From contig CAINJJ010000034.1 of assembly GCA_903849645.1 (NCBI GenBank), positions 62,001-126,000 on the forward strand: a DNA stretch of 64,000 nucleotides, in the 5' to 3' direction. Origin of the DNA: an uncultured Acidobacteriaceae bacterium (lineage in GTDB: Bacteria; Acidobacteriota; Terriglobia; Terriglobales; Acidobacteriaceae). The stretch's first letter is position 1; each line of letters starts with the position of its first letter. The position numbers and the translations under genes were made by a program. Below are positions 1 to 64,000 of the stretch, in pieces. The notes beneath the pieces were generated by a model. It ran no database searches and was not told the origin of the DNA. It saw nothing but the letters and a program-made list of their open reading frames with translations.

Positions 1-3000
1 CCAGGGGGAGACAACCGTCAATTGGGAGGATCAGAACGGAAATCCCGATGCCGGAATCCACTTGGATAGCCTGACAGTCAACAGTCCGACCAGTGCCGAT
101 ATCCAATTTACGGTGCTCTCGACCGCTCCAGTAGGCTTCACTTCGCTCACCATGATTACCGATGGCGAAGTGATTACGCTGGACAAGGCCATTGATGTTG
201 AAGAGGGCTTTGCGAAACTGCTGGCGTTTTCGCCGGGCGGCGGGCAACAGGGCAACACGATGACGATGCAGATCCTGGGCCGCTTTACCCACTGGGACAG
301 CACCACCACCGCTGCTTTCGCTCCTGCTGGGGATCTCACGGTCAACTCTGTCCATGTGATCGACTCCGAGATCATGACATTGAATGTCACAGTGAGCCCG
401 TGGGCCTATGTTGACTATTGGTACCCTTGCGGCCACACGCTCACCATCACGACTACCGATGTAACGGACTCGAGCGGCAGCGTGGAGCAGGTATCGACCG
501 ATCCCAATGCGACTGGGAACTTCTGTGTTGCGCAGGGAGCAGAGCAGATCAACAGCGTGTCACCGCTTACCGGCGTTCAGGGATCGACCGAGACAGTAAC
601 AATTTCCGGCTCAGCGACCAACTTCCTGGCGGGCGTCACGACGGTGAGTTTCGGTGATCCGAACTTCCAGGTCGGACAAATCACGGTCAACAGCCCCACC
701 AGTCTTTCAGTCCCGGTCGGGATCTCGACAGCGGCAAGCACGGGTCTGAAGCAGGTCACCGTTTCTACCTACGGCCAGACCGCAACACAGCAATATTCGT
801 TTACCGTCACACCCGGCATAGCCATTCTCACCGAAGCCAATCCAAACCATGCGGAGCAGGGCATCCAAGCCCTCGACGTCATTCTGAGCGGTCAGTACTC
901 ACACTTCAGTCCTCTGAGCACAGCGACCTTCGGTTCGGGTGTCGTCGTCAACTCGGTGACATATAACAGTCCTACGCAGATCACGGCGAACATCAGCATC
1001 GATCCGCTCTCCTATGCAGGCGGGCGCGCTGTCACTGTGACCACGCCGGGCGTTTCTTGCGCCGATCAGCCGGTCAACGTCACATACAACGGCTGCGCGC
1101 CGGGCGCAACGACCGGCACGGGCAGCGAGATCGTCACGGCCAGTGCATTCACGATCATTCCGGGACCGGCAATCATCAGCAACGTTTCCCCGAATACGGG
1201 CAATGAAGGCCAGGAGGTGGTCTTCAACCTTACTGGTTCGGCTACGCATTGGCAGCAGAACTTCACACAGTTCTATATGTCAGGCGCCGGGTCCGATATT
1301 ACGGTGAACTCTGTGCTGATCAACAGCGCAACGAGCGCGACTGTAGATATCAGCATCTCGCCGACGGCCAATGCCGGCGCTCGTTCCATCTTTATGGTCA
1401 CTGACGGGGAATCGCTGACCGATAGCGGGGCATTCGTGGTGACAGGCGGCATCCCCGTGATCACCTATTTGACCCCGAACAACGCGGTTCAGGGAACAAA
1501 TCAGCTGCAGGTCGTCGTCAACGGCAACGCCTATACGCAGTGGGATTCGACGAGCACGGTGAACTTTGGCCCTGGCGTCACGATTGCTTCTCTGCAGGTC
1601 GACGACGCCTCCCACATTTCAGCCGTCATCAACATCGACCCTGCAGCCCAGGTTGGATACCGCACCGTGACCGTGCAAACAGGGGCGCAGGTTCTGGCCG
1701 GGAACTTCCAGGTTACCGCGCCGGCGCCGCCACCGACTCCGTACATCTCGTACTACTGGCCGACCTCGGGCCTTACAGGGCAGACGCTGACGGTTCACTT
1801 CTCCGGTCTCTACACACATTGGGATCCAGGCCCGATCAATTCCCCAACTACGGTGACCTACGGTGATGGAATTGCGATGAATTGGGAGCAAGTCCTGAGT
1901 CCAACACAATACGTCGCCAACATCACAATCGCCGCCGATGCCGTCCCTGGACCCCGTGAGTTCGTGTTTTCAACTGGCTCAGAGAACGAGGCTGTTTCGT
2001 TCAACGTCGTCTCCAGTCAGCCGGGCGCGACCAACGCCGTACAGCCCACCTTGAGCATTGTTGATCCAGGATCGGGGATGCAGGGGTCGCAGAATCTGAC
2101 CGCAACCATTTTGGGTCAGTACACCAGCTTCGATAACACCACTACCTTCACATTTGGCCCCGGAATCACTGTCAATGGTCCTCCTGCGATTCTCGGATCG
2201 AATGTTGCCACGCAGAGCATCAGCATCAGCGCGGAAGCACCGACAGGCAGCTTTGCTGTAACGGCTTACACGCCCGATGCGCCCACAAGCAATGAACAGG
2301 TTGTGGGCGGCGCCTCGTTCACGGTGACCCCCAGCCTCGCATTGATTCTTGCAGTCACTCCAAATACGGCACTGCAGGGCAATACGATTAGGGTCGATGT
2401 CACTGGCCAGAACACCCATTGGGATGGCTCAACGACTTTCCAGGTTGGTGCGGGCATCGCGGTAAGCAACGTAATTGTGAACAGTGCGACGGACGCCTCC
2501 ATCACACTGACCATACCGGCTCTGGCTCCTCTTGGCGCAACTTACGTCACCGCAACCACCCTTGGCGAAGTGGCCACTCTGGGCAGGGGCTTTGTAGTGC
2601 AGGCCGGCACTCCCCTGTTGCTCTCGTCTGGTCCTGGTTCTCTGCCGCAGCAGAGCAGCGCCATATTCACCATTCTCAGTCAGGCCACACATTGGCTTTC
2701 TAGCGCGCCCACCGTTTCCTACGGCGCGGGGGTTGTCCTGACCAATATCAATGTGACAAGCGATACATCGCTGACAGTGGATGGTTACGTGCAGCCCACT
2801 ACGTACGTGGGGTGGCGCAACCTTACAGTGGTCAGCGGCACGCAGGTGCTCGGTCTACAGAATGCCTTCTACATCAACCCAGGTCCGGCGGTGATCAATA
2901 GCGTGACCGCTTCGACCGCCGGTCAGGGCGACACCCTCACCGTGACCATCGACGGCACCAACACCAACTGGCAGCAGGGGGTTACGCAACTCAGCTTCCC

Positions 3001-6000
3001 AGGAGTTTTGATCAACAGCCTCACGGTCAACTCCGCCAACTCGATCACGGCCAACATCACGGTCTCCACCTATGCGCCAGCAGGCCAGGTTTCTGTGACA
3101 GCTACCACCCTTGGCGAGGTTGCCACTGGCGCCAATGTCTTTACCATCTCCCAGACTCAGCCTGAATTGCTCGCAGTTGTTGTGGGCAGCGGAGCCCAGG
3201 GCGTGACCGAAAACGTCAATCTGACCGGGGCGTTTACACACTTCGTCTCCGGCCAGTCCTCTGGAAACACCACCGCAAGCTTCGGCGCGGGGGTCACCGT
3301 CAACTCGGTGACCGCGAACAGCGCAAACTCCCTTACGGTCAACATCACAGTGCAGGCAACGGCGACACTCGGATATCGCAATGTCTCGGTCACGACGGGG
3401 AGCGAAGTTGTGTCTCTGCAAAATGCCTTCAACATCACGGTTGGTCCCGCGGCCATCTATAGTCTGGCTCCCCCGCGCGGCGCGCAAGGCAACACATACA
3501 GCGTGGTTGTCACTGGGAGCCAGAGCCACTTTGCCCAGGGCGTCACCACGGCGTCCTTCGGCGGCGGCATCCAGGTTACTGCGGTATCCGTCACAGACCA
3601 ACTCCATTCCACGGTCAGCATCGCGATTCCGAACGGCACAGGGCTGGGTCAGTACGACGTCAATCTCACCACGGGTGGCGAGGTAGCCACGATGCTGGGC
3701 GGCTTCACCGTAACGACCGGTACGCCGCGACTCTCCGCCGTCAGTCCGGCGACGGGCCATCAAGGCGACAAGAACATCAGCATCAGCCTCACTGGCCTGT
3801 TTACTCATTTTGTGAGCGGAACCAGCTCGGTCAGCTTCGGCGCCGGCATCACGGTCAATTCCTTGATCGTGATAGATGCCACTGACGCTGTTTCAAACCT
3901 CACGATCAATTCCACGGCGGCGACCGGGTCGCGGACCGTCACACTAACAACTGGAGCGGAGACGGCCTCCATGACGGGCGGCTTCACCGTGCTTGCCGGC
4001 ATTCCCGCGCTGGTCTCTTCCACCCCCGGCTCAGCCCAGGCGGGCGCCAGTGCCAACATCGTCATTACAGGCGCATTTACCACCTTCCAGCAAGGCTTCA
4101 CGAGCGTGAGTTTTGGCTCGGGCGTTTCGGTGAACTTCGTGACTGTGAGCAGCACGACGCAGTTGACGGCCAGCATCACCATCGCATCGAATGCCACGGT
4201 AGGCAGCCGCGATGTGCAGGTCACAACCAACGGCCAGACGTACACGCTCGCCAGCGCTTTCAGCGTGTTGGCGGGCACGCCGGTCATTACCCAGATCAGT
4301 CCGAATATTGGCGCCCCGAACTCAACCGTTCCCATCACAATCACCGGCCAATACACCAACTGGGGCGGTACGAGCACGCTCACGATTGGCGATGGCGCGG
4401 TCATCTCGGTCAGCAACGTGCAGGCAAGCGCTACCAGCCTCACCGCTACGCTCAGTATCCCGGCCTCGGCCGCTCTAGGGCCGTACGACGTGGTCGTGGC
4501 GACCGGCGGCGAGGTGGAGAACGTCCCCGGCGGCTTCACCGTGCAAGCGGCCGCCATCACACCGCCCTCGTTGATCTCGCTGAGCCCCGGACCGAATGCC
4601 GGCGGCGTGCCGATCAACAGCAACTTCACGGCGGTCTTCAGTCAGCCGATGAACCGGACCACGCTCAATACCAGCACGGTATTGATGTGGCTGGTCAGCA
4701 ATCCAGGCGGATGGGTGTCCGTTCCGGGCACGGTCAATGTCGACGCCACGGGCAGGTTGATGACCTTTACACCGAATGCCTTGCTGGCCGTAAATGCCGA
4801 GTACTATATGTTGCTGACGGGGGGCATCCAGGACGCGTCTGGAAATCCATTCAGCCAGTACGGCTATGTGGGTTTCTCCACGGTCTTCACTGCCAGCACA
4901 ACCGCGCCCGTGGTTACCGCGGCCAATCCGCCTGCCAACACGACTGTCGCAGGTACTAATGTCCCCATCCAGATTGAATTCAGCGCGCCAATGAATCAGT
5001 CGACTCAATCGGGCCTGATCGTCAGCTCCGGCGGAACTCCCATTGCTGGAACTCTCAGTTGGGACAGCAATCCCTATTCCCCCTTGTGCTGCTGGTACTG
5101 GGGACAGGGTTCTCTTCTTACATTCACGCCCACAACGCCCTTGTTGCCGGGCACAACATACACGGTGAGCTATGGCGCCCCGCTGGCAGACACGGCGGGC
5201 AATGCCTTGACTCCTGGATCGTTCACCTTTACCACCGGCGCAGGCGCGGACACCTCGTACAACTACACCGGCCTGGATTTCGTGAATGGCGTTACCAACG
5301 TCGGCACCAACTTTGTGCCCAAGGTTACCTTTACCAAGCCGGTCAACCCGCTTGACATCAACAGCGGCACCCTGCTGCTCTACAACGCCGACAGCGGCAA
5401 GTACATTCAGGGTACGGTCGCCCTTGCACCGGACGGCCAGAGCGCAACCTTCACTCCTGCTAATCCGCTTCTGCCTGACACCTACTACTACATCCACATG
5501 GCGTGGGGCTACTACGACATGGACGGCAACTACCTCTCCGGCAACAATGGTTACTTCACCACCGGCGCTGGCCAGGATCTTGCTCCGCCCACGGTCACCT
5601 CGGTCTACCCTGCCGACAGCAGTATCTCCGTGCCTCTGAACTCTCAAATCGTGGCCCACTTCAGCGAGGCCATCGACCCGTCTTCCCCGCACTCGATTAG
5701 CGTTGCGCCTTCGGGCGGCTCGCCGATTGCGGGGACTGCGACGCTCTCCAGCGATCAGTTGACCTTGACCTTCGTGCCCGCCGCGCTGCTCCAGCCTGGC
5801 ACATCGTTTGCGGTTCAGATCAGCGGGTATCAGGACATGGCAGGCAACGCGGGCGCAGCCTTCTCCAGCACTTTTAGCACGATGAATTCCGTAGCGCCGC
5901 TCAATCTCTCGACCGGTCTCGATGCTTCCGGTAACCTGATTACCACCGGCGACACACCCGACGCGCACTGGACGGTGACCCCGGCGGGCGCGAGCACGCC

Positions 6001-9000
6001 GCAGCCGCTTCTGGTCGTGGCGCAAGGGAATGCGGATTGGTGCTGCTGGCAGGCAAACGGGCCTAGCTCATCATGGATTGCCATCAATCCAGATACCAAC
6101 TACGCTACCAACCTGGGTCCATTCTCGACCACCTTTAACCTGAGCGGCTACAACCTCAATAACCTCTGCCTGGTCGGGCAGATGGGACAGTATCCAAATG
6201 GAACGCTGCTGCTGAACGGCATCCCCATCACCGCCGATTTCGCCCAATACAACCCGCTCAGTACCTTGAGTGTCTCTCTTCCCCAGTCGGCATTGAATGC
6301 AGGCACGAATACTCTGTCGCTGCAATGGGATACGACTTCCAACTCCTGGGGGGTCTTCCGCCTGCAGGCCACCCTTCAGACCTGCGGTGCAAAACTGGCT
6401 AGCGGCTTGTCTCTGGTGAGCGCCACGCCCAGCACCGGTTCCACAAACGTCGCCACCAACACTGCCGTCACGCTCAACTTCAACAATCCGATCGATCCGG
6501 CAACCGTGAACGTGAACACCCTGCCGATCATGGTCGGGTGGAACGGCGGCCAGGGCCTGGCAGGCACCTACCAGGTGAACGGCAGCCAGGTGGTCTTCAC
6601 TCCTCAGAGCCCGTTCCCGGTGAACACGATCATCTATGTGGGCAACTGCAACGGGCCATTCGACACGGCCGGCGATGCAATCCCCGGCTGCTATTCGTAC
6701 CAGCTTGACTACTTCACCACCAGCAGCACGGCGACTCCCGTGGCAACCCCCTTCCAGGTGATCGCGTTTGCTCCGGGCGCCAATGCGACCAATGTCGGCC
6801 TGCGCGCGCCGGTTGTGGCCACATTCAACCGCTCCATCAACCCAAGCACAATCAATGCCAATAACGCCGCACTCTTCAGCGGCGACTCGCAGAGCCCATG
6901 GTGCGCCAGCTACAGCCGTTCGCAGGACAACACGACCCTGCAGTTCACTTGCTATCCCCTGCCGAGCAGCGACCCGATGACCGCAATCCTGAACAGCGGC
7001 CTTCAGGATTGGCAGGGCAATGCGCTGACCAGTTTCACGAGTCAGTTCACCACTGCACAGTACGACTCAAATACCGATGGCTCGGTAATTTCAACGAGGC
7101 CGGGCAACGGCGCGAGCAGCATCAGCGCCAACCAGCCCATCGTTCTCTACACCAATTTGCCGATTAATCCATCGACCGCAACCGGCGGCATAGAGGTTGC
7201 ACAGAACAACGCGGCAGTTCCCGGCACGGTGCAGGTGCTGGATAACGGCTACGCACTGGAGTTCACGCCCAGTATTCCATGGGCGCCAGGCGCATTCGTT
7301 CAATGGTGGACCACCGGAAGCCTGCTCGATACAACGTACAACACGCCGATCAATGGCGCGTCCGGTTACTTCTATGTTGTCGCCGACACAAGCACCGCTG
7401 CGCCTACTGTGCAGGCGATCTCACCGACGAACGGAAACTATAGTGCGCCTCCAAACTCCATCTTCGACATCCAGCTCAACACGCCTCTGGATCCGGCGAC
7501 GGTCACCAGCGACAACATCTACATCCGCGGCTACTACTCCGGCACATATGTTGCAGGTACGTACTCGATGCCGCAGCCAAACGTGGTGCGCATCGTGCCT
7601 TCGGGCCTCCTCAACTCGAATGACTATTACCTGCTCTACGTAACCACCGGGCTGCACAGTTCGACCAGCGTTCCCGCAAACTCTGTCGGCGGGTTTAACG
7701 TCTACGTATACACCGGCGCCCCAATCGACAATACACTCCCTCTCGTCACCAGCGCGGTGCCCTTCAACGGCGCGAGCGGAGTGGGCGTTAACGTGCAGCC
7801 GGGAGTGATTTTCAACAAGCCCATCGATCCGATCAGCGTCAACAGCAGCACCTTCCAGGTGACCAATGCGGGCACTCCTCTGGTGGGCAATTACTGGTTT
7901 AGCAGCGACGACACCAGGGTGGAATTCGTGCCAAATGCTCCGCTGCCGGCCAATGCAAGCTTGACCATGAGCCTGAACGGCGTCATCGACCGGGTGGGCA
8001 ACCCCGTCAACTACTCCGCAACCTTCCAGACAGCGGCGGGACCTGACTTCACCGCGCCATTCATCGTTTACAGCAGCGTCGCCAGCGGCGAGAGCCTCCC
8101 CATCAACTCGTCGATTACGGTTCAGTTCAGCGAATCGATGGATGTGACCACGTTCAGTTCCGGTAATTTCTACATCGTGGATGCGTTGCGTGCCACGGTA
8201 GTGCCGGCAACGCTCTCCTGGAGCGCGGATCAGTCGGTGGCCTATCTGGTGCCATCGGCTTCGCTGTCCGCAGGACGCGCATACTACCTCTACATCTATG
8301 GCGGAACAGACCTGGCGGGCAACGGTCTTCAGTATAACCAGGTCTCTTTCTACGCCGAGTTGACCGCAAGCTCCACAGCGCCCACGATGATCAAATTCAA
8401 TCCTATCAACGGTGCGGCCAACGTGGGCATCAACGCGATCATCGAAGCCCAGTTCAGCGACTCTATCGATCCCAATACCCTGGGCGGCGTTACGCTTTCA
8501 GGAAGCGGTTCGACTGTGATGGCTACGCCGGCCATGAGCGCGGGCAATACGGTGCTTCAGCTAACGCCGCAAACGCCGCTTGCGCCGAACACAACCTACA
8601 CGATGACCATCTCCGGGGTGAAAGACCCGGCCGGCAACGTGGTGGCGACCACGACGAACAGCTTTACGACCGGCGCCAGCTACGACATCGTGAGCGCATC
8701 GCTCGTCTCTTACAATCCTCCCTCCAACTCAACGGCAGGGACGAATGTGACTCCAAAGCTGGTCTTCTCCAAGCCGCTGAACCCAATCATGGTCTCCAAC
8801 GGGACGTTTGAGTTGGTTCTGAACGATTCGGGACAATTCATTCCGCTGACCGTCACGCTCTCGCCTGACGGAAAGGTGGTAACGCTCCAGCCGAAGACTC
8901 CGTTGCTGCCCAACACCCAGTACCGCTTCTATGTGGGCTACAACAACCTGCAGGACGAGAACGGCAACAGCGTCTATGGAGGGTGGTATTACTTCACCAC

Positions 9001-12000
9001 CAGCAGCGGCCCGGTGACGGCAAGTCCGACAGTCACGGTCAGCCCAGCGAACGGAGCTACCGGAGTCCCGCTCAATGCCGAGATTGTTGTCTTGTCCAGC
9101 GCCACGATTGACCCGACGAGTTGGAGCCAAAGTTCGATCCAGGTTCTCAACGGAAGCACTCCGGTCAATGGAGTGGTGAGCCAGACCAATAGCCAGTCGC
9201 TCACCTTTGCACCCACCACCACGGAACCGGCCGGAACCTACGTTGGCTGCTACAACGACACCGGCAACCGGGTGCTGAATGGCTACTCCACCAGCAGCGG
9301 CAACATGACTGTGGAGTCTTGTGTCTCTACATGCGGCGCGCAGGGCTTTACCTACGCAGGTTTGCAGGCCGGTTCCTCTTGCTTCTGCGGCAATGGCAGA
9401 TATAACAGCGCCGGCCAGGGCAACGCCTGCAACTACACCTGCAGCGGCAACGCGGGAGAGACCTGCGGCGGCAGTTGGGCGAACAGTGTGTACACGGCAA
9501 ACTCGGGCGGCGTGGCCGGCCTCTTTGCCGCGAACACGACCTACACCGTCAACTTGGGCGGATTCGCCGACGCCAACAGCAACACGGTCGTGCCCTCCAG
9601 CAGCACCTTCACCACCGGCGCCCTCACGTCCGCTGGCGGCCTCACCTTTACCGGCTCAAACATCGGCTGGGGCGCAACGGTTACCAGCTACACGCAGCCC
9701 ATCGTCATGACCTTCAGCCAGAACCTCGACCCGGCGACCGTAAACAGCAGCACGCTGGAAGTGATGAACGGCTGGAATCCGAGCAACCCCCTGCCCGGAA
9801 CCTATGTTGTGAGCGGCAACCAGGTGACCTTTACTCCGGCAAGTCCGTATCCGAGCGGAGCGAGTATCTTCGTCGGCGAATGCGGCGGCCCGACCGATGT
9901 GCTGGGCGATGTCTTCTTCAGCGGCAACTGCTGGCAGCAGCAGTTGGTTTACTTCGTCGTGCCCGCCTATTCTACCCAGCCTCCAACAGGGGTTCCCACT
10001 TCGTTGACTGTCCTTTCCGTCAGTCCGGCGGACGGGGCGACCAATGTGGGACGCGAACATGCCGTCTCCATCACCTTCAGCAATCCGATGAATTCAGGAA
10101 CGGGAGGCGGCTACAATACGCAGCTCTATGCCGGTCAGGATCTGCAGCAAAACGGCAGCCAGACATGGTCGGCGGACGGACGCACCATGACGTTCAATGT
10201 CGGCGCGCTGAGTAACGGAGCCAAGTACACGGTTGCAATACCCGCTGGTGGGATCACCGACGAATGGGGCAATACCCTGACGCAACCCTTCACCAGCACC
10301 TTCACCACGGTCGCCGATCCCGCTGCTGGAAACGGCGGCGTGCAGGGTGTGACCCCTTCGTGGAATGCATCCGGCATCCCAGCCAATACGCTGCTGACCC
10401 TTTACATGAATCGCCAGGTCGATCCTTCGACCATCGCGGGCAGTCTCACTGTCACGATAAACGGACAGGTCTATGCCGGGACCGTGCAGGCAGTTGCCAG
10501 CAACTACGAATTGCAGTTCACGCCCTCCACGCCCTTCCCGAATGGCGCTACGGTTCAGTGGTTCCTCTCCGGCGGCGTCATGGATGTTTACGGGAACAAC
10601 GTCAACGGCAACAGCGGCACCTTCTATACCGCGCCTGCGCCACCGGATCCCGCGACTGCTCAACCGCAGATCGTCGCGATCAGTCCCGCCTGCTGTGGCT
10701 CAACCAATGTGCCCACCAACGCAGAAATCGACATTCAGTACAGCCTGCCCATTGATCCCGCAACTGTCAGTAGCGGTGTCGGGTTCTACAACGGAAACAC
10801 AGGCTGGGTTACGCCATCCATCACCCTGACCTCGCCCAACATCATCCGTATGACGCTCCCCGGCGGGCTCGCCCCGGCCACCCCGTATTATGTCTGCGCC
10901 AGCAACGGTAACCTCAAGGGCACCAACGGAGTGGCTGTTCAAACCTATTGCTACTGGGCTGATTACTTCACAGCCGGAACAACCGCCGACACGACGCCCG
11001 GCAATGTCACCATCGGGCCGCCCAACGGCGTGGTCAACGTCGGCACCAATGCTTACATCCGCCTGCAGTTCTCCAAGCCGGTAGATGTGACGACGATCAA
11101 CTCGAGCAGTGTGCAGATCTCAACGAGCGGGGTTCCCATTCCCGGCGCCTGGTCGTGGAACTCCAGCGGTGGCAATGTCGTCGGCGCCAATTTCTACCCC
11201 GTAAATCCGTTGCCGCCGTCGACCGTGATCTCGGTGAGCGTCACCGGCTTGCTGGATTACGCTGGCAACACCTTCACGGCGGCGAATTCGACATTTACCA
11301 CCGCCCCCCTGCCCGACTACACCACGCCATCGGTCTCACTCGACTTTGGCTACTGGCAGGGTGGGATTGCCACCAACGCTTCGTTCAATTGCCGTTACTC
11401 GGAGCCGATCGACCCAAGCAGTGTGAACGCGGGCAATACCTACGTCTACAGCTATGTGAACGGCACAACCATCCCGGTGACCTACACGTGGTCCTCAGAC
11501 CTGATGACGGTCACCATGACGCCGACCTCGCCCCTGTTTGCGAACTCACAGTACTATTACGCATGCCAGGGAGCCATTGACCTCACCGGCAACGGGCAGA
11601 ACAACAACAGCGCAGGCTTTGTCACCGGCGCCGGTCCGTTGACGGCAGGGCCTGTGCTGCTTTACTCCAACCCACCCAATGGGATGACGAATGTTGCGGT
11701 GAATACCAACAATGGCCCGTGGTACGGATCGAGCCTCGGCCTGCTCTTCAATGAGCCGGTCGCCGGAGACTCGCTGGGTCAGATCACTCTGACACCGGCA
11801 GGCGGCAGCCCCATCCCGATCAGCGCCTATCCAGAGTATGGAAACACCATTGTCTGGGTGCAACTGCCCTGGGCCTTGCAGCCGAATACCACATACACCT
11901 ACAACGTCAACGGCGTCACCGACATGAGCGGCAACATGATGACGCCCACAACCAGCACCTTCACCACCGGGGCCAGCTTCGATTGGACAAGCCCGGTCGT

Positions 12001-14050
12001 CACATCGACCATCCCCGCGAACGGCGCGGGCGATGTGGCCCCGAGCACGACGTCCGTATCGTTCACTTTCAGTGAGCCTATGGATCCGGTACTTATCAAT
12101 GCCGGTCAGTTCTACCTGCGCCTCCACAATACTGGAGCTTCAGTACCGGCCACAGTCACCGTTTCGCCGGATTACACCACGGTGATTCTCGCCCCTACGA
12201 CGCCGCTGGCCGAGTCGACGATTTACGATCTCGTCATTTACCCATACAGCGGCTGGTGGCCGACCGACATTGCCGGAAACGGCATGAGCGCCAGCGGCTA
12301 TATCGGGTGGAACAACGGCTATATCTTCTCCACCTTCACTACTGGTGCGGCCACCCCGGTCGACGGAGTCTGCGGCACGGCCAACGGGCAGTCGTTCTCC
12401 TCCGCTCCCACCGCCAATCTTTGTTCAGCGGGATCACCCTCCGCCATCACCAATCCCGGCTCCTGGACATGGAGTTGCAACGGGCAGTATGGCGGCGCAA
12501 CCGCCTCCTGCTCGGCGGGCGTAACCCTGCTCGATACTCCCGTTGCGCAACCCGCCGGCCTGGTTTCGTGGTGGCCGGGCAACGATAACCCCAACGACAT
12601 TGTTGGCGGCAACAATGGAACACTGGAGAACGGCGCCGGCTATGCTCTGGGCGAGGTCGGCGACGCATTCAGCCTCAACGGAAACAATCAGTTCGTGCTG
12701 ATTGGCCAGCCCGTGCCGGCCAACCTCCAAATCCAGAATGCGATTACGCTGTCGGCCTGGATTTATCCCACGGCGTACCCAACCAACTATGGTAGCGGCG
12801 CATTCGGGTTTATCGTCGGAAGCCAGCAGGATGGCAGCCCTTCGGGCGGTGCAACCCTCTTCTTTTCGAACGATGGAAGAACGAATGCGCCTCCGGGTCA
12901 TGTCGACTTCCAGATCGGAGATGGATCCAACTGGCATGACACTTATACCGAAAGCCAGCTGCCTCTTAACCAGTGGACGCTCGTAACGGCCACCAGAACT
13001 GCCAACACCGCTAGCGCTAATATCTATTTCAATGGCGTGTCCCAGCCAGTTGCCAGCCCGGATACGCCATGGAACGGCGCGATCGCATACCCCAGTGGCG
13101 ATTGGTTCTCCATCGGGCAGGAAGTCAATGAGAACCGCCCTTTCACCGGCCTGATCAACCAGGTTCAGGTCTATAACGTCGCCCTCAGTCCCGCGCAAAT
13201 CCAGTCCATCTACAACGCGGGCAGCGCCGGGATGGTCGCCGTTCAGACCGCCTCGACCACTACGGTAAGCTCGTCAGCGAGCCCTGCACAGTTGGGCGCG
13301 CCGGTCACCTTCACCGCCAGCGTATCGCCCAGCTCCGCCACCGGCACGATTGTCTTCATGGATGGCGGCATCTCGCTTGGCACGGCGACTCTGAGCGGCG
13401 GCATGGCAACCCTCACTACTTCCGCGCTCACGCTCGGTGTTCATCCGATTAACGCACTCTACAACGGCGACTCCACGTACTCCGGGAGCCTCTCGACCGC
13501 CATCAACCAGCTCGAGAATCTCGACGGCGCCAGGTGCGCGCCGCAGCCTGCCGGTTTGCTCAATTGGTATCCGGCGGAAGGCAATGCCGTTGACCTTCTC
13601 GGCGGGAACAACGGCATCGTCGAGGGCGGTGTGTCCTATGCCCCAGGCGTTGTGGGTCAGGCGTTCAGATTCGCCGGCTCCGGCGATGTTGCTCTCACTC
13701 TGCCGTCCATCAATACCGCACCCGGCACGCAGGTCACCGTGGCCTTCTGGATGAACTGGAGCGGCAACGACAACGAGATGCCGTTTGGCTTTACTTCCAG
13801 GCCGGGCACTTCGGCTTCAATACAGGAAACGGCGACATTTGGGGCATCAGAAGCAGCGGCCTTGCCAACACATGGACCTTTGTCACCGCCGTCTTCAACA
13901 ACGGCGACCCGCACGCGAATCAACTCTTTCTTAATGGCGTCCCGCAGACCCTCTCCCAGCAGCTGTCCTCGACCGGTTACGCGGCGCAGGTGGTCACGCA
14001 GGCCAAGATCGGGAGCTGGAACAACGGAGGTTACCTCTTCAACGGCCTGA
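1..14050 (+). CDS. Giant TIG/Big_5/LamG repeat surface protein, 5' partial, frameshifted at 3' end
   Basis: The reading frame is open from base 2, so the true start lies upstream of the window. Residues below are counted from a TTG at 62. About 15 TIG/IPT-like repeats of 85-100 residues fill residues 1-1500; each has a G-x-Q-G turn, a THW/THF motif and a VxFGxGI strand. About 21 Big_5 (SbsA-like Ig) repeats follow to about residue 4100, with the FSxPMD and LxPxTxYT signatures. Two other modules interrupt the Big_5 array: a jelly-roll-like domain (about 5896-6390) and a WSC domain (9233-9496). Then come a short Cys-containing module (GVCGTANGQSFSSAP), LamG 1 (about 12540-13230), an Ig-like domain and the first part of LamG 2. 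Near 13790 LamG homology moves to another frame, so the last ~85 codons here are out-of-frame. The gene looks less GC-rich than its neighbours. Such proteins are secreted or cell-surface adhesion and carbohydrate-binding factors; the exact role is unknown. Confidence 0.9.
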   Translation, partial: QGETTVNWEDQNGNPDAGIHLDSLTVNSPTSADIQFTVLSTAPVGFTSLTMITDGEVITLDKAIDVEEGFAKLLAFSPGGGQQGNTMTMQILGRFTHWDSTTTAAFAPAGDLTVNSVHVIDSEIMTLNVTVSPWAYVDYWYPCGHTLTITTTDVTDSSGSVEQVSTDPNATGNFCVAQGAEQINSVSPLTGVQGSTETVTISGSATNFLAGVTTVSFGDPNFQVGQITVNSPTSLSVPVGISTAASTGLKQVTVSTYGQTATQQYSFTVTPGIAILTEANPNHAEQGIQALDVILSGQYSHFSPLSTATFGSGVVVNSVTYNSPTQITANISIDPLSYAGGRAVTVTTPGVSCADQPVNVTYNGCAPGATTGTGSEIVTASAFTIIPGPAIISNVSPNTGNEGQEVVFNLTGSATHWQQNFTQFYMSGAGSDITVNSVLINSATSATVDISISPTANAGARSIFMVTDGESLTDSGAFVVTGGIPVITYLTPNNAVQGTNQLQVVVNGNAYTQWDSTSTVNFGPGVTIASLQVDDASHISAVINIDPAAQVGYRTVTVQTGAQVLAGNFQVTAPAPPPTPYISYYWPTSGLTGQTLTVHFSGLYTHWDPGPINSPTTVTYGDGIAMNWEQVLSPTQYVANITIAADAVPGPREFVFSTGSENEAVSFNVVSSQPGATNAVQPTLSIVDPGSGMQGSQNLTATILGQYTSFDNTTTFTFGPGITVNGPPAILGSNVATQSISISAEAPTGSFAVTAYTPDAPTSNEQVVGGASFTVTPSLALILAVTPNTALQGNTIRVDVTGQNTHWDGSTTFQVGAGIAVSNVIVNSATDASITLTIPALAPLGATYVTATTLGEVATLGRGFVVQAGTPLLLSSGPGSLPQQSSAIFTILSQATHWLSSAPTVSYGAGVVLTNINVTSDTSLTVDGYVQPTTYVGWRNLTVVSGTQVLGLQNAFYINPGPAVINSVTASTAGQGDTLTVTIDGTNTNWQQGVTQLSFPGVLINSLTVNSANSITANITVSTYAPAGQVSVTATTLGEVATGANVFTISQTQPELLAVVVGSGAQGVTENVNLTGAFTHFVSGQSSGNTTASFGAGVTVNSVTANSANSLTVNITVQATATLGYRNVSVTTGSEVVSLQNAFNITVGPAAIYSLAPPRGAQGNTYSVVVTGSQSHFAQGVTTASFGGGIQVTAVSVTDQLHSTVSIAIPNGTGLGQYDVNLTTGGEVATMLGGFTVTTGTPRLSAVSPATGHQGDKNISISLTGLFTHFVSGTSSVSFGAGITVNSLIVIDATDAVSNLTINSTAATGSRTVTLTTGAETASMTGGFTVLAGIPALVSSTPGSAQAGASANIVITGAFTTFQQGFTSVSFGSGVSVNFVTVSSTTQLTASITIASNATVGSRDVQVTTNGQTYTLASAFSVLAGTPVITQISPNIGAPNSTVPITITGQYTNWGGTSTLTIGDGAVISVSNVQASATSLTATLSIPASAALGPYDVVVATGGEVENVPGGFTVQAAAITPPSLISLSPGPNAGGVPINSNFTAVFSQPMNRTTLNTSTVLMWLVSNPGGWVSVPGTVNVDATGRLMTFTPNALLAVNAEYYMLLTGGIQDASGNPFSQYGYVGFSTVFTASTTAPVVTAANPPANTTVAGTNVPIQIEFSAPMNQSTQSGLIVSSGGTPIAGTLSWDSNPYSPLCCWYWGQGSLLTFTPTTPLLPGTTYTVSYGAPLADTAGNALTPGSFTFTTGAGADTSYNYTGLDFVNGVTNVGTNFVPKVTFTKPVNPLDINSGTLLLYNADSGKYIQGTVALAPDGQSATFTPANPLLPDTYYYIHMAWGYYDMDGNYLSGNNGYFTTGAGQDLAPPTVTSVYPADSSISVPLNSQIVAHFSEAIDPSSPHSISVAPSGGSPIAGTATLSSDQLTLTFVPAALLQPGTSFAVQISGYQDMAGNAGAAFSSTFSTMNSVAPLNLSTGLDASGNLITTGDTPDAHWTVTPAGASTPQPLLVVAQGNADWCCWQANGPSSSWIAINPDTNYATNLGPFSTTFNLSGYNLNNLCLVGQMGQYPNGTLLLNGIPITADFAQYNPLSTLSVSLPQSALNAGTNTLSLQWDTTSNSWGVFRLQATLQTCGAKLASGLSLVSATPSTGSTNVATNTAVTLNFNNPIDPATVNVNTLPIMVGWNGGQGLAGTYQVNGSQVVFTPQSPFPVNTIIYVGNCNGPFDTAGDAIPGCYSYQLDYFTTSSTATPVATPFQVIAFAPGANATNVGLRAPVVATFNRSINPSTINANNAALFSGDSQSPWCASYSRSQDNTTLQFTCYPLPSSDPMTAILNSGLQDWQGNALTSFTSQFTTAQYDSNTDGSVISTRPGNGASSISANQPIVLYTNLPINPSTATGGIEVAQNNAAVPGTVQVLDNGYALEFTPSIPWAPGAFVQWWTTGSLLDTTYNTPINGASGYFYVVADTSTAAPTVQAISPTNGNYSAPPNSIFDIQLNTPLDPATVTSDNIYIRGYYSGTYVAGTYSMPQPNVVRIVPSGLLNSNDYYLLYVTTGLHSSTSVPANSVGGFNVYVYTGAPIDNTLPLVTSAVPFNGASGVGVNVQPGVIFNKPIDPISVNSSTFQVTNAGTPLVGNYWFSSDDTRVEFVPNAPLPANASLTMSLNGVIDRVGNPVNYSATFQTAAGPDFTAPFIVYSSVASGESLPINSSITVQFSESMDVTTFSSGNFYIVDALRATVVPATLSWSADQSVAYLVPSASLSAGRAYYLYIYGGTDLAGNGLQYNQVSFYAELTASSTAPTMIKFNPINGAANVGINAIIEAQFSDSIDPNTLGGVTLSGSGSTVMATPAMSAGNTVLQLTPQTPLAPNTTYTMTISGVKDPAGNVVATTTNSFTTGASYDIVSASLVSYNPPSNSTAGTNVTPKLVFSKPLNPIMVSNGTFELVLNDSGQFIPLTVTLSPDGKVVTLQPKTPLLPNTQYRFYVGYNNLQDENGNSVYGGWYYFTTSSGPVTASPTVTVSPANGATGVPLNAEIVVLSSATIDPTSWSQSSIQVLNGSTPVNGVVSQTNSQSLTFAPTTTEPAGTYVGCYNDTGNRVLNGYSTSSGNMTVESCVSTCGAQGFTYAGLQAGSSCFCGNGRYNSAGQGNACNYTCSGNAGETCGGSWANSVYTANSGGVAGLFAANTTYTVNLGGFADANSNTVVPSSSTFTTGALTSAGGLTFTGSNIGWGATVTSYTQPIVMTFSQNLDPATVNSSTLEVMNGWNPSNPLPGTYVVSGNQVTFTPASPYPSGASIFVGECGGPTDVLGDVFFSGNCWQQQLVYFVVPAYSTQPPTGVPTSLTVLSVSPADGATNVGREHAVSITFSNPMNSGTGGGYNTQLYAGQDLQQNGSQTWSADGRTMTFNVGALSNGAKYTVAIPAGGITDEWGNTLTQPFTSTFTTVADPAAGNGGVQGVTPSWNASGIPANTLLTLYMNRQVDPSTIAGSLTVTINGQVYAGTVQAVASNYELQFTPSTPFPNGATVQWFLSGGVMDVYGNNVNGNSGTFYTAPAPPDPATAQPQIVAISPACCGSTNVPTNAEIDIQYSLPIDPATVSSGVGFYNGNTGWVTPSITLTSPNIIRMTLPGGLAPATPYYVCASNGNLKGTNGVAVQTYCYWADYFTAGTTADTTPGNVTIGPPNGVVNVGTNAYIRLQFSKPVDVTTINSSSVQISTSGVPIPGAWSWNSSGGNVVGANFYPVNPLPPSTVISVSVTGLLDYAGNTFTAANSTFTTAPLPDYTTPSVSLDFGYWQGGIATNASFNCRYSEPIDPSSVNAGNTYVYSYVNGTTIPVTYTWSSDLMTVTMTPTSPLFANSQYYYACQGAIDLTGNGQNNNSAGFVTGAGPLTAGPVLLYSNPPNGMTNVAVNTNNGPWYGSSLGLLFNEPVAGDSLGQITLTPAGGSPIPISAYPEYGNTIVWVQLPWALQPNTTYTYNVNGVTDMSGNMMTPTTSTFTTGASFDWTSPVVTSTIPANGAGDVAPSTTSVSFTFSEPMDPVLINAGQFYLRLHNTGASVPATVTVSPDYTTVILAPTTPLAESTIYDLVIYPYSGWWPTDIAGNGMSASGYIGWNNGYIFSTFTTGAATPVDGVCGTANGQSFSSAPTANLCSAGSPSAITNPGSWTWSCNGQYGGATASCSAGVTLLDTPVAQPAGLVSWWPGNDNPNDIVGGNNGTLENGAGYALGEVGDAFSLNGNNQFVLIGQPVPANLQIQNAITLSAWIYPTAYPTNYGSGAFGFIVGSQQDGSPSGGATLFFSNDGRTNAPPGHVDFQIGDGSNWHDTYTESQLPLNQWTLVTATRTANTASANIYFNGVSQPVASPDTPWNGAIAYPSGDWFSIGQEVNENRPFTGLINQVQVYNVALSPAQIQSIYNAGSAGMVAVQTASTTTVSSSASPAQLGAPVTFTASVSPSSATGTIVFMDGGISLGTATLSGGMATLTTSALTLGVHPINALYNGDSTYSGSLSTAINQLENLDGARCAPQPAGLLNWYPAEGNAVDLLGGNNGIVEGGVSYAPGVVGQAFRFAGSGDVALTLPSINTAPGTQVTVAFWMNWSGNDNEMPFGFTSRPGTSASIQETATFGASEAAALPTHGPLSPPSSTTATRTRINSFLMASRRPSPSSCPRPVTRRRWSRRPRSGAGTTEVTSSTA
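9233..9496 (+). other. WSC carbohydrate-binding-type domain nested in a Big_5 repeat
   Basis: Translation of this stretch in the giant gene gives a compact, Cys-rich domain. It begins GTYVGCYNDTGNRVL, contains ESCVSTCGAQGFTYAGLQ and FCGNGRYN, and ends ETCGGSWANSVYT. The eight-cysteine spacing and the YxGCYxD, CFCG and CxGxxxxxCGG signatures match the WSC domain family. The Big_5 repeat is interrupted between its LTFAPTT strand and its AANTTYTVNLGGFAD strand, so the WSC domain sits inside one repeat rather than between two. Confidence 0.8.
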
Positions 14051-15108
14051 TCGACGAGGTGCAGATCTTCAACGGGGCTCTCTCGGCTGCGCAGGTCCAG
14101 TCGATCTACCAGGCGGGCGCAGCCGGAGTCTGCACCGTGGAGACGCCAACCACAACGACCGTCTCTTCCTCATCGAACCCCATTGACGTGGGTGCATCCC
14201 TGTCCCTCACGGCTACGGTCACGCCGAGCACTGCCACCGGCACCATGACCTTTATGGATGGCGCAACCACAGTGGGCACATCGCCCGTCAGCAGCGGCCA
14301 GGCAACTCTGTCCACCTCAACGCTCGCCTTCGGTTCGCACTCCATCACAGCCGTCTACAGCGGGGACACCAGTTACAGTGGCAGCAGTTCAGCCCCGTTC
14401 GTCCAGGTGATAGGCATCAGCGGTCTGGCCTGCGCGCCGGTTCCTGCCGATGGCATTGCCTGGTGGACGTTCGATGAGACCGGGGGGGGCACATCCGCGG
14501 ACTGGTTTGGGCTCGACCCTGGAACATGGGTCAATTCACCCGTGCCCGCTCCAGGCGAGGTGCTCGAATCCCTGCGCTTGAATGGGTCGAATTACCTGAC
14601 GGTTCCGAACAGCCCCTTGTGGAATTTTGGCGCCAATGATTTCACCGCCGAGCTTTGGGCTAACTGGGACACCCAGCCCGGCGGATCCATTGGCAACCCC
14701 GCTTCTGTGTTCGTTGCAGATGATGATGGTGGCGGTGGCCAGAACAAGTGGATCTTCGCACTGGGCGGAGGAGTCCTGGAACTCATCGTGTACAACACGG
14801 CCCAGCCTCCGCCAAACTACTTCCTGGTCCAGGCACCGTTTGCGCCCGTTGTGGGCCAGTGGTATCACCTTGCCGTAACCAAGACCGGAACCCTGTACAC
14901 AATCTACGTAAACGGAAATGCGGTTGGAAGCGAGGTTTCGACGGCGCCAATCGGAGCCGCAACGGCGCCATTGACCATCGGCCAGGCAGAGGGTCTGGGC
15001 TATATGCAGGGACGCTTGGATGAACTCACCATCTACAACCGCAGCCTCTCTCCCGGTGAGATTCAACTCATCTATGGCGCTGGCAACTTCGGCAAGTGCA
15101 AGAACTAG
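13795..15108 (+). CDS. C-terminal continuation of the giant repeat protein (LamG 2 end, Ig-like, LamG 3)
   Basis: In this frame LamG 2 resumes without a gap at about 13795 (FQAGHFGFNTGNGDIWGI), immediately where it is lost in the upstream frame. It continues through an Ig-like domain (about 14135-14410, TTTTVSSSSNPIDVGASL) and a third LamG/concanavalin-like domain (about 14430-15090), ending in GNFGKCKN. No sorting motif, transmembrane anchor or PEP-CTERM tail is visible at the C-terminus. The first in-frame potential start is GTG at 13990, but no ribosome-binding site fits it. The segment is best read as the tail of the upstream gene separated by a small indel (net one base missing or two extra). 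It could be a real pseudogenising mutation or a sequencing error; the intact domains downstream argue that any real event is recent. Confidence 0.8.
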   Translation, partial: FQAGHFGFNTGNGDIWGIRSSGLANTWTFVTAVFNNGDPHANQLFLNGVPQTLSQQLSSTGYAAQVVTQAKIGSWNNGGYLFNGLIDEVQIFNGALSAAQVQSIYQAGAAGVCTVETPTTTTVSSSSNPIDVGASLSLTATVTPSTATGTMTFMDGATTVGTSPVSSGQATLSTSTLAFGSHSITAVYSGDTSYSGSSSAPFVQVIGISGLACAPVPADGIAWWTFDETGGGTSADWFGLDPGTWVNSPVPAPGEVLESLRLNGSNYLTVPNSPLWNFGANDFTAELWANWDTQPGGSIGNPASVFVADDDGGGGQNKWIFALGGGVLELIVYNTAQPPPNYFLVQAPFAPVVGQWYHLAVTKTGTLYTIYVNGNAVGSEVSTAPIGAATAPLTIGQAEGLGYMQGRLDELTIYNRSLSPGEIQLIYGAGNFGKCKN

Positions 15109-15122
15109 ACGGGCATTCCGTT

Positions 15123-15159
15123 GGCGTGGTCAGGATGATAACGTCGCTCTGACCACGCC
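15123..15159. terminator. Perfect 11-bp inverted repeat after the giant gene
   Basis: GGCGTGGTCAG at 15123-15133 is the exact reverse complement of CTGACCACGCC at 15149-15159, with a 15-nt loop. It lies 15 bp after the giant gene's stop codon, which fits a transcription terminator. No T-run follows, so it may be a factor-dependent stop or an mRNA 3' stabiliser. Confidence 0.45.
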
Positions 15160-15165
15160 CCGCTT

Positions 15166-15339
15166 CTACGATCCTGCGCCGCTCATCACCATTCTCCAAG
15201 TGGGTTGAATGTTCGCATGACGGGCCAGTTCCTCGGTCTCCTCAAGAGTAAGAACGTGCTTGCCCCACGAAGTGAGGATGTGCCGGAAAGTGCGCCAACC
15301 AATCCCTCCAAGGCCGGCCATTTCTGCAATCGGACGAAT
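15166..15339 (-). pseudogene. Degenerate tyrosine recombinase (phage-type integrase) C-terminal remnant
   Basis: On the minus strand this short frame reads IRPIAEMAGLGGIGWRTFRH, continues through ILTSWGKHVLTLEETEELARHANIQPTW, and stops at TAG (15166-15168). It matches the catalytic C-terminus of tyrosine recombinases: the GWHTFRH box with the catalytic H-x-x-R, then the L(M/A)RHA(D/N)IQTT box. The final MNVYG-type motif with the nucleophilic Tyr is missing, and a stop (TAG, 15342-15340) interrupts the frame directly upstream. No intact integrase, att site or partner gene is adjacent. I read it as a decayed fragment of a mobile element between the giant surface protein and ruvB. Confidence 0.6.
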
Positions 15340-15714
15340 CTAGTCAGCATTGAATCCGGCTGTCGTGAACACAGAGCCCGCTCCGGCACTTCAACGGGGG
15401 GTGAGTGTCGAGCCGGCTCAGGATGGGCTGGATGTCGATGATGCCGCCCCATGGATCCCCATAAATGGATTTCAGATCGACAATCCTCTGAAATTCGTCT
15501 CGGGGGAAATGGCGCGGTCGAGATCGAGGCTGCTGGTGACCGCGAGCGCGGCTTCGAGCCGCTTCTAGTGTCCAGGGAGCAGACGCGCTGGCATGGGCTC
15601 GACGACAGGGCTCTATCTCTCCGTGCACGGGGCATGAGGACACGCGAGATCCAGGGTCATCTGGGACAAGCGGCTTTGCTCTCATCGCCGCAAGCCGCTA
15701 CACTTCTCCTCAGC
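15340..15714. other. Intergenic stretch upstream of ruvB with no recognisable gene
   Basis: Every frame here is either broken or gives Arg/Ser-rich low-complexity translation without family resemblance. A reading frame continuous with RuvB extends upstream to about 15451, but it carries none of the RuvB family and precedes a normal RuvB start, so I do not count it as coding. More decayed mobile-element sequence is possible. Confidence 0.5.
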
Positions 15715-16752
15715 ATGGCGATTGCGCGGGACAACTCTCCGGAACGACTGGTCAGCGCCTCGCGCGCCGACGAAGAGCAGGGTTTTGAGCTGAAACTGCG
15801 GCCGCGGTGGCTGGGCGAGTTCATTGGGCAGGCGAAGGCCAAGGAGCAACTGGCGATTGCGCTGGAGGCGGCGAAGTCGCGGGGCGAGGCTCTGGACCAT
15901 GTGCTGCTGTTTGGGCCGCCGGGACTGGGCAAGACGACGCTGGCGACCATCATTGCCAACGAGCTGGATGTAGGTTTTCAACAGACCTCGGGGCCGGCGC
16001 TGCAGATTCAGGGCGACCTGACGGCAATTTTGACCAACCTGCGGGAGCGGCAGGTGCTGTTTCTGGACGAGATCCACAGGATGCAGCCGGTGCTGGAAGA
16101 GAAGCTCTACACGGCGCTGGAGGACTACAAGCTGGACATCATCATCGGCCAGGGTCCGGCGGCGCGGACGCACGTGATGGAGATCAGGCCGTTCACCTTT
16201 ATTGGGGCGACGACGAGGCCGGGGCTGCTGTCATCGCCGCTGCGGTCGCGGTTTGGCATCCTGCTGCGGCTGGAGTTCTATACCGAAGAGGACCTGCGGT
16301 TCATTGTGACGCGGTCGGCGGAGGTGATGCAGATCCCCATCGACGAGGACGGGGCGGCGGAGATTGCGCTGCGGTCGCGGGGGACGCCGCGCATTGCCAA
16401 CCGCCTGCTCAGGCGGGTGCGGGACTACGCACAGGTGCGCGCGTCGGGGGTAATCGACAGGCCGACGGCCAACGCGGCGCTGACGATGCTGGAAGTGGAC
16501 GCGCACGGGTTTGACGAGATTGACAGGAAGCTGCTGCTGGCGATCATTCAGAAGTATGACGGTGGGCCGGTGGGGCTGAGCACACTGGCGGCGACGCTGG
16601 CCGAGGAACAGGACGCGCTGGAAGAGGTGTATGAGCCGTTCCTGATCCAGATTGGATTTCTGGACCGGACGCCGCGGGGGCGGGTGGCGACACGGCTGGC
16701 GTATGAGCACTTTGGGCTGACGATGCCGGGACGGCAGACGCCGCTGTTTTGA
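15715..16752 (+). CDS. ruvB: Holliday junction branch migration ATPase RuvB
   Basis: This 345-residue protein is the hexameric AAA+ motor that, with RuvA, drives branch migration of Holliday junctions before RuvC resolves them. Visible motifs are Walker A ([11 protein letters not shown]), Walker B (LFLDEIHR), sensor 1 (GATTRPG) and the arginine finger in SPLRSRFG. The C-terminal winged-helix part ends with [10 protein letters not shown]. The ATG at 15715 gives the family's normal length and start region; the in-frame extension upstream has no homology. No ruvA or ruvC is adjacent in this window. Confidence 0.97.
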
Positions 16753-16788
16753 GGGCGATGCGGGGTTTGGGAGGGGCGAGTTGGCGCG

Positions 16789-16852
16789 GTGAGTTAGTGA
16801 ATAAGTGAAAAAGTGAATTAGTGAAGAAGTGAGTTAGTGAAGAAGTGAATGA
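16789..16852. repeat. Eight tandem copies of a degenerate 8-bp repeat
   Basis: The sequence between ruvB and the next gene is eight consecutive octamers of consensus GTGARNWA (units GTGAGTTA, GTGAATAA, GTGAAAAA, GTGAATTA, GTGAAGAA and so on). It is AT-rich against a high-GC background and lies just upstream of the ribosome-binding site for the 16877 gene. Copy number may vary by slippage. Confidence 0.85.
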
Positions 16853-16876
16853 AGGGAAACTACGCGGAGGACGAGG

Positions 16877-17434
16877 ATGGCACTGACGGAATCGACGATG
16901 CTGGAGTTGGGGACGACCGCGCCGGATTTTGCGCTGGTGGACGTGCTGAGCGGCAAGACGGTGCGGCGCGACGACTTGAAGGGCCAGAAGGCGCTGCTGG
17001 TCATGTTCATCTGCGCGCACTGCCCGTATGTGAAGCATATTGAGAAGAGCCTGGCGGTGCTGGGCATGGACTACAACGGCGAGCCGTTGAGTATTGTGGC
17101 CATCAGCAGCAACGATGTGGCGACGCATCCGGCCGACGGGCCCGATGGGATGAGGCAGCAGGCGGAGACCTACCGTTTTCTATTTCCCTACTTATATGAC
17201 GAGACGCAGGAGGTGGCGCGCGCGTACAAGGCCGCGTGCACGCCGGACTTCTTTCTGTTCGATGCAGAGTTCAAGCTGGTGTATCGCGGGGAGTTTGACC
17301 GCAGCCGTCCGGGGAATGGGGTGGCGATTACCGGCGAGGACCTGCGCGCGGCGATTGATGCGGCGCTGGAAGGCAAGCCGCCGCTGGAGGATCAGCGGCC
17401 GTCGATCGGGTGCAACATCAAGTGGAAGGGGTAA
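16877..17434 (+). CDS. Thioredoxin-fold (AhpC/TSA, redoxin-type) protein
   Basis: This 185-residue protein has the peroxiredoxin/TlpA-like thioredoxin fold. The N-terminal GTTAPDFALVDVLSGKTV strand pattern precedes a CxxC active site in FICAHCPYVKHIE (residues about 50-62), a cis-Pro region at CTPDFFLFD, and YRGEFDRSRPGN. This is the cytoplasmic 'thioredoxin family protein' group with a C-x-x-C-P motif; no signal peptide is seen. The ATG at 16877 has a GGAGGACGAGG ribosome-binding region directly upstream. It likely acts in thiol redox or peroxide reduction; the exact substrate is unknown. Confidence 0.88.
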   Translation: MALTESTMLELGTTAPDFALVDVLSGKTVRRDDLKGQKALLVMFICAHCPYVKHIEKSLAVLGMDYNGEPLSIVAISSNDVATHPADGPDGMRQQAETYRFLFPYLYDETQEVARAYKAACTPDFFLFDAEFKLVYRGEFDRSRPGNGVAITGEDLRAAIDAALEGKPPLEDQRPSIGCNIKWKG

Positions 17435-17439
17435 GGCGG

Positions 17440-17508
17440 CGGAGTTAGCTTTTATTCCGTGCCAACTCCGCAAACTTCGCTAACCCGGTGCGAAGCGCCG
17501 GCTAACTC
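17440..17508. terminator. Nested inverted repeats between convergent genes
   Basis: The gap between the convergent thioredoxin-fold gene and galU contains GAGTTAGC (17442-17449), which pairs exactly with GCTAACTC (17501-17508). Alternatively CGGAGTT (17440-17446) pairs with AACTCCG (17464-17470). A smaller CTTCG/CGAAG hairpin lies inside. The location suggests a bidirectional terminator. Confidence 0.45.
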
Positions 17509-17512
17509 AGCT

Positions 17513-18388
17513 TTATAGCTCCAGCCCTTTGAGGAAGGCGCGGAATTTATCGGCGAACTCGGGGCGCTTGAGGGCGAACTCGACGGTGGCCTGCAACATG
17601 CCGAACTTGTCGCCGGCGTCGAAGCGGCGGCCTTCAAAGGTGTAGCCGAAGACCTTCTCTTCGCGGAGCAGGGCGAGGATTCCGTCGGTCAGTTGGATTT
17701 CACCGCCTGCGCCGGGCGTGGTCTGCTCGAGCAGTTCAAAGACGCGCGGGGTGAGGACGTAGCGGCCGATGATTGCCTGTTTGGAAGGCGCCGCTTCAAA
17801 CTTCGGCTTCTCGACCATGCCGGTGCAGTTGTAGATGCGGGGGTTTACAGCGTCCTGCGCGCCGGCGAGCACGCCATAGGCGCTGATGCCCGGTCCCTCG
17901 ACGGTCTGCGTGGCGAGCACCGAGCCGCCGCGCTCGTTGAAGACGCCGATCATCTGCTTGAGGCAGGGCACTTCGGCGTCGATAACGTCGTCGGGCAGGA
18001 TGACGGCAAAGGGCTCATTGCCGACCAGTTCCTTGGCGCAGAGCACGGCGTGGCCCAGGCCGAGCGGCTCCTTCTGGCGGACGTAGCTGATGCGGGCCAG
18101 GGACGACACGCTGCGCGAGAGGGCGAGCAGCTCGTGCTTGCCTTTTTTCTCCAGCGTGGCGTCGAGCTCATAGCTGATGTCGAAGTGGTCTTCCATCGCG
18201 CCCTTGCCGCGGCCGGTGACAAAGATGATGTGTTCGATGCCGGAGGCGATGGCTTCTTCCACACCGTACTGGATGATGGGCTTGTCGACCAGCGCCAGCA
18301 TCTCCTTGGGAATGACCTTGGTTGCGGGCAAAAAGCGGGTTCCCTGCCCACCCGCGGGAAAGACTGCCGTGCGCACTCGGTTGCTCAT
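17513..18388 (-). CDS. galU: UTP-glucose-1-phosphate uridylyltransferase
   Basis: This 291-residue enzyme makes UDP-glucose from UTP and glucose-1-phosphate for cell-envelope polysaccharide and glycogen/trehalose metabolism. The nucleotide-binding loop FPAGGQGTRFLPATKVIPKE, the VDKPIIQYGVEEA segment, the PLGLGHAVLCA and LPDDV motifs, and the VEKPK sugar-binding region are all intact, at family length. It starts at ATG 18388 and has a recognisable promoter upstream. It is the last of three minus-strand genes (mfd, DUF885, galU) separated by 120-130 bp gaps. Confidence 0.96.
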   Translation of the reverse strand: MSNRVRTAVFPAGGQGTRFLPATKVIPKEMLALVDKPIIQYGVEEAIASGIEHIIFVTGRGKGAMEDHFDISYELDATLEKKGKHELLALSRSVSSLARISYVRQKEPLGLGHAVLCAKELVGNEPFAVILPDDVIDAEVPCLKQMIGVFNERGGSVLATQTVEGPGISAYGVLAGAQDAVNPRIYNCTGMVEKPKFEAAPSKQAIIGRYVLTPRVFELLEQTTPGAGGEIQLTDGILALLREEKVFGYTFEGRRFDAGDKFGMLQATVEFALKRPEFADKFRAFLKGLEL

Positions 18389-18445
18389 CGAATCGTCCTC
18401 ATTTCCGCAGCGCCGCGCAATGGCGGCCTGATTTTCGCTCTCAGC

Positions 18446-18474
18446 ATACTAGGGCGCCGCCGCTTTCGCACTAA
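18446..18474 (-). promoter_or_regulatory. Candidate sigma-70-type promoter for galU
   Basis: Read on the minus strand, TTAGTG (18474-18469), a 17-bp spacer and TAGTAT (18451-18446) precede galU by about 60 bp. The spacing is ideal and both hexamers match consensus at four or more positions. Confidence 0.45.
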
Positions 18475-18512
18475 CCCTTGCGTGGGATGCGGCGGGCACA
18501 TGAGTGGAAGGG

Positions 18513-20273
18513 CTAGAGGGCCGGCGACCCGTCGCCGAGCATCGCCTCGCGCACGATTCTAACCGGGGGGAAGCCCTGGCCGAGGAACTTGTTGTGGAAC
18601 TCCTCCAGCGAGAAGGCCGCGCCCTGCTTCTTTTTCAGGTCTTCGCGGAGCTTGAGTATCTCCAGCTTGCCGAGGGTGTAGTAGAGATAGGTGGGGTCGC
18701 TGGTTCCGCGCTTGGTCTCGACCATGGCTGTCTCTTTGGATTGGTAGCCCTCTTTCTGAAAGAAAGCCACGGCCTCGTCGAAGGTCATTTTGCCGGTGTG
18801 CATGCGGATGCCGACGATGAAGCGGGCGTTGCGCAGGAGGGCATCCTGCAACTGGCCTAGGCGGAGGATTTTGGACTCGCGCTCGTCCTTTGCGCCTGCG
18901 CCGGGCTGGCCGTAGCCCTCGTCGAGCATCATCTGCTCGGTGTAGTGGGCCCAGCCTTCAACGTTGGTGGCCGCGCCGAGCAGCTTGCGCACGCGGCTGG
19001 GAGCCTGGGGCACCCAGAGGAACTGAATGTAGTGGCCGGGGTAGGCCTCGTGGATGGCGGTGGAGATGACGGTGCCGATGTTGAAGGAGTGCATGAAGCC
19101 CTCGACCTCTTCGGGCTTCATGGAGGGGTCGGGCAAGGTGACGTTGAAGTAGGCCTCGGTGGCGTGGAATTCGAAGGGACCGGGGGTATCCATTGAGGCG
19201 AAGGTGGTGGCGCGCATGAAGGCCGGCGTCTCTTCCACGATGGGCTTGACTTCAGAGGGGATGGTGACGATGTGGTGGGCGCGGATGAAGCCAATGAGGC
19301 CGTCAAATGTGGCGCGGAAGGCGTCGAGGAGATGGTCGGGCGCGGGATGATAGGAGCCGAGTTGCTCGACAACCGCGCGGGGTTCCTTGGCCGGCTCGAG
19401 TTCCTTGGCTACCTGGTTGAAATGCTCCTGATTTTTGCGCATGTCCGCCCAGCCGATTTCGAGGAGCTTGTCGAGGGGCAGGTCGACCATCTCGTCGTAG
19501 AGCAGCTTCTTTGAGAACGTATCCGCGCCGATGCGGAAGTCGCCGGTGGAGCGGGGGAGCAGGTCGGCCTTGAGCCAGCCGAGGTAGCTGTTGAGCGCGG
19601 CAATGACTGCGGCGTTGGACTGGGCAAACTCGGCCTTGAGGGCGGGGTCCTGGGCGTCGGCAAAGGCGAGGGGGACATCGTGCTCAAAGAAGCTGACGAT
19701 GCCGGGCAACTGCTCGATGGCGATCTCGGTGTAGATGCGCGGTGGGTTCTTGAGGTTGATGCGCGCGTTGCCGAGGAGGGCGGGCATCTGCTTTTCGCGG
19801 GAGATGAGGGAGCGGAGGCGGTCGTCGGGCAAGGCGAACTTGCGCTCCATGAGCGTGAAGGCTCCATTGGCGCAGGTGCCGGAGTAGTTGTCGGCGTTCT
19901 TTTCCCAGGGACGGATGGTTTCAAGGGTCAGCAGGTTGGAGCGGATGCTGGAGAGGACGATGTCGCGGTCGCCGCGGGTGGTGAGGTCGAGGGCGGCGGG
20001 GTCCCCGTGGATGGCCTCGATGCGCTTCTCGAAGACCTTGAGGGCGGCGATTTCGGCGTCGATGCTCTTGCGCGAGAGGTCTTCCAACTGGCCGTCGTAC
20101 TGGTGATAGCCGGCGAGGGTGCCGTTGGTGGGGCCGTAGTGGAAGAAGACCTGGTCGAGGTACTCGTCAGAGGCGGCTTGAAAGACTTCTTTCCACGTTT
20201 CCTTGGTGGCGTGTGCGGCAGTTCCATTGGACATGGCGGCTCCCAATACGAGCAGTGCAAGCAGTTTTTTCAT
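18513..20273 (-). CDS. Secreted DUF885 family metallopeptidase-like protein
   Basis: This is a protein of about 586 residues. The start at ATG 20273 gives a clean signal peptide (MKKLLALLVLGAA ... AHA) preceded by an AGAGAGG ribosome-binding site; an upstream in-frame extension lacks these. The mature part matches the DUF885 family, whose members are helical and carry a zinc-binding-like HExxxH; here it is TAIHEAYPGHYIQF near residue 430. The downstream NVEGWAHYTEQMM also matches the family's conserved EGWAxY segment. Many DUF885 proteins are annotated as possible periplasmic peptidases, but substrates are not established. It sits between mfd and galU on the same strand. Confidence 0.88.
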   Translation of the reverse strand: MKKLLALLVLGAAMSNGTAAHATKETWKEVFQAASDEYLDQVFFHYGPTNGTLAGYHQYDGQLEDLSRKSIDAEIAALKVFEKRIEAIHGDPAALDLTTRGDRDIVLSSIRSNLLTLETIRPWEKNADNYSGTCANGAFTLMERKFALPDDRLRSLISREKQMPALLGNARINLKNPPRIYTEIAIEQLPGIVSFFEHDVPLAFADAQDPALKAEFAQSNAAVIAALNSYLGWLKADLLPRSTGDFRIGADTFSKKLLYDEMVDLPLDKLLEIGWADMRKNQEHFNQVAKELEPAKEPRAVVEQLGSYHPAPDHLLDAFRATFDGLIGFIRAHHIVTIPSEVKPIVEETPAFMRATTFASMDTPGPFEFHATEAYFNVTLPDPSMKPEEVEGFMHSFNIGTVISTAIHEAYPGHYIQFLWVPQAPSRVRKLLGAATNVEGWAHYTEQMMLDEGYGQPGAGAKDERESKILRLGQLQDALLRNARFIVGIRMHTGKMTFDEAVAFFQKEGYQSKETAMVETKRGTSDPTYLYYTLGKLEILKLREDLKKKQGAAFSLEEFHNKFLGQGFPPVRIVREAMLGDGSPAL

Positions 20274-20403
20274 GACGCCTCTCTTGTTCGAGGTTGAGGT
20301 TCCGTTCCCCGAGTGCGTGGATTTGAGGTTTCCCAGGTCCAAGAAGCGGGACCTGGGGCGCCCGATTTGGTCGGCACGATGACAAAGTTGCCCGGTGACA
20401 GCT

Positions 20404-23400
20404 CTAGGCGGTTACGGGGACGGGGGCGAGGTCGGAGATGAGTTCGCGGATTTCGAGGAGAATTTCATCGGGCCGCGCGGCAGCCAAAGGATACTTCAAC
20501 AGGCCCTGCGGCGTGAACTGGGCTCCGCGCTTGGCGTTGCGGGCCACAAGGCGCATGAGTCGCTGAGGATCGATGGCGGCTTTCTCAGTGAAGCGAATGT
20601 GAAGCTCGGTACGCTTGCGATCGACCTGGGCGATGCCGATGCGCTCGCATTCGAGGCGGATAAGGGAGGCTTCGAGAAGGTAGACGGTGGCGTCGGGCGG
20701 CGCGCCGTAGCGGTCTTCCATCTCGGCGCGGACCTCGGCCACGGCGGCTTCGCTGGTGGCTCCGGCGATCTTCTTGTAGAGGCGCAGGCGCTGGTTTTCT
20801 TCCGGCACGTAGCTCTCATCGATGCGCAGGGCGATGCCGAGGCTGAGCTGCGTTGCGGGACGGTCTTCACTGCTTTCGCCCTTGAGTTCCTTGACCGCGG
20901 CCTCGAGCATGGAGGTGTAGAGTTCGAAGCCGACGGCCTCGATGTGGCCGCTCTGCTCGCCGCCGAGCATATTGCCGGCGCCGCGTAGTTCGAGGTCGAG
21001 AGCGGCGATCTTGAAGCCCGCGCCGAGGTCGCTGAACTCCTTGAGAGCGGCGAGGCGGCGGCGGGCAATCTCGGAGAGTTCCTGCTCGGGAGGGATGAGC
21101 AGGTAGGCGTAGGCGCGGCGGTTGGAGCGTCCCACGCGGCCGCGCAACTGGTAGAGCTCGCTGAGCCCATGACGGTCGGCGCGATTGATGAGGATGGTGT
21201 TGGCGAGGGGAATGTCGAGGCCGTTTTCGATGATGGTGGTGGCCACCAGCACGTCGTACTCATGGCGCATGAAGGCCAGCATGACGCGCTCGAGTTCGGT
21301 TTCGCCCATCTGGCCGTGGCCCACCACGACGCGCGCGCCGGGGACAAGCTCCTGGATGCGGGCGGCGATCTCATAGATGGATTCGACGCGGTTGTGCACG
21401 AAGTAGACCTGGCCGCCGCGCTCCAACTCGACCTCGACCGCCGAGCGCACGATCTTCTCGTCAAACTTGGCGACGACGGTTTGAATGGCCATGCGGTCCT
21501 TGGGCGGGGTCTCAATGACGCTCATGTCGCGCAGGCCGACGAGGGACATGTGAAGCGTGCGGGGGATGGGCGTGGCGCTCATGGCGAGCACGTCAATCTC
21601 CTTGCGCATCTGCTTGAGGCGCTCCTTGTGCTTGACCCCGAAGCGCTGCTCCTCATCGACGACGAGCAGGCCGAGATCCTGGAACTTGATGTCTTTGGAG
21701 AGCAGGCGATGGGTGCCGATGAGGATGTCGATCTTGCCGGCTTCGACGCGTTCAACGATGATCTTCTGCTCCTTGGGGGAGCGGAAGCGGGAGATCATCT
21801 CGATGTTGATGGGGAACTGCGCGAATCGCTTTTTGAAGGTCTCGAAGTGCTGGAAGCTGAGGATGGTGGTGGGTGTGAGGACGGCCACCTGCTTGCCGTC
21901 CTGTACGGCCTTGAAGGCGGCGCGCATGGCCACTTCCGTCTTGCCATAGCCGACATCGCCGCAGAGCAGCCGGTCCATCGGCGTGGTGGACTCCATGTCG
22001 TACTTGATGGCGCGGATGGCGGAGAGCTGGTCGTCGGTTTCGCGGTAGTCGAAGGAGTCTTCAAACTCGCGCTGGAACTCGTTGTCCTTGGAGAACGCGG
22101 TACCCTGCGCGGTGGTGCGCTGCGCGTAGAGCTTGAGCAGTTCGCCGGCCATGTCTTCCATGGCCTTGCGCACGCGGGCCTTGGTCTTGGTCCAACCCTG
22201 GGAGCCGAGCTTGTTGAGGATGGGCGCAGGCCCGGCATCGGTGGAGCGGTACTTCTGGATGAGGTCGAGGCGGGTGAGCGGAACGTAGAGGCGGGCCTGC
22301 TCGGCAAACTCCAGAATCATGAACTCGACGGAGAGGCCGTCCTGGACGATCTCCTTGAGGCCCTGGTACTGGGCGATGCCGTGCTCGACGTGGACGACGT
22401 AGTCGCCTACGGTGAGGTCCCGAAAATCAGAGACGAAGGCCGCGGTCTTGGAGCGCTTGGGCTCGGGGCGAGCGGCGACATCGGCGTCGTCGGAGAGGTC
22501 GTTGGCGCCGAAGAGGACGAGGTTGGAGTCGACGAAGCTGACGCCGTTGGCCAGCGGGGTGCGCACGATGAGGGGCACGCGCATGTCGCCGGCGAGATAG
22601 CTGCCTTCATCGAGGACGGTTTCGCCGGGGTGGGCAATACGGCTGCCGAGCCGGTAAGGGATCTGATACTCGCGGAGCAGGGTGGCGAGGCGCTCCATGT
22701 CGCCCTGATGAGGAGCGGCGAGCACGATGCGCGTCTCAGAAGCCATGAGGGTGCGCAACTGCTCGGTGAGGGCGGGGATGGAGCCGTGAAAGCGCAGGGT
22801 GGGGCGGGTGTGCAGCTCGATTTCGCCGAGGGTGGAGTCCTCGTCGAGCACGTCGATGGCGCCGAGCTGATCGATGTCGAGGCCAACGTGGGTTTCGAGG
22901 AGCCCCTGGAGGACTTCAGGGCGGAGGTAGATGTCTTCCGGCACGATGAGCGAGCCCATTGCGGAGCGCTCGTGGCGCTGCTCGACCTTGTTCCACCAGC
23001 GGTCAATCTGGTTGCGTACCATGGCCGGCTCATCCACAAAGAGCATGCACTTGGGGACGAGCTTGAGGAGGTGGCTGTTGGCGCCGGCGACGGCGGAGAA
23101 AAACTCCCAGCCGGGAAAGACGCTGACGCCGCCGGCAGCCGCGGCTTCAGCGGCCATCTGCTCGTCTTCACCCTCGATGCGCGCGCGGTTGAGGCGGCCG
23201 TGGACGGCGGCGAGCAGGCGCTCGGTAACGGGCGTCTCCGTGAGGGGCAGCAACTGGGCTTCGTCAAGACCGCTCTGGGAGCGCTGGGTTTCGGGGTCGA
23301 ACTTGCGGATGGTCTCAATCTCGTCGCCGAAAAACTCGATGCGCACGGGGCGGTCGGCCTCGGGCGAGTAGACGTCGAGGATGCCGCCGCGGCGGGTGAA

Positions 23401-23952
23401 CTGGCCGGGCATTTCAACCAGATCGGTGTGGGTGTAGCCCACGCTGGCGAGGTGGCCGGTGAGGATTTCGAGATCCACCTCTTCGCCGCGCTTGAGGGTG
23501 ACGGCGAGACCGGCGTAGTAGTCGCGGTCAAAGAGGCGGAGCGCGGCGGCCTCGACAGGCGCGATGAGGATGGAGACGGCGCTGGTGGCAAGCTTCCAGA
23601 GGGCCTCGGCGCGCTGCTCCTGCACGTCGGGGTGGGGGGAGAGATTTTCAAAGGGGAGCACGTCATGGGCGGGGAGGCGGACGACCTGGGCGGGGTCGAT
23701 GGCGCCCGTGAGTTCGCAGCCGGCGCGGAGCAGGGGCTCGATAGCTTCCGCGGCCTTGTTGTCGGCTACCACGACGATGACCGGCTGGCAGGCGGCGCGC
23801 GCCATGAGGGGCAGGTAGAGCGCACGCGCGGTTGCGGTGAGTCCGGACACACGCCGACGGCCCGTGGCAAGGCTGAGGTGCCTGCGAACGCGATCAAAGC
23901 CGGAAGAGTGCTCCAGTTCCGCGAAGATTTCGCGGACAAACGGGAGGATCAT
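20404..23952 (-). CDS. mfd: Transcription-repair coupling factor Mfd
   Basis: This 1182-residue superfamily-2 DNA translocase removes stalled RNA polymerase at lesions and recruits UvrA. In order it has a UvrB-like N-terminal module (residues 1-350; LPAHDVLPFENLSPH and FTRRGGILDVYSP), the RNA-polymerase-interacting CarD-like domain (about 500-570; GDYVVHVEHGIAQYQG), and the helicase core with Walker A GDVGYGKTEVA and a DEEQRFG Walker B. The TRG motif region follows (VGRSNRRAYAYL), then a C-terminal TRCF domain. Length is normal. It starts at ATG 23952 and is divergent from the small gene at 24024. Confidence 0.97.
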   Translation of the reverse strand: MILPFVREIFAELEHSSGFDRVRRHLSLATGRRRVSGLTATARALYLPLMARAACQPVIVVVADNKAAEAIEPLLRAGCELTGAIDPAQVVRLPAHDVLPFENLSPHPDVQEQRAEALWKLATSAVSILIAPVEAAALRLFDRDYYAGLAVTLKRGEEVDLEILTGHLASVGYTHTDLVEMPGQFTRRGGILDVYSPEADRPVRIEFFGDEIETIRKFDPETQRSQSGLDEAQLLPLTETPVTERLLAAVHGRLNRARIEGEDEQMAAEAAAAGGVSVFPGWEFFSAVAGANSHLLKLVPKCMLFVDEPAMVRNQIDRWWNKVEQRHERSAMGSLIVPEDIYLRPEVLQGLLETHVGLDIDQLGAIDVLDEDSTLGEIELHTRPTLRFHGSIPALTEQLRTLMASETRIVLAAPHQGDMERLATLLREYQIPYRLGSRIAHPGETVLDEGSYLAGDMRVPLIVRTPLANGVSFVDSNLVLFGANDLSDDADVAARPEPKRSKTAAFVSDFRDLTVGDYVVHVEHGIAQYQGLKEIVQDGLSVEFMILEFAEQARLYVPLTRLDLIQKYRSTDAGPAPILNKLGSQGWTKTKARVRKAMEDMAGELLKLYAQRTTAQGTAFSKDNEFQREFEDSFDYRETDDQLSAIRAIKYDMESTTPMDRLLCGDVGYGKTEVAMRAAFKAVQDGKQVAVLTPTTILSFQHFETFKKRFAQFPINIEMISRFRSPKEQKIIVERVEAGKIDILIGTHRLLSKDIKFQDLGLLVVDEEQRFGVKHKERLKQMRKEIDVLAMSATPIPRTLHMSLVGLRDMSVIETPPKDRMAIQTVVAKFDEKIVRSAVEVELERGGQVYFVHNRVESIYEIAARIQELVPGARVVVGHGQMGETELERVMLAFMRHEYDVLVATTIIENGLDIPLANTILINRADRHGLSELYQLRGRVGRSNRRAYAYLLIPPEQELSEIARRRLAALKEFSDLGAGFKIAALDLELRGAGNMLGGEQSGHIEAVGFELYTSMLEAAVKELKGESSEDRPATQLSLGIALRIDESYVPEENQRLRLYKKIAGATSEAAVAEVRAEMEDRYGAPPDATVYLLEASLIRLECERIGIAQVDRKRTELHIRFTEKAAIDPQRLMRLVARNAKRGAQFTPQGLLKYPLAAARPDEILLEIRELISDLAPVPVTA

Positions 23953-24023
23953 GTAGAGCCAGTTTACCAGCCTGTCGTGTGAAGGGCGGCGAACTGCGCG
24001 AAACGGCTGTAGACTGTGAGGCC

Positions 24024-24527
24024 ATGAGACTTGGAGCGGATTTGGAGACGACGGGGGCGGTGGCGGCTTTGGAAGTTGATCCTGACAGGCTGAGCGGCCA
24101 GCTCAATCGCAACTTTGGCATCTGGCGGGAAGCCGATCACCGCGGGTCTGTTGAGTTCGACCTGATCTTTGAGCGGGGTCTGACGCTGCCGGCGGCGGGC
24201 GAGCCGCCGTTGCAAAGAGAGCGGGTCTATCAGCCGGCGCACAACATCGGGCGGATGCGGTATCTGGAGTGTTCGCAGCTCGACGAAAAGGGGCAACCAA
24301 CGGGAGAGATTGCCAATTGGGAGCAGATCCATTTCCCGTTTGACCCCAGCTTGCGGCAGCACCCGGACGTGAGCCTTGTGCCGGTGAGGCTGCTGGAGCA
24401 TCCGGAGGGGCTGCGAGTCCGGGAGGGTTATACGTGCGACGCAAGCGGCACGGTGCGGGTGCGGATCTCGGCGGAGCCTGGAGGGTTTGCGCGGGAGTAT
24501 GCCGTTGCTGCGTCGGCGCGGGAGTGA
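24024..24527 (+). CDS. Conserved-looking hypothetical protein
   Basis: I do not recognise this 167-residue protein with certainty. It is soluble with no signal peptide or membrane segment, and acidic/aromatic rich, with motifs such as GIWREADHRGSVEFDLIFE, PAHNIGRMRYLECSQLD and FPFDPSLR. The PAHNIG-RYLEC stretch reminds me of sequence attached to some acidobacterial Hsp70-family proteins, a weak memory-based suggestion only. The ATG at 24024 follows a GTGAGG; an in-frame start at 23979 is also possible. It diverges from mfd and converges with the toxin gene. Confidence 0.6.
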   Translation: MRLGADLETTGAVAALEVDPDRLSGQLNRNFGIWREADHRGSVEFDLIFERGLTLPAAGEPPLQRERVYQPAHNIGRMRYLECSQLDEKGQPTGEIANWEQIHFPFDPSLRQHPDVSLVPVRLLEHPEGLRVREGYTCDASGTVRVRISAEPGGFAREYAVAASARE

Positions 24528-24573
24528 AGGAGGGCAGTGGCGGTGGTTGATCGCTGGGACTGGCAGGTTGGGC

Positions 24574-24864
24574 TCAGTAACCGGCCTCACGGCCGTGGCG
24601 AACAGCAAGGTTGACTACTTCTTTTCCATCGAAGTGATAGAGCGCCACATAGGCCCCGCTTCCGAAATCAATGACCCACTCGCGAAACTCGGCCGGCAGC
24701 TCATCGACCGGACGGCCGGTCTCCGGATGCCTGCCAAGGAGCTTGACGCCCTGACGGATGGCTTTGACCGCGCGCTGCGACGCGTCCCGGCTTTTGGGTG
24801 CGAGAAAGGCGTGCAGGCGAGCAACATCTCCGAGAGCCGGTTGGGACCACTTCATCCGTGGCAT
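24574..24864 (-). CDS. RelE/ParE-family toxin of a type II toxin-antitoxin pair
   Basis: This 96-residue basic protein has the RelE/ParE fold signature: an N-terminal WSQPALGDVARLHAFL helix pair, LGRHPETGRPVDELP in the middle, and the C-terminal VALYHFDGKEVVNLAVRHGREAGY strand-rich core. ParE members usually poison gyrase and RelE members cleave mRNA; the sequence alone does not decide which. The ATG at 24864 overlaps the antitoxin stop by 13 bp. A second Met at 24855 overlaps the antitoxin stop as ATGA, so translation is probably coupled either way. Confidence 0.87.
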   Translation of the reverse strand: MPRMKWSQPALGDVARLHAFLAPKSRDASQRAVKAIRQGVKLLGRHPETGRPVDELPAEFREWVIDFGSGAYVALYHFDGKEVVNLAVRHGREAGY

Positions 24865-25136
24865 TCCGGCGCCTCGGCATCCTCACCCGCTTCGAGTTTG
24901 GCCAGCCAGGCATCGGCTTCGTCGGCCGTGGCGTGCAAACCGGTGGTCTGATAGTGATTCCAGGCGGCGAGGGCATCCTGGCGGAGCTGTTCGCGCTTCT
25001 CCTCGCGGCCCACATACTGCTCGACGGCCTCGCGCATGACCCAGTGAGGGGAGCGACGGAGGGAGGACGCGAGCCGCTGGACGCGATCTTTCAGTTCGGC
25101 GTCGAGCTTGAGGCTGGTGGTGGAGGGTGTGGGCAT
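24852..25136 (-). CDS. Ribbon-helix-helix (CopG/ParD-like) antitoxin
   Basis: This 94-residue protein begins with a typical RHH DNA-binding unit: the STTSLKLDAELKDRVQRLASS strand and helix, then RRSPHWVMREAVEQYVGREE. A charged C-terminal tail (residues 50-94) would bind and neutralise the toxin. It is encoded first in the pair, overlaps the toxin gene by 13 bp, and is preceded by repeated GGTGT boxes that could be its own operator. Family practice is autorepression by the antitoxin or the complex. Confidence 0.87.
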   Translation of the reverse strand: MPTPSTTSLKLDAELKDRVQRLASSLRRSPHWVMREAVEQYVGREEKREQLRQDALAAWNHYQTTGLHATADEADAWLAKLEAGEDAEAPECHG

Positions 25137-25150
25137 GGATGGTGCTCCAA

Positions 25151-25189
25151 GGTGTTACCTTTAGCCACTTTACCACACCAAGGAACACC
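25151..25189 (-). promoter_or_regulatory. Candidate RHH operator: phased GGTGT boxes
   Basis: Two ACACC boxes (25175-25179 and 25185-25189) are exactly 10 bp apart, one helical turn. An inverted GGTGT at 25151-25155 lies closer to the antitoxin start. All are in the 60 bp upstream of the antitoxin. Helically phased short repeats are typical targets of RHH dimers. Confidence 0.4.
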
Positions 25190-25192
25190 AGT

Positions 25193-26644
25193 TCAGTCTC
25201 CCCCCACGGCTTTGGAGAAGGCGTAGAAGAAGTCGATGGATTTCCAGTAGGAGTCGACGGGGAGGCGCTCGTCCTGGCCGTGGGCGCGGTCGTCGTCGCG
25301 TTCCAGGGCGATGGCGGAGTAGCCGTAGCAGGGGATGCCGGCGAGGGCGAAGAAGATGGAGTCGCTGGCGCCGTTTTCCATGACCGGAGTGACTTTGACG
25401 CCCGGCCAGATGGCCTGGGTGATACGGGTGAGCGGCTCGAAGACTTCCTGGATGGGGGCGGGGGGGATCATGGCCTTGCGGTCGGGGGCGGAGTGGGTCA
25501 CGACGCCGGCGTCAGAGACGTATTTGACGACCAGCTTGGGGTCGGCGAAGATTTCGGCCAACTGGAGGCGAATCTCCTCGGGCGAGTGGCCGGGGAAGAT
25601 GCGGCAGTTGACGTTGGCCTGGGCGGTCTGGGCGAGGGCGTTGTTGGCGTGGCCGGCGGCGAGGCGGGTGGCCACGCAGGTGGTGCGGAAGTTGGAGTTG
25701 AAGCTGGGCTCGGCGCTGAGGCGGGCGGCGGCGGCAAGGTCGGGCGAGGTGGCGAGAATGGCGCGCATGTCGGCCGCTGTCTGGCCCGTCTCCTGGGCGG
25801 CGAGGTTGGTGAAGTAGGTGCGGGTGACCTCGTTGAGCTCGAAGGGGAAGGTGTAGGCGGCCAGCTTGTTGAGGGCGGCGGTTAGCTCATAGATGGCGTT
25901 GTCTGGCCGGGGGCGGGAGCTGTGGCCGCCGGGGTTGACGGCGGTGACCTGATAGTCGGAGTAGACCTTTTCCGTGGCCTCGACATCGGCCACTACAGTG
26001 CGCCCGTGGTCGAGTTCGACGCCGCCGGAGTCGGGATTGAGGACCCATGCGGCATCGACGAGTTCGCGATGATTGCGCACCAGCCAGTCAGCGCCGTTGA
26101 ATTTGCCGCCCTCTTCGTCGGCGGTGAGGGCCAGAATCAGGTCGCGTTTGGGCTTGTAGCCCTCCTTGTGGAGGCGGAGGAAGGTGGCGACGAGGGCGGC
26201 GTCGGAGTCCTTCATGTCCTGGGTGCCGCGGCCGTAGTAGTAGCCGTCCTTCTCGACGAATTGGAAGGGGTCGGTGGACCAGTCGGAGCGGAGGGCCTCC
26301 ACCACGTCCATGTGTCCCAGGAAGAGGACGGGCTTCTGGGTGGTGGGCGCGGCGGCGCGGATGCGGACGACGAGGTTCTGCTTGCGGGCGTCGGGGCCGA
26401 GCAGGCGGACGTCCTCAGCGGCAAGGCCGGCATCGAGGAAGCGCTTCTGCATGGCGGCGCAGCCGGTGGTGACGTTGCCGAGCGCGGTGTCGGTGGTGTT
26501 GATCTCGATGAGTTGCTTGAAGATGTCGCGGGCCAGGGCGCGGTCTTCTGCCGAGGCGGTGGGCAGAGGGCTTTGGGCGAAGGCGGCGGCAGCAAGGCAG
26601 AGTGCCAGGGCGGCAAGGGAAGCGGGAAGGGCGAATCGGCGCAT
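25193..26644 (-). CDS. Secreted M20 family metallopeptidase
   Basis: This 483-residue protein has a signal peptide (MRRFALPASLAALALCLAAA, ending AFAQ). It carries the dinuclear-zinc M20/M28-type hydrolase motifs: LGHMDVV with the zinc His and catalytic Asp, GRGTQDMKD with the bridging Asp, and ALTADEEGG with the catalytic Glu. A dimerisation domain in the middle has the NPGGHSSRPRPDNAIYEL motif. It likely removes N-terminal or dipeptide residues outside the cytoplasm. ATG 26644 is chosen for the signal peptide; the longer frame runs through the divergent promoter region. It ends just before the antitoxin's upstream region. Confidence 0.93.
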   Translation of the reverse strand: MRRFALPASLAALALCLAAAAFAQSPLPTASAEDRALARDIFKQLIEINTTDTALGNVTTGCAAMQKRFLDAGLAAEDVRLLGPDARKQNLVVRIRAAAPTTQKPVLFLGHMDVVEALRSDWSTDPFQFVEKDGYYYGRGTQDMKDSDAALVATFLRLHKEGYKPKRDLILALTADEEGGKFNGADWLVRNHRELVDAAWVLNPDSGGVELDHGRTVVADVEATEKVYSDYQVTAVNPGGHSSRPRPDNAIYELTAALNKLAAYTFPFELNEVTRTYFTNLAAQETGQTAADMRAILATSPDLAAAARLSAEPSFNSNFRTTCVATRLAAGHANNALAQTAQANVNCRIFPGHSPEEIRLQLAEIFADPKLVVKYVSDAGVVTHSAPDRKAMIPPAPIQEVFEPLTRITQAIWPGVKVTPVMENGASDSIFFALAGIPCYGYSAIALERDDDRAHGQDERLPVDSYWKSIDFFYAFSKAVGGD

Positions 26645-26690
26645 GGAGGCATTGTACGGCGGGGCCGGGACGGGGGAGCGTATTCGGAGC

Positions 26691-26728
26691 TTGCGCGGGC
26701 CGCAAAATCGATTTATCGTGGTGCGGCC
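26691..26728 (+). promoter_or_regulatory. Promoter with overlapping inverted-repeat operator for the VOC gene
   Basis: TTGCGC (26691-26696), a 17-bp spacer and TATCGT (26714-26719) form a sigma-70-like promoter about 30 bp before the VOC start codon. GGCCGCA (26698-26704) and TGCGGCC (26722-26728) are perfect inverted arms bracketing the -10 box, the geometry of a repressor site. Confidence 0.5.
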
Positions 26729-26747
26729 ACAACTCACGAGGTGTTTC

Positions 26748-27680
26748 ATGCATTTGAGGGTTCTTGTCGCCGCTGTCGTCCTTGCCTCCACCGCCGCTGC
26801 CGCCGCCCAGACCGCGCCCGCCCGGCCAAAGATTACGGGCATTTCGCACCTGGCCGTTTACACCAGCGACGCCGCGGCCACCGACCACTACTATCGCGAG
26901 ATTATTGGGGCGGCCAGGTTGCCGGACCCGGAGAACCCGGCGGGGGTGCGGTACGCCTTCAACGCGACGCAGTTTGTGGACGTGCTGCCGCTGCCCGCGG
27001 GGGAGGGCATCAACCGGCTGGACCACACCGCCTATAACACCGACAACGCGGAGGGGCTGCGCAAGTACCTGGCCGCGAAGAGCTGGAAGACGCCGGCGGC
27101 GGTGAGCAAGGGCAAGGACGGGAGCCGCTGGTTTGCGGTGCTGGACCCGGAGGGCAACAAGGTGGAGTTTGTGGAGCCGGCGCGGCTGCCCAATGTCGTG
27201 GATGCGCCGAACCTGGTGGGGCATCACATGATTCACCTGGGCATCCTGGTGCACAGCCGGGCGCTGGAAGACACGTTTTACCGCGACCTGCTGGGGTTTC
27301 GGCCGTACTGGTACGGCGGCATGAAAGAAGACAGGATTGACTGGGTGAGCCAGCAGATGCCGGACAGCCACGACTGGCTGGAATACATGATTGCAGGGAG
27401 CCCGTCGGAGTCGGGGATTCCAAAGACGATGAGCCTGCATGACCTGGGAGTGCTGGACCACCTGTCGATCGGCGTAAATTCCGTCGAGGCGGCCTACAAG
27501 GGACTGGAAGCGGGGAACCGGCTGGGCGGGGTGCACGACAAGCACACGCAGATTGGCCGGGACGGCAAAGGGCAGTTCAATCTGTACGATCCGGACGGCA
27601 TCCGCCTGGAGCTGATGAACTTCCACGCGACGGAGAAGCCGTGCTGCTCGGCGTTCACGGCGGATGATCCGGCGGAGTAA
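26748..27680 (+). CDS. Secreted two-domain VOC (glyoxalase/dioxygenase-fold) protein
   Basis: The protein has 310 residues: a signal peptide (MHLRVLVAAVVLASTAAAAAQ), then two vicinal-oxygen-chelate modules. Module 1 starts at KITGISHLAVYTSDAAATDHYY; module 2 starts at HHMIHLGILVHSRALEDTFYRDLLGF and ends in GQFNLYDPDGIRLELMNF. Metal-ligand candidates are the His in ISHLAV, the Glu in NKVEFVE, the His in MIHLGI and the Glu in RLELM. The ATG at 26748 has a GAGGTG ribosome-binding site. Exported VOC proteins are uncommon; the substrate is unknown. Confidence 0.88.
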   Translation: MHLRVLVAAVVLASTAAAAAQTAPARPKITGISHLAVYTSDAAATDHYYREIIGAARLPDPENPAGVRYAFNATQFVDVLPLPAGEGINRLDHTAYNTDNAEGLRKYLAAKSWKTPAAVSKGKDGSRWFAVLDPEGNKVEFVEPARLPNVVDAPNLVGHHMIHLGILVHSRALEDTFYRDLLGFRPYWYGGMKEDRIDWVSQQMPDSHDWLEYMIAGSPSESGIPKTMSLHDLGVLDHLSIGVNSVEAAYKGLEAGNRLGGVHDKHTQIGRDGKGQFNLYDPDGIRLELMNFHATEKPCCSAFTADDPAE

Positions 27681-27705
27681 CAGGCAGAGAGAGCAGGGGC
27701 AACAA

Positions 27706-28821
27706 ATGCGGAGAGCTGGGACGAACCACCTGTCAGTGCGGGGAGCGCAGGCGCTGGCCGCGGGCGCCTTCGTGGCGATTGTGTGCCTGGGCGGCTGCGG
27801 AGGCGGCGGGACAACCATTACGCCGACGCCGATTCCGGTGTCGCAAACTCTGCGGGGAGCCGCGCAGCAGCACAACCTGCTGATGGGAGCGGCGGCCAAC
27901 TCCGGCACCCTGGGGGAGGCGCTCTATGCCTCGACGCTGGCGGCGGAGTACTCGCTACTGGAGCCGGAAAACGAGATGAAGTTCGGGCTCATCCATCCGG
28001 GGGCGGCGACGTACGACTATGCGGGTCCGAACGCGCTGGTGGCCTTTGCGCAGGCGCACACGATGAAGGTGCGGGGACATAACCTGGTGTGGGACAGCCA
28101 GTTGCCCGCCTGGGTGACCGCGCCGGCCGCGCCCTGGACGCCCGCGACCCTGAGCCAGGCGCTGAGCGATCACATCGCCAGCGTTGTGGGCCACTACAAG
28201 GGGCAGGTCTACGCGTGGGACGTGGTGAACGAGCCCTTCAACGGGGACGGCAGCATCCGCAGCATGATCTGGCAGGACACGCCGGGGATTGGATTTGCCG
28301 GGCAGGGGACAAAGACGATTGAGCAGGCGCTGACCTGGGCCCATGCCGCCGACCCGGCGGCCAAGCTGTTTGTGAACGACTATGGCGCGGAGACGCTGAA
28401 CGCGAAGTCGGACGCGATGTATGCCATGGCGCAGGACTTTGTCACGCGCAAGGTGCCGCTGGCCGGGGTGGGGCTGGAGTTCCATATTGACCCGAGCTTT
28501 GATACGCCGGGGAACCTGACGTCGCTGGGGCAGAATATCCAGCGGTTTGGGGCGCTGGGGCTGGAGGTGCACATCACGGAACTGGATGTGCAACTGAGCG
28601 ACAACAGCGCCGCCAGCCTGGCCGCGCAGGCCAAAACCTACCAGGACCTGATGACCGTGTGCCGGGCGCAGACGGCGTGCACGGCCTTCCAGACGTGGGG
28701 ATTCACGGACAAGTATTCGTGGATTCCGTCGTTCTTCCCGGGCAAGGGATGGGCGCTGCCGTTTGACTTGATCTATGGGAAGAAGCCGGCGTATACCTCG
28801 CTGCTGCAGGCGCTGCAGTAG
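27706..28821 (+). CDS. GH10 endo-1,4-beta-xylanase, lipoprotein
   Basis: This 371-residue protein (from ATG 27706, ribosome-binding site CAGGGG) has a signal sequence ending in a lipobox (CLGGC), predicting an acylated, envelope-anchored enzyme. The catalytic (beta/alpha)8 domain of glycoside hydrolase family 10 shows EPENEMKF, RGHNLVWDSQLPAW, the acid/base Glu in AWDVVNEPF, and the nucleophile Glu in EVHITELDV. A late TWGFTDKYSWIP segment forms the xylan-binding cleft. A slightly earlier in-frame ATG (27664) would overlap the VOC gene. It probably degrades plant xylan, and is likely co-transcribed with the VOC gene 25 bp upstream. Confidence 0.93.
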   Translation: MRRAGTNHLSVRGAQALAAGAFVAIVCLGGCGGGGTTITPTPIPVSQTLRGAAQQHNLLMGAAANSGTLGEALYASTLAAEYSLLEPENEMKFGLIHPGAATYDYAGPNALVAFAQAHTMKVRGHNLVWDSQLPAWVTAPAAPWTPATLSQALSDHIASVVGHYKGQVYAWDVVNEPFNGDGSIRSMIWQDTPGIGFAGQGTKTIEQALTWAHAADPAAKLFVNDYGAETLNAKSDAMYAMAQDFVTRKVPLAGVGLEFHIDPSFDTPGNLTSLGQNIQRFGALGLEVHITELDVQLSDNSAASLAAQAKTYQDLMTVCRAQTACTAFQTWGFTDKYSWIPSFFPGKGWALPFDLIYGKKPAYTSLLQALQ

Positions 28822-28845
28822 GGGGAGCGGGGAGGTGCGGATTCT

Positions 28846-28876
28846 GGACAACACTCTGAAAGTGCGGGACAATACT
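28846..28876 (+). repeat. Two direct GGACAAYACT repeats, 21 bp apart
   Basis: GGACAACACT (28846-28855) and GGACAATACT (28867-28876) are spaced by two helical turns and lie just upstream of the small ORF at 28891. They could be a regulator site controlling the two genes that follow. Confidence 0.3.
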
Positions 28877-28890
28877 GGTGGGAGAAAGCT

Positions 28891-29046
28891 ATGGGCTATG
28901 TGCTGCCGCGAGGAAGTTCGAGAACAACGGATGCGAGCAAGGCTCTGACGGAGGGCAAGAAGGTGGTTCGGCGCCCCCTGGTCAAGATGCCCCCTCCGGT
29001 GAGGGTTCCGCTTCCTCCAACGCAATCCAGTTCGCCTAAACCGTAG
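28891..29046 (+). CDS. Small 51-residue basic, proline-rich ORF
   Basis: ATG at 28891 is preceded at good spacing by GGGAGA. The frame reads MGYVLPRGSSRTTDASKALT, then EGKKVVRRPLVKMPPPVRVP, and ends in a Pro/Ser-rich tail at TAG. No family is recognised. It ends 20 bp before the DUF6338-type gene, so the two are probably one operon. The strong ribosome-binding site and position favour a real gene; its shortness and lack of known relatives keep confidence moderate. Confidence 0.5.
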   Translation: MGYVLPRGSSRTTDASKALTEGKKVVRRPLVKMPPPVRVPLPPTQSSSPKP

Positions 29047-29066
29047 AGCGAAAGGACCCGGTCTAA

Positions 29067-29723
29067 ATGCCGGTAACACTCCTCGCCTTGCAGTTGCTGC
29101 TTATTCTGCTTCCGGGCTTTTCGGCGGCGTATTTTGTTCAGGCATTGAGTGTGCGCCGATCCCAGTCGGATTTTGAGCGGGTGATTGAGGCGCTTGTATT
29201 CAGTTTTCTCATCTACCTCTGCGATGCTCCGATCAATCGCGGCCGTCTTCCTTTCCATATCGCAGGTGATCCTTCCGGCAAAGGAGCTGACACTGTCCTT
29301 TGGGAGCCGGCTCAGCTAGGCTGGCTGGGGATTCTCACAGTGGCTTTCGCTGTTGTCGCCATTGCTTATATTCGATTCGATGGAAACCGGGTTCTTCAGG
29401 CGATCGGTTTGACAGAGCGGACCACCCGAAACTCTGTTTGGAACGACATTTTCGAGACAGAAGCAGCCGAAATCCAACCTGTTCAGGTGGAATTATCCGA
29501 CGGGAGGGAAGTGCTGGGTGTATTGCTCTACTACTCAGATGCAGCAGAAGATGCTTCCCTTTATTTGACTCAAGCTTCCTGGGTGGACAAGGAGGGCAGG
29601 ACGACTGCCATTCCGGGTCCTGGGATTTTGCTGACAAAGAATAGCGGAATCCGAAGCGTGAGTCTTCTCGACCCCGCAACGGACTTCTCCCATGAGGAAG
29701 TCGAGCCAATCGGCACTGCTTAG
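29067..29723 (+). CDS. DUF6338-type membrane protein
   Basis: This 218-residue protein has an N-terminal membrane part. The first segment is at residues 3-25 (TLLALQLLLILLPGFSAAYF), a second at about 43-55, and a third at about 86-102 (LGILTVAFAVVAIAYIRF). A soluble domain of about 110 residues follows, with NSVWNDIF and VELSDGREVLGVLLYYSD motifs resembling an SH3-like or RNA-polymerase-beta-like barrel. The LLPGFxAAYxVQxLxVRRxQSDxERVIEALxFSFLIYL pattern matches my knowledge of DUF6338. The function is unknown. It follows the small ORF by 20 bp. Confidence 0.75.
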   Translation: MPVTLLALQLLLILLPGFSAAYFVQALSVRRSQSDFERVIEALVFSFLIYLCDAPINRGRLPFHIAGDPSGKGADTVLWEPAQLGWLGILTVAFAVVAIAYIRFDGNRVLQAIGLTERTTRNSVWNDIFETEAAEIQPVQVELSDGREVLGVLLYYSDAAEDASLYLTQASWVDKEGRTTAIPGPGILLTKNSGIRSVSLLDPATDFSHEEVEPIGTA

Positions 29724-29775
29724 AGTGGCATGACTTCGCCGCGGCTGGCTGTCCCGTTCACGCTAGAATTTGAAT

Positions 29776-31251
<1,476 letters not shown>

Positions 31252-31259
31252 GAAGAGCA

Positions 31260-31281
31260 ACGGCATTCAAAGGAATGCCGT
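31260..31281. terminator. Bidirectional terminator-like hairpin after gatB
   Basis: ACGGCATTC (31260-31268), loop AAAG, GAATGCCGT (31273-31281): a perfect 9-bp stem located between the convergent stop codons of gatB and the 31290 gene. Confidence 0.6.
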
Positions 31282-31289
31282 GTCATCCC

Positions 31290-31673
31290 CTACTTCAGCT
31301 TGAGCTCGATTTCGAACTCCTTGCGGGTGTCCCAGGATGTGACGGTCTTGACGGCGGTTTTCTTGCCGTCCTTTTCTGCCCAGAGCTCCTGATCCTCGGC
31401 CATGTTGACCTGGCCGAAGCGGTATCTGCCCTTTTCCACCGTGGTGTAGCTGCGGATGGACTTTGTTTTCAGGTCCTTGAGGAAGACGGTGGCGCCGAGG
31501 ACGGGAGTGGAGTTTGCGTCAACGACGCTGCCCCCGACCACACGCTGGCCCAGGTTCTGGGCTGCGGCCACAAACGGACTGGCCGGCACACCCTGCCGGC
31601 CTCTGAGCACATCACCGGAAACCAGCACGGCAAATACCGCGCCGGCCACCAAGATCGTACGGCTAACCCTCAC
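31290..31673 (-). CDS. Secreted carboxypeptidase-regulatory-like (Ig-fold) domain protein
   Basis: This 127-residue protein has a signal peptide (MRVSRTILVAGAVFAVLVSG). One domain follows that resembles the CarboxypepD_reg/transthyretin-like fold: RVVGGSVVDANSTPVLGATVFLKDLKTKS, then YTTVEKGRYRFGQVN and a terminal KEFEIELKLK strand. Such domains are common in acidobacterial outer-membrane and secreted proteins. Its ATG overlaps the stop of the upstream zinc-ribbon gene as ATGA, so translation is coupled. The role is unknown. Confidence 0.8.
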   Translation of the reverse strand: MRVSRTILVAGAVFAVLVSGDVLRGRQGVPASPFVAAAQNLGQRVVGGSVVDANSTPVLGATVFLKDLKTKSIRSYTTVEKGRYRFGQVNMAEDQELWAEKDGKKTAVKTVTSWDTRKEFEIELKLK

Positions 31674-31867
31674 TCGTCCTCCTCTTCCTCTTCCACCAGG
31701 TCGTCATCGTCGTCGTCGAAGTCTCCATCGGCACGGGACAACTCCAGCGGCTCGACCCCAACAATTTCATATTCGGTTCCACATTCGTCACAGACGACCA
31801 TGTCGCCTTCTTCGACTTCGTCCAATTCGAAGTCAAGATCATTTTCGCATTCAGGGCAGCTGGGCAT
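31670..31867 (-). CDS. LysW-like acidic zinc-ribbon protein
   Basis: The 65-residue product has a single zinc ribbon: MPSCPECENDLDFELDEVEE, then VVCDECGTEYEIVGVEPLEL, with CxxC pairs at residues 4-7 and about 27-30. A strongly acidic tail ends DDDDDDLVEEEEEDE. The pattern CPEC...EEGDxVVCxxCGxExEVVGxxPLxL matches the amino-group carrier protein LysW, whose C-terminal Glu is the acceptor in lysine/arginine synthesis by LysX/ArgX. No lysX, lysZ or other pathway gene is nearby. ATG 31867 follows an AGGAGG site; the longer frame adds only seven residues. It may instead be a generic zinc-ribbon protein. Confidence 0.75.
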   Translation of the reverse strand: MPSCPECENDLDFELDEVEEGDMVVCDECGTEYEIVGVEPLELSRADGDFDDDDDDLVEEEEEDE

Positions 31868-32015
31868 GGCAGCCTCCTCTCTTTCCAATGAATTTCGATT
31901 TGCAGGATGACGGTATTTTGCGATGCAACTCCGCTATTCTTGGTTGCAACCCGGCCTCAGGTCAAGAGGCGCAGGTCACAGCTGTTTGGGGAACACCCAA
32001 GAGGGAGAATACCGG

Positions 32016-33440
32016 ATGAGACTGCCTCGAGCGCTCCTGTTGTATGGTCTTGCATGGGCCGCGCCCTTGCTGGCGCAGCCGGATTATCGGCAACACGGTG
32101 CGCCGGCTTCAGCAGCCAAGGCGGACCCGGCGATTGTCCGCGCCCTGGGCGCCATTGAGCCCGCGCACATAGAAGAGACGATCCGGAGCCTGGTTGGGTT
32201 TGGCACCCGGAGCACACTCTCAAGCATGGAGACGGGGCTGGGGCCGGGGCAAGGCATCAACGCCGCGGCCGACTGGGTGGCGGCGCAGTTCGAGCAGATC
32301 TCCAGGGACTGCGGCGGCTGCCTCGAGGTCCATCGCGACACGTTTACGGAGCCGGCCGCGGAGCGGATTCCCCGGCCCACGACGCTGACCAATGTGTATG
32401 CGGTTTTGCGGGGGACTGACCCGGCGCGGGCCAAGCGCATGGTGCTGGTGACGGGGCACTACGACTCGCGCAACAGCGATGTGCTGGACGCGCGGGGGGC
32501 TGCGCCGGGGGCCAACGACGATGCCTCGGGCGTGGCGGTGTCACTGGAGTGCGCCCGCGCGCTGACCAGGCTGCGGTTCCCAGGGACGATCGTGTTCGTG
32601 GCCGTGGCCGGGGAGGAGCAGGGACTGAACGGCTCCCGGCACCTGGCCAAACTGGCCCGTACCGAGGGCTGGCAACTGGCGGCGGTGCTGAACAACGACA
32701 TTGTGGGCGGGAATACGACGTCCGGCGACAGCCTGCAGTTGAAGGACCGGGTGCGGGTGTTTTCCGAGGGGATTCCGGCGGCCGCGACGCCGGAAGAGGC
32801 GCGGCGCCTGCGGGCGTTGGGCGCCGAAAACGACTCGCCGAGCCGGGAGCTGGCGCGGGCGGTGGCGGACACGGCGCGGGGCTACTTCCCTGCCGGCGGT
32901 CAGGAGGCGTTTGCGGCGTTTCTGGTGGGGCGGCCCGACCGCTACCTGCGCGGGGGCGACCACTCGTCGTTTAACCGGGAGGGGTTTGCGGCGGTCCGGC
33001 TGACGGAGTGGCGGGAGGACTATAACCATCAGCACCAGAACGTGGTGCGGCCGGCGGCGGGCAGCGCGGATCCGGTGCTGGGCGACCTGCCGGAGTTTGT
33101 GGACCCGAAGTATGTGGCCAACGTGGCAAGAGTCAACGCCGCGACCCTGGCGACGCTGGCTTCCGCGCCGGGAGAGCCGGGCAAGGTGGCCATTTTGACG
33201 GAGAAGCTGGAGAACGGCACCACCCTGCGCTGGGAGCCGCCCGCGGGCGGAGCGGCGGGCTACGAGGTGGTGTGGCGGGAAACGACGGCGCCGGAGTGGC
33301 AGTTCATGCAGCGTGTGGAACCGGCGGGCGATGCGGCGGCGGCCGTGACTGTCAACATTCCGGTGTCAAAAGACAACGTGATCTTTGGCGTGCGGGCCGT
33401 GGACGCCGGGGGGCACCGCAGCCTGGTGGTGGTTCCATAA
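32016..33440 (+). CDS. Secreted M28 family zinc peptidase
   Basis: This 474-residue protein has a signal peptide (MRLPRALLLYGLAWAAPLLA). The M28 aminopeptidase core shows VLVTGHYDSRNSD (zinc His), GANDDASGVAVSLE (bridging Asp), VFVAVAGEEQGLNGS (catalytic and zinc Glu), AVLNNDIVGG (zinc Asp) and RLTEWREDYNHQHQ (final zinc His). A C-terminal fibronectin-III-like domain (residues about 385-474; TTLRWEPPAGG ... YEVVWRET) is probably for substrate or surface binding. ATG 32016 has a GAGGGAGA site; upstream in-frame sequence is not signal-like. It is a probable exported aminopeptidase. Confidence 0.93.
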   Translation: MRLPRALLLYGLAWAAPLLAQPDYRQHGAPASAAKADPAIVRALGAIEPAHIEETIRSLVGFGTRSTLSSMETGLGPGQGINAAADWVAAQFEQISRDCGGCLEVHRDTFTEPAAERIPRPTTLTNVYAVLRGTDPARAKRMVLVTGHYDSRNSDVLDARGAAPGANDDASGVAVSLECARALTRLRFPGTIVFVAVAGEEQGLNGSRHLAKLARTEGWQLAAVLNNDIVGGNTTSGDSLQLKDRVRVFSEGIPAAATPEEARRLRALGAENDSPSRELARAVADTARGYFPAGGQEAFAAFLVGRPDRYLRGGDHSSFNREGFAAVRLTEWREDYNHQHQNVVRPAAGSADPVLGDLPEFVDPKYVANVARVNAATLATLASAPGEPGKVAILTEKLENGTTLRWEPPAGGAAGYEVVWRETTAPEWQFMQRVEPAGDAAAAVTVNIPVSKDNVIFGVRAVDAGGHRSLVVVP

Positions 33441-33485
33441 CGGAATTGGGCAGGAAACGGCGGGCGGGGCAGGCCGTCCAACACA

Positions 33486-34340
33486 ATGACACCGGCTCCC
33501 GAACGATTTAACCTGAGACTCACGATGGCCAGATTCGGATCTGCTTCGCTTGCCTTCCCCGACTTCCACGGCGCAACCCGGCGGCTGGTTCTTTGGAACC
33601 TGATCGCGTATTTTGTGCTGGCGGTGGCGGGGCTGGCCAGCAACGACGTCTTCGGGTGGCTGTTTGCCCGGTTCGTGTTTCTGCCGAAGGTGTTTCTGGG
33701 GGGGGGGCTTTGGCAGCCGCTGACTTACAGCTTTGTGCACCTGGGAATCATGGGGACGGCGTTCGAACTGCTTTCGCTGTGGTTTCTGGCCGGGTTTCTG
33801 GAGAACTTCCACAGCCCGGACTGGGTGATGGGGCTGTATGCGGCGTCGGTGCTGGGCACGGCGCTGGCGGCCACGACGCTGTATGTGGGCAGCGCGGGGC
33901 TGGGCCATCCGATTGAGCAGTTTCCGCTGTTTGGGTGCTTTGGCGGCATCTTTGGTCTGCTGGCGGCCATTGGGCTGCTCTATGGCGACCAGCAGTTCCA
34001 GCTTTTCTTTGTGATCGGGATCAAGGCGCGGTACATGGTGGCGATTTATGCGCTGATCTCGATTGCCATGCTGTTTGGCCAGCAGAAGATGTACGCCTTT
34101 GCACAGTTGGGCGGGGCGCTGGCGGGGTGGGCGTTTATCCGGCTGGCTCCACGGCGGGGCGTCACGTTTGCCTTCAGCGAGCAGTGGTATGGGCTGCGCA
34201 ACCGCTACTACCGCTGGAAGCGCCGCCGCGCCGCGCGCAAGTTCGAGGTGTATATGCGCTCGCAGGGGCGCACGGTGCGCTTTGACGGGCAGGGCAAGAA
34301 GCTGGACGAGGACCACGACGACAAGAAGCGGTGGAACTGA
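33486..34340 (+). CDS. Rhomboid-fold membrane protein lacking the catalytic dyad
   Basis: This 284-residue protein has six hydrophobic segments between residues about 30 and 220, in a rhomboid-like arrangement: WQPLTYSFVHLGIMGTAFE (loop 1 and TM2), FGCFGGIFGLLAAIGLL (TM4), FAQLGGALAGW (TM6). In active rhomboids TM4 has GxSG and TM6 has HxxG. Here GCFG replaces the serine with Phe, and QLGG replaces the histidine with Gln, so it cannot be a serine protease. A basic cytoplasmic tail follows (RWKRRRAARKFE). ATG 33486 is used; ATG 33525 (MARFGSASLAF) is a reasonable alternative. It lies 77 bp before fabD. Confidence 0.8.
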   Translation: MTPAPERFNLRLTMARFGSASLAFPDFHGATRRLVLWNLIAYFVLAVAGLASNDVFGWLFARFVFLPKVFLGGGLWQPLTYSFVHLGIMGTAFELLSLWFLAGFLENFHSPDWVMGLYAASVLGTALAATTLYVGSAGLGHPIEQFPLFGCFGGIFGLLAAIGLLYGDQQFQLFFVIGIKARYMVAIYALISIAMLFGQQKMYAFAQLGGALAGWAFIRLAPRRGVTFAFSEQWYGLRNRYYRWKRRRAARKFEVYMRSQGRTVRFDGQGKKLDEDHDDKKRWN

Positions 34341-34417
34341 GCGAACAAGCTGGTTTTTCCGTTCAGACCGCAATCTGGTCGTGCCCCGAGGGGCGGCAAT
34401 TTACAATCCTTGCTGAA

Positions 34418-35377
34418 ATGTCTAACAAGATTGCCTTTCTCTTTCCGGGGCAGGGATCGCAGGCTGTTGGCATGGGCCGTGCGCTTGCCGAGAGTTTTCC
34501 TGTTGCTGCCCAGACCTTTGCCGAGGCCGATGAGGCGCTGGGCTTTTCCCTGTCGAACCTGATCTTCAACGGGCCGGAGGAAGACCTCAAGCTCACTGAA
34601 AACACGCAGCCGGCCATTTTGACGGTGAGCGTGGCGGCGTGGCGCGTGCTGGCCTCGGCTGGGGTGGAGCCGGCACTGGCCGGCGGGCACTCCCTGGGCG
34701 AGTGGTCGGCGCACGTGGCGGCCGGGACGTTGAGCTTTGCTGACGCGGTTCGCTCCGTGAAGGCGCGCGGACACGCCATGCAGCAGGCGGTTCCGGCGGG
34801 TCAGGGGGCGATGGCCGCGGTGCTTTCGCTGGACCCGGCGCTGGTGGCCGAGGCGTGCGCGGAGGCAGCGCGGGAGACCGGGCTGGTGGTGCAGGCGGCC
34901 AACCTGAACTCGCCGGGGCAGACGGTGATCTCCGGTGCGCTGGCGGCGGTGGAGGCGGCCTCCGCCCTGGCCAAGGCGAAGGGAGCGCGGCGGGCGGTGA
35001 TGCTTCCCGTGAGCGCGCCCTTCCATTGCGCCCTGATGCAGCCGGCGCAGGAAGAGGTGGCGCGGGTGCTGGGGACGCTGACGCTGAGCGATCCACGTAT
35101 TGCGGTGGCGGCGAACGTGACCGGCGGGCTGGTGACAACGGCCGACGCCGCGCGCGATGCCCTCATCCGGCAGGTGACGGGCGCGGTGCGCTGGGTGGAT
35201 TGCGTGCAATCGCTTGCCGGCGCGGGCGCTGAGGTGTTCATTGAAGTGGGACCGGGCAAGGTGCTGTGCGGGCTGCTGAAACAGATCAACCCTGCCCTGA
35301 AGACGATGAATGTGGAAGACTCGGCCAGCCTGGAGAAGACGCTGGCGGAGCTGGCGGGCAGCGAAGCCGTAGCTTAG
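34418..35377 (+). CDS. fabD: Malonyl-CoA:ACP transacylase
   Basis: This 319-residue enzyme loads malonyl groups onto acyl carrier protein to start and feed fatty-acid synthesis. Visible are the FLFPGQGSQAVGMG start, the nucleophile Ser in AGGHSLGEWSA, the catalytic His in VSAPFHCALM, and the EVGPGKVL C-terminal region. The start at ATG 34418 (MSNKIAFLFPGQGSQ) fits the family; an in-frame upstream start at 34331 overlaps the preceding gene. No other fab gene is adjacent, so it is isolated from a typical fab cluster. Confidence 0.96.
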   Translation: MSNKIAFLFPGQGSQAVGMGRALAESFPVAAQTFAEADEALGFSLSNLIFNGPEEDLKLTENTQPAILTVSVAAWRVLASAGVEPALAGGHSLGEWSAHVAAGTLSFADAVRSVKARGHAMQQAVPAGQGAMAAVLSLDPALVAEACAEAARETGLVVQAANLNSPGQTVISGALAAVEAASALAKAKGARRAVMLPVSAPFHCALMQPAQEEVARVLGTLTLSDPRIAVAANVTGGLVTTADAARDALIRQVTGAVRWVDCVQSLAGAGAEVFIEVGPGKVLCGLLKQINPALKTMNVEDSASLEKTLAELAGSEAVA

Positions 35378-35539
35378 CGAATCCCTGCGCAACTCTTCGC
35401 CGCAGTCGGACACTCCCTCAGGAGCTAAACAGGCTGCGAAAGAACTCGATGGGCAAGGTACGAAGTGCCTCGGCGCGACTCAAGTCGTGCCCTTCTCAAG
35501 TCATCGACTTATGCGGAGGTTCCTCCGGGATGCCGCATC

Positions 35540-35740
35540 CTATTTGGTGGCGTGCTCTTCCGATTCCACTGCAAGCTGATACGAGTATTGGTGGGCGTTC
35601 TGCGAGTGCTCCATCGCCTGGCGGCTTAGCTCGTGGGCGGTACGATGGTCGCCTTTGCCATGGGCCTCCGCGGCGGTGGCGTGCGCGTGGGAGGCCAGGT
35701 TGTGGAGTTCCGCAGCCCGGTTGTGCGTGCTTTGAGTCAT
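35540..35740 (-). CDS. Small helical His-rich protein of unknown function
   Basis: This 66-residue protein (ATG 35740, ribosome-binding site AAGGGG) is all-helical with a heptad-like pattern: NRAAELHNLASHAHATAAEA, HGKGDHRTAHELSRQAMEHS, NAHQYSYQLAVESEEHATK. It contains eleven His residues and many Ala, no signal peptide and no membrane segment. I recall similar short proteins as hypotheticals in Acidobacteriota and Proteobacteria, without an assigned role; stress-related or coiled-coil packing is a guess. Confidence 0.7.
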   Translation of the reverse strand: MTQSTHNRAAELHNLASHAHATAAEAHGKGDHRTAHELSRQAMEHSQNAHQYSYQLAVESEEHATK

Positions 35741-35893
35741 GATGTACCCCTTCCCTGTTGGATGCCGGAGCTGGGGACAAGGGTACTGTTTGTGATTTTC
35801 CGCTGCCTGGAGCAAAGGAAAAGGCCCAACTCTCCTGGCGCATGGCGCGAAAAGAGTGGGGCCTGAGCTGCGGCCGGGACTGCCGTAAAGGCG

Positions 35894-36400
35894 CTAAGGT
35901 CCGAGGTAGAGTTCCACGTCCGGCGGGGGAAAGTCGAGCGTGCCGGTCTTGGGGAAGTAGAAAAGGTTGAGCGCCTTGCTCTTGCGCCCGTTGATAAGGG
36001 CGGCGATCAACAGGCCGTTGCCATAGCGGCGCTCGGCCACCACCTGGTGGCTCTGGATGGCGCCGTACTCGTTGTCGGGACTTTGGGCGCTCCAGTTGTC
36101 CTGGAAGCGGGCGAAGGTATCGCCGCCGCTTTGGGGTGGATGCTTCTGCCACTCCGGGTCGCGGTGCCAGATGCCATAGGCCGCGGGCAGGTCGTTCTTC
36201 TCCACGGCATCCAGGAAGCTGTTCATGGCCATTCTGCCGCGCATGTGGTCGTTCCAGAACCAGGGCCAGTCCACGGGCCGCCCGGCAACGAGCCACCAGC
36301 CCACAAACAGAAGGAATATCAGCCCGGCGGCGCTGTAGGTGATCACGCGCCGGCGCCGGTCGCGGACTTCGTCAAAGACTGGAGCATCGAGCAGGGTCAT
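35894..36400 (-). CDS. Single-span membrane-anchored hypothetical protein
   Basis: This 168-residue protein has one transmembrane segment (residues 20-38, ITYSAAGLIFLLFVGWWLVA) and a following periplasmic domain. It contains MRGRMAMNSFLDAVEKNDLPAAYGIW and an anti-parallel strand-rich C-terminus (AERRYGNGLLIAALINGRKS). The helix-then-sheet pattern suggests an NTF2-like (DUF4878-type) fold, not verified. ATG 36400 is chosen because sequence upstream in the same frame crosses a dispersed repeat. It lies downstream of ddl on the same strand. Confidence 0.65.
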   Translation of the reverse strand: MTLLDAPVFDEVRDRRRRVITYSAAGLIFLLFVGWWLVAGRPVDWPWFWNDHMRGRMAMNSFLDAVEKNDLPAAYGIWHRDPEWQKHPPQSGGDTFARFQDNWSAQSPDNEYGAIQSHQVVAERRYGNGLLIAALINGRKSKALNLFYFPKTGTLDFPPPDVELYLGP

Positions 36401-36420
36401 GGTGCGGGTTCCTCGAAAGG

Positions 36421-36591
36421 CAGGGGTCAGAGATCCGGGGCCAGGGATCAGCGCCCTCACTCTGCCAGAATAAACCGGATCCCTGCCCTGTTTAGACACC
36501 GCGGGATGGGGAAGAGTTCCCAGGCAGGATTCCAGTCTCCAAGGGAGCGGCAGAAGACTGACCACTTATCCCTGACCCCTGATCCCTGGCC
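36421..36591. repeat. Intergenic element with GGGATCAG-type inverted repeats (copy A)
   Basis: CAGGGGTCAGAGATC (36421-36435) followed by GGCCAGGGATCAG (36439-36451) faces CTGATCCCTGGCC (36579-36591), a perfect 13-bp inverted match, with about 127 bp between. The same GGGATCAG unit and the same 15-mer recur, inverted, in copy B between rplA and rplJ. No coding potential is seen inside. Confidence 0.7.
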
Positions 36592-36594
36592 TTC

Positions 36595-37707
36595 CTACTC
36601 TTCGCGGGTGTAGGTTGTGCGGCTCTTCTCCGCGTGGCGCTCCATGGCGAGTTCGATGAGCCGGGTGATGAGTTCGCGGTAGCCGATGCCGGAGGCCTGC
36701 CAGAGCTTGGGGTACATGCTGATGCTGGTGAAACCGGGCAGGGTGTTGACTTCATTGAGGTAGATGCGGCGGTGGCCCTCGGGCTCCATGAGGAAGTCGA
36801 CGCGGGCCAGTCCCGAGAGGTCGCAGGCCTGGAAGGCCAGCACGGCCATCTGCTGGATCTCTTTGGTCTGGGCGCGGGTGAGTTTGGCGGGGATGACCGG
36901 GACGGAGCCTTCGGCGAGGTACTTGGCCTCGTAGTCGTAGAACTCCTTGCCGGGGATGATCTCGCCGACAACGCTGGCCTGCGGAATGTCGTTGCCGAGG
37001 ACACCGACTTCAAGCTCCCGGGCCCTGGTCTTTTTGCCGCCCACGCCCTGCTCGACGATGATCTTGCGGTCGTATTTGGCGGCAAGGGTGATTGCGGGGC
37101 CAAGCTCGGCGCGGTCATGGGCCTTGGAGATGCCGACCGAGGAGCCGAGGTTGGCGGGCTTCACGAATACGGGGTACTTGAGCGCGAACTCGACCTGGGA
37201 GATGGCCATGCGCGGCAGCCGTTCCCATTGGGCGCGGAGGAGCGTGACGTGCTTGACGATGGGGAGTTTGGCCTGGGCGAAGAGGCGCTTCATCACGTCC
37301 TTGTCCATGCCGGCGGAGGAGCCGAGGACGCCCGAGCCGACATAGGCGATGCCGGCCAGTTCAAAGAGCCCCTGGATGGTGCCGTCCTCGCCAAAGGTGC
37401 CGTGGAGCACGGGAAAGATGACGTCGAGCGACTGGCCGCCGAGGGCCGCCTGGCTGTCGAGAGCTCCCTTGCCGCCGACGGCGAGAGAGGCCTTGCCGAC
37501 GGCGGGCTTTGCGGCGACGGAACCCTCGAGCAGGCCCACGGCCGCGCCGGCGGTGAGCCAATGCCCTGCCTTGTTGATGCCGATGGGCACCACGTCAAAC
37601 TTGCGCCGGTCAATTGCCTTCAAAATGGAGGCGGCCGAGAGGAGAGAGACTTCATGCTCCCCGCTGCGCCCGCCAAAGACTATGCCAACCCTGAGTTTTT
37701 TTGCCAT
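36595..37707 (-). CDS. ddl: D-alanine--D-alanine ligase
   Basis: This 370-residue ATP-grasp enzyme forms D-Ala-D-Ala for peptidoglycan. Visible are the N-terminal [21 protein letters not shown], the [12 protein letters not shown] substrate loop, [20 protein letters not shown] and the Mg-binding [30 protein letters not shown]. It is of the VanA/Ddl type, complete. Its ATG (37707) follows the stop codon of the PARP-like gene with no spacer (TAAATG), and no clear ribosome-binding site is present, so its translation may depend on ribosomes finishing the upstream gene. Confidence 0.96.
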
Positions 37708-38289
37708 TTATTGTTTGATCACCGATCTTGGCACGCGAAATACGGCTTTGATGCAGTCGAGATTGACGACTGCAATTTGAATGTGGGTCTTTTCAAGGAA
37801 TTTGGAACCGGTGTAGATGGCTTTCCCTTCCGTGAAGATGCCACGAACTGTATCAATTGTCTCCGCTTGGGAACCGGCACGAATCAGATGAAGGAACTTG
37901 ATGACCGCGCAATCCAAACGTCGCCTCCAGTCCTCCGGCCCATTCAGGGGAAGCAAGTTTCCTGTAGGACCAACAGTAGCTTGCAAGCTTCGGTGCGCAT
38001 CCCTCAAATTCTCGATGGAGTCTTTGGTCGTCAGGTCCAAGCATAGTCCCAAGTCAATAACAGCGCCTACGACAAATGGATCGGAGATCCCATCGTGACG
38101 CTTGAGCTTTTCCTGAGCAAACTCCATGGCGCGATGCGGATTGGACTCCCAGAAATATACCCCTGGGCCAAGCCAGTCATAGTCATTGTTGCTCGGTTTC
38201 AGCGACCTGGTTCCCGATAGCAGGCGCTCCCCGAATTCACGGTCACAGCCATGATAGGCGAGGACGAAACTGGTGGATAGGCGGTGCAC
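37708..38289 (-). CDS. PARP/ADP-ribosyltransferase-fold-like protein, candidate toxin
   Basis: This 193-residue protein has a GTG start (38289), three bases after the stop of a 67-residue basic gene. The N-terminal half has LAYHGCDREFGERLLSG (candidate His of the H-Y-E class) and DYDWLGPGVYFWESNPHRAMEFA (the G-x-G-V-Y-F loop with candidate Tyr), then DPFVVGAVIDL and a late KTHIQIAVVNL strand. In PARP-like enzymes that late strand carries a Glu; here the aligned residue appears to be Gln. The motifs suggest NAD-binding ADP-ribosyltransferase ancestry, by inference rather than proof. Its stop abuts ddl's start codon. Together with the small upstream gene it looks like a toxin-antitoxin pair. 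Confidence 0.65.
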   Translation of the reverse strand: MHRLSTSFVLAYHGCDREFGERLLSGTRSLKPSNNDYDWLGPGVYFWESNPHRAMEFAQEKLKRHDGISDPFVVGAVIDLGLCLDLTTKDSIENLRDAHRSLQATVGPTGNLLPLNGPEDWRRRLDCAVIKFLHLIRAGSQAETIDTVRGIFTEGKAIYTGSKFLEKTHIQIAVVNLDCIKAVFRVPRSVIKQ

Positions 38290-38292
38290 GGT

Positions 38293-38496
38293 TTATCGGT
38301 AGTTCTTCGTCAGCTTGCCCGTGGGTGTATAGATACCAGCTTCGACGAGAACTGCCAGAGCGTGCTCAGGAGACTGGGTTGCCTTTTTGGTAAAGGCCTT
38401 GGCTGCGCGCTTGAATTCGCGCGTGAAGCTGTCGCTACGAGGATCAAGTCTGGCAACCGTTTTTCTCTTGACGGACGCCACGACACTCTTCGCCAT
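38293..38496 (-). CDS. Small basic protein, candidate antitoxin to the PARP-like gene
   Basis: The product is 67 residues and rich in Lys/Arg: MAKSVVASVKRKTVARLDPR, then SDSFTREFKRAAKAFTKKAT, then SPEHALAVLVEAGIYTPTGK and a KNYR end. It has a GGAGG ribosome-binding site (ATG 38496) and ends three bases before the PARP-like gene. The final helix-plus-LVEAGIYxxxGKL segment resembles the C-terminus of other small partner proteins I have seen in two-gene modules, but I cannot name the family. Position, size and tight coupling suggest an antitoxin. Confidence 0.6.
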   Translation of the reverse strand: MAKSVVASVKRKTVARLDPRSDSFTREFKRAAKAFTKKATQSPEHALAVLVEAGIYTPTGKLTKNYR

Positions 38497-38583
38497 AAGT
38501 CCAGCCTCCACATCGTATCGTTCAATTGTAACCCGATTGAGGATTCCAGTGCTCCTGGTACAGACGACGGAGGCCTGAACCCG

Positions 38584-39564
38584 TCACAGGATCTTCTTCC
38601 CAAAAGCCGAGCATGCCAGTTCGACGGCCAGGTCGGCTGTGCGGTTGTGCTCGTCGATGACGGGGTTGACCTCGACGATCTCGAAGCTGAGGAGGCGGCC
38701 GTGGTCGGCGATGATCTCCATGGCGAGGTGGGCCTCGCGGTAGGTGGCGCCGCCGCGGACGGGGGTTCCCACGCCGGGGGCGTCTTCGGGGTCGATCCAG
38801 TCCATGTCGAGCGAGACGTGGTAGCCGGCGGTGCCGCGTCCGGCGGCGCGGAGGGCCTCTTCCATCACGGTTCTCATGCCCCGCTCGTCGATGTCGCGCA
38901 TGGTGTAGACCTCGGCCACTCCGGCGCGGCGGATGTTTTCGCGCTCGGCGGCGTCGATGTCGCGGACGCCGATGAGCACGGTGTTTTCAGGGGCGATCTT
39001 GGGAGCGTAGCCGAAGATGTTGCCCAGGGCGTCGGGACCGAGGCCGAGCAGGGCGGCCAGGGGCATGCCGTGGACGTTGCCGGAGGGCGAGGTGTCAGGG
39101 GTATTGATGTCAGAGTGGGCGTCGATCCAGAGCACGCCGATCTTCTGCCCCTGGCGGCGATAGAACTCGGCCACGCCGGAGACGGACCCGGCGGCCAGCG
39201 AGTGGTCGCCGCCCAGCACAAGGGGGGTCATGCCTTCTTCGAGGGTCTTGACCACGAATTCGGCGGTGCGGGTGCAGGTTTCCGCGATCTGCTTGAGGTA
39301 GTGGGCGTTTTCACTGCCGGAGGGCTGGGTTTCCGCAATCTCGACCCGGATGTTGCCGCCGTCGACGACATGATGGCCGAGGGCCTCAAGCCGGGCCTCG
39401 AGGCCGGCCACGCGCATGGCGGAGGGTCCCATGTCGACTCCGCGGCGGCTGGCGCCCATGTCGAGGGGGACGCCGATGACCCGGATATTGCGGGTGGGCA
39501 GGGATTGAGTGCCGCTATGGGGAGGAGATGCCGGGGTGGCGGATGGGTCGTTGGGACCGGGCAT
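38584..39564 (-). CDS. rocF: Arginase
   Basis: This 326-residue ureohydrolase splits arginine into ornithine and urea. The manganese-binding motifs are present: GGDHSLAAG, WIDAHSDINTPDTSPSGNVHGMP, SLDMDWIDPEDAPGVGTPV and SFEIVEVNPVIDEHNRT. The third motif is SLDMDWIDP instead of the usual SFDVDALDP, conservative at the metal ligands. An N-terminal extension of about 25 residues (PNDPSATPASPPHSGTQ) is low complexity; the true start could be a later codon. The distance of 87 bp separates it from the candidate antitoxin gene downstream. Confidence 0.92.
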   Translation of the reverse strand: MPGPNDPSATPASPPHSGTQSLPTRNIRVIGVPLDMGASRRGVDMGPSAMRVAGLEARLEALGHHVVDGGNIRVEIAETQPSGSENAHYLKQIAETCTRTAEFVVKTLEEGMTPLVLGGDHSLAAGSVSGVAEFYRRQGQKIGVLWIDAHSDINTPDTSPSGNVHGMPLAALLGLGPDALGNIFGYAPKIAPENTVLIGVRDIDAAERENIRRAGVAEVYTMRDIDERGMRTVMEEALRAAGRGTAGYHVSLDMDWIDPEDAPGVGTPVRGGATYREAHLAMEIIADHGRLLSFEIVEVNPVIDEHNRTADLAVELACSAFGKKIL

Positions 39565-39795
39565 GAAACAGGCTCCTTGCGGCCCGATAGCGGGCGCTCC
39601 CTATTAAAGCAGCCTGCGGGGTGGAGTTGTAAAACAGGCCTGGTTGCCACCGATGGGAACAAGCGGAGCCATTTTGGACTTCCATGACCCAAAATAGCCA
39701 TTTAACAAGAAAGCTCCGAGAGTAGGATGGGAACATCAAGCCTGAAGCCAATCGATTGCTGCCGCTGTGATGGGGCAGCCCGGTTATACTCTCTC

Positions 39796-39854
39796 GCGGC
39801 TTTGCCGATATTGATTTCATGGAGCCGCCGGCTTGAAGCACGGGCGGTTTTTTT
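39796..39854 (+). promoter_or_regulatory. Candidate transcription attenuator before the first diguanylate cyclase
   Basis: A terminator-like hairpin (CCGCC at 39825-39829 with GGCGG at 39843-39847, then seven T at 39848-39854) ends eleven bases before the start codon of the first cyclase gene. The upstream GCGGCT (39796-39801) is perfectly complementary to AGCCGC (39823-39828), which overlaps the left arm of the terminator, so the two pairings are mutually exclusive. TATACT at 39785-39790 is a possible -10 box. The nearest upstream gene is on the other strand, so this hairpin cannot serve as a plain 3' terminator for a plus-strand gene. Confidence 0.5.
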
Positions 39855-39864
39855 GACCCTGATG

Positions 39865-42117
39865 ATGAAGCGACTGATTCCCGTAATCGCCCTCCTGCTC
39901 GGGGGCGTTTCTGGCGCTTGGGCGTCCGCGCCCGCGCCTATGGGGTCAGTGCGCGCAGTGCGCTCGCTCACCAACGCAGAGGCAAGCCGGGGTCTGCCTG
40001 TGGCGCTTGAAGCTACGGTTACCTACTACCGCGACTACGATATCGATTTATTTGTTCAAGACGGCGATGCGGCGGTGTATGTGCTGTTCCGCGCCGGGGC
40101 CGGGCTGCTGCCTGGGGACCGTGTGCTGGTGCGGGGCAAGACGCAGGGGAGTTTCCGGCCCATCGTGGTGGGCGAGTCGGTGACGGTGCTGAGCCATGGG
40201 ACGGCTCCGAGGCCGGTTACGGCCAACGTTGCGCAACTGTTTCGCGCCCAGCTCGACTGCATGAGGGTCACGGCGCACGGGGTGGCGCGCAGCGCGGTCA
40301 TGCTGTGGAGCGCCGGCAAGCGGAATATCTACCTGCAGGTGCAAATGGACGGCGGGGAAGTGGATGCGGCGGTCAACAGCGAAGATGAGGGAGCGCTGAA
40401 GAACCTGCTGGACGCCGAGGTGGAAGTGACTGGGGTGGTGACCTCAAAATTTGACCAGAAGATGCAGCAGACCGGCGCAACGCTGGATGTGCAAAGCCTG
40501 GCGGACATAAGGACTCTCAAGCGAGCCTCGGCGGCTCCCTCGTCGCTGCCAGAGACTTCGATGGACGATGTTCTGGGCGGATATCATGTGCAGGATCAAA
40601 CGCAGCGGGTGCATGTGAAAGGGACCATCACCTACTACGATCCGGGCTCCGCGGTGGTGCTGCAGAACGGAACCAAGAGCCTCTGGCTGATCACGATGAC
40701 GGATGTGCCGCTGCGGGTGGGAGATCTTGCGGAAGCCTCCGGTTTTCCTGACGTGCGCAACGGGTATCTGGCCCTGGACCACAGCGAGATCCGGGATTCC
40801 CAGGCGTGGGCGCCGATCACCCCGCTCCCGGTGACGTGGGAGGGCATGGACTCAGGCGCCAATGCATTCAACCTGGTTTCGACCGAGGGGCAGGTGCTGA
40901 TGGAGGCCCGTGAGTCGTCCAAGGACGAATATGTGCTCATGTCCGGCGGCCATCTGTTCTCTGCGATCTATCGCCATCCGAGCGGGGCAACCGGGGTGAA
41001 GCTTCCGCCGATGAGGCAGATTCCGATCGGGTCGAGGGTTCGGGTGACGGGCATCAGCACGTTCTATAGCTCCGACCCGTTCAACGGGCCAGTGGCATCG
41101 GACCTGCTGCTGCGCTCCTTTGACGATATTGCGGTGGTTGCCGGCCCCCCGTGGTTGAGCATCGGGAACCTGGTGCGGATGGTGGTGGCGTTGCTGGTGG
41201 TGGTGCTGCTGGTGGCCGCCAGGGGTTGGACGCTGGCCAGCAAGGTGCGCCGGCAGACGGTCGCGATGGCCAGGCGCACTGAGGCAGAGGCCGAGCTGGA
41301 ACGGCGGCGCAGCCAGATTCTGGAAGAGATCAGCGGAACCAAGCCGCTGGCTGGAATTCTGGAGAGGATTACGGAGCTGGTCTCCTTCGGCTTGCAGGGT
41401 GCGCCGTGCTGGTTTGAGATCGAGGGCGGTGCGAATCTGGGGATACAGCCCGTGGCGGACCCGGGATCGAACCTGCTCGAGCTGCCCATTCCATCGCGGA
41501 CAGGCCCGCCGCTGGGGGTGATCCATGGCGCCCTGGCCGCGGGGTTGCAACCCAATGCGCTGCACACCGAGGCCCTGGCCATTGGCGCCCGGCTGGCGGC
41601 CCTGGCGATTGAGACGCGCGACCTCTACTCCGACCTGCTGCATCGCTCGGAGTTTGACCAGCTCACCGACATTCACAACCGATTCTCGCTGGAAAAGTAC
41701 CTGGATCTGCGGATTGAAGAGGCGCGCCGCACGGCTGGGATATTCGGGCTGATCTATATGGATCTGGATGACTTCAAGCAGGTGAACGACCTCTACGGCC
41801 ACCAGGTCGGAGACCTCTACCTGCAGGAACTGGCGCTGCGCATGAAGCGGCAACTGCGTTCGCACGACATGCTGGCCCGGCTGGGCGGCGACGAGTTTGC
41901 CGTGCTGGTTCCGGTGGTGAAGAGGCGGGCCGATGTGGAAGAAGTGGCCCAGCGCCTCAGCCAGTGCTTCGTCGAACCACTGGAGATTGAAGGCTATCGC
42001 CTGCAAGCCTCGGCCAGCTTCGGCATCGCGCTTTACCCGGAGGATGGCGAAAGCCGGGAGGCGCTGCTCAGCGTCTCAGACGCCGCGATGTACATTGCCA
42101 AGTATGCCAAACATTAG
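39865..42117 (+). CDS. Membrane diguanylate cyclase 1 with periplasmic OB-like sensor
   Basis: This is a 750-residue protein with a signal peptide (MKRLIPVIALLLGGVSGAWA). A periplasmic region follows (about 30-430) in which I see four repeated OB-like units, such as LEATVTYYRDYDIDLFVQDG and VHVKGTITYYDPGSAVVLQN. A transmembrane segment (about 436-457), a coiled-coil linker and a C-terminal GGDEF domain complete it. The catalytic GGDEF (674-678) is intact, the DLDDFKQVNDLYGH segment is conserved, and RSHD nine residues before GGDEF fits the inhibitory I-site RxxD. It makes c-di-GMP from two GTP. It is one of three tandem paralogues. ATG 39862 or 39865 is possible; the signal peptide favours either. 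Confidence 0.9.
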   Translation: MKRLIPVIALLLGGVSGAWASAPAPMGSVRAVRSLTNAEASRGLPVALEATVTYYRDYDIDLFVQDGDAAVYVLFRAGAGLLPGDRVLVRGKTQGSFRPIVVGESVTVLSHGTAPRPVTANVAQLFRAQLDCMRVTAHGVARSAVMLWSAGKRNIYLQVQMDGGEVDAAVNSEDEGALKNLLDAEVEVTGVVTSKFDQKMQQTGATLDVQSLADIRTLKRASAAPSSLPETSMDDVLGGYHVQDQTQRVHVKGTITYYDPGSAVVLQNGTKSLWLITMTDVPLRVGDLAEASGFPDVRNGYLALDHSEIRDSQAWAPITPLPVTWEGMDSGANAFNLVSTEGQVLMEARESSKDEYVLMSGGHLFSAIYRHPSGATGVKLPPMRQIPIGSRVRVTGISTFYSSDPFNGPVASDLLLRSFDDIAVVAGPPWLSIGNLVRMVVALLVVVLLVAARGWTLASKVRRQTVAMARRTEAEAELERRRSQILEEISGTKPLAGILERITELVSFGLQGAPCWFEIEGGANLGIQPVADPGSNLLELPIPSRTGPPLGVIHGALAAGLQPNALHTEALAIGARLAALAIETRDLYSDLLHRSEFDQLTDIHNRFSLEKYLDLRIEEARRTAGIFGLIYMDLDDFKQVNDLYGHQVGDLYLQELALRMKRQLRSHDMLARLGGDEFAVLVPVVKRRADVEEVAQRLSQCFVEPLEIEGYRLQASASFGIALYPEDGESREALLSVSDAAMYIAKYAKH

Positions 42118-42275
42118 GACGGCGGGGCCCCGGTGAGCCTGCTCATCTTCCGTTGATCCATCCGAACTCCGCAGCTCCGCATCCAACCAATGCATACAGG
42201 CCCGGATTCAAAGGCTCATTGGTTACGAATTAGGGAGAGCAGCCCTGGCGGCATAAGGTATTGTACTTTCTTTAG

Positions 42276-42287
42276 TGCTCGCGAGCA
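42276..42287. promoter_or_regulatory. 12-bp perfect palindrome upstream of cyclase 2
   Basis: TGCTCGCGAGCA (42276-42287) is a perfect palindrome about 50 bp upstream of the second cyclase start codon, in an otherwise 217-bp gap. It could be an operator; no promoter hexamers are convincing next to it. Confidence 0.35.
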
Positions 42288-42334
42288 GGAAACTGCCGGC
42301 GGATAAACTGTACCTGATTGTTTGGTGTGGCACG

Positions 42335-44662
42335 ATGAAGAAGTTGGGCCTACTCGTTGCGATCTTCATAGGATGCTTGCAGACCGCATCCGCCGCTCCT
42401 CCCGACGTTTTGACCTCTCTCCGCGCCGTCCACTCTCTCAGCAACGCACAGGCAGCCAGCCATGCGCCGGTAGCCATTGAGGCGACTGTCCTTTACTATC
42501 GCGGCTATGAGAGAACCCTGTTCATCGAGGACGAGGGGTTTTCCATCTATGCCGAGGCGCCCCCGGATGCCAAGCTGCTTCCCGGAGACCGGATTCTGGT
42601 GCGGGGAATCTCCCAGCCCAGCTTTCGGCCGTTCATCGCCGCGCAAAGCGTGACGCTGCTTCGTCACGGAGCCGTTCCGCCCGCGGTGCCGGCCACGTTT
42701 GACCAATTGATCGGCGCCGAGCGCGATTGCATGCTGGTGAAGGCGCGGGGCGTGGTCCGCGCCGCCGACGTGGTGCTCAGTTCCATGATTCACTCCTCCA
42801 AGCTGCAGATGCAGATGGAGGGAGGAAGCATTGAAGCTGTGGTGGACAACGACGATGCGGGCGCACTGAGGAGCCTGCTGGACGCGGAAGTTGAAGTGAC
42901 GGCCGTGGCTTCCGGCAGGTTCGACGGCAAGATGCAGCAGACCGGGGTAGTGCTGCACGTCAGTTCGATGGCCGACATCCTGGTTCTCCATCAGGCTGCG
43001 ACAAGTCCGTGGGCTTTGCCGGTGCTGCCAATGGACGAGGTGCTCACGGCCTACCACTCCATGGACTTCTCGAAGCGAGTTCATGTACGGGGCACCATTA
43101 CGTACTATCAGCCGGGGTCGGCGGTTGTGCTGCAGGACGGACACAAGAGCCTGTGGATCAACACCCGAACGATTGCTCCATTGGTGGTGGGCGACGAGGC
43201 AGACGCCACTGGTTTTCCAAGCGCGCAGGACGGCTTCCTCACGGTGACGGCGGGGGAGATTGCAGACACGCACCGAAGTGCACCGGTCATGGCCGAACCC
43301 CTGCAATGGCAGCAGCTCGCAACGAGCAAGCACATCTTCGACCTGGTCTCGACCGAGGGGACCGTGGTGACCGCCGTCCGTGGATCCTCGCAGGACGAGT
43401 ATGCCCTGGACGCCGGCGGCTATGCGTTCTCCGCCATCTACCGGCACCCGGAGGTTGCAGGAGTGGTGCCCCTTTCGCCGATGAAGCAGATTGCCGTCGG
43501 CTCGAGAGTGCGGGTCACCGGAATATGTGTACTCGATAGCGCGAATCCCTTTGACCGCAACGTGCCGTTCAACCTTCTGCTACGCAGTTCCGATGATCTG
43601 GCGGTTCTGGCGCGGCCTTCCTGGTTCAACATCCCTAATTTGACGCGCATCGTGGGGGCGCTCTTGCTGGGGATTGTCGCGGTGGCCGCCGGGGGGTGGA
43701 CGCTGAGGCGAAGAGTGAGGCTGCAGACCGCCCTGCTGGCAGCCGGCATGGGAGCTGAGGCCGCCTTGGAGCGCCGGCTCAGCCAGATTGAACAACGCCG
43801 CAGCCGCATCCTGGAAGACATCAATGGGACGGCACAGCTTCCTGACATTCTTGAGCAGATTGCTGGCCTATGCTCCTTCCGGCTGGGAGGCGCCGCGTGC
43901 TGGTGCGAGTTGGCCGATGGCACCCGCCTGGGGGCTTCTTCGCCGGAGCAGGGCCGTTTCCACGTCCTGCAAGAGGAGATTCCAGGCCGGTCGGGCGGCC
44001 CGCTGGGCAGGCTGTTTGCTGCTTTCGGCGAGGGGATTTTGCCCACCGCATCCGACTCCGAAGCACTTTTCCTGGGAGCGCGGCTTGCCTCCGTGGCCAT
44101 TGAGACGCGTCGGCTTTACTCCGACCTGTTGCATCGCTCCCAGTTCGACCTGCTCACTGACATTCACAACCGTTTCTCTCTCGAACAGCACCTTCAGGCG
44201 CTGGTAGCGGAGGCGCGCGGCAAGGGATTGATCTTCGGTCTTATCTATGTGGACCTCGATGGATTCAAGCAGGTCAACGACCTCTATGGGCATCGCATCG
44301 GGGATTTGTATCTGCAGGAAGTTGCTTCCCGGATGAAGCGGCAGTTGCGCACGGGCGACCTGCTGGCGCGCCTGGGCGGCGACGAGTTTGCCGCCCTGGT
44401 TCCCGTGGTGCGCAGCCGCGCCGGTGTGGAGGAGATTGCCCTGCGCATGGAGCGCTGCTTTAACGAGCCCTTGCTGCTGGAGGGCTATACCCTCCAGGGC
44501 GCGGCGAGTTTCGGGATTGCACTTTACCCGGACGACGGAAGCACTGGGGAGAGCCTGCTGCACGCGGCCGACTCCGCCATGTATATGGCCAAGTACACCA
44601 AGGCACACGGCGGGATGACCGGGTTGCATTCCGAAGCGCAGAAGGCATCCGACCCGGTCTGA
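42335..44662 (+). CDS. Membrane diguanylate cyclase 2 with periplasmic OB-like sensor
   Basis: This 775-residue paralogue of the preceding gene has the same layout. A signal peptide (MKKLGLLVAIFIGCLQTAS) is followed by four OB-like units (IEATVLYYRGYERTLFIEDE, VHVRGTITYYQPGSAVVLQD), a transmembrane helix (about 434-455) and a linker containing an extra ALERRLSQIEQRRSRILEDI coiled coil. The GGDEF domain has GGDEF at 681-685, DLDGFKQVNDLYGH, and an RTGD I-site. Sequence identity to its neighbours is highest in the cyclase domain and lower in the sensor, suggesting sensor divergence after duplication. ATG 42335 is chosen for the signal peptide. Confidence 0.9.
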   Translation: MKKLGLLVAIFIGCLQTASAAPPDVLTSLRAVHSLSNAQAASHAPVAIEATVLYYRGYERTLFIEDEGFSIYAEAPPDAKLLPGDRILVRGISQPSFRPFIAAQSVTLLRHGAVPPAVPATFDQLIGAERDCMLVKARGVVRAADVVLSSMIHSSKLQMQMEGGSIEAVVDNDDAGALRSLLDAEVEVTAVASGRFDGKMQQTGVVLHVSSMADILVLHQAATSPWALPVLPMDEVLTAYHSMDFSKRVHVRGTITYYQPGSAVVLQDGHKSLWINTRTIAPLVVGDEADATGFPSAQDGFLTVTAGEIADTHRSAPVMAEPLQWQQLATSKHIFDLVSTEGTVVTAVRGSSQDEYALDAGGYAFSAIYRHPEVAGVVPLSPMKQIAVGSRVRVTGICVLDSANPFDRNVPFNLLLRSSDDLAVLARPSWFNIPNLTRIVGALLLGIVAVAAGGWTLRRRVRLQTALLAAGMGAEAALERRLSQIEQRRSRILEDINGTAQLPDILEQIAGLCSFRLGGAACWCELADGTRLGASSPEQGRFHVLQEEIPGRSGGPLGRLFAAFGEGILPTASDSEALFLGARLASVAIETRRLYSDLLHRSQFDLLTDIHNRFSLEQHLQALVAEARGKGLIFGLIYVDLDGFKQVNDLYGHRIGDLYLQEVASRMKRQLRTGDLLARLGGDEFAALVPVVRSRAGVEEIALRMERCFNEPLLLEGYTLQGAASFGIALYPDDGSTGESLLHAADSAMYMAKYTKAHGGMTGLHSEAQKASDPV

Positions 44663-44742
44663 TTGCGTGCCGAAGGGCCATTCCGGGCCTGGGCTGGATC
44701 CGGCGCAATGTAGGGAAGAGACGCCCATCTCCGTGAAGTGTT

Positions 44743-44754
44743 AACTTTTAAGTT
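44743..44754. promoter_or_regulatory. AT-rich interrupted palindrome upstream of cyclase 3
   Basis: AACTT TT AAGTT at 44743-44754 is an inverted repeat in the 190-bp gap before the third cyclase, AT-rich against the GC-rich surroundings; a possible operator or promoter element. Confidence 0.3.
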
Positions 44755-44852
44755 CATCAAGAATCCATGCGCGGCCGCCTTGGGGTGGAGAGATAGACGA
44801 TCGAGTTCACACTTTAGGCGCCAGGTCTTCGCAGCGATTGAAGTGGAGCAGC

Positions 44853-47093
44853 ATGTTCCGCGTTTTCGCGGCAGCGGCCCTCTGCTGCTGCGCCTGGCAT
44901 CCGATTGCGGCGCAGCCGGCGCCGCTGCGAACGCTTCAGGCGATCCATGCCCTCAGCAATGCAGACGCCAGCCGCCACCCACTGGTGGACTTTGAGGCAA
45001 CGGTCACCTACTACCGTCCGGAGTACGGCAACCTGTTTGTGCAGGACGGCGGCAGCGCCATTTACGTCGTCTATGAGGCGGGAAAGCCTCTGGCCATTGG
45101 AGACAGAATCCGGATCCGCGGGCTGATGCGGCCCAGCTTTCGTCCCATCGTCGAGAATGCCAAGGTAACGCTGCTGCATCACGGGGAGCTTCCCAGAGCG
45201 GCGGCCGCAAGTTACGAGCAACTGATCCGCTTCCAGCGGGACGCGATGCGGGTGAGTGTGCGGGGCGTGGTGCGCGGCGCGGACCTGGTGCATTGGGGAG
45301 ACACCCAGAAGGTGATCCTGGAACTGAGCATGGATGGCGGCTATGTGAAGGCCGTCATCGAGAGCATGGAGATAGAAAAAACCCGCGGGATGGTGGACGC
45401 CGCGGTGGAAGTGACCGGCGTGGCAGCCGGGACATTTGACGGCAAGATGGACGTGACCGGCATCGAGATCGCGACATCGAGCATGGCGGACGTGCGGGTT
45501 CTGAAGCCGGCCGGCCAATCCCCGGAATCCCTGCCGGTGACGCCGATGTCTGACATCCTGGGGGTCTACCGGCTCGAAGATGAAAGGCAACGCATCCATG
45601 TTCGAGGGGTCATCACCTACTCCATGCCTGGGTCTGCGGTGGTCCTCCAGAGCGGCCCACAAAGCATCTGGGTTGCCACGGAGAGCGAAGTGCCCCTGCA
45701 CCTCGGCCACCTGGCCGACGCGACCGGGCTGCCGAATCTGAATGACGGCTTTCTAAGCCTGAGTTACGGGAAGGTCACCGAGGCTGAGGGAGGGGCGCCA
45801 GCCAATCCCGTGCCGGCCACATGGGAAAACCTGGACTCGGGAGCGCACGTCCTTGACCTCGTATCCGTTGAGGGCCGTGTGGTGACGTCGATTCGACAAT
45901 CGATGCATGACGAGTTTGTGCTGGTCTCCGACGGCAATCTGTTTTCCGCTGTGTTTCAGCATCCGGAGATGAAAGAGGGGATTGGGGCGCAGCCGATGAA
46001 GGCCATCGCCGCCGGGTCGAGAGTGCGCGTCACGGGCATCTGCGTTCTGGCCGGTTCAGATCCCGCCGATGTGGCCGAGCCATTCAAGATCCTGATGCGC
46101 TCCACAGACGATATCGCCCTGATCGAGCCTCCCTCGCCGCTCAATGTGCGCAATCTCCTGGCGGCCGTGAGCACACTGGTTGTGCTGGTGATTCTGGTGC
46201 TGACCCGAAGCTGGCTGATCGAGCGGCGTGTGCGACGCCAGACCGCAGCGGGGGCGCGCATCGAGCTGCAGCGCAGCCGGATCCTGGAAGACATCAATGG
46301 CACCCGGCCGCTGGTGGAGATTGTGCGGGAGATTACCGAACTGGTTTCAGCCAGGCTGGAGGGTGCGCCTTGCTGGTGCCAGATCATCGACGGAGCGCAG
46401 GTTGGGGACAAGCCGGCGACTCTGGGCGCCAGACGCCCCATGGAGGCGCCGATCCCCGGCCGGTCCGGTTCGCCGCTGGGCACGCTCTCTGTGGCCATGG
46501 AAGCCGGCAGCCAGGGCGGCGAGCGCGAGACAGAGGCGCTGCTCATGGGCACGGAACTGGCCACGCTGGCGATCGAGACGCGGAGGCTCTACAGCGACCT
46601 GCTGCACCGCTCGGAGTTCGATCAGCTGACCGATCTCTTCAACCGCTTTTCGCTTGAGGGGCAGTTGGAGAAGCTGATTGAGCGGGCTCGCGAGGATGCT
46701 TCGATCTTTGGGCTCATCTACCTTGACCTTGATGATTTCAAGCAGGTCAACGACATCTATGGCCACTCGGCGGGGGACAGCTACCTGTACCAGATCTCCC
46801 AGCGAATGAAGAAGCAGTTGCGCGGAGGAGACATTCTCGCGCGGCTGGGGGGCGATGAGTTTGCGGTTCTGGTCCCGAATATCCGCAGCCGCGCCGAGGC
46901 GGAGGAGATTGCGCAGCGGATAGAACGGTGCTTTGACGAGCCGATTGCGCTCGATGGCGAACTGCTGCGCGGTTCGGCCAGCGTGGGCCTGGCCGTCTAT
47001 CCCGAGGATGCCGCGACCGGGGACGATCTGCTGCGGCACGCCGACGCCGCAATGTACGTGATGAAGCACAGGCGCGCTCAGAGTCCAGCCTGA
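44853..47093 (+). CDS. Membrane diguanylate cyclase 3 with periplasmic OB-like sensor
   Basis: This 746-residue protein is the third paralogue. The signal peptide (MFRVFAAAALCCCAWHPIAA) is followed by four OB-like units (FEATVTYYRPEYGNLFVQDG, IHVRGVITYSMPGSAVVLQS), a transmembrane helix (about 434-455) and a GGDEF domain with GGDEF at 666-670, DLDDFKQVNDIYGH and an RGGD I-site. It starts at ATG 44853 with a GGAG site; a TTG five codons upstream is less likely. It converges with rpoC, and the two share the terminator at 47124-47155. All three cyclases look active and product-inhibited. Confidence 0.9.
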   Translation: MFRVFAAAALCCCAWHPIAAQPAPLRTLQAIHALSNADASRHPLVDFEATVTYYRPEYGNLFVQDGGSAIYVVYEAGKPLAIGDRIRIRGLMRPSFRPIVENAKVTLLHHGELPRAAAASYEQLIRFQRDAMRVSVRGVVRGADLVHWGDTQKVILELSMDGGYVKAVIESMEIEKTRGMVDAAVEVTGVAAGTFDGKMDVTGIEIATSSMADVRVLKPAGQSPESLPVTPMSDILGVYRLEDERQRIHVRGVITYSMPGSAVVLQSGPQSIWVATESEVPLHLGHLADATGLPNLNDGFLSLSYGKVTEAEGGAPANPVPATWENLDSGAHVLDLVSVEGRVVTSIRQSMHDEFVLVSDGNLFSAVFQHPEMKEGIGAQPMKAIAAGSRVRVTGICVLAGSDPADVAEPFKILMRSTDDIALIEPPSPLNVRNLLAAVSTLVVLVILVLTRSWLIERRVRRQTAAGARIELQRSRILEDINGTRPLVEIVREITELVSARLEGAPCWCQIIDGAQVGDKPATLGARRPMEAPIPGRSGSPLGTLSVAMEAGSQGGERETEALLMGTELATLAIETRRLYSDLLHRSEFDQLTDLFNRFSLEGQLEKLIERAREDASIFGLIYLDLDDFKQVNDIYGHSAGDSYLYQISQRMKKQLRGGDILARLGGDEFAVLVPNIRSRAEAEEIAQRIERCFDEPIALDGELLRGSASVGLAVYPEDAATGDDLLRHADAAMYVMKHRRAQSPA

Positions 47094-47123
47094 GCAGCAA
47101 GGATTGGCCGGGCGCTCCAATAG

Positions 47124-47155
47124 AAAAAGCGGCCCGGCGTGATGCCGGGCCGCTT
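47124..47155 (-). terminator. Intrinsic terminator of the rpoBC block
   Basis: AAGCGGCCCGGC (47127-47138) and GCCGGGCCGCTT (47144-47155) form a perfect 12-bp GC-rich stem with a 5-nt loop. On the minus strand it is followed by T5, a textbook intrinsic terminator after rpoC. Confidence 0.9.
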
Positions 47156-47178
47156 GGGGTTTGGAGGAGTGAAACTGC

Positions 47179-51369
<4,191 letters not shown>

Positions 51370-51551
51370 GGCGACCCTCCTTGGCGGGCCTTTTAGGCGC
51401 CTGCCGCGGCTTTTCCCGGGATTGCTGAAGGATCCTTCCTTCCCGGGAAGCGGTGTTTGCCGCTCTCAAGAAGGACCCTGAACACTCTTTGCATCCGGCC
51501 CGCAGCACCTGGTTCGATGCTTCGGGCCGGTCCAGCTTGTGACCGCCTCGA

Positions 51552-56033
<4,482 letters not shown>

Positions 56034-56297
56034 GCATCACTCCTAAAGGCTCGTCAGTCCGGCGCCACCCGATGGGGCCTGGGCCGGGCCAGCGCCCGAG
56101 TCTCTGGGGCACCGGCTGTTTACGGTAAGAAAATCAAGAAAACCGGACTGGTTCACAACGATTTCCAGTCCCCACCCCTGCATGACCGGCGGGCCATTGG
56201 TTCAGGCTGCCGTCACACCGGGAAACTCCCAAGGCGAAACAGCCCCCGTGAGAGTCACAACAAAAACACATTGCGGCCATTGCGATATATCCGGCCA

Positions 56298-56315
56298 GTG
56301 CGCTAGACTGCGCAC
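56298..56315. promoter_or_regulatory. 18-bp palindrome in the rpoB upstream region
   Basis: GTGCGC (56298-56303), six bases, GCGCAC (56310-56315) is a perfect inverted repeat about 265 bp upstream of rpoB; candidate regulator site. Confidence 0.3.
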
Positions 56316-56782
56316 AATCGAGGAAGGAAACGCAACGGTCAAAATCCGTCAAGGATTTGTGTGCGTATCCGGCAGAATCAGCTCAGAAGATGCCATCTGC
56401 CACGACCGGGAGACACGAATAGCCCGCAAGGACGCAATGCCTCACGAGCGCGGCCCGATGCCTGTGCTCCCATCCGAATTCTTTTGCCCCGCTCTCGCCG
56501 ATCCCAAAGCTCGCTTCTGCCGCTCGCTCGCCAGCCAATCGCCATCATCAATGGACACCCGGCCCGCTTTCCGAGTAAGCCATTGACCCAAAGGCACTTA
56601 TCCATCGCGCAAAATCCGCCGCCAGAGGGCTTGGCTCTGCCCCGGCTAGCGAATCCCTGCGTGCCTATTCGCATCTCTCAAGGCGCGCCGACCAAAACCG
56701 ACTCAATCCCCAGAAAAACAGAAATGAGCCAAAAAGACGCGCAACGACTATCGTAGCGCGTCCCGGCGTTCCTTGCAAGGGC

Positions 56783-56804
56783 CCGTGGGCCTTGCGGCCC
56801 ACGG
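56783..56804 (-). terminator. Hairpin downstream of rplL
   Basis: CCGTGGGCC (56783-56791), loop TTGC, GGCCCACGG (56796-56804): a perfect 9-bp stem 14 bp after the rplL stop codon. No T-run follows on the minus strand, so it may be an attenuator or partial terminator before rpoB, as known between rplL and rpoB in E. coli. Confidence 0.55.
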
Positions 56805-56817
56805 CTCTTGAACGAAA

Positions 56818-57201
56818 CTACTTGATTTCGATGGTCGCGATGCCTTCGAACTTCTTGCGGATGGCCTCAGCCTCGTCCTTGGTCGCGCTTTCCTTGATCG
56901 CCTTGGGGGCGCCATCGACCAGGTCCTTGGCTTCCTTCAGACCGAGCGAAGTGACTTCGCGAACAGCCTTGATGGTGTTGATCTTGTTCGCGCCGAAGTC
57001 CTTGAGGATGACCTGGAACTCGGTCTTCTCTTCGACCACCGGGGCCGCCGCACCAGCCGCCGCCACCGCTACCGGGGCCGCCGCCGCTGCCGAAACGCCA
57101 AGCCGCTCTTCCAGCTTCTTGACCAGAGCCGCTGCTTCCAGCAGGCTCAGGCTTACGATTTGCTCTTCCAACTGCAACAGATCCGCCATTTTCTTCTCCA
57201 A
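56818..57201 (-). CDS. rplL: 50S ribosomal protein L7/L12
   Basis: This 127-residue stalk protein recruits translation factors. The N-terminal dimerisation helices ([20 protein letters not shown]) are followed by an Ala/Val-rich hinge ([20 protein letters not shown]). The globular C-terminal domain has [40 protein letters not shown] and IK at its end. Complete and typical. An ATG codes for the start (MEKKMADLL); the in-frame second ATG at 57189 (MADLL) is the usual family start. It follows rplJ by 127 bp. Confidence 0.97.
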
Positions 57202-57328
57202 TCAGAATCGTTAGAAATTGATATTGCTGACCGCAAACGCAAGCGGAAAGTTTCCGATGCGCCAGACCCGCGCACTTTCTGCCTGTTTCCCGGCCAAAAC
57301 TGTTGAACACACAGCCCCGAACCGGGGG

Positions 57329-57880
57329 CTAGGCCGCGGCTGTTTCTCCGCCTGCGGCAAACTTTTCCTTCTCGACGCCCTGGCCCAGAACCACCGCCAG
57401 GTCGCGGCCCGTCGCATTGATCACGGTCGCCAGACGCTGCGCCGGGGCATTGATGAGGAACAGCAGCTTCGAGAAGAGCTCTTCCTTGCCCGGCATGGTG
57501 GCCAGCGCCTTGACTTCGTCCACATTCAGCAGCTTGCCGTCAACGATGCCCAGCTTGAACTGAAACTCGGCGTTGTCGCCGGCCCACTTGGCGAACACCT
57601 TGGCCAGAGCCACCGGGTCGCCGGAGGTGAAGGCCACGGAGTTGACGCCCTTCAGGCCCTTGAGCGCGGCAGCCACCTGGGTGCCCTCGCCGGAGACCGC
57701 CGCGAGCTTGTTCTTCACCACGCGATACTTGCCGCCCGCTTCGCGAATCACCTTGCGCAGGGCAAAGTCCTTGGCCACGGTCAGCTTGGCAAAGGTGCCG
57801 ATGATTGCCGTGGTCGAGCCTTCCAGTTCCGTCGCCAGCAACTGGACCTTCTGTATCTTTTTCGCCTTTGAAATCGCCAT
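57329..57880 (-). CDS. rplJ: 50S ribosomal protein L10
   Basis: This 183-residue base of the L7/L12 stalk has N-terminal MAISKAKKIQKVQLLATELE with the RNA-binding helix and central TFAKLTVAKDFALRKVIREA. The C-terminal helix that binds L7/L12 dimers follows (NAPAQRLATVINATGRDLAV). Standard length. In E. coli, L10 with L7/L12 represses its own mRNA at a leader between rplA and rplJ; here that leader (57881-58074) contains dispersed repeats. Confidence 0.97.
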   Translation of the reverse strand: MAISKAKKIQKVQLLATELEGSTTAIIGTFAKLTVAKDFALRKVIREAGGKYRVVKNKLAAVSGEGTQVAAALKGLKGVNSVAFTSGDPVALAKVFAKWAGDNAEFQFKLGIVDGKLLNVDEVKALATMPGKEELFSKLLFLINAPAQRLATVINATGRDLAVVLGQGVEKEKFAAGGETAAA

Positions 57881-57899
57881 TGTCTTCGCTCCGCTACGA

Positions 57900-58070
57900 C
57901 AGGGATCAGGGATCAGTGATCAGGGATCAGTAAGAAACTCTTGACCCTCTGGCTCCGCTCCCCGCTCCCCTTCTCAAGCCCCATACGGGCGTTCTGTTCA
58001 AATCCACTTGGGTCCGGCACAATCGCCCGCCGGAGGTCGGAATCAACTGATCCCTGATCTCTGACCCCTG
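57900..58070. repeat. Intergenic element with GGGATCAG-type inverted repeats (copy B)
   Basis: Units CAGGGATCAGGGATCAG and TGATCAGGGATCAG (57900-57930) face CTGATCCCTGATC plus the inverted 15-mer GATCTCTGACCCCTG (58047-58070), about 115 bp apart. The 15-mer also occurs, in the other orientation, at 36421-36435. The element fills most of the rplA-rplJ gap, just before the rplJ ribosome-binding site. Confidence 0.7.
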
Positions 58071-58074
58071 CTTA

Positions 58075-58785
58075 TTAGTGCTTGCCGGCCGCGTCCGCGA
58101 CTGCCGAATCCAGCGGCACGCCGGGGCCCATGGTCGAGCTCAGGGTGACGCTCTTGATGTACTTGCCCTTGGCAGCCGAAGGCTTGTGACGCACGATGGC
58201 GCCAATCACGGTGGTCGCATTCTCGATCAGCTTCTGCGGATCAAAGCTCAGCTTGCCCACGGGCACGTGCACCAGGCTCGTCTTGTCGGCGCGGAACTCC
58301 ACCTTGCCGGCTTTGATCTCCTTGACCGCCGCGGCCACATCCAGGGTCACGGTTCCGGTCTTGGGATTCGGCATAAGGCCCTTGGGTCCCAGCACCTTGC
58401 CCAGGCGGCCCACAACCTTCATCATGTCGGGCGTGGCAATCAGGGCGTCGAAGGCGGTCCAGCCTTCCTTTTGAATCCTTTCCACCATCTCTTCGCCGCC
58501 CACAAAATCAGCGCCGGCTTCGAGGGCTTCCTTCTGGCGGTCGCCGGTGGCGATGACGGCCACCGTCTTGGTCTTGCCCAACCCGTGCGGCAGAACAACG
58601 GTCCCGCGCACCATCTGGTCAGCATGGCGGGTGTCCACGCCCAGGCGCATGGTCAGATCGACGGTCTCGTCGAACTTGGCATACTTGACCTGCTTGAGCA
58701 GGTCAACGGCCTCGGGCAGTGCATACGACGGCTTGATTACAGCCGCGCGCGCCTTCACAATGTTTTTGCTGTCTTTTTTTGCCAT
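58075..58785 (-). CDS. rplA: 50S ribosomal protein L1
   Basis: This 236-residue L1-stalk protein begins at ATG 58785 ([18 protein letters not shown]) after a GAGGGA site; the in-frame extension upstream is leader sequence. It contains [55 protein letters not shown] and [20 protein letters not shown], all family signatures. It is the first gene of its block; rplK, the near-universal upstream partner, is not here. Confidence 0.97.
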
Positions 58786-58938
58786 TCTTCCCTCGTCTCC
58801 CACCGAATCTGCCAGCTCCGCTTTGCGGAGAGCCCGGAACCCCTGCCCAGCTTTGAAAACCGCAGCCGCAGGTTCGAACGGGTCCAGAAACCGTGGTACT
58901 TGTGACGGTCCAGGGATTTCCCCCGGACACATCTCTGG

Positions 58939-58967
58939 ATCATAACCAAACGGCCCCCGGAATGCAA
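58939..58967 (-). promoter_or_regulatory. Strong sigma-70 promoter upstream of rplA
   Basis: Read on the minus strand, TTGCAT (58967-58962), 17 bp, TATGAT (58944-58939). Both hexamers and the spacing are near ideal. It gives an rplA leader of about 145 nt, in which GGUGGGAGA (58804-58796) resembles the L1-binding element and could mediate feedback. Confidence 0.75.
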
Positions 58968-59031
58968 GCGCGACTGGAAATGAAGGACTCTTCCGAGCCC
59001 AGCTGCCCTGCGCTTTTCAGGGCCAAAGGCT

Positions 59032-59970
59032 TCATCCCATGAGCGCCCGGCGGATTCGCTTGCCGGAGGCCTGCCAGCGGCGGACGACCTCGTAGACGAT
59101 CACCGTCGCGTAACTGACCGCGATCCACAGCAGGACCTCTTCAATGGGCAGGCGGCTCCAGGCGGTGATGCGCAGGCCGATCATGGCGCTGTCCTGAAAG
59201 TCCCACCAGCCATAGGGCACGGCCAGCGTGACCTCCCACAGCAGGCTGGTGAGCAGGATGATGAAGACCGTGAGGCTGAGGGCGCGCCAGTTGATGACCG
59301 GCATGGCCGCGGGCAGGAGCGCCGCCGAGGGCGCCAGCGCACCGGCCACCAGAAAGGTGAAATACCCCGGAAAGCCCGGCTCGGCGACAAACACCCGCCG
59401 GTAGGCGATGGCCGCCGCAATCAGCAGGGCTGCCCACACCACGGACTGCGGGTGGAAGCGCAGCAGGCGGTCAAACTCCGCTCGCTCGCGGCTGTTGACG
59501 GGAACGCTGTAGGCCGCCAGCCAGTACTCATCGAGCCATATATAAAGGAGCAGAATGGCGACGAAGCCAGTGAAGTAAAAGACGTACTCCTCGGCCGGCA
59601 CGCCGCCGCCCAACGCCGGCGCCGGAATGCGCAGCGTGGCTCCCGGATTGGGGAAGGTGAAGAAGCGGTGCGCGAAGAAGAAGTCCAGCGCCGCGCCCAG
59701 CGGGAAGAGGATGCCGATGGTGCGGACGAAAGCCCGCTTGGAGATGCGCACGCCTTCCAGCGGGACCAGCCAGACGCCGATCACCAGAATGGGGACGATG
59801 AACAGGAGCAGGCTGACGGTGTAGCCGTGGGGCGAAACCTCCGCCGCCCTGCTGGCCGGGCCGCGCACCGTGCGCAGCGTGAGCGCCGCCGGGGCGGCTA
59901 TCATCCCCAGCATGGCCAGGAGCAGCCGGAAGCTGGTGCGTGGCGCATCTTGAGTGGAAGGTCCGGCCAT
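59032..59970 (-). CDS. Lycopene-cyclase-domain-like integral membrane protein
   Basis: This 312-residue protein has about seven transmembrane segments between residues 15 and 300. Two PxEE motifs stand out: VPAEEYVFYFTGFVAIL and LPIEEVLLWIAVSYATVIVY. Paired PxEE-type motifs on a seven-helix fold are the hallmark of the heterodimeric/CarR-type lycopene cyclase domain, so a carotenoid beta-cyclase-like or related role is plausible. No crtB, crtI or other carotenoid genes are adjacent. ATG 59970 follows an AGGAGG site; a longer frame starts in leader sequence. Confidence 0.65.
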   Translation of the reverse strand: MAGPSTQDAPRTSFRLLLAMLGMIAAPAALTLRTVRGPASRAAEVSPHGYTVSLLLFIVPILVIGVWLVPLEGVRISKRAFVRTIGILFPLGAALDFFFAHRFFTFPNPGATLRIPAPALGGGVPAEEYVFYFTGFVAILLLYIWLDEYWLAAYSVPVNSRERAEFDRLLRFHPQSVVWAALLIAAAIAYRRVFVAEPGFPGYFTFLVAGALAPSAALLPAAMPVINWRALSLTVFIILLTSLLWEVTLAVPYGWWDFQDSAMIGLRITAWSRLPIEEVLLWIAVSYATVIVYEVVRRWQASGKRIRRALMG

Positions 59971-60113
59971 GGCGCATCCTCCTGCCCCGGCGGTCGGGCT
60001 GCGCGGTAGCAGCAATATAGCATCGCCGGGGCGGTGCGGACTCCTCCGAGCGCATCCTGTTTTGCAGGCTGCGGGCTTTCCTCACCAAGCCCTCTTGTGG
60101 CACACTTGGACGC

Positions 60114-60224
60114 ATGGGAAGCAAAGACAAAGGCAAAAAAGAAGTCAAGAAGGCACCCAAACCCAAGCCCAAGCCGGAAGCGGGCCGCAAGCGCGAAGTT
60201 TTCACCCCCGCCCCGGCCAAGTAG
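60114..60224 (+). CDS. 36-residue Lys/Pro-rich small protein
   Basis: The frame reads MGSKDKGKKEVKKAPKPKPK, then PEAGRKREVFTPAPAK and TAG. It is followed after 45 bp by a very strong intrinsic terminator and is the only reasonable gene for that terminator. The ribosome-binding site is weak (CTTGGA). I recall short SKDKGKKExKKPK-type proteins in several phyla annotated as hypothetical. Function unknown; nucleic-acid binding is suggested only by the charge. Confidence 0.55.
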   Translation: MGSKDKGKKEVKKAPKPKPKPEAGRKREVFTPAPAK

Positions 60225-60269
60225 TCCCCCAGCCGTTCGCCTCTCCGGCGCGCCGCGCATCAGACGCGG

Positions 60270-60301
60270 AAAGGCCCTCTCTGCCTTGAGAGGGCCTTTT
60301 T
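60270..60301 (+). terminator. Strong intrinsic terminator
   Basis: AAAGGCCCTCTC (60270-60281), loop TGCCTT, GAGAGGGCC (60288-60296), then five T's. On the plus strand it terminates a transcript over the 60114 ORF. Confidence 0.9.
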
Positions 60302-60432
60302 GCATGGCCATGCATTGCTTCGGCGGACACTGGCCTGGGCAGCCCGCGGCCCTACAGCGGCTTCGCCCGTCACGTCATGCCTCCGCACAAGGCGATAGCC
60401 TGAAAACGAGTGCCTCACCAGGGGGTTAGCCC

Positions 60433-62667
60433 ATGCGCCTGAAATCTCTGGTCACTGGATTGGCCATTCTTCTGTTCGCAGCCTCCGCGGGCGCGCAGGA
60501 TTCTGCATCTTCCGCGCCGGCCTCCGCGCTTCCGGCCGTGCAGCCAGCCGGACGGCCCGCGGTGGGCATTGCCCTCGAGGGCGGCAGCGCCCTGGGACTG
60601 GCCCACATCGGCATCCTTCAGTGGCTTGAGGAGAATCACGTCCCCATCGACCGTCTCGCGGGCACCAGCATGGGATCGCTGGTGGGCGCGCTCTACGCCA
60701 CGGGCCACACCCCTGCGGAGATGCGGGCGCTGGCCGGCAGCGACGCTTTCACGCGTGTCTTTGCCCTGCAGGCTCCTTACGCGGATGTGAGTTTCCGCCG
60801 CCGGCAGGACCGCCGCGAGATACCGCAGGCTCTCTCTGTGGGGCTGCGCCATCACGTGGCCCTCCGCAATGCCCTGCTGGCCGACCAAGGGGTCAACGAG
60901 TTCCTGGCCACCAACCTGCTCGATGCTAACCGGCAAGAGCTGGACTTTGACGGGCTGATGATTCCCTTTCGCTGCATGGCCACCGACCTCAACACCCTGG
61001 AGCCGGTCAGCTTTGCCTCCGGTCCCCTGCCCGCGGCGGTGCGCGCCTCCATCTCCCTGCCCGGCGTCTTCCCGCCGGTGAAGGCGCTCAACGGCCACTT
61101 CCTGGTCGATGGGGGAATTCTGGACAATCTACCCACGGATGTGCTGAAGCGCGACCTGCACGCCGGGGTCATCATTGCAGTGCGCATTGAGGACGCGCTG
61201 CTGGCGGACGCCGACACTGGTTCCATCGTTGGGGTGCTCAACCGCGCCTTTTCCGCCGGCATTGTGCAGAATGCGGCGCGGTCGGAGTTGCTGGCCGATG
61301 TGGTGGTCCGCGTCCCGGTGGGCAGCTTTGCCGGTACCGACTATGGCCGGGCCAATGAACTGGTGGATGCCGGCTACAAGGCGGCCGAAGCTACCCGCGC
61401 CGCCCTGCTGCGCTACGCTCTGGACGATGTTGGTTGGCGGGCCTATCTGGCCGACCGCGAGAGTCGCCGCCGCCCGGCCCCCGGCACCCTGCGCGAGGTT
61501 CGCGTCGAGGGTGCTTCAGCCGGCGCGATGCGCAGGGCCAGACTTGACCTGAAGCCGCTTGAGGGCCGTCCCATCGCAGCCGCGGCCGTTCTCGACGCTC
61601 TCAAGGGAGTGCAGTCGGGAGGAGGCATCGCCGCAACGTGGGAGACCTTCAGCGCGCAGCCGGCCGCGGCGGACACCGGCCTGCTCATTCACCTCACTCC
61701 TGACCGCATCGGCCCCCCTTATCTGCTGGTCGGCCCGGAGGTGTCCGCCTCCACATCCAACATCACCCGCGGCGAGTTGACCCTGCGGCTGGTCGACCAG
61801 AACCTGGGCGGCTTCGGGTCGGAGTTCCGCGCGACGGCCCGCATCGGTTACATGACCGAACTTGGAGCCGAGTACTATCGCCTGCTTACGCCGCAAGGCT
61901 ACTTCGTTGAGCCGCACGCAGGCATCGTGCGCCAGCCGGTGTATCTCTGGGCCAACCAGAAGCGCATTGCCGAGCGCTTTGAAGAGAGCCTGGCCGCCGG
62001 GCTTGAAGCAGGCCGCACCTTCTCCAACCAGGTGCAGGCATCGGTGGTGTGGCGGGCAGAGGACACCCGCTGGAGTCTCCAAACAGGCTCGGGCGGCGGA
62101 CCCGACCTGCATGGCGCCGCGCAAACCGGATTGCTGCAATTGAATATCGACAGGACCGCGGCCAGCGTGGTTTCGCCCAGCGGGTATCGCCTGATGGCCT
62201 CGGCCGGCGCGCTCTACCATGCCGTGGGCAGCGACAACGCCCCGGTGGTGCATCTGTCGTTCGGCGCCACCCGCTCCTGGAAGGAGATCAACATCCTGGG
62301 CATGGGGACCGAGATCAACTCTTACCTGCGCGCCCGCGTCGCCGAACCCTACCGCTTCACCCTGGGCGGGCCGCTGCATCTCTCCGCTTCGTCCTTTGAC
62401 GAGTTCCGCGGCACGGACACATGGCTGGCGCGCGCCGGCTTGCTGCATCGCATCGCGGGGCTGCCCACCGGTCTGGGCCACGGACTGTATGGCGTGGTGG
62501 CCTATGAGGCAGGCGAGGTCTGGTCGCCGGAGGCTCGGGCGACGCTGCGCCAGGACGGCGTGACCGGACTGGTGGCCAATACGCCGCTGGGGCTCATCAC
62601 CTTTGGCGTCTCCGTGGGCGACGCGGGACACCGCAAGGTCTTTGTGACCATTGGCCGCTGGTTCTGA
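60433..62667 (+). CDS. Patatin-like phospholipase with POTRA and outer-membrane barrel (type Vd-like)
   Basis: This 744-residue protein has a signal peptide (MRLKSLVTGLAILLFAASAGA). The patatin domain (about 40-330) has an ALEGGSALGLAHIGIL oxyanion loop, nucleophile Ser in LAGTSMGSLVGAL and catalytic Asp in LVDGGILDN. A POTRA-like segment follows (about 345-420; LREVRVEGASAGAM). The rest (about 430-744) is strand-rich and ends in a terminal Phe, typical of an outer-membrane 16-strand barrel. This is the PlpD (type Vd autotransporter) architecture, in which the lipase is exported to the cell surface. A start at 60433 gives the signal peptide. Confidence 0.93.
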   Translation: MRLKSLVTGLAILLFAASAGAQDSASSAPASALPAVQPAGRPAVGIALEGGSALGLAHIGILQWLEENHVPIDRLAGTSMGSLVGALYATGHTPAEMRALAGSDAFTRVFALQAPYADVSFRRRQDRREIPQALSVGLRHHVALRNALLADQGVNEFLATNLLDANRQELDFDGLMIPFRCMATDLNTLEPVSFASGPLPAAVRASISLPGVFPPVKALNGHFLVDGGILDNLPTDVLKRDLHAGVIIAVRIEDALLADADTGSIVGVLNRAFSAGIVQNAARSELLADVVVRVPVGSFAGTDYGRANELVDAGYKAAEATRAALLRYALDDVGWRAYLADRESRRRPAPGTLREVRVEGASAGAMRRARLDLKPLEGRPIAAAAVLDALKGVQSGGGIAATWETFSAQPAAADTGLLIHLTPDRIGPPYLLVGPEVSASTSNITRGELTLRLVDQNLGGFGSEFRATARIGYMTELGAEYYRLLTPQGYFVEPHAGIVRQPVYLWANQKRIAERFEESLAAGLEAGRTFSNQVQASVVWRAEDTRWSLQTGSGGGPDLHGAAQTGLLQLNIDRTAASVVSPSGYRLMASAGALYHAVGSDNAPVVHLSFGATRSWKEINILGMGTEINSYLRARVAEPYRFTLGGPLHLSASSFDEFRGTDTWLARAGLLHRIAGLPTGLGHGLYGVVAYEAGEVWSPEARATLRQDGVTGLVANTPLGLITFGVSVGDAGHRKVFVTIGRWF

Positions 62668-62918
62668 GGGTGGAAGAGGAGCGGAGGGTCGGAGGCGTCC
62701 TTGCAGTCTCCCTTTGAATCAATGGGCCATGGCCGGGTCGTCAGACACGCTCCGCGCCTGACCCTCCACCTTCCGTGCATGGACCGCGAACCGCGGCGGC
62801 GCGGGGCCCACCAGTTGGTGGCTGGAAAGCCCTGCAGCCGTCTCCACCTGAACGGTGTAACGGCTCGAATATCCTTCGTCGGCCGCAAAACCCGGTAAAG
62901 CTGGCTCTCCGCGAGGGC

Positions 62919-63755
62919 CTACTGACCGGGCTCGACGACCAGGTCCTGGGCGAGCTTGAAGTGGATGATGGACTCGGCCGGAATGTCGAGGTCGCTGTTT
63001 CCGGTGAGGCCGGCAACGGCTGTGCCCGCGCCGCCGCCGGCAAGGCCGCCGATGACCAGCCCGGTGCCGCCGCTGGCCAGGCCGCCGATCAACATGCCGA
63101 GGCCCGAGCCTCCGCCGATGAGGGCCGCGGAGCGCCTGCCCTTGCCCTTTTTGGCGCGCGCCAGATCGCGGGTTTCGAGCGGGTATTGGGTGCCGTTGAG
63201 TGTAAGCGAGGTGAGGCGCAGTTCAAGCAGAGAGCTGCCCTTGAAGTGCCCGCGGCGGTGCGAGACGTCCACCACGCCGCCCACGGGCGAGCCCTTGGGA
63301 ACCAGAACGGAGTTGTCGGCAGCCAGCACGGGATCGACGATTTCGCCGGTGAAGGTCTCTCCGGCGCGGCTCCCCTTGACGCTGATGCGCTGATCGATGC
63401 GGATGGTGAGAACGGTTCCGCCGGGGATGCTGACGCTGACTGGCACCGGGACCGGGGAGACCTTGGGCGCCGAAGCGGGCGCGACGGGCGCACCGGGAAC
63501 CGCGGGGGTGGTGGTGGTGGCGATGGCGCCGCTGGCCTGCCCGGCCGGCGGCGGCTGCACGATGGTGGTAGTGGTGGCGCCGTTCTTGTCCACGGAGACC
63601 ACCTGCTGAGCCTGCCCGGATGCCGCCGCCTGTTTTTTTGCCTGATCGAGAGCCTGGTCCTGTTTGGACTGGCAGCCGGAGAGCATGGCCGCGGCCAGCA
63701 GCAGAGCGAATGCCGGCAGACGGCCGGTACGAGTCAAAAAGCCTGAATTGAACAT
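62919..63755 (-). CDS. Lipoprotein with glycine-rich C-terminal segment
   Basis: This 278-residue protein has a lipobox (AAAMLSGC, Cys 28) after a hydrophobic signal. A Gln/Ala/Thr-rich linker (QAKKQAAASGQAQQ ... TTTTPAVPGAPV) leads to an envelope domain of beta type with SVSIPGGTVLTIRIDQRISV and RGHFKGSSLLELRLTSLTLN. A glycine-zipper-like segment follows (LIGGGSGLGMLIGGLASGGT). The combination resembles exported glycine-zipper stress proteins of the acidobacterial type. Function unknown. Transcribed toward the patatin gene on the opposite strand. Confidence 0.8.
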   Translation of the reverse strand: MFNSGFLTRTGRLPAFALLLAAAMLSGCQSKQDQALDQAKKQAAASGQAQQVVSVDKNGATTTTIVQPPPAGQASGAIATTTTPAVPGAPVAPASAPKVSPVPVPVSVSIPGGTVLTIRIDQRISVKGSRAGETFTGEIVDPVLAADNSVLVPKGSPVGGVVDVSHRRGHFKGSSLLELRLTSLTLNGTQYPLETRDLARAKKGKGRRSAALIGGGSGLGMLIGGLASGGTGLVIGGLAGGGAGTAVAGLTGNSDLDIPAESIIHFKLAQDLVVEPGQ

Positions 63756-64000
63756 TCTGGAACCTCCTGGCCCTGTCAGCGTGCAGGCAGGGGCCTGTTA
63801 ATAGCCTGAACCAGGCGGCTGGCGGTTTCTGTGCCAACCTGCTCAAACTCGGGCTCATATCTCAGGGGTTGCCAAGGCGTGAAACGGAGGAGTTCAGGAA
63901 GCAAAGGCCGCGTCCGGGGAGGGGCGCGGCCTTTGCGTTGAAGTCTGTTGAGGGCCTGGAACACTTTTCAAAATTGCTAAGGCTCGAGCTTTCCCGGCAT
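63756..64000. other. Intergenic tail with a 12-bp hairpin
   Basis: No ORF is convincing. GCAAAGGCCGCG (63901-63912) and CGCGGCCTTTGC (63925-63936) form a perfect 12-bp stem with a 12-nt loop. It lacks a T-run, and may terminate a gene beyond the window edge. Confidence 0.5.

Follow-up and report, generated by a model that had tools for sequence, protein, structure and literature searches.

A putative ADP-ribosyltransferase toxin gene and its small partner gene between arginase and ddl in an Acidobacteriaceae genome

In the window, by which we mean the whole 64,000 nucleotide stretch of an uncultured Acidobacteriaceae genome analysed here, two small genes lie between an arginase-family gene and ddl, and the second of them ends exactly where ddl begins. 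Do these genes form a module of their own, and of what kind, or do they belong functionally to ddl? The original prediction described a small basic protein, a larger protein with motifs of PARP-like ADP-ribosyltransferases (ART) and ddl, with 3 bases between the first two and none between the last two (TAA then ATG). The ORF list and the sequence bear out this arrangement: on the minus strand, the 67 residue basic ORF is followed by the 193 residue ORF and then by ddl, with those same gaps. The features of the locus are:

38293..38496, minus strand: putative antitoxin, 67 aa, basic, ATG start (ORF)
37708..38289, minus strand: putative ADP-ribosyltransferase toxin, 193 aa, GTG start, H13-Y45-Q171 (ORF, ART-fold model)
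36595..37707, minus strand: ddl, D-alanine--D-alanine ligase, 370 aa, ATG start (PF07478 E 5.7e-69, PF01820 E 8.4e-35)
38584..39564, minus strand: arginase-family gene, marking the insertion site (PF00491 E 1.5e-76; synteny)
38505..38509, minus strand: GGAGG, putative ribosome-binding-like sequence before the antitoxin ATG (read from sequence)
38525..38530, minus strand: TACAAT, candidate -10 element in a stretch common to the window and locus L012 (by eye)

A promoter consensus scan at the module gave no match. Elsewhere in the window, at 39727-42117 and 42275-44662 on the plus strand, lies a tandem pair of similar long ORFs (796 and 795 aa), each with GGDEF as its C-terminal domain (E 1.1e-41 and 2.9e-39).

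Fold, family and partner gene

The model of the 193 residue protein (AF2 pLDDT 94.1, pTM 0.89) has an ADP-ribosyltransferase fold with a helical insert at residues 89-139. Its nearest structures are ExoA, NatT, MbcT and ParT, exotoxin A being the best Foldseek match, and fold similarity extends to ART-PolyVal-like phage proteins (e.g. E 1.5e-4 to a Salmonella phage Mutine protein). The structural scores are modest: TM-scores lie at 0.38-0.43, a single Foldseek match has E <= 0.001, and the best VIA Z, 8.4, is little above the 7 to 8 that is usual for models lacking a clear match. A sequence search of solved structures with the single protein found no match, and the family profile found only aminotransferases there, at E 0.21 or worse. 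The Pfam PARP search of the genome itself was also without a match, which carries little weight because 14 control genomes were equally silent. The comparison chosen beforehand as the one that could overturn the assignment, a structural match to a non-ART fold, was run, and the model matches the ART fold. Of the 'PARP-like ART' label the ART part thus stands, while 'PARP-like' is too narrow, the nearest named relative by sequence being CmdT and the best Foldseek match exotoxin A.

Relatives of this protein are numerous and widely spread. A search of about 5.8 billion proteins returned 4,694 of them at E <= 0.001, and the protein matched no family in Pfam at E 10 or in NCBIfam at E 1. It does match PHROGs phrog_14664 (E 9.4e-20, residues 8-185), which is the same protein family and whose entry records no function or partner. 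The relatives examined come from Acidobacteriota, Pseudomonadota, Myxococcota, Binatota, Vulcanimicrobiota, Nitrospinota, Thermodesulfobacteriota and Campylobacterota. Toxin relatives occur on 66 plasmid records, 35 of which are predicted to be conjugative, and in 31 viral-contig loci, some near-identical among themselves; a phage collection gave only partial matches, from one phage (two records). An initial search of genome contigs using the single sequence found no match; 420 genome-contig stretches encode a toxin relative, of which the best 80 were fetched and examined.

The 67 residue partner is predicted to form two helices followed by a conserved C-terminal segment, AxxxLxxxGIxTxxGxLxxxYR, with NYR as its C-terminus. 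It has 46 homologues by single sequence and 80 by profile. Pfam and NCBIfam hold nothing of weight for it (only Lambda_Bor, E 0.092), and among 98 of its relatives no Pfam family matches more than 4, with a best E of 0.032 for that family. In 117 of 121 loci the ORF immediately before the toxin is a small one matched by the profile, and in an enlarged set of 142 loci this holds for 135 at E <= 10 and for 130 at E <= 1e-3; the profile comprises 18 sequences, seven of them from these same loci and hence matching by construction. The stop of the small ORF falls between 29 bases inside and 36 bases before the projected toxin start. Counted per distinct toxin sequence, the small gene is directly upstream in 125 of 132, adjoining and co-directional across lineages as in type II systems. 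The order proposed as typical of toxin-antitoxin modules, small gene first, is therefore a conserved property of the family, and a consistent absence of the small partner, the other outcome that was to count against the proposal, is not what we find. Because both proteins have homologues and their adjacency is conserved across phyla, the pair is more than a chance neighbourhood.

The seven distinct toxins (of 132) with no profile-matched partner are those of four Pseudomonas loci (L079, L082, L085, L089), of the two most divergent loci (L164, L166) and of L165, where the toxin match contains a stop. The Pseudomonas loci carry another upstream ORF, which in L079 is 144 aa long with no Pfam match of weight; near its end the Pseudomonas ORF resembles the antitoxin helix (by eye only). 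In L164 and L166 the toxin is followed by an HTH-domain gene of some 340 aa (HTH_3 E 1.2e-8 and 1.3e-5; that of L166 also matches Nuc_deoxyrib_tr, E 5.2e-7) and then by an IrrE/ImmA-type gene (Peptidase_M78 E 1.3e-9 and 5.1e-7). These HTH and IrrE/ImmA-type genes may serve as alternative antitoxins.

Presence and divergence of the two genes go together as well. Among 398 related genomes, the toxin is present in 25, the small gene in 23 and both in 21 (Fisher p 7e-29, too small a value since the genomes are related). The toxin-only genomes are G246, G341, G195 and G514; in G195 a small gene does score, but below threshold (E 0.015). The small gene occurs alone in G265, where it lies 51 bases from a contig end, and in G563, which showed no toxin beyond it; an antitoxin without toxin is tolerated in one small-gene-only genome with sequence beyond the gene (L212). 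Toxin and antitoxin distance matrices correlate at r 0.62 over 109 pairs, against a maximum of 0.17 in 500 shuffles that ignore phylogeny. Shared descent inflates both the co-occurrence and the distance-matrix figures. The 67 residue partner varies together with the toxin, and the pair is independent of its neighbours. Its base composition sets it apart from these neighbours too, with GC3 of 61.8 and 58.8 for the pair compared with 86.5 for arginase and 86.3 for ddl. This aberrant GC3, the patchy distribution (25 of 398 genomes), kinship across phyla and occurrence on conjugative plasmids lead us to conclude that the two small genes are very probably a horizontally moving, type II-like toxin-antitoxin module, in which the roles of toxin and antitoxin are putative.

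Relation to CmdTAC and other systems

Judged from sequence, CmdT appears to be the closest known toxin and the nearest named relative of the 193 residue protein. The protein weakly matches PADLOC PD-T4-9_A, the CmdTAC toxin model (E 9.7e-5); we take PD-T4-9 to be CmdTAC. In a whole-genome search the model matched 0 of 21 near genomes at E 0.001, the source genome included. It matched 5 of 369 genomes, three of which (L204-L206) hold members of the 193 residue family, scoring 216-230 bits with its profile. The other two, L202 and L203, are CmdTAC loci: besides the toxin they encode a SecB-like protein (PF02556 E 6.6e-10 and 7e-7) and an antitoxin whose last residues are LAA. Scored with the family profile at a database size of a million sequences, the L202 CmdT reached 28.3 bits (positions 8-68, E 6.5e-5) and that of L203 a non-significant 16.9 bits (E 0.21). 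The likeness is confined to about 60 N-terminal residues, where YH.C and GxYFW are aligned; with both CmdT sequences added to the alignment, each agrees with the family in the H and Y columns and not in the third.

CmdTAC, as described in excerpts of PMC11618068, resembles the pair in that its ART is of the H-Y-[E,D,Q] type and its antitoxin is small, consisting of helices plus a tail. It differs in having three genes in the order toxin-antitoxin-chaperone, where the present module has two genes with the antitoxin first, and in an antitoxin that ends in LAA, where the 67 residue protein ends in NYR and has no CmdA similarity by phmmer. No match to CmdA or CmdC of L202 and L203 was found by phmmer, an insensitive comparison here, among 18,821 ORFs from 121 family loci, nor was a SecB-like gene seen beside the pair, whose neighbours in the window are arginase and ddl. 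A rare SecB-like neighbour may still exist among the flanking ORFs of other loci, for which the Pfam families listed were the first 25 of 134.

Other ART systems share the general plan and differ in detail. The RES-Xre systems (NatRT, MbcTA, ParST, VPA0770/0769) likewise encode an ART-fold toxin in a two-gene toxin-antitoxin operon, and their toxins are among the top structural neighbours of our model. The RES-Xre triad is R-E-S and the antitoxin of Xre type (PMC12457610, in excerpt), whereas here the triad is H-Y-Q and the 67 residue partner has no HTH recognised by Pfam. DarTG and DarT-NADAR also place an ART toxin next to its antitoxin, but the 67 residue partner has no Pfam match to a macrodomain or NADAR family. 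The pair belongs to a real, large and uncurated family of ART toxin-antitoxin-like modules that is apparently a distant relation of CmdT and lacks a chaperone gene in the loci examined, and whose toxicity is putative. We found no description of a two-gene family of this kind in the open-licence PMC literature; an ART natural-history classification chapter may list it. The suggestion of an undescribed ART toxin-antitoxin family holds to the extent that a toxin-antitoxin-like family is present and has no curated name in the libraries searched.

Would a distant kinship to CmdT imply a purpose like that of CmdTAC? A pair that defends against phage, rather than stabilising a plasmid or itself, would be compatible with the toxin-antitoxin reading, and the 31 relatives on viral contigs, some near-identical to each other, fit competition between phages or between prophages. 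The surroundings speak against it: 107 flanking ORFs of the genome loci contain no concentration of defence genes, each matching PADLOC family being found in one ORF, no Pfam family occurs in more than two of them among the matches listed (the first 25 of 134 families), and no chaperone or sensor gene was found beside the pair. In this sample of 107 flanking ORFs the pair is self-contained, with no special tie to defence genes, and we regard anti-phage defence as a possible but rather unlikely purpose.

Catalytic triad and proposed mechanism

The motifs ascribed to the 193 residue protein are present: YHG (12-14), GPGVYF (41-46) and a late-strand Gln (Q171 in THIQIAV). In 248 aligned sequences, H13 is conserved in 244 of 244, Y45 in 246 of 247 and Q171 in 247 of 248, and this near-invariance indicates that Gln is the residue proper to the family. 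The ART H-Y-[EDQ] clade has His, Tyr and one of Glu, Asp or Gln at three motif positions (PMC9503650, in excerpt), and the conserved H13, Y45 and Q171 would place the protein in that clade. An HY-[E,D,Q] triad is likewise reported for CmdT homologues, and changing the CmdT Tyr to alanine abolishes the toxicity of CmdT with CmdA (both from excerpts of PMC11618068).

The doubt about activity that the original prediction attached to Gln in place of Glu was accurate as to the residue. If the ART were catalytically dead, the pair could serve to bind or sense a ligand such as NAD or ADP-ribose; Q171 does replace the classical Glu, and no activity is known for the 193 residue family. However, fixation of all three residues is unusual for a decaying site, and both the Gln permitted in CmdT homologues and the requirement for Tyr in CmdT argue the other way. 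Gln in the third position does not by itself signal inactivity. We consider a dead enzyme improbable, and catalysis by the family putative.

How the partner might restrain such a toxin was approached with a model of the complex, built as an artificial read-through of the stop between the genes and carrying no PAE (pLDDT 87, pTM 0.69). Antitoxin helices span residues 24-39 and 43-52, and block-mean pLDDT is 82-88 for antitoxin residues 21-50, 77 for 51-60 and about 50 for 61-70 (tail and linker). By mutual information, one pair (antitoxin A53, toxin F132) exceeds every value from the 8 shuffles. Of the top 25 covarying pairs, 23 fall on toxin residues 94-136, within the two insert helices or the stretch that joins them, yet 24 of these 25 stay at or below the highest shuffle value. 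Covariation toward the insert is a hint of antitoxin docking, not a demonstration.

Under the toxin-antitoxin reading, the antitoxin would be made first, and its helices, perhaps seated on the helical insert (89-139), would bind the toxin together with the conserved C-terminal segment and keep it inactive. Loss of the antitoxin, by proteolysis under stress or phage attack or with loss of the carrying element, would free the ART to use NAD+ to ADP-ribosylate a host molecule and stop growth; by analogy with CmdT, the target would most likely be RNA or another part of the translation machinery. In this soil bacterium the module would have inserted between the arginase gene and ddl, with ddl as a bystander. 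Taken jointly, and only tentatively, these points may amount to a large class of toxins, as yet undescribed, that ADP-ribosylate nucleic acid (RNA) with Gln as third catalytic residue, and in which a new, tiny antitoxin docks on the helical insert: a chaperone-free sister of CmdTAC whose antitoxins have been exchanged, being small in most members, larger in the four Pseudomonas loci and, in the most divergent branch, replaced by an HTH gene together with a peptidase gene of IrrE/ImmA type. If so, a family thousands strong and invisible to Pfam and NCBIfam annotation would join the short list of ART toxin-antitoxin systems and provide a chaperone-free counterpart for comparison with CmdTAC. Two questions also become testable: why an entire ART family has retained Gln where Glu usually stands, and what the ART modifies.

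The arginase-ddl junction

The remaining question is whether the abutting ddl has a part in the module. A coupled regulatory unit, in which the pair would control peptidoglycan synthesis through Ddl and its position would be functional, was suggested by the zero-base gap in the window, and the same gene order recurs in L012 (toxin 76% identical), in L011/L147 (66%; one sequence fetched twice) and in L151 (50%). With the window these make up all the cases in the stretches examined, ddl following the module in 4 of 132 distinct toxins; the proposed check on conservation of ddl adjacency thus shows it to be local only. In L151 the toxin frame is shifted near the C-terminus, in the genome or the assembly, and a toxin-ddl fusion suggested by its 603-aa open frame was rejected on that ground. 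Arginase precedes the module in all four ddl-adjacent loci (in L011, from its first bases), and it also lies upstream in 26 of 52 other ddl loci, none of which has a toxin in the stretches examined; the arginase-ddl gap in those 26 is 7-236 bp in 18 and 358-1099 bp in 8. On a quick tree, two origins or more are needed to account for the four ddl-adjacent loci, and in genome G313 (L149/L214) the module stands behind arginase sequence with serine hydroxymethyltransferase next, not ddl. A functional link between module and ddl is rejected by synteny and the quick tree, and control of cell wall synthesis by the pair is very improbable: ddl is a neighbour outside the module. We read the locus as one where the module entered behind arginase at least twice, which makes this a recurrent landing place and ddl an apparently accidental bystander.

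Several of the eight wide arginase-ddl gaps (L133, L140, L141, L143, L172, L174, L194, L195) contain ORFs unrelated to the module, and the junction may therefore be a general insertion spot. In L214 the 3' end of arginase recurs as a 57-bp direct repeat (93%) some 1 kb further along, just before the module, and a 274-aa ORF separates the two copies; this has the look of insertion at the 3' end of arginase.
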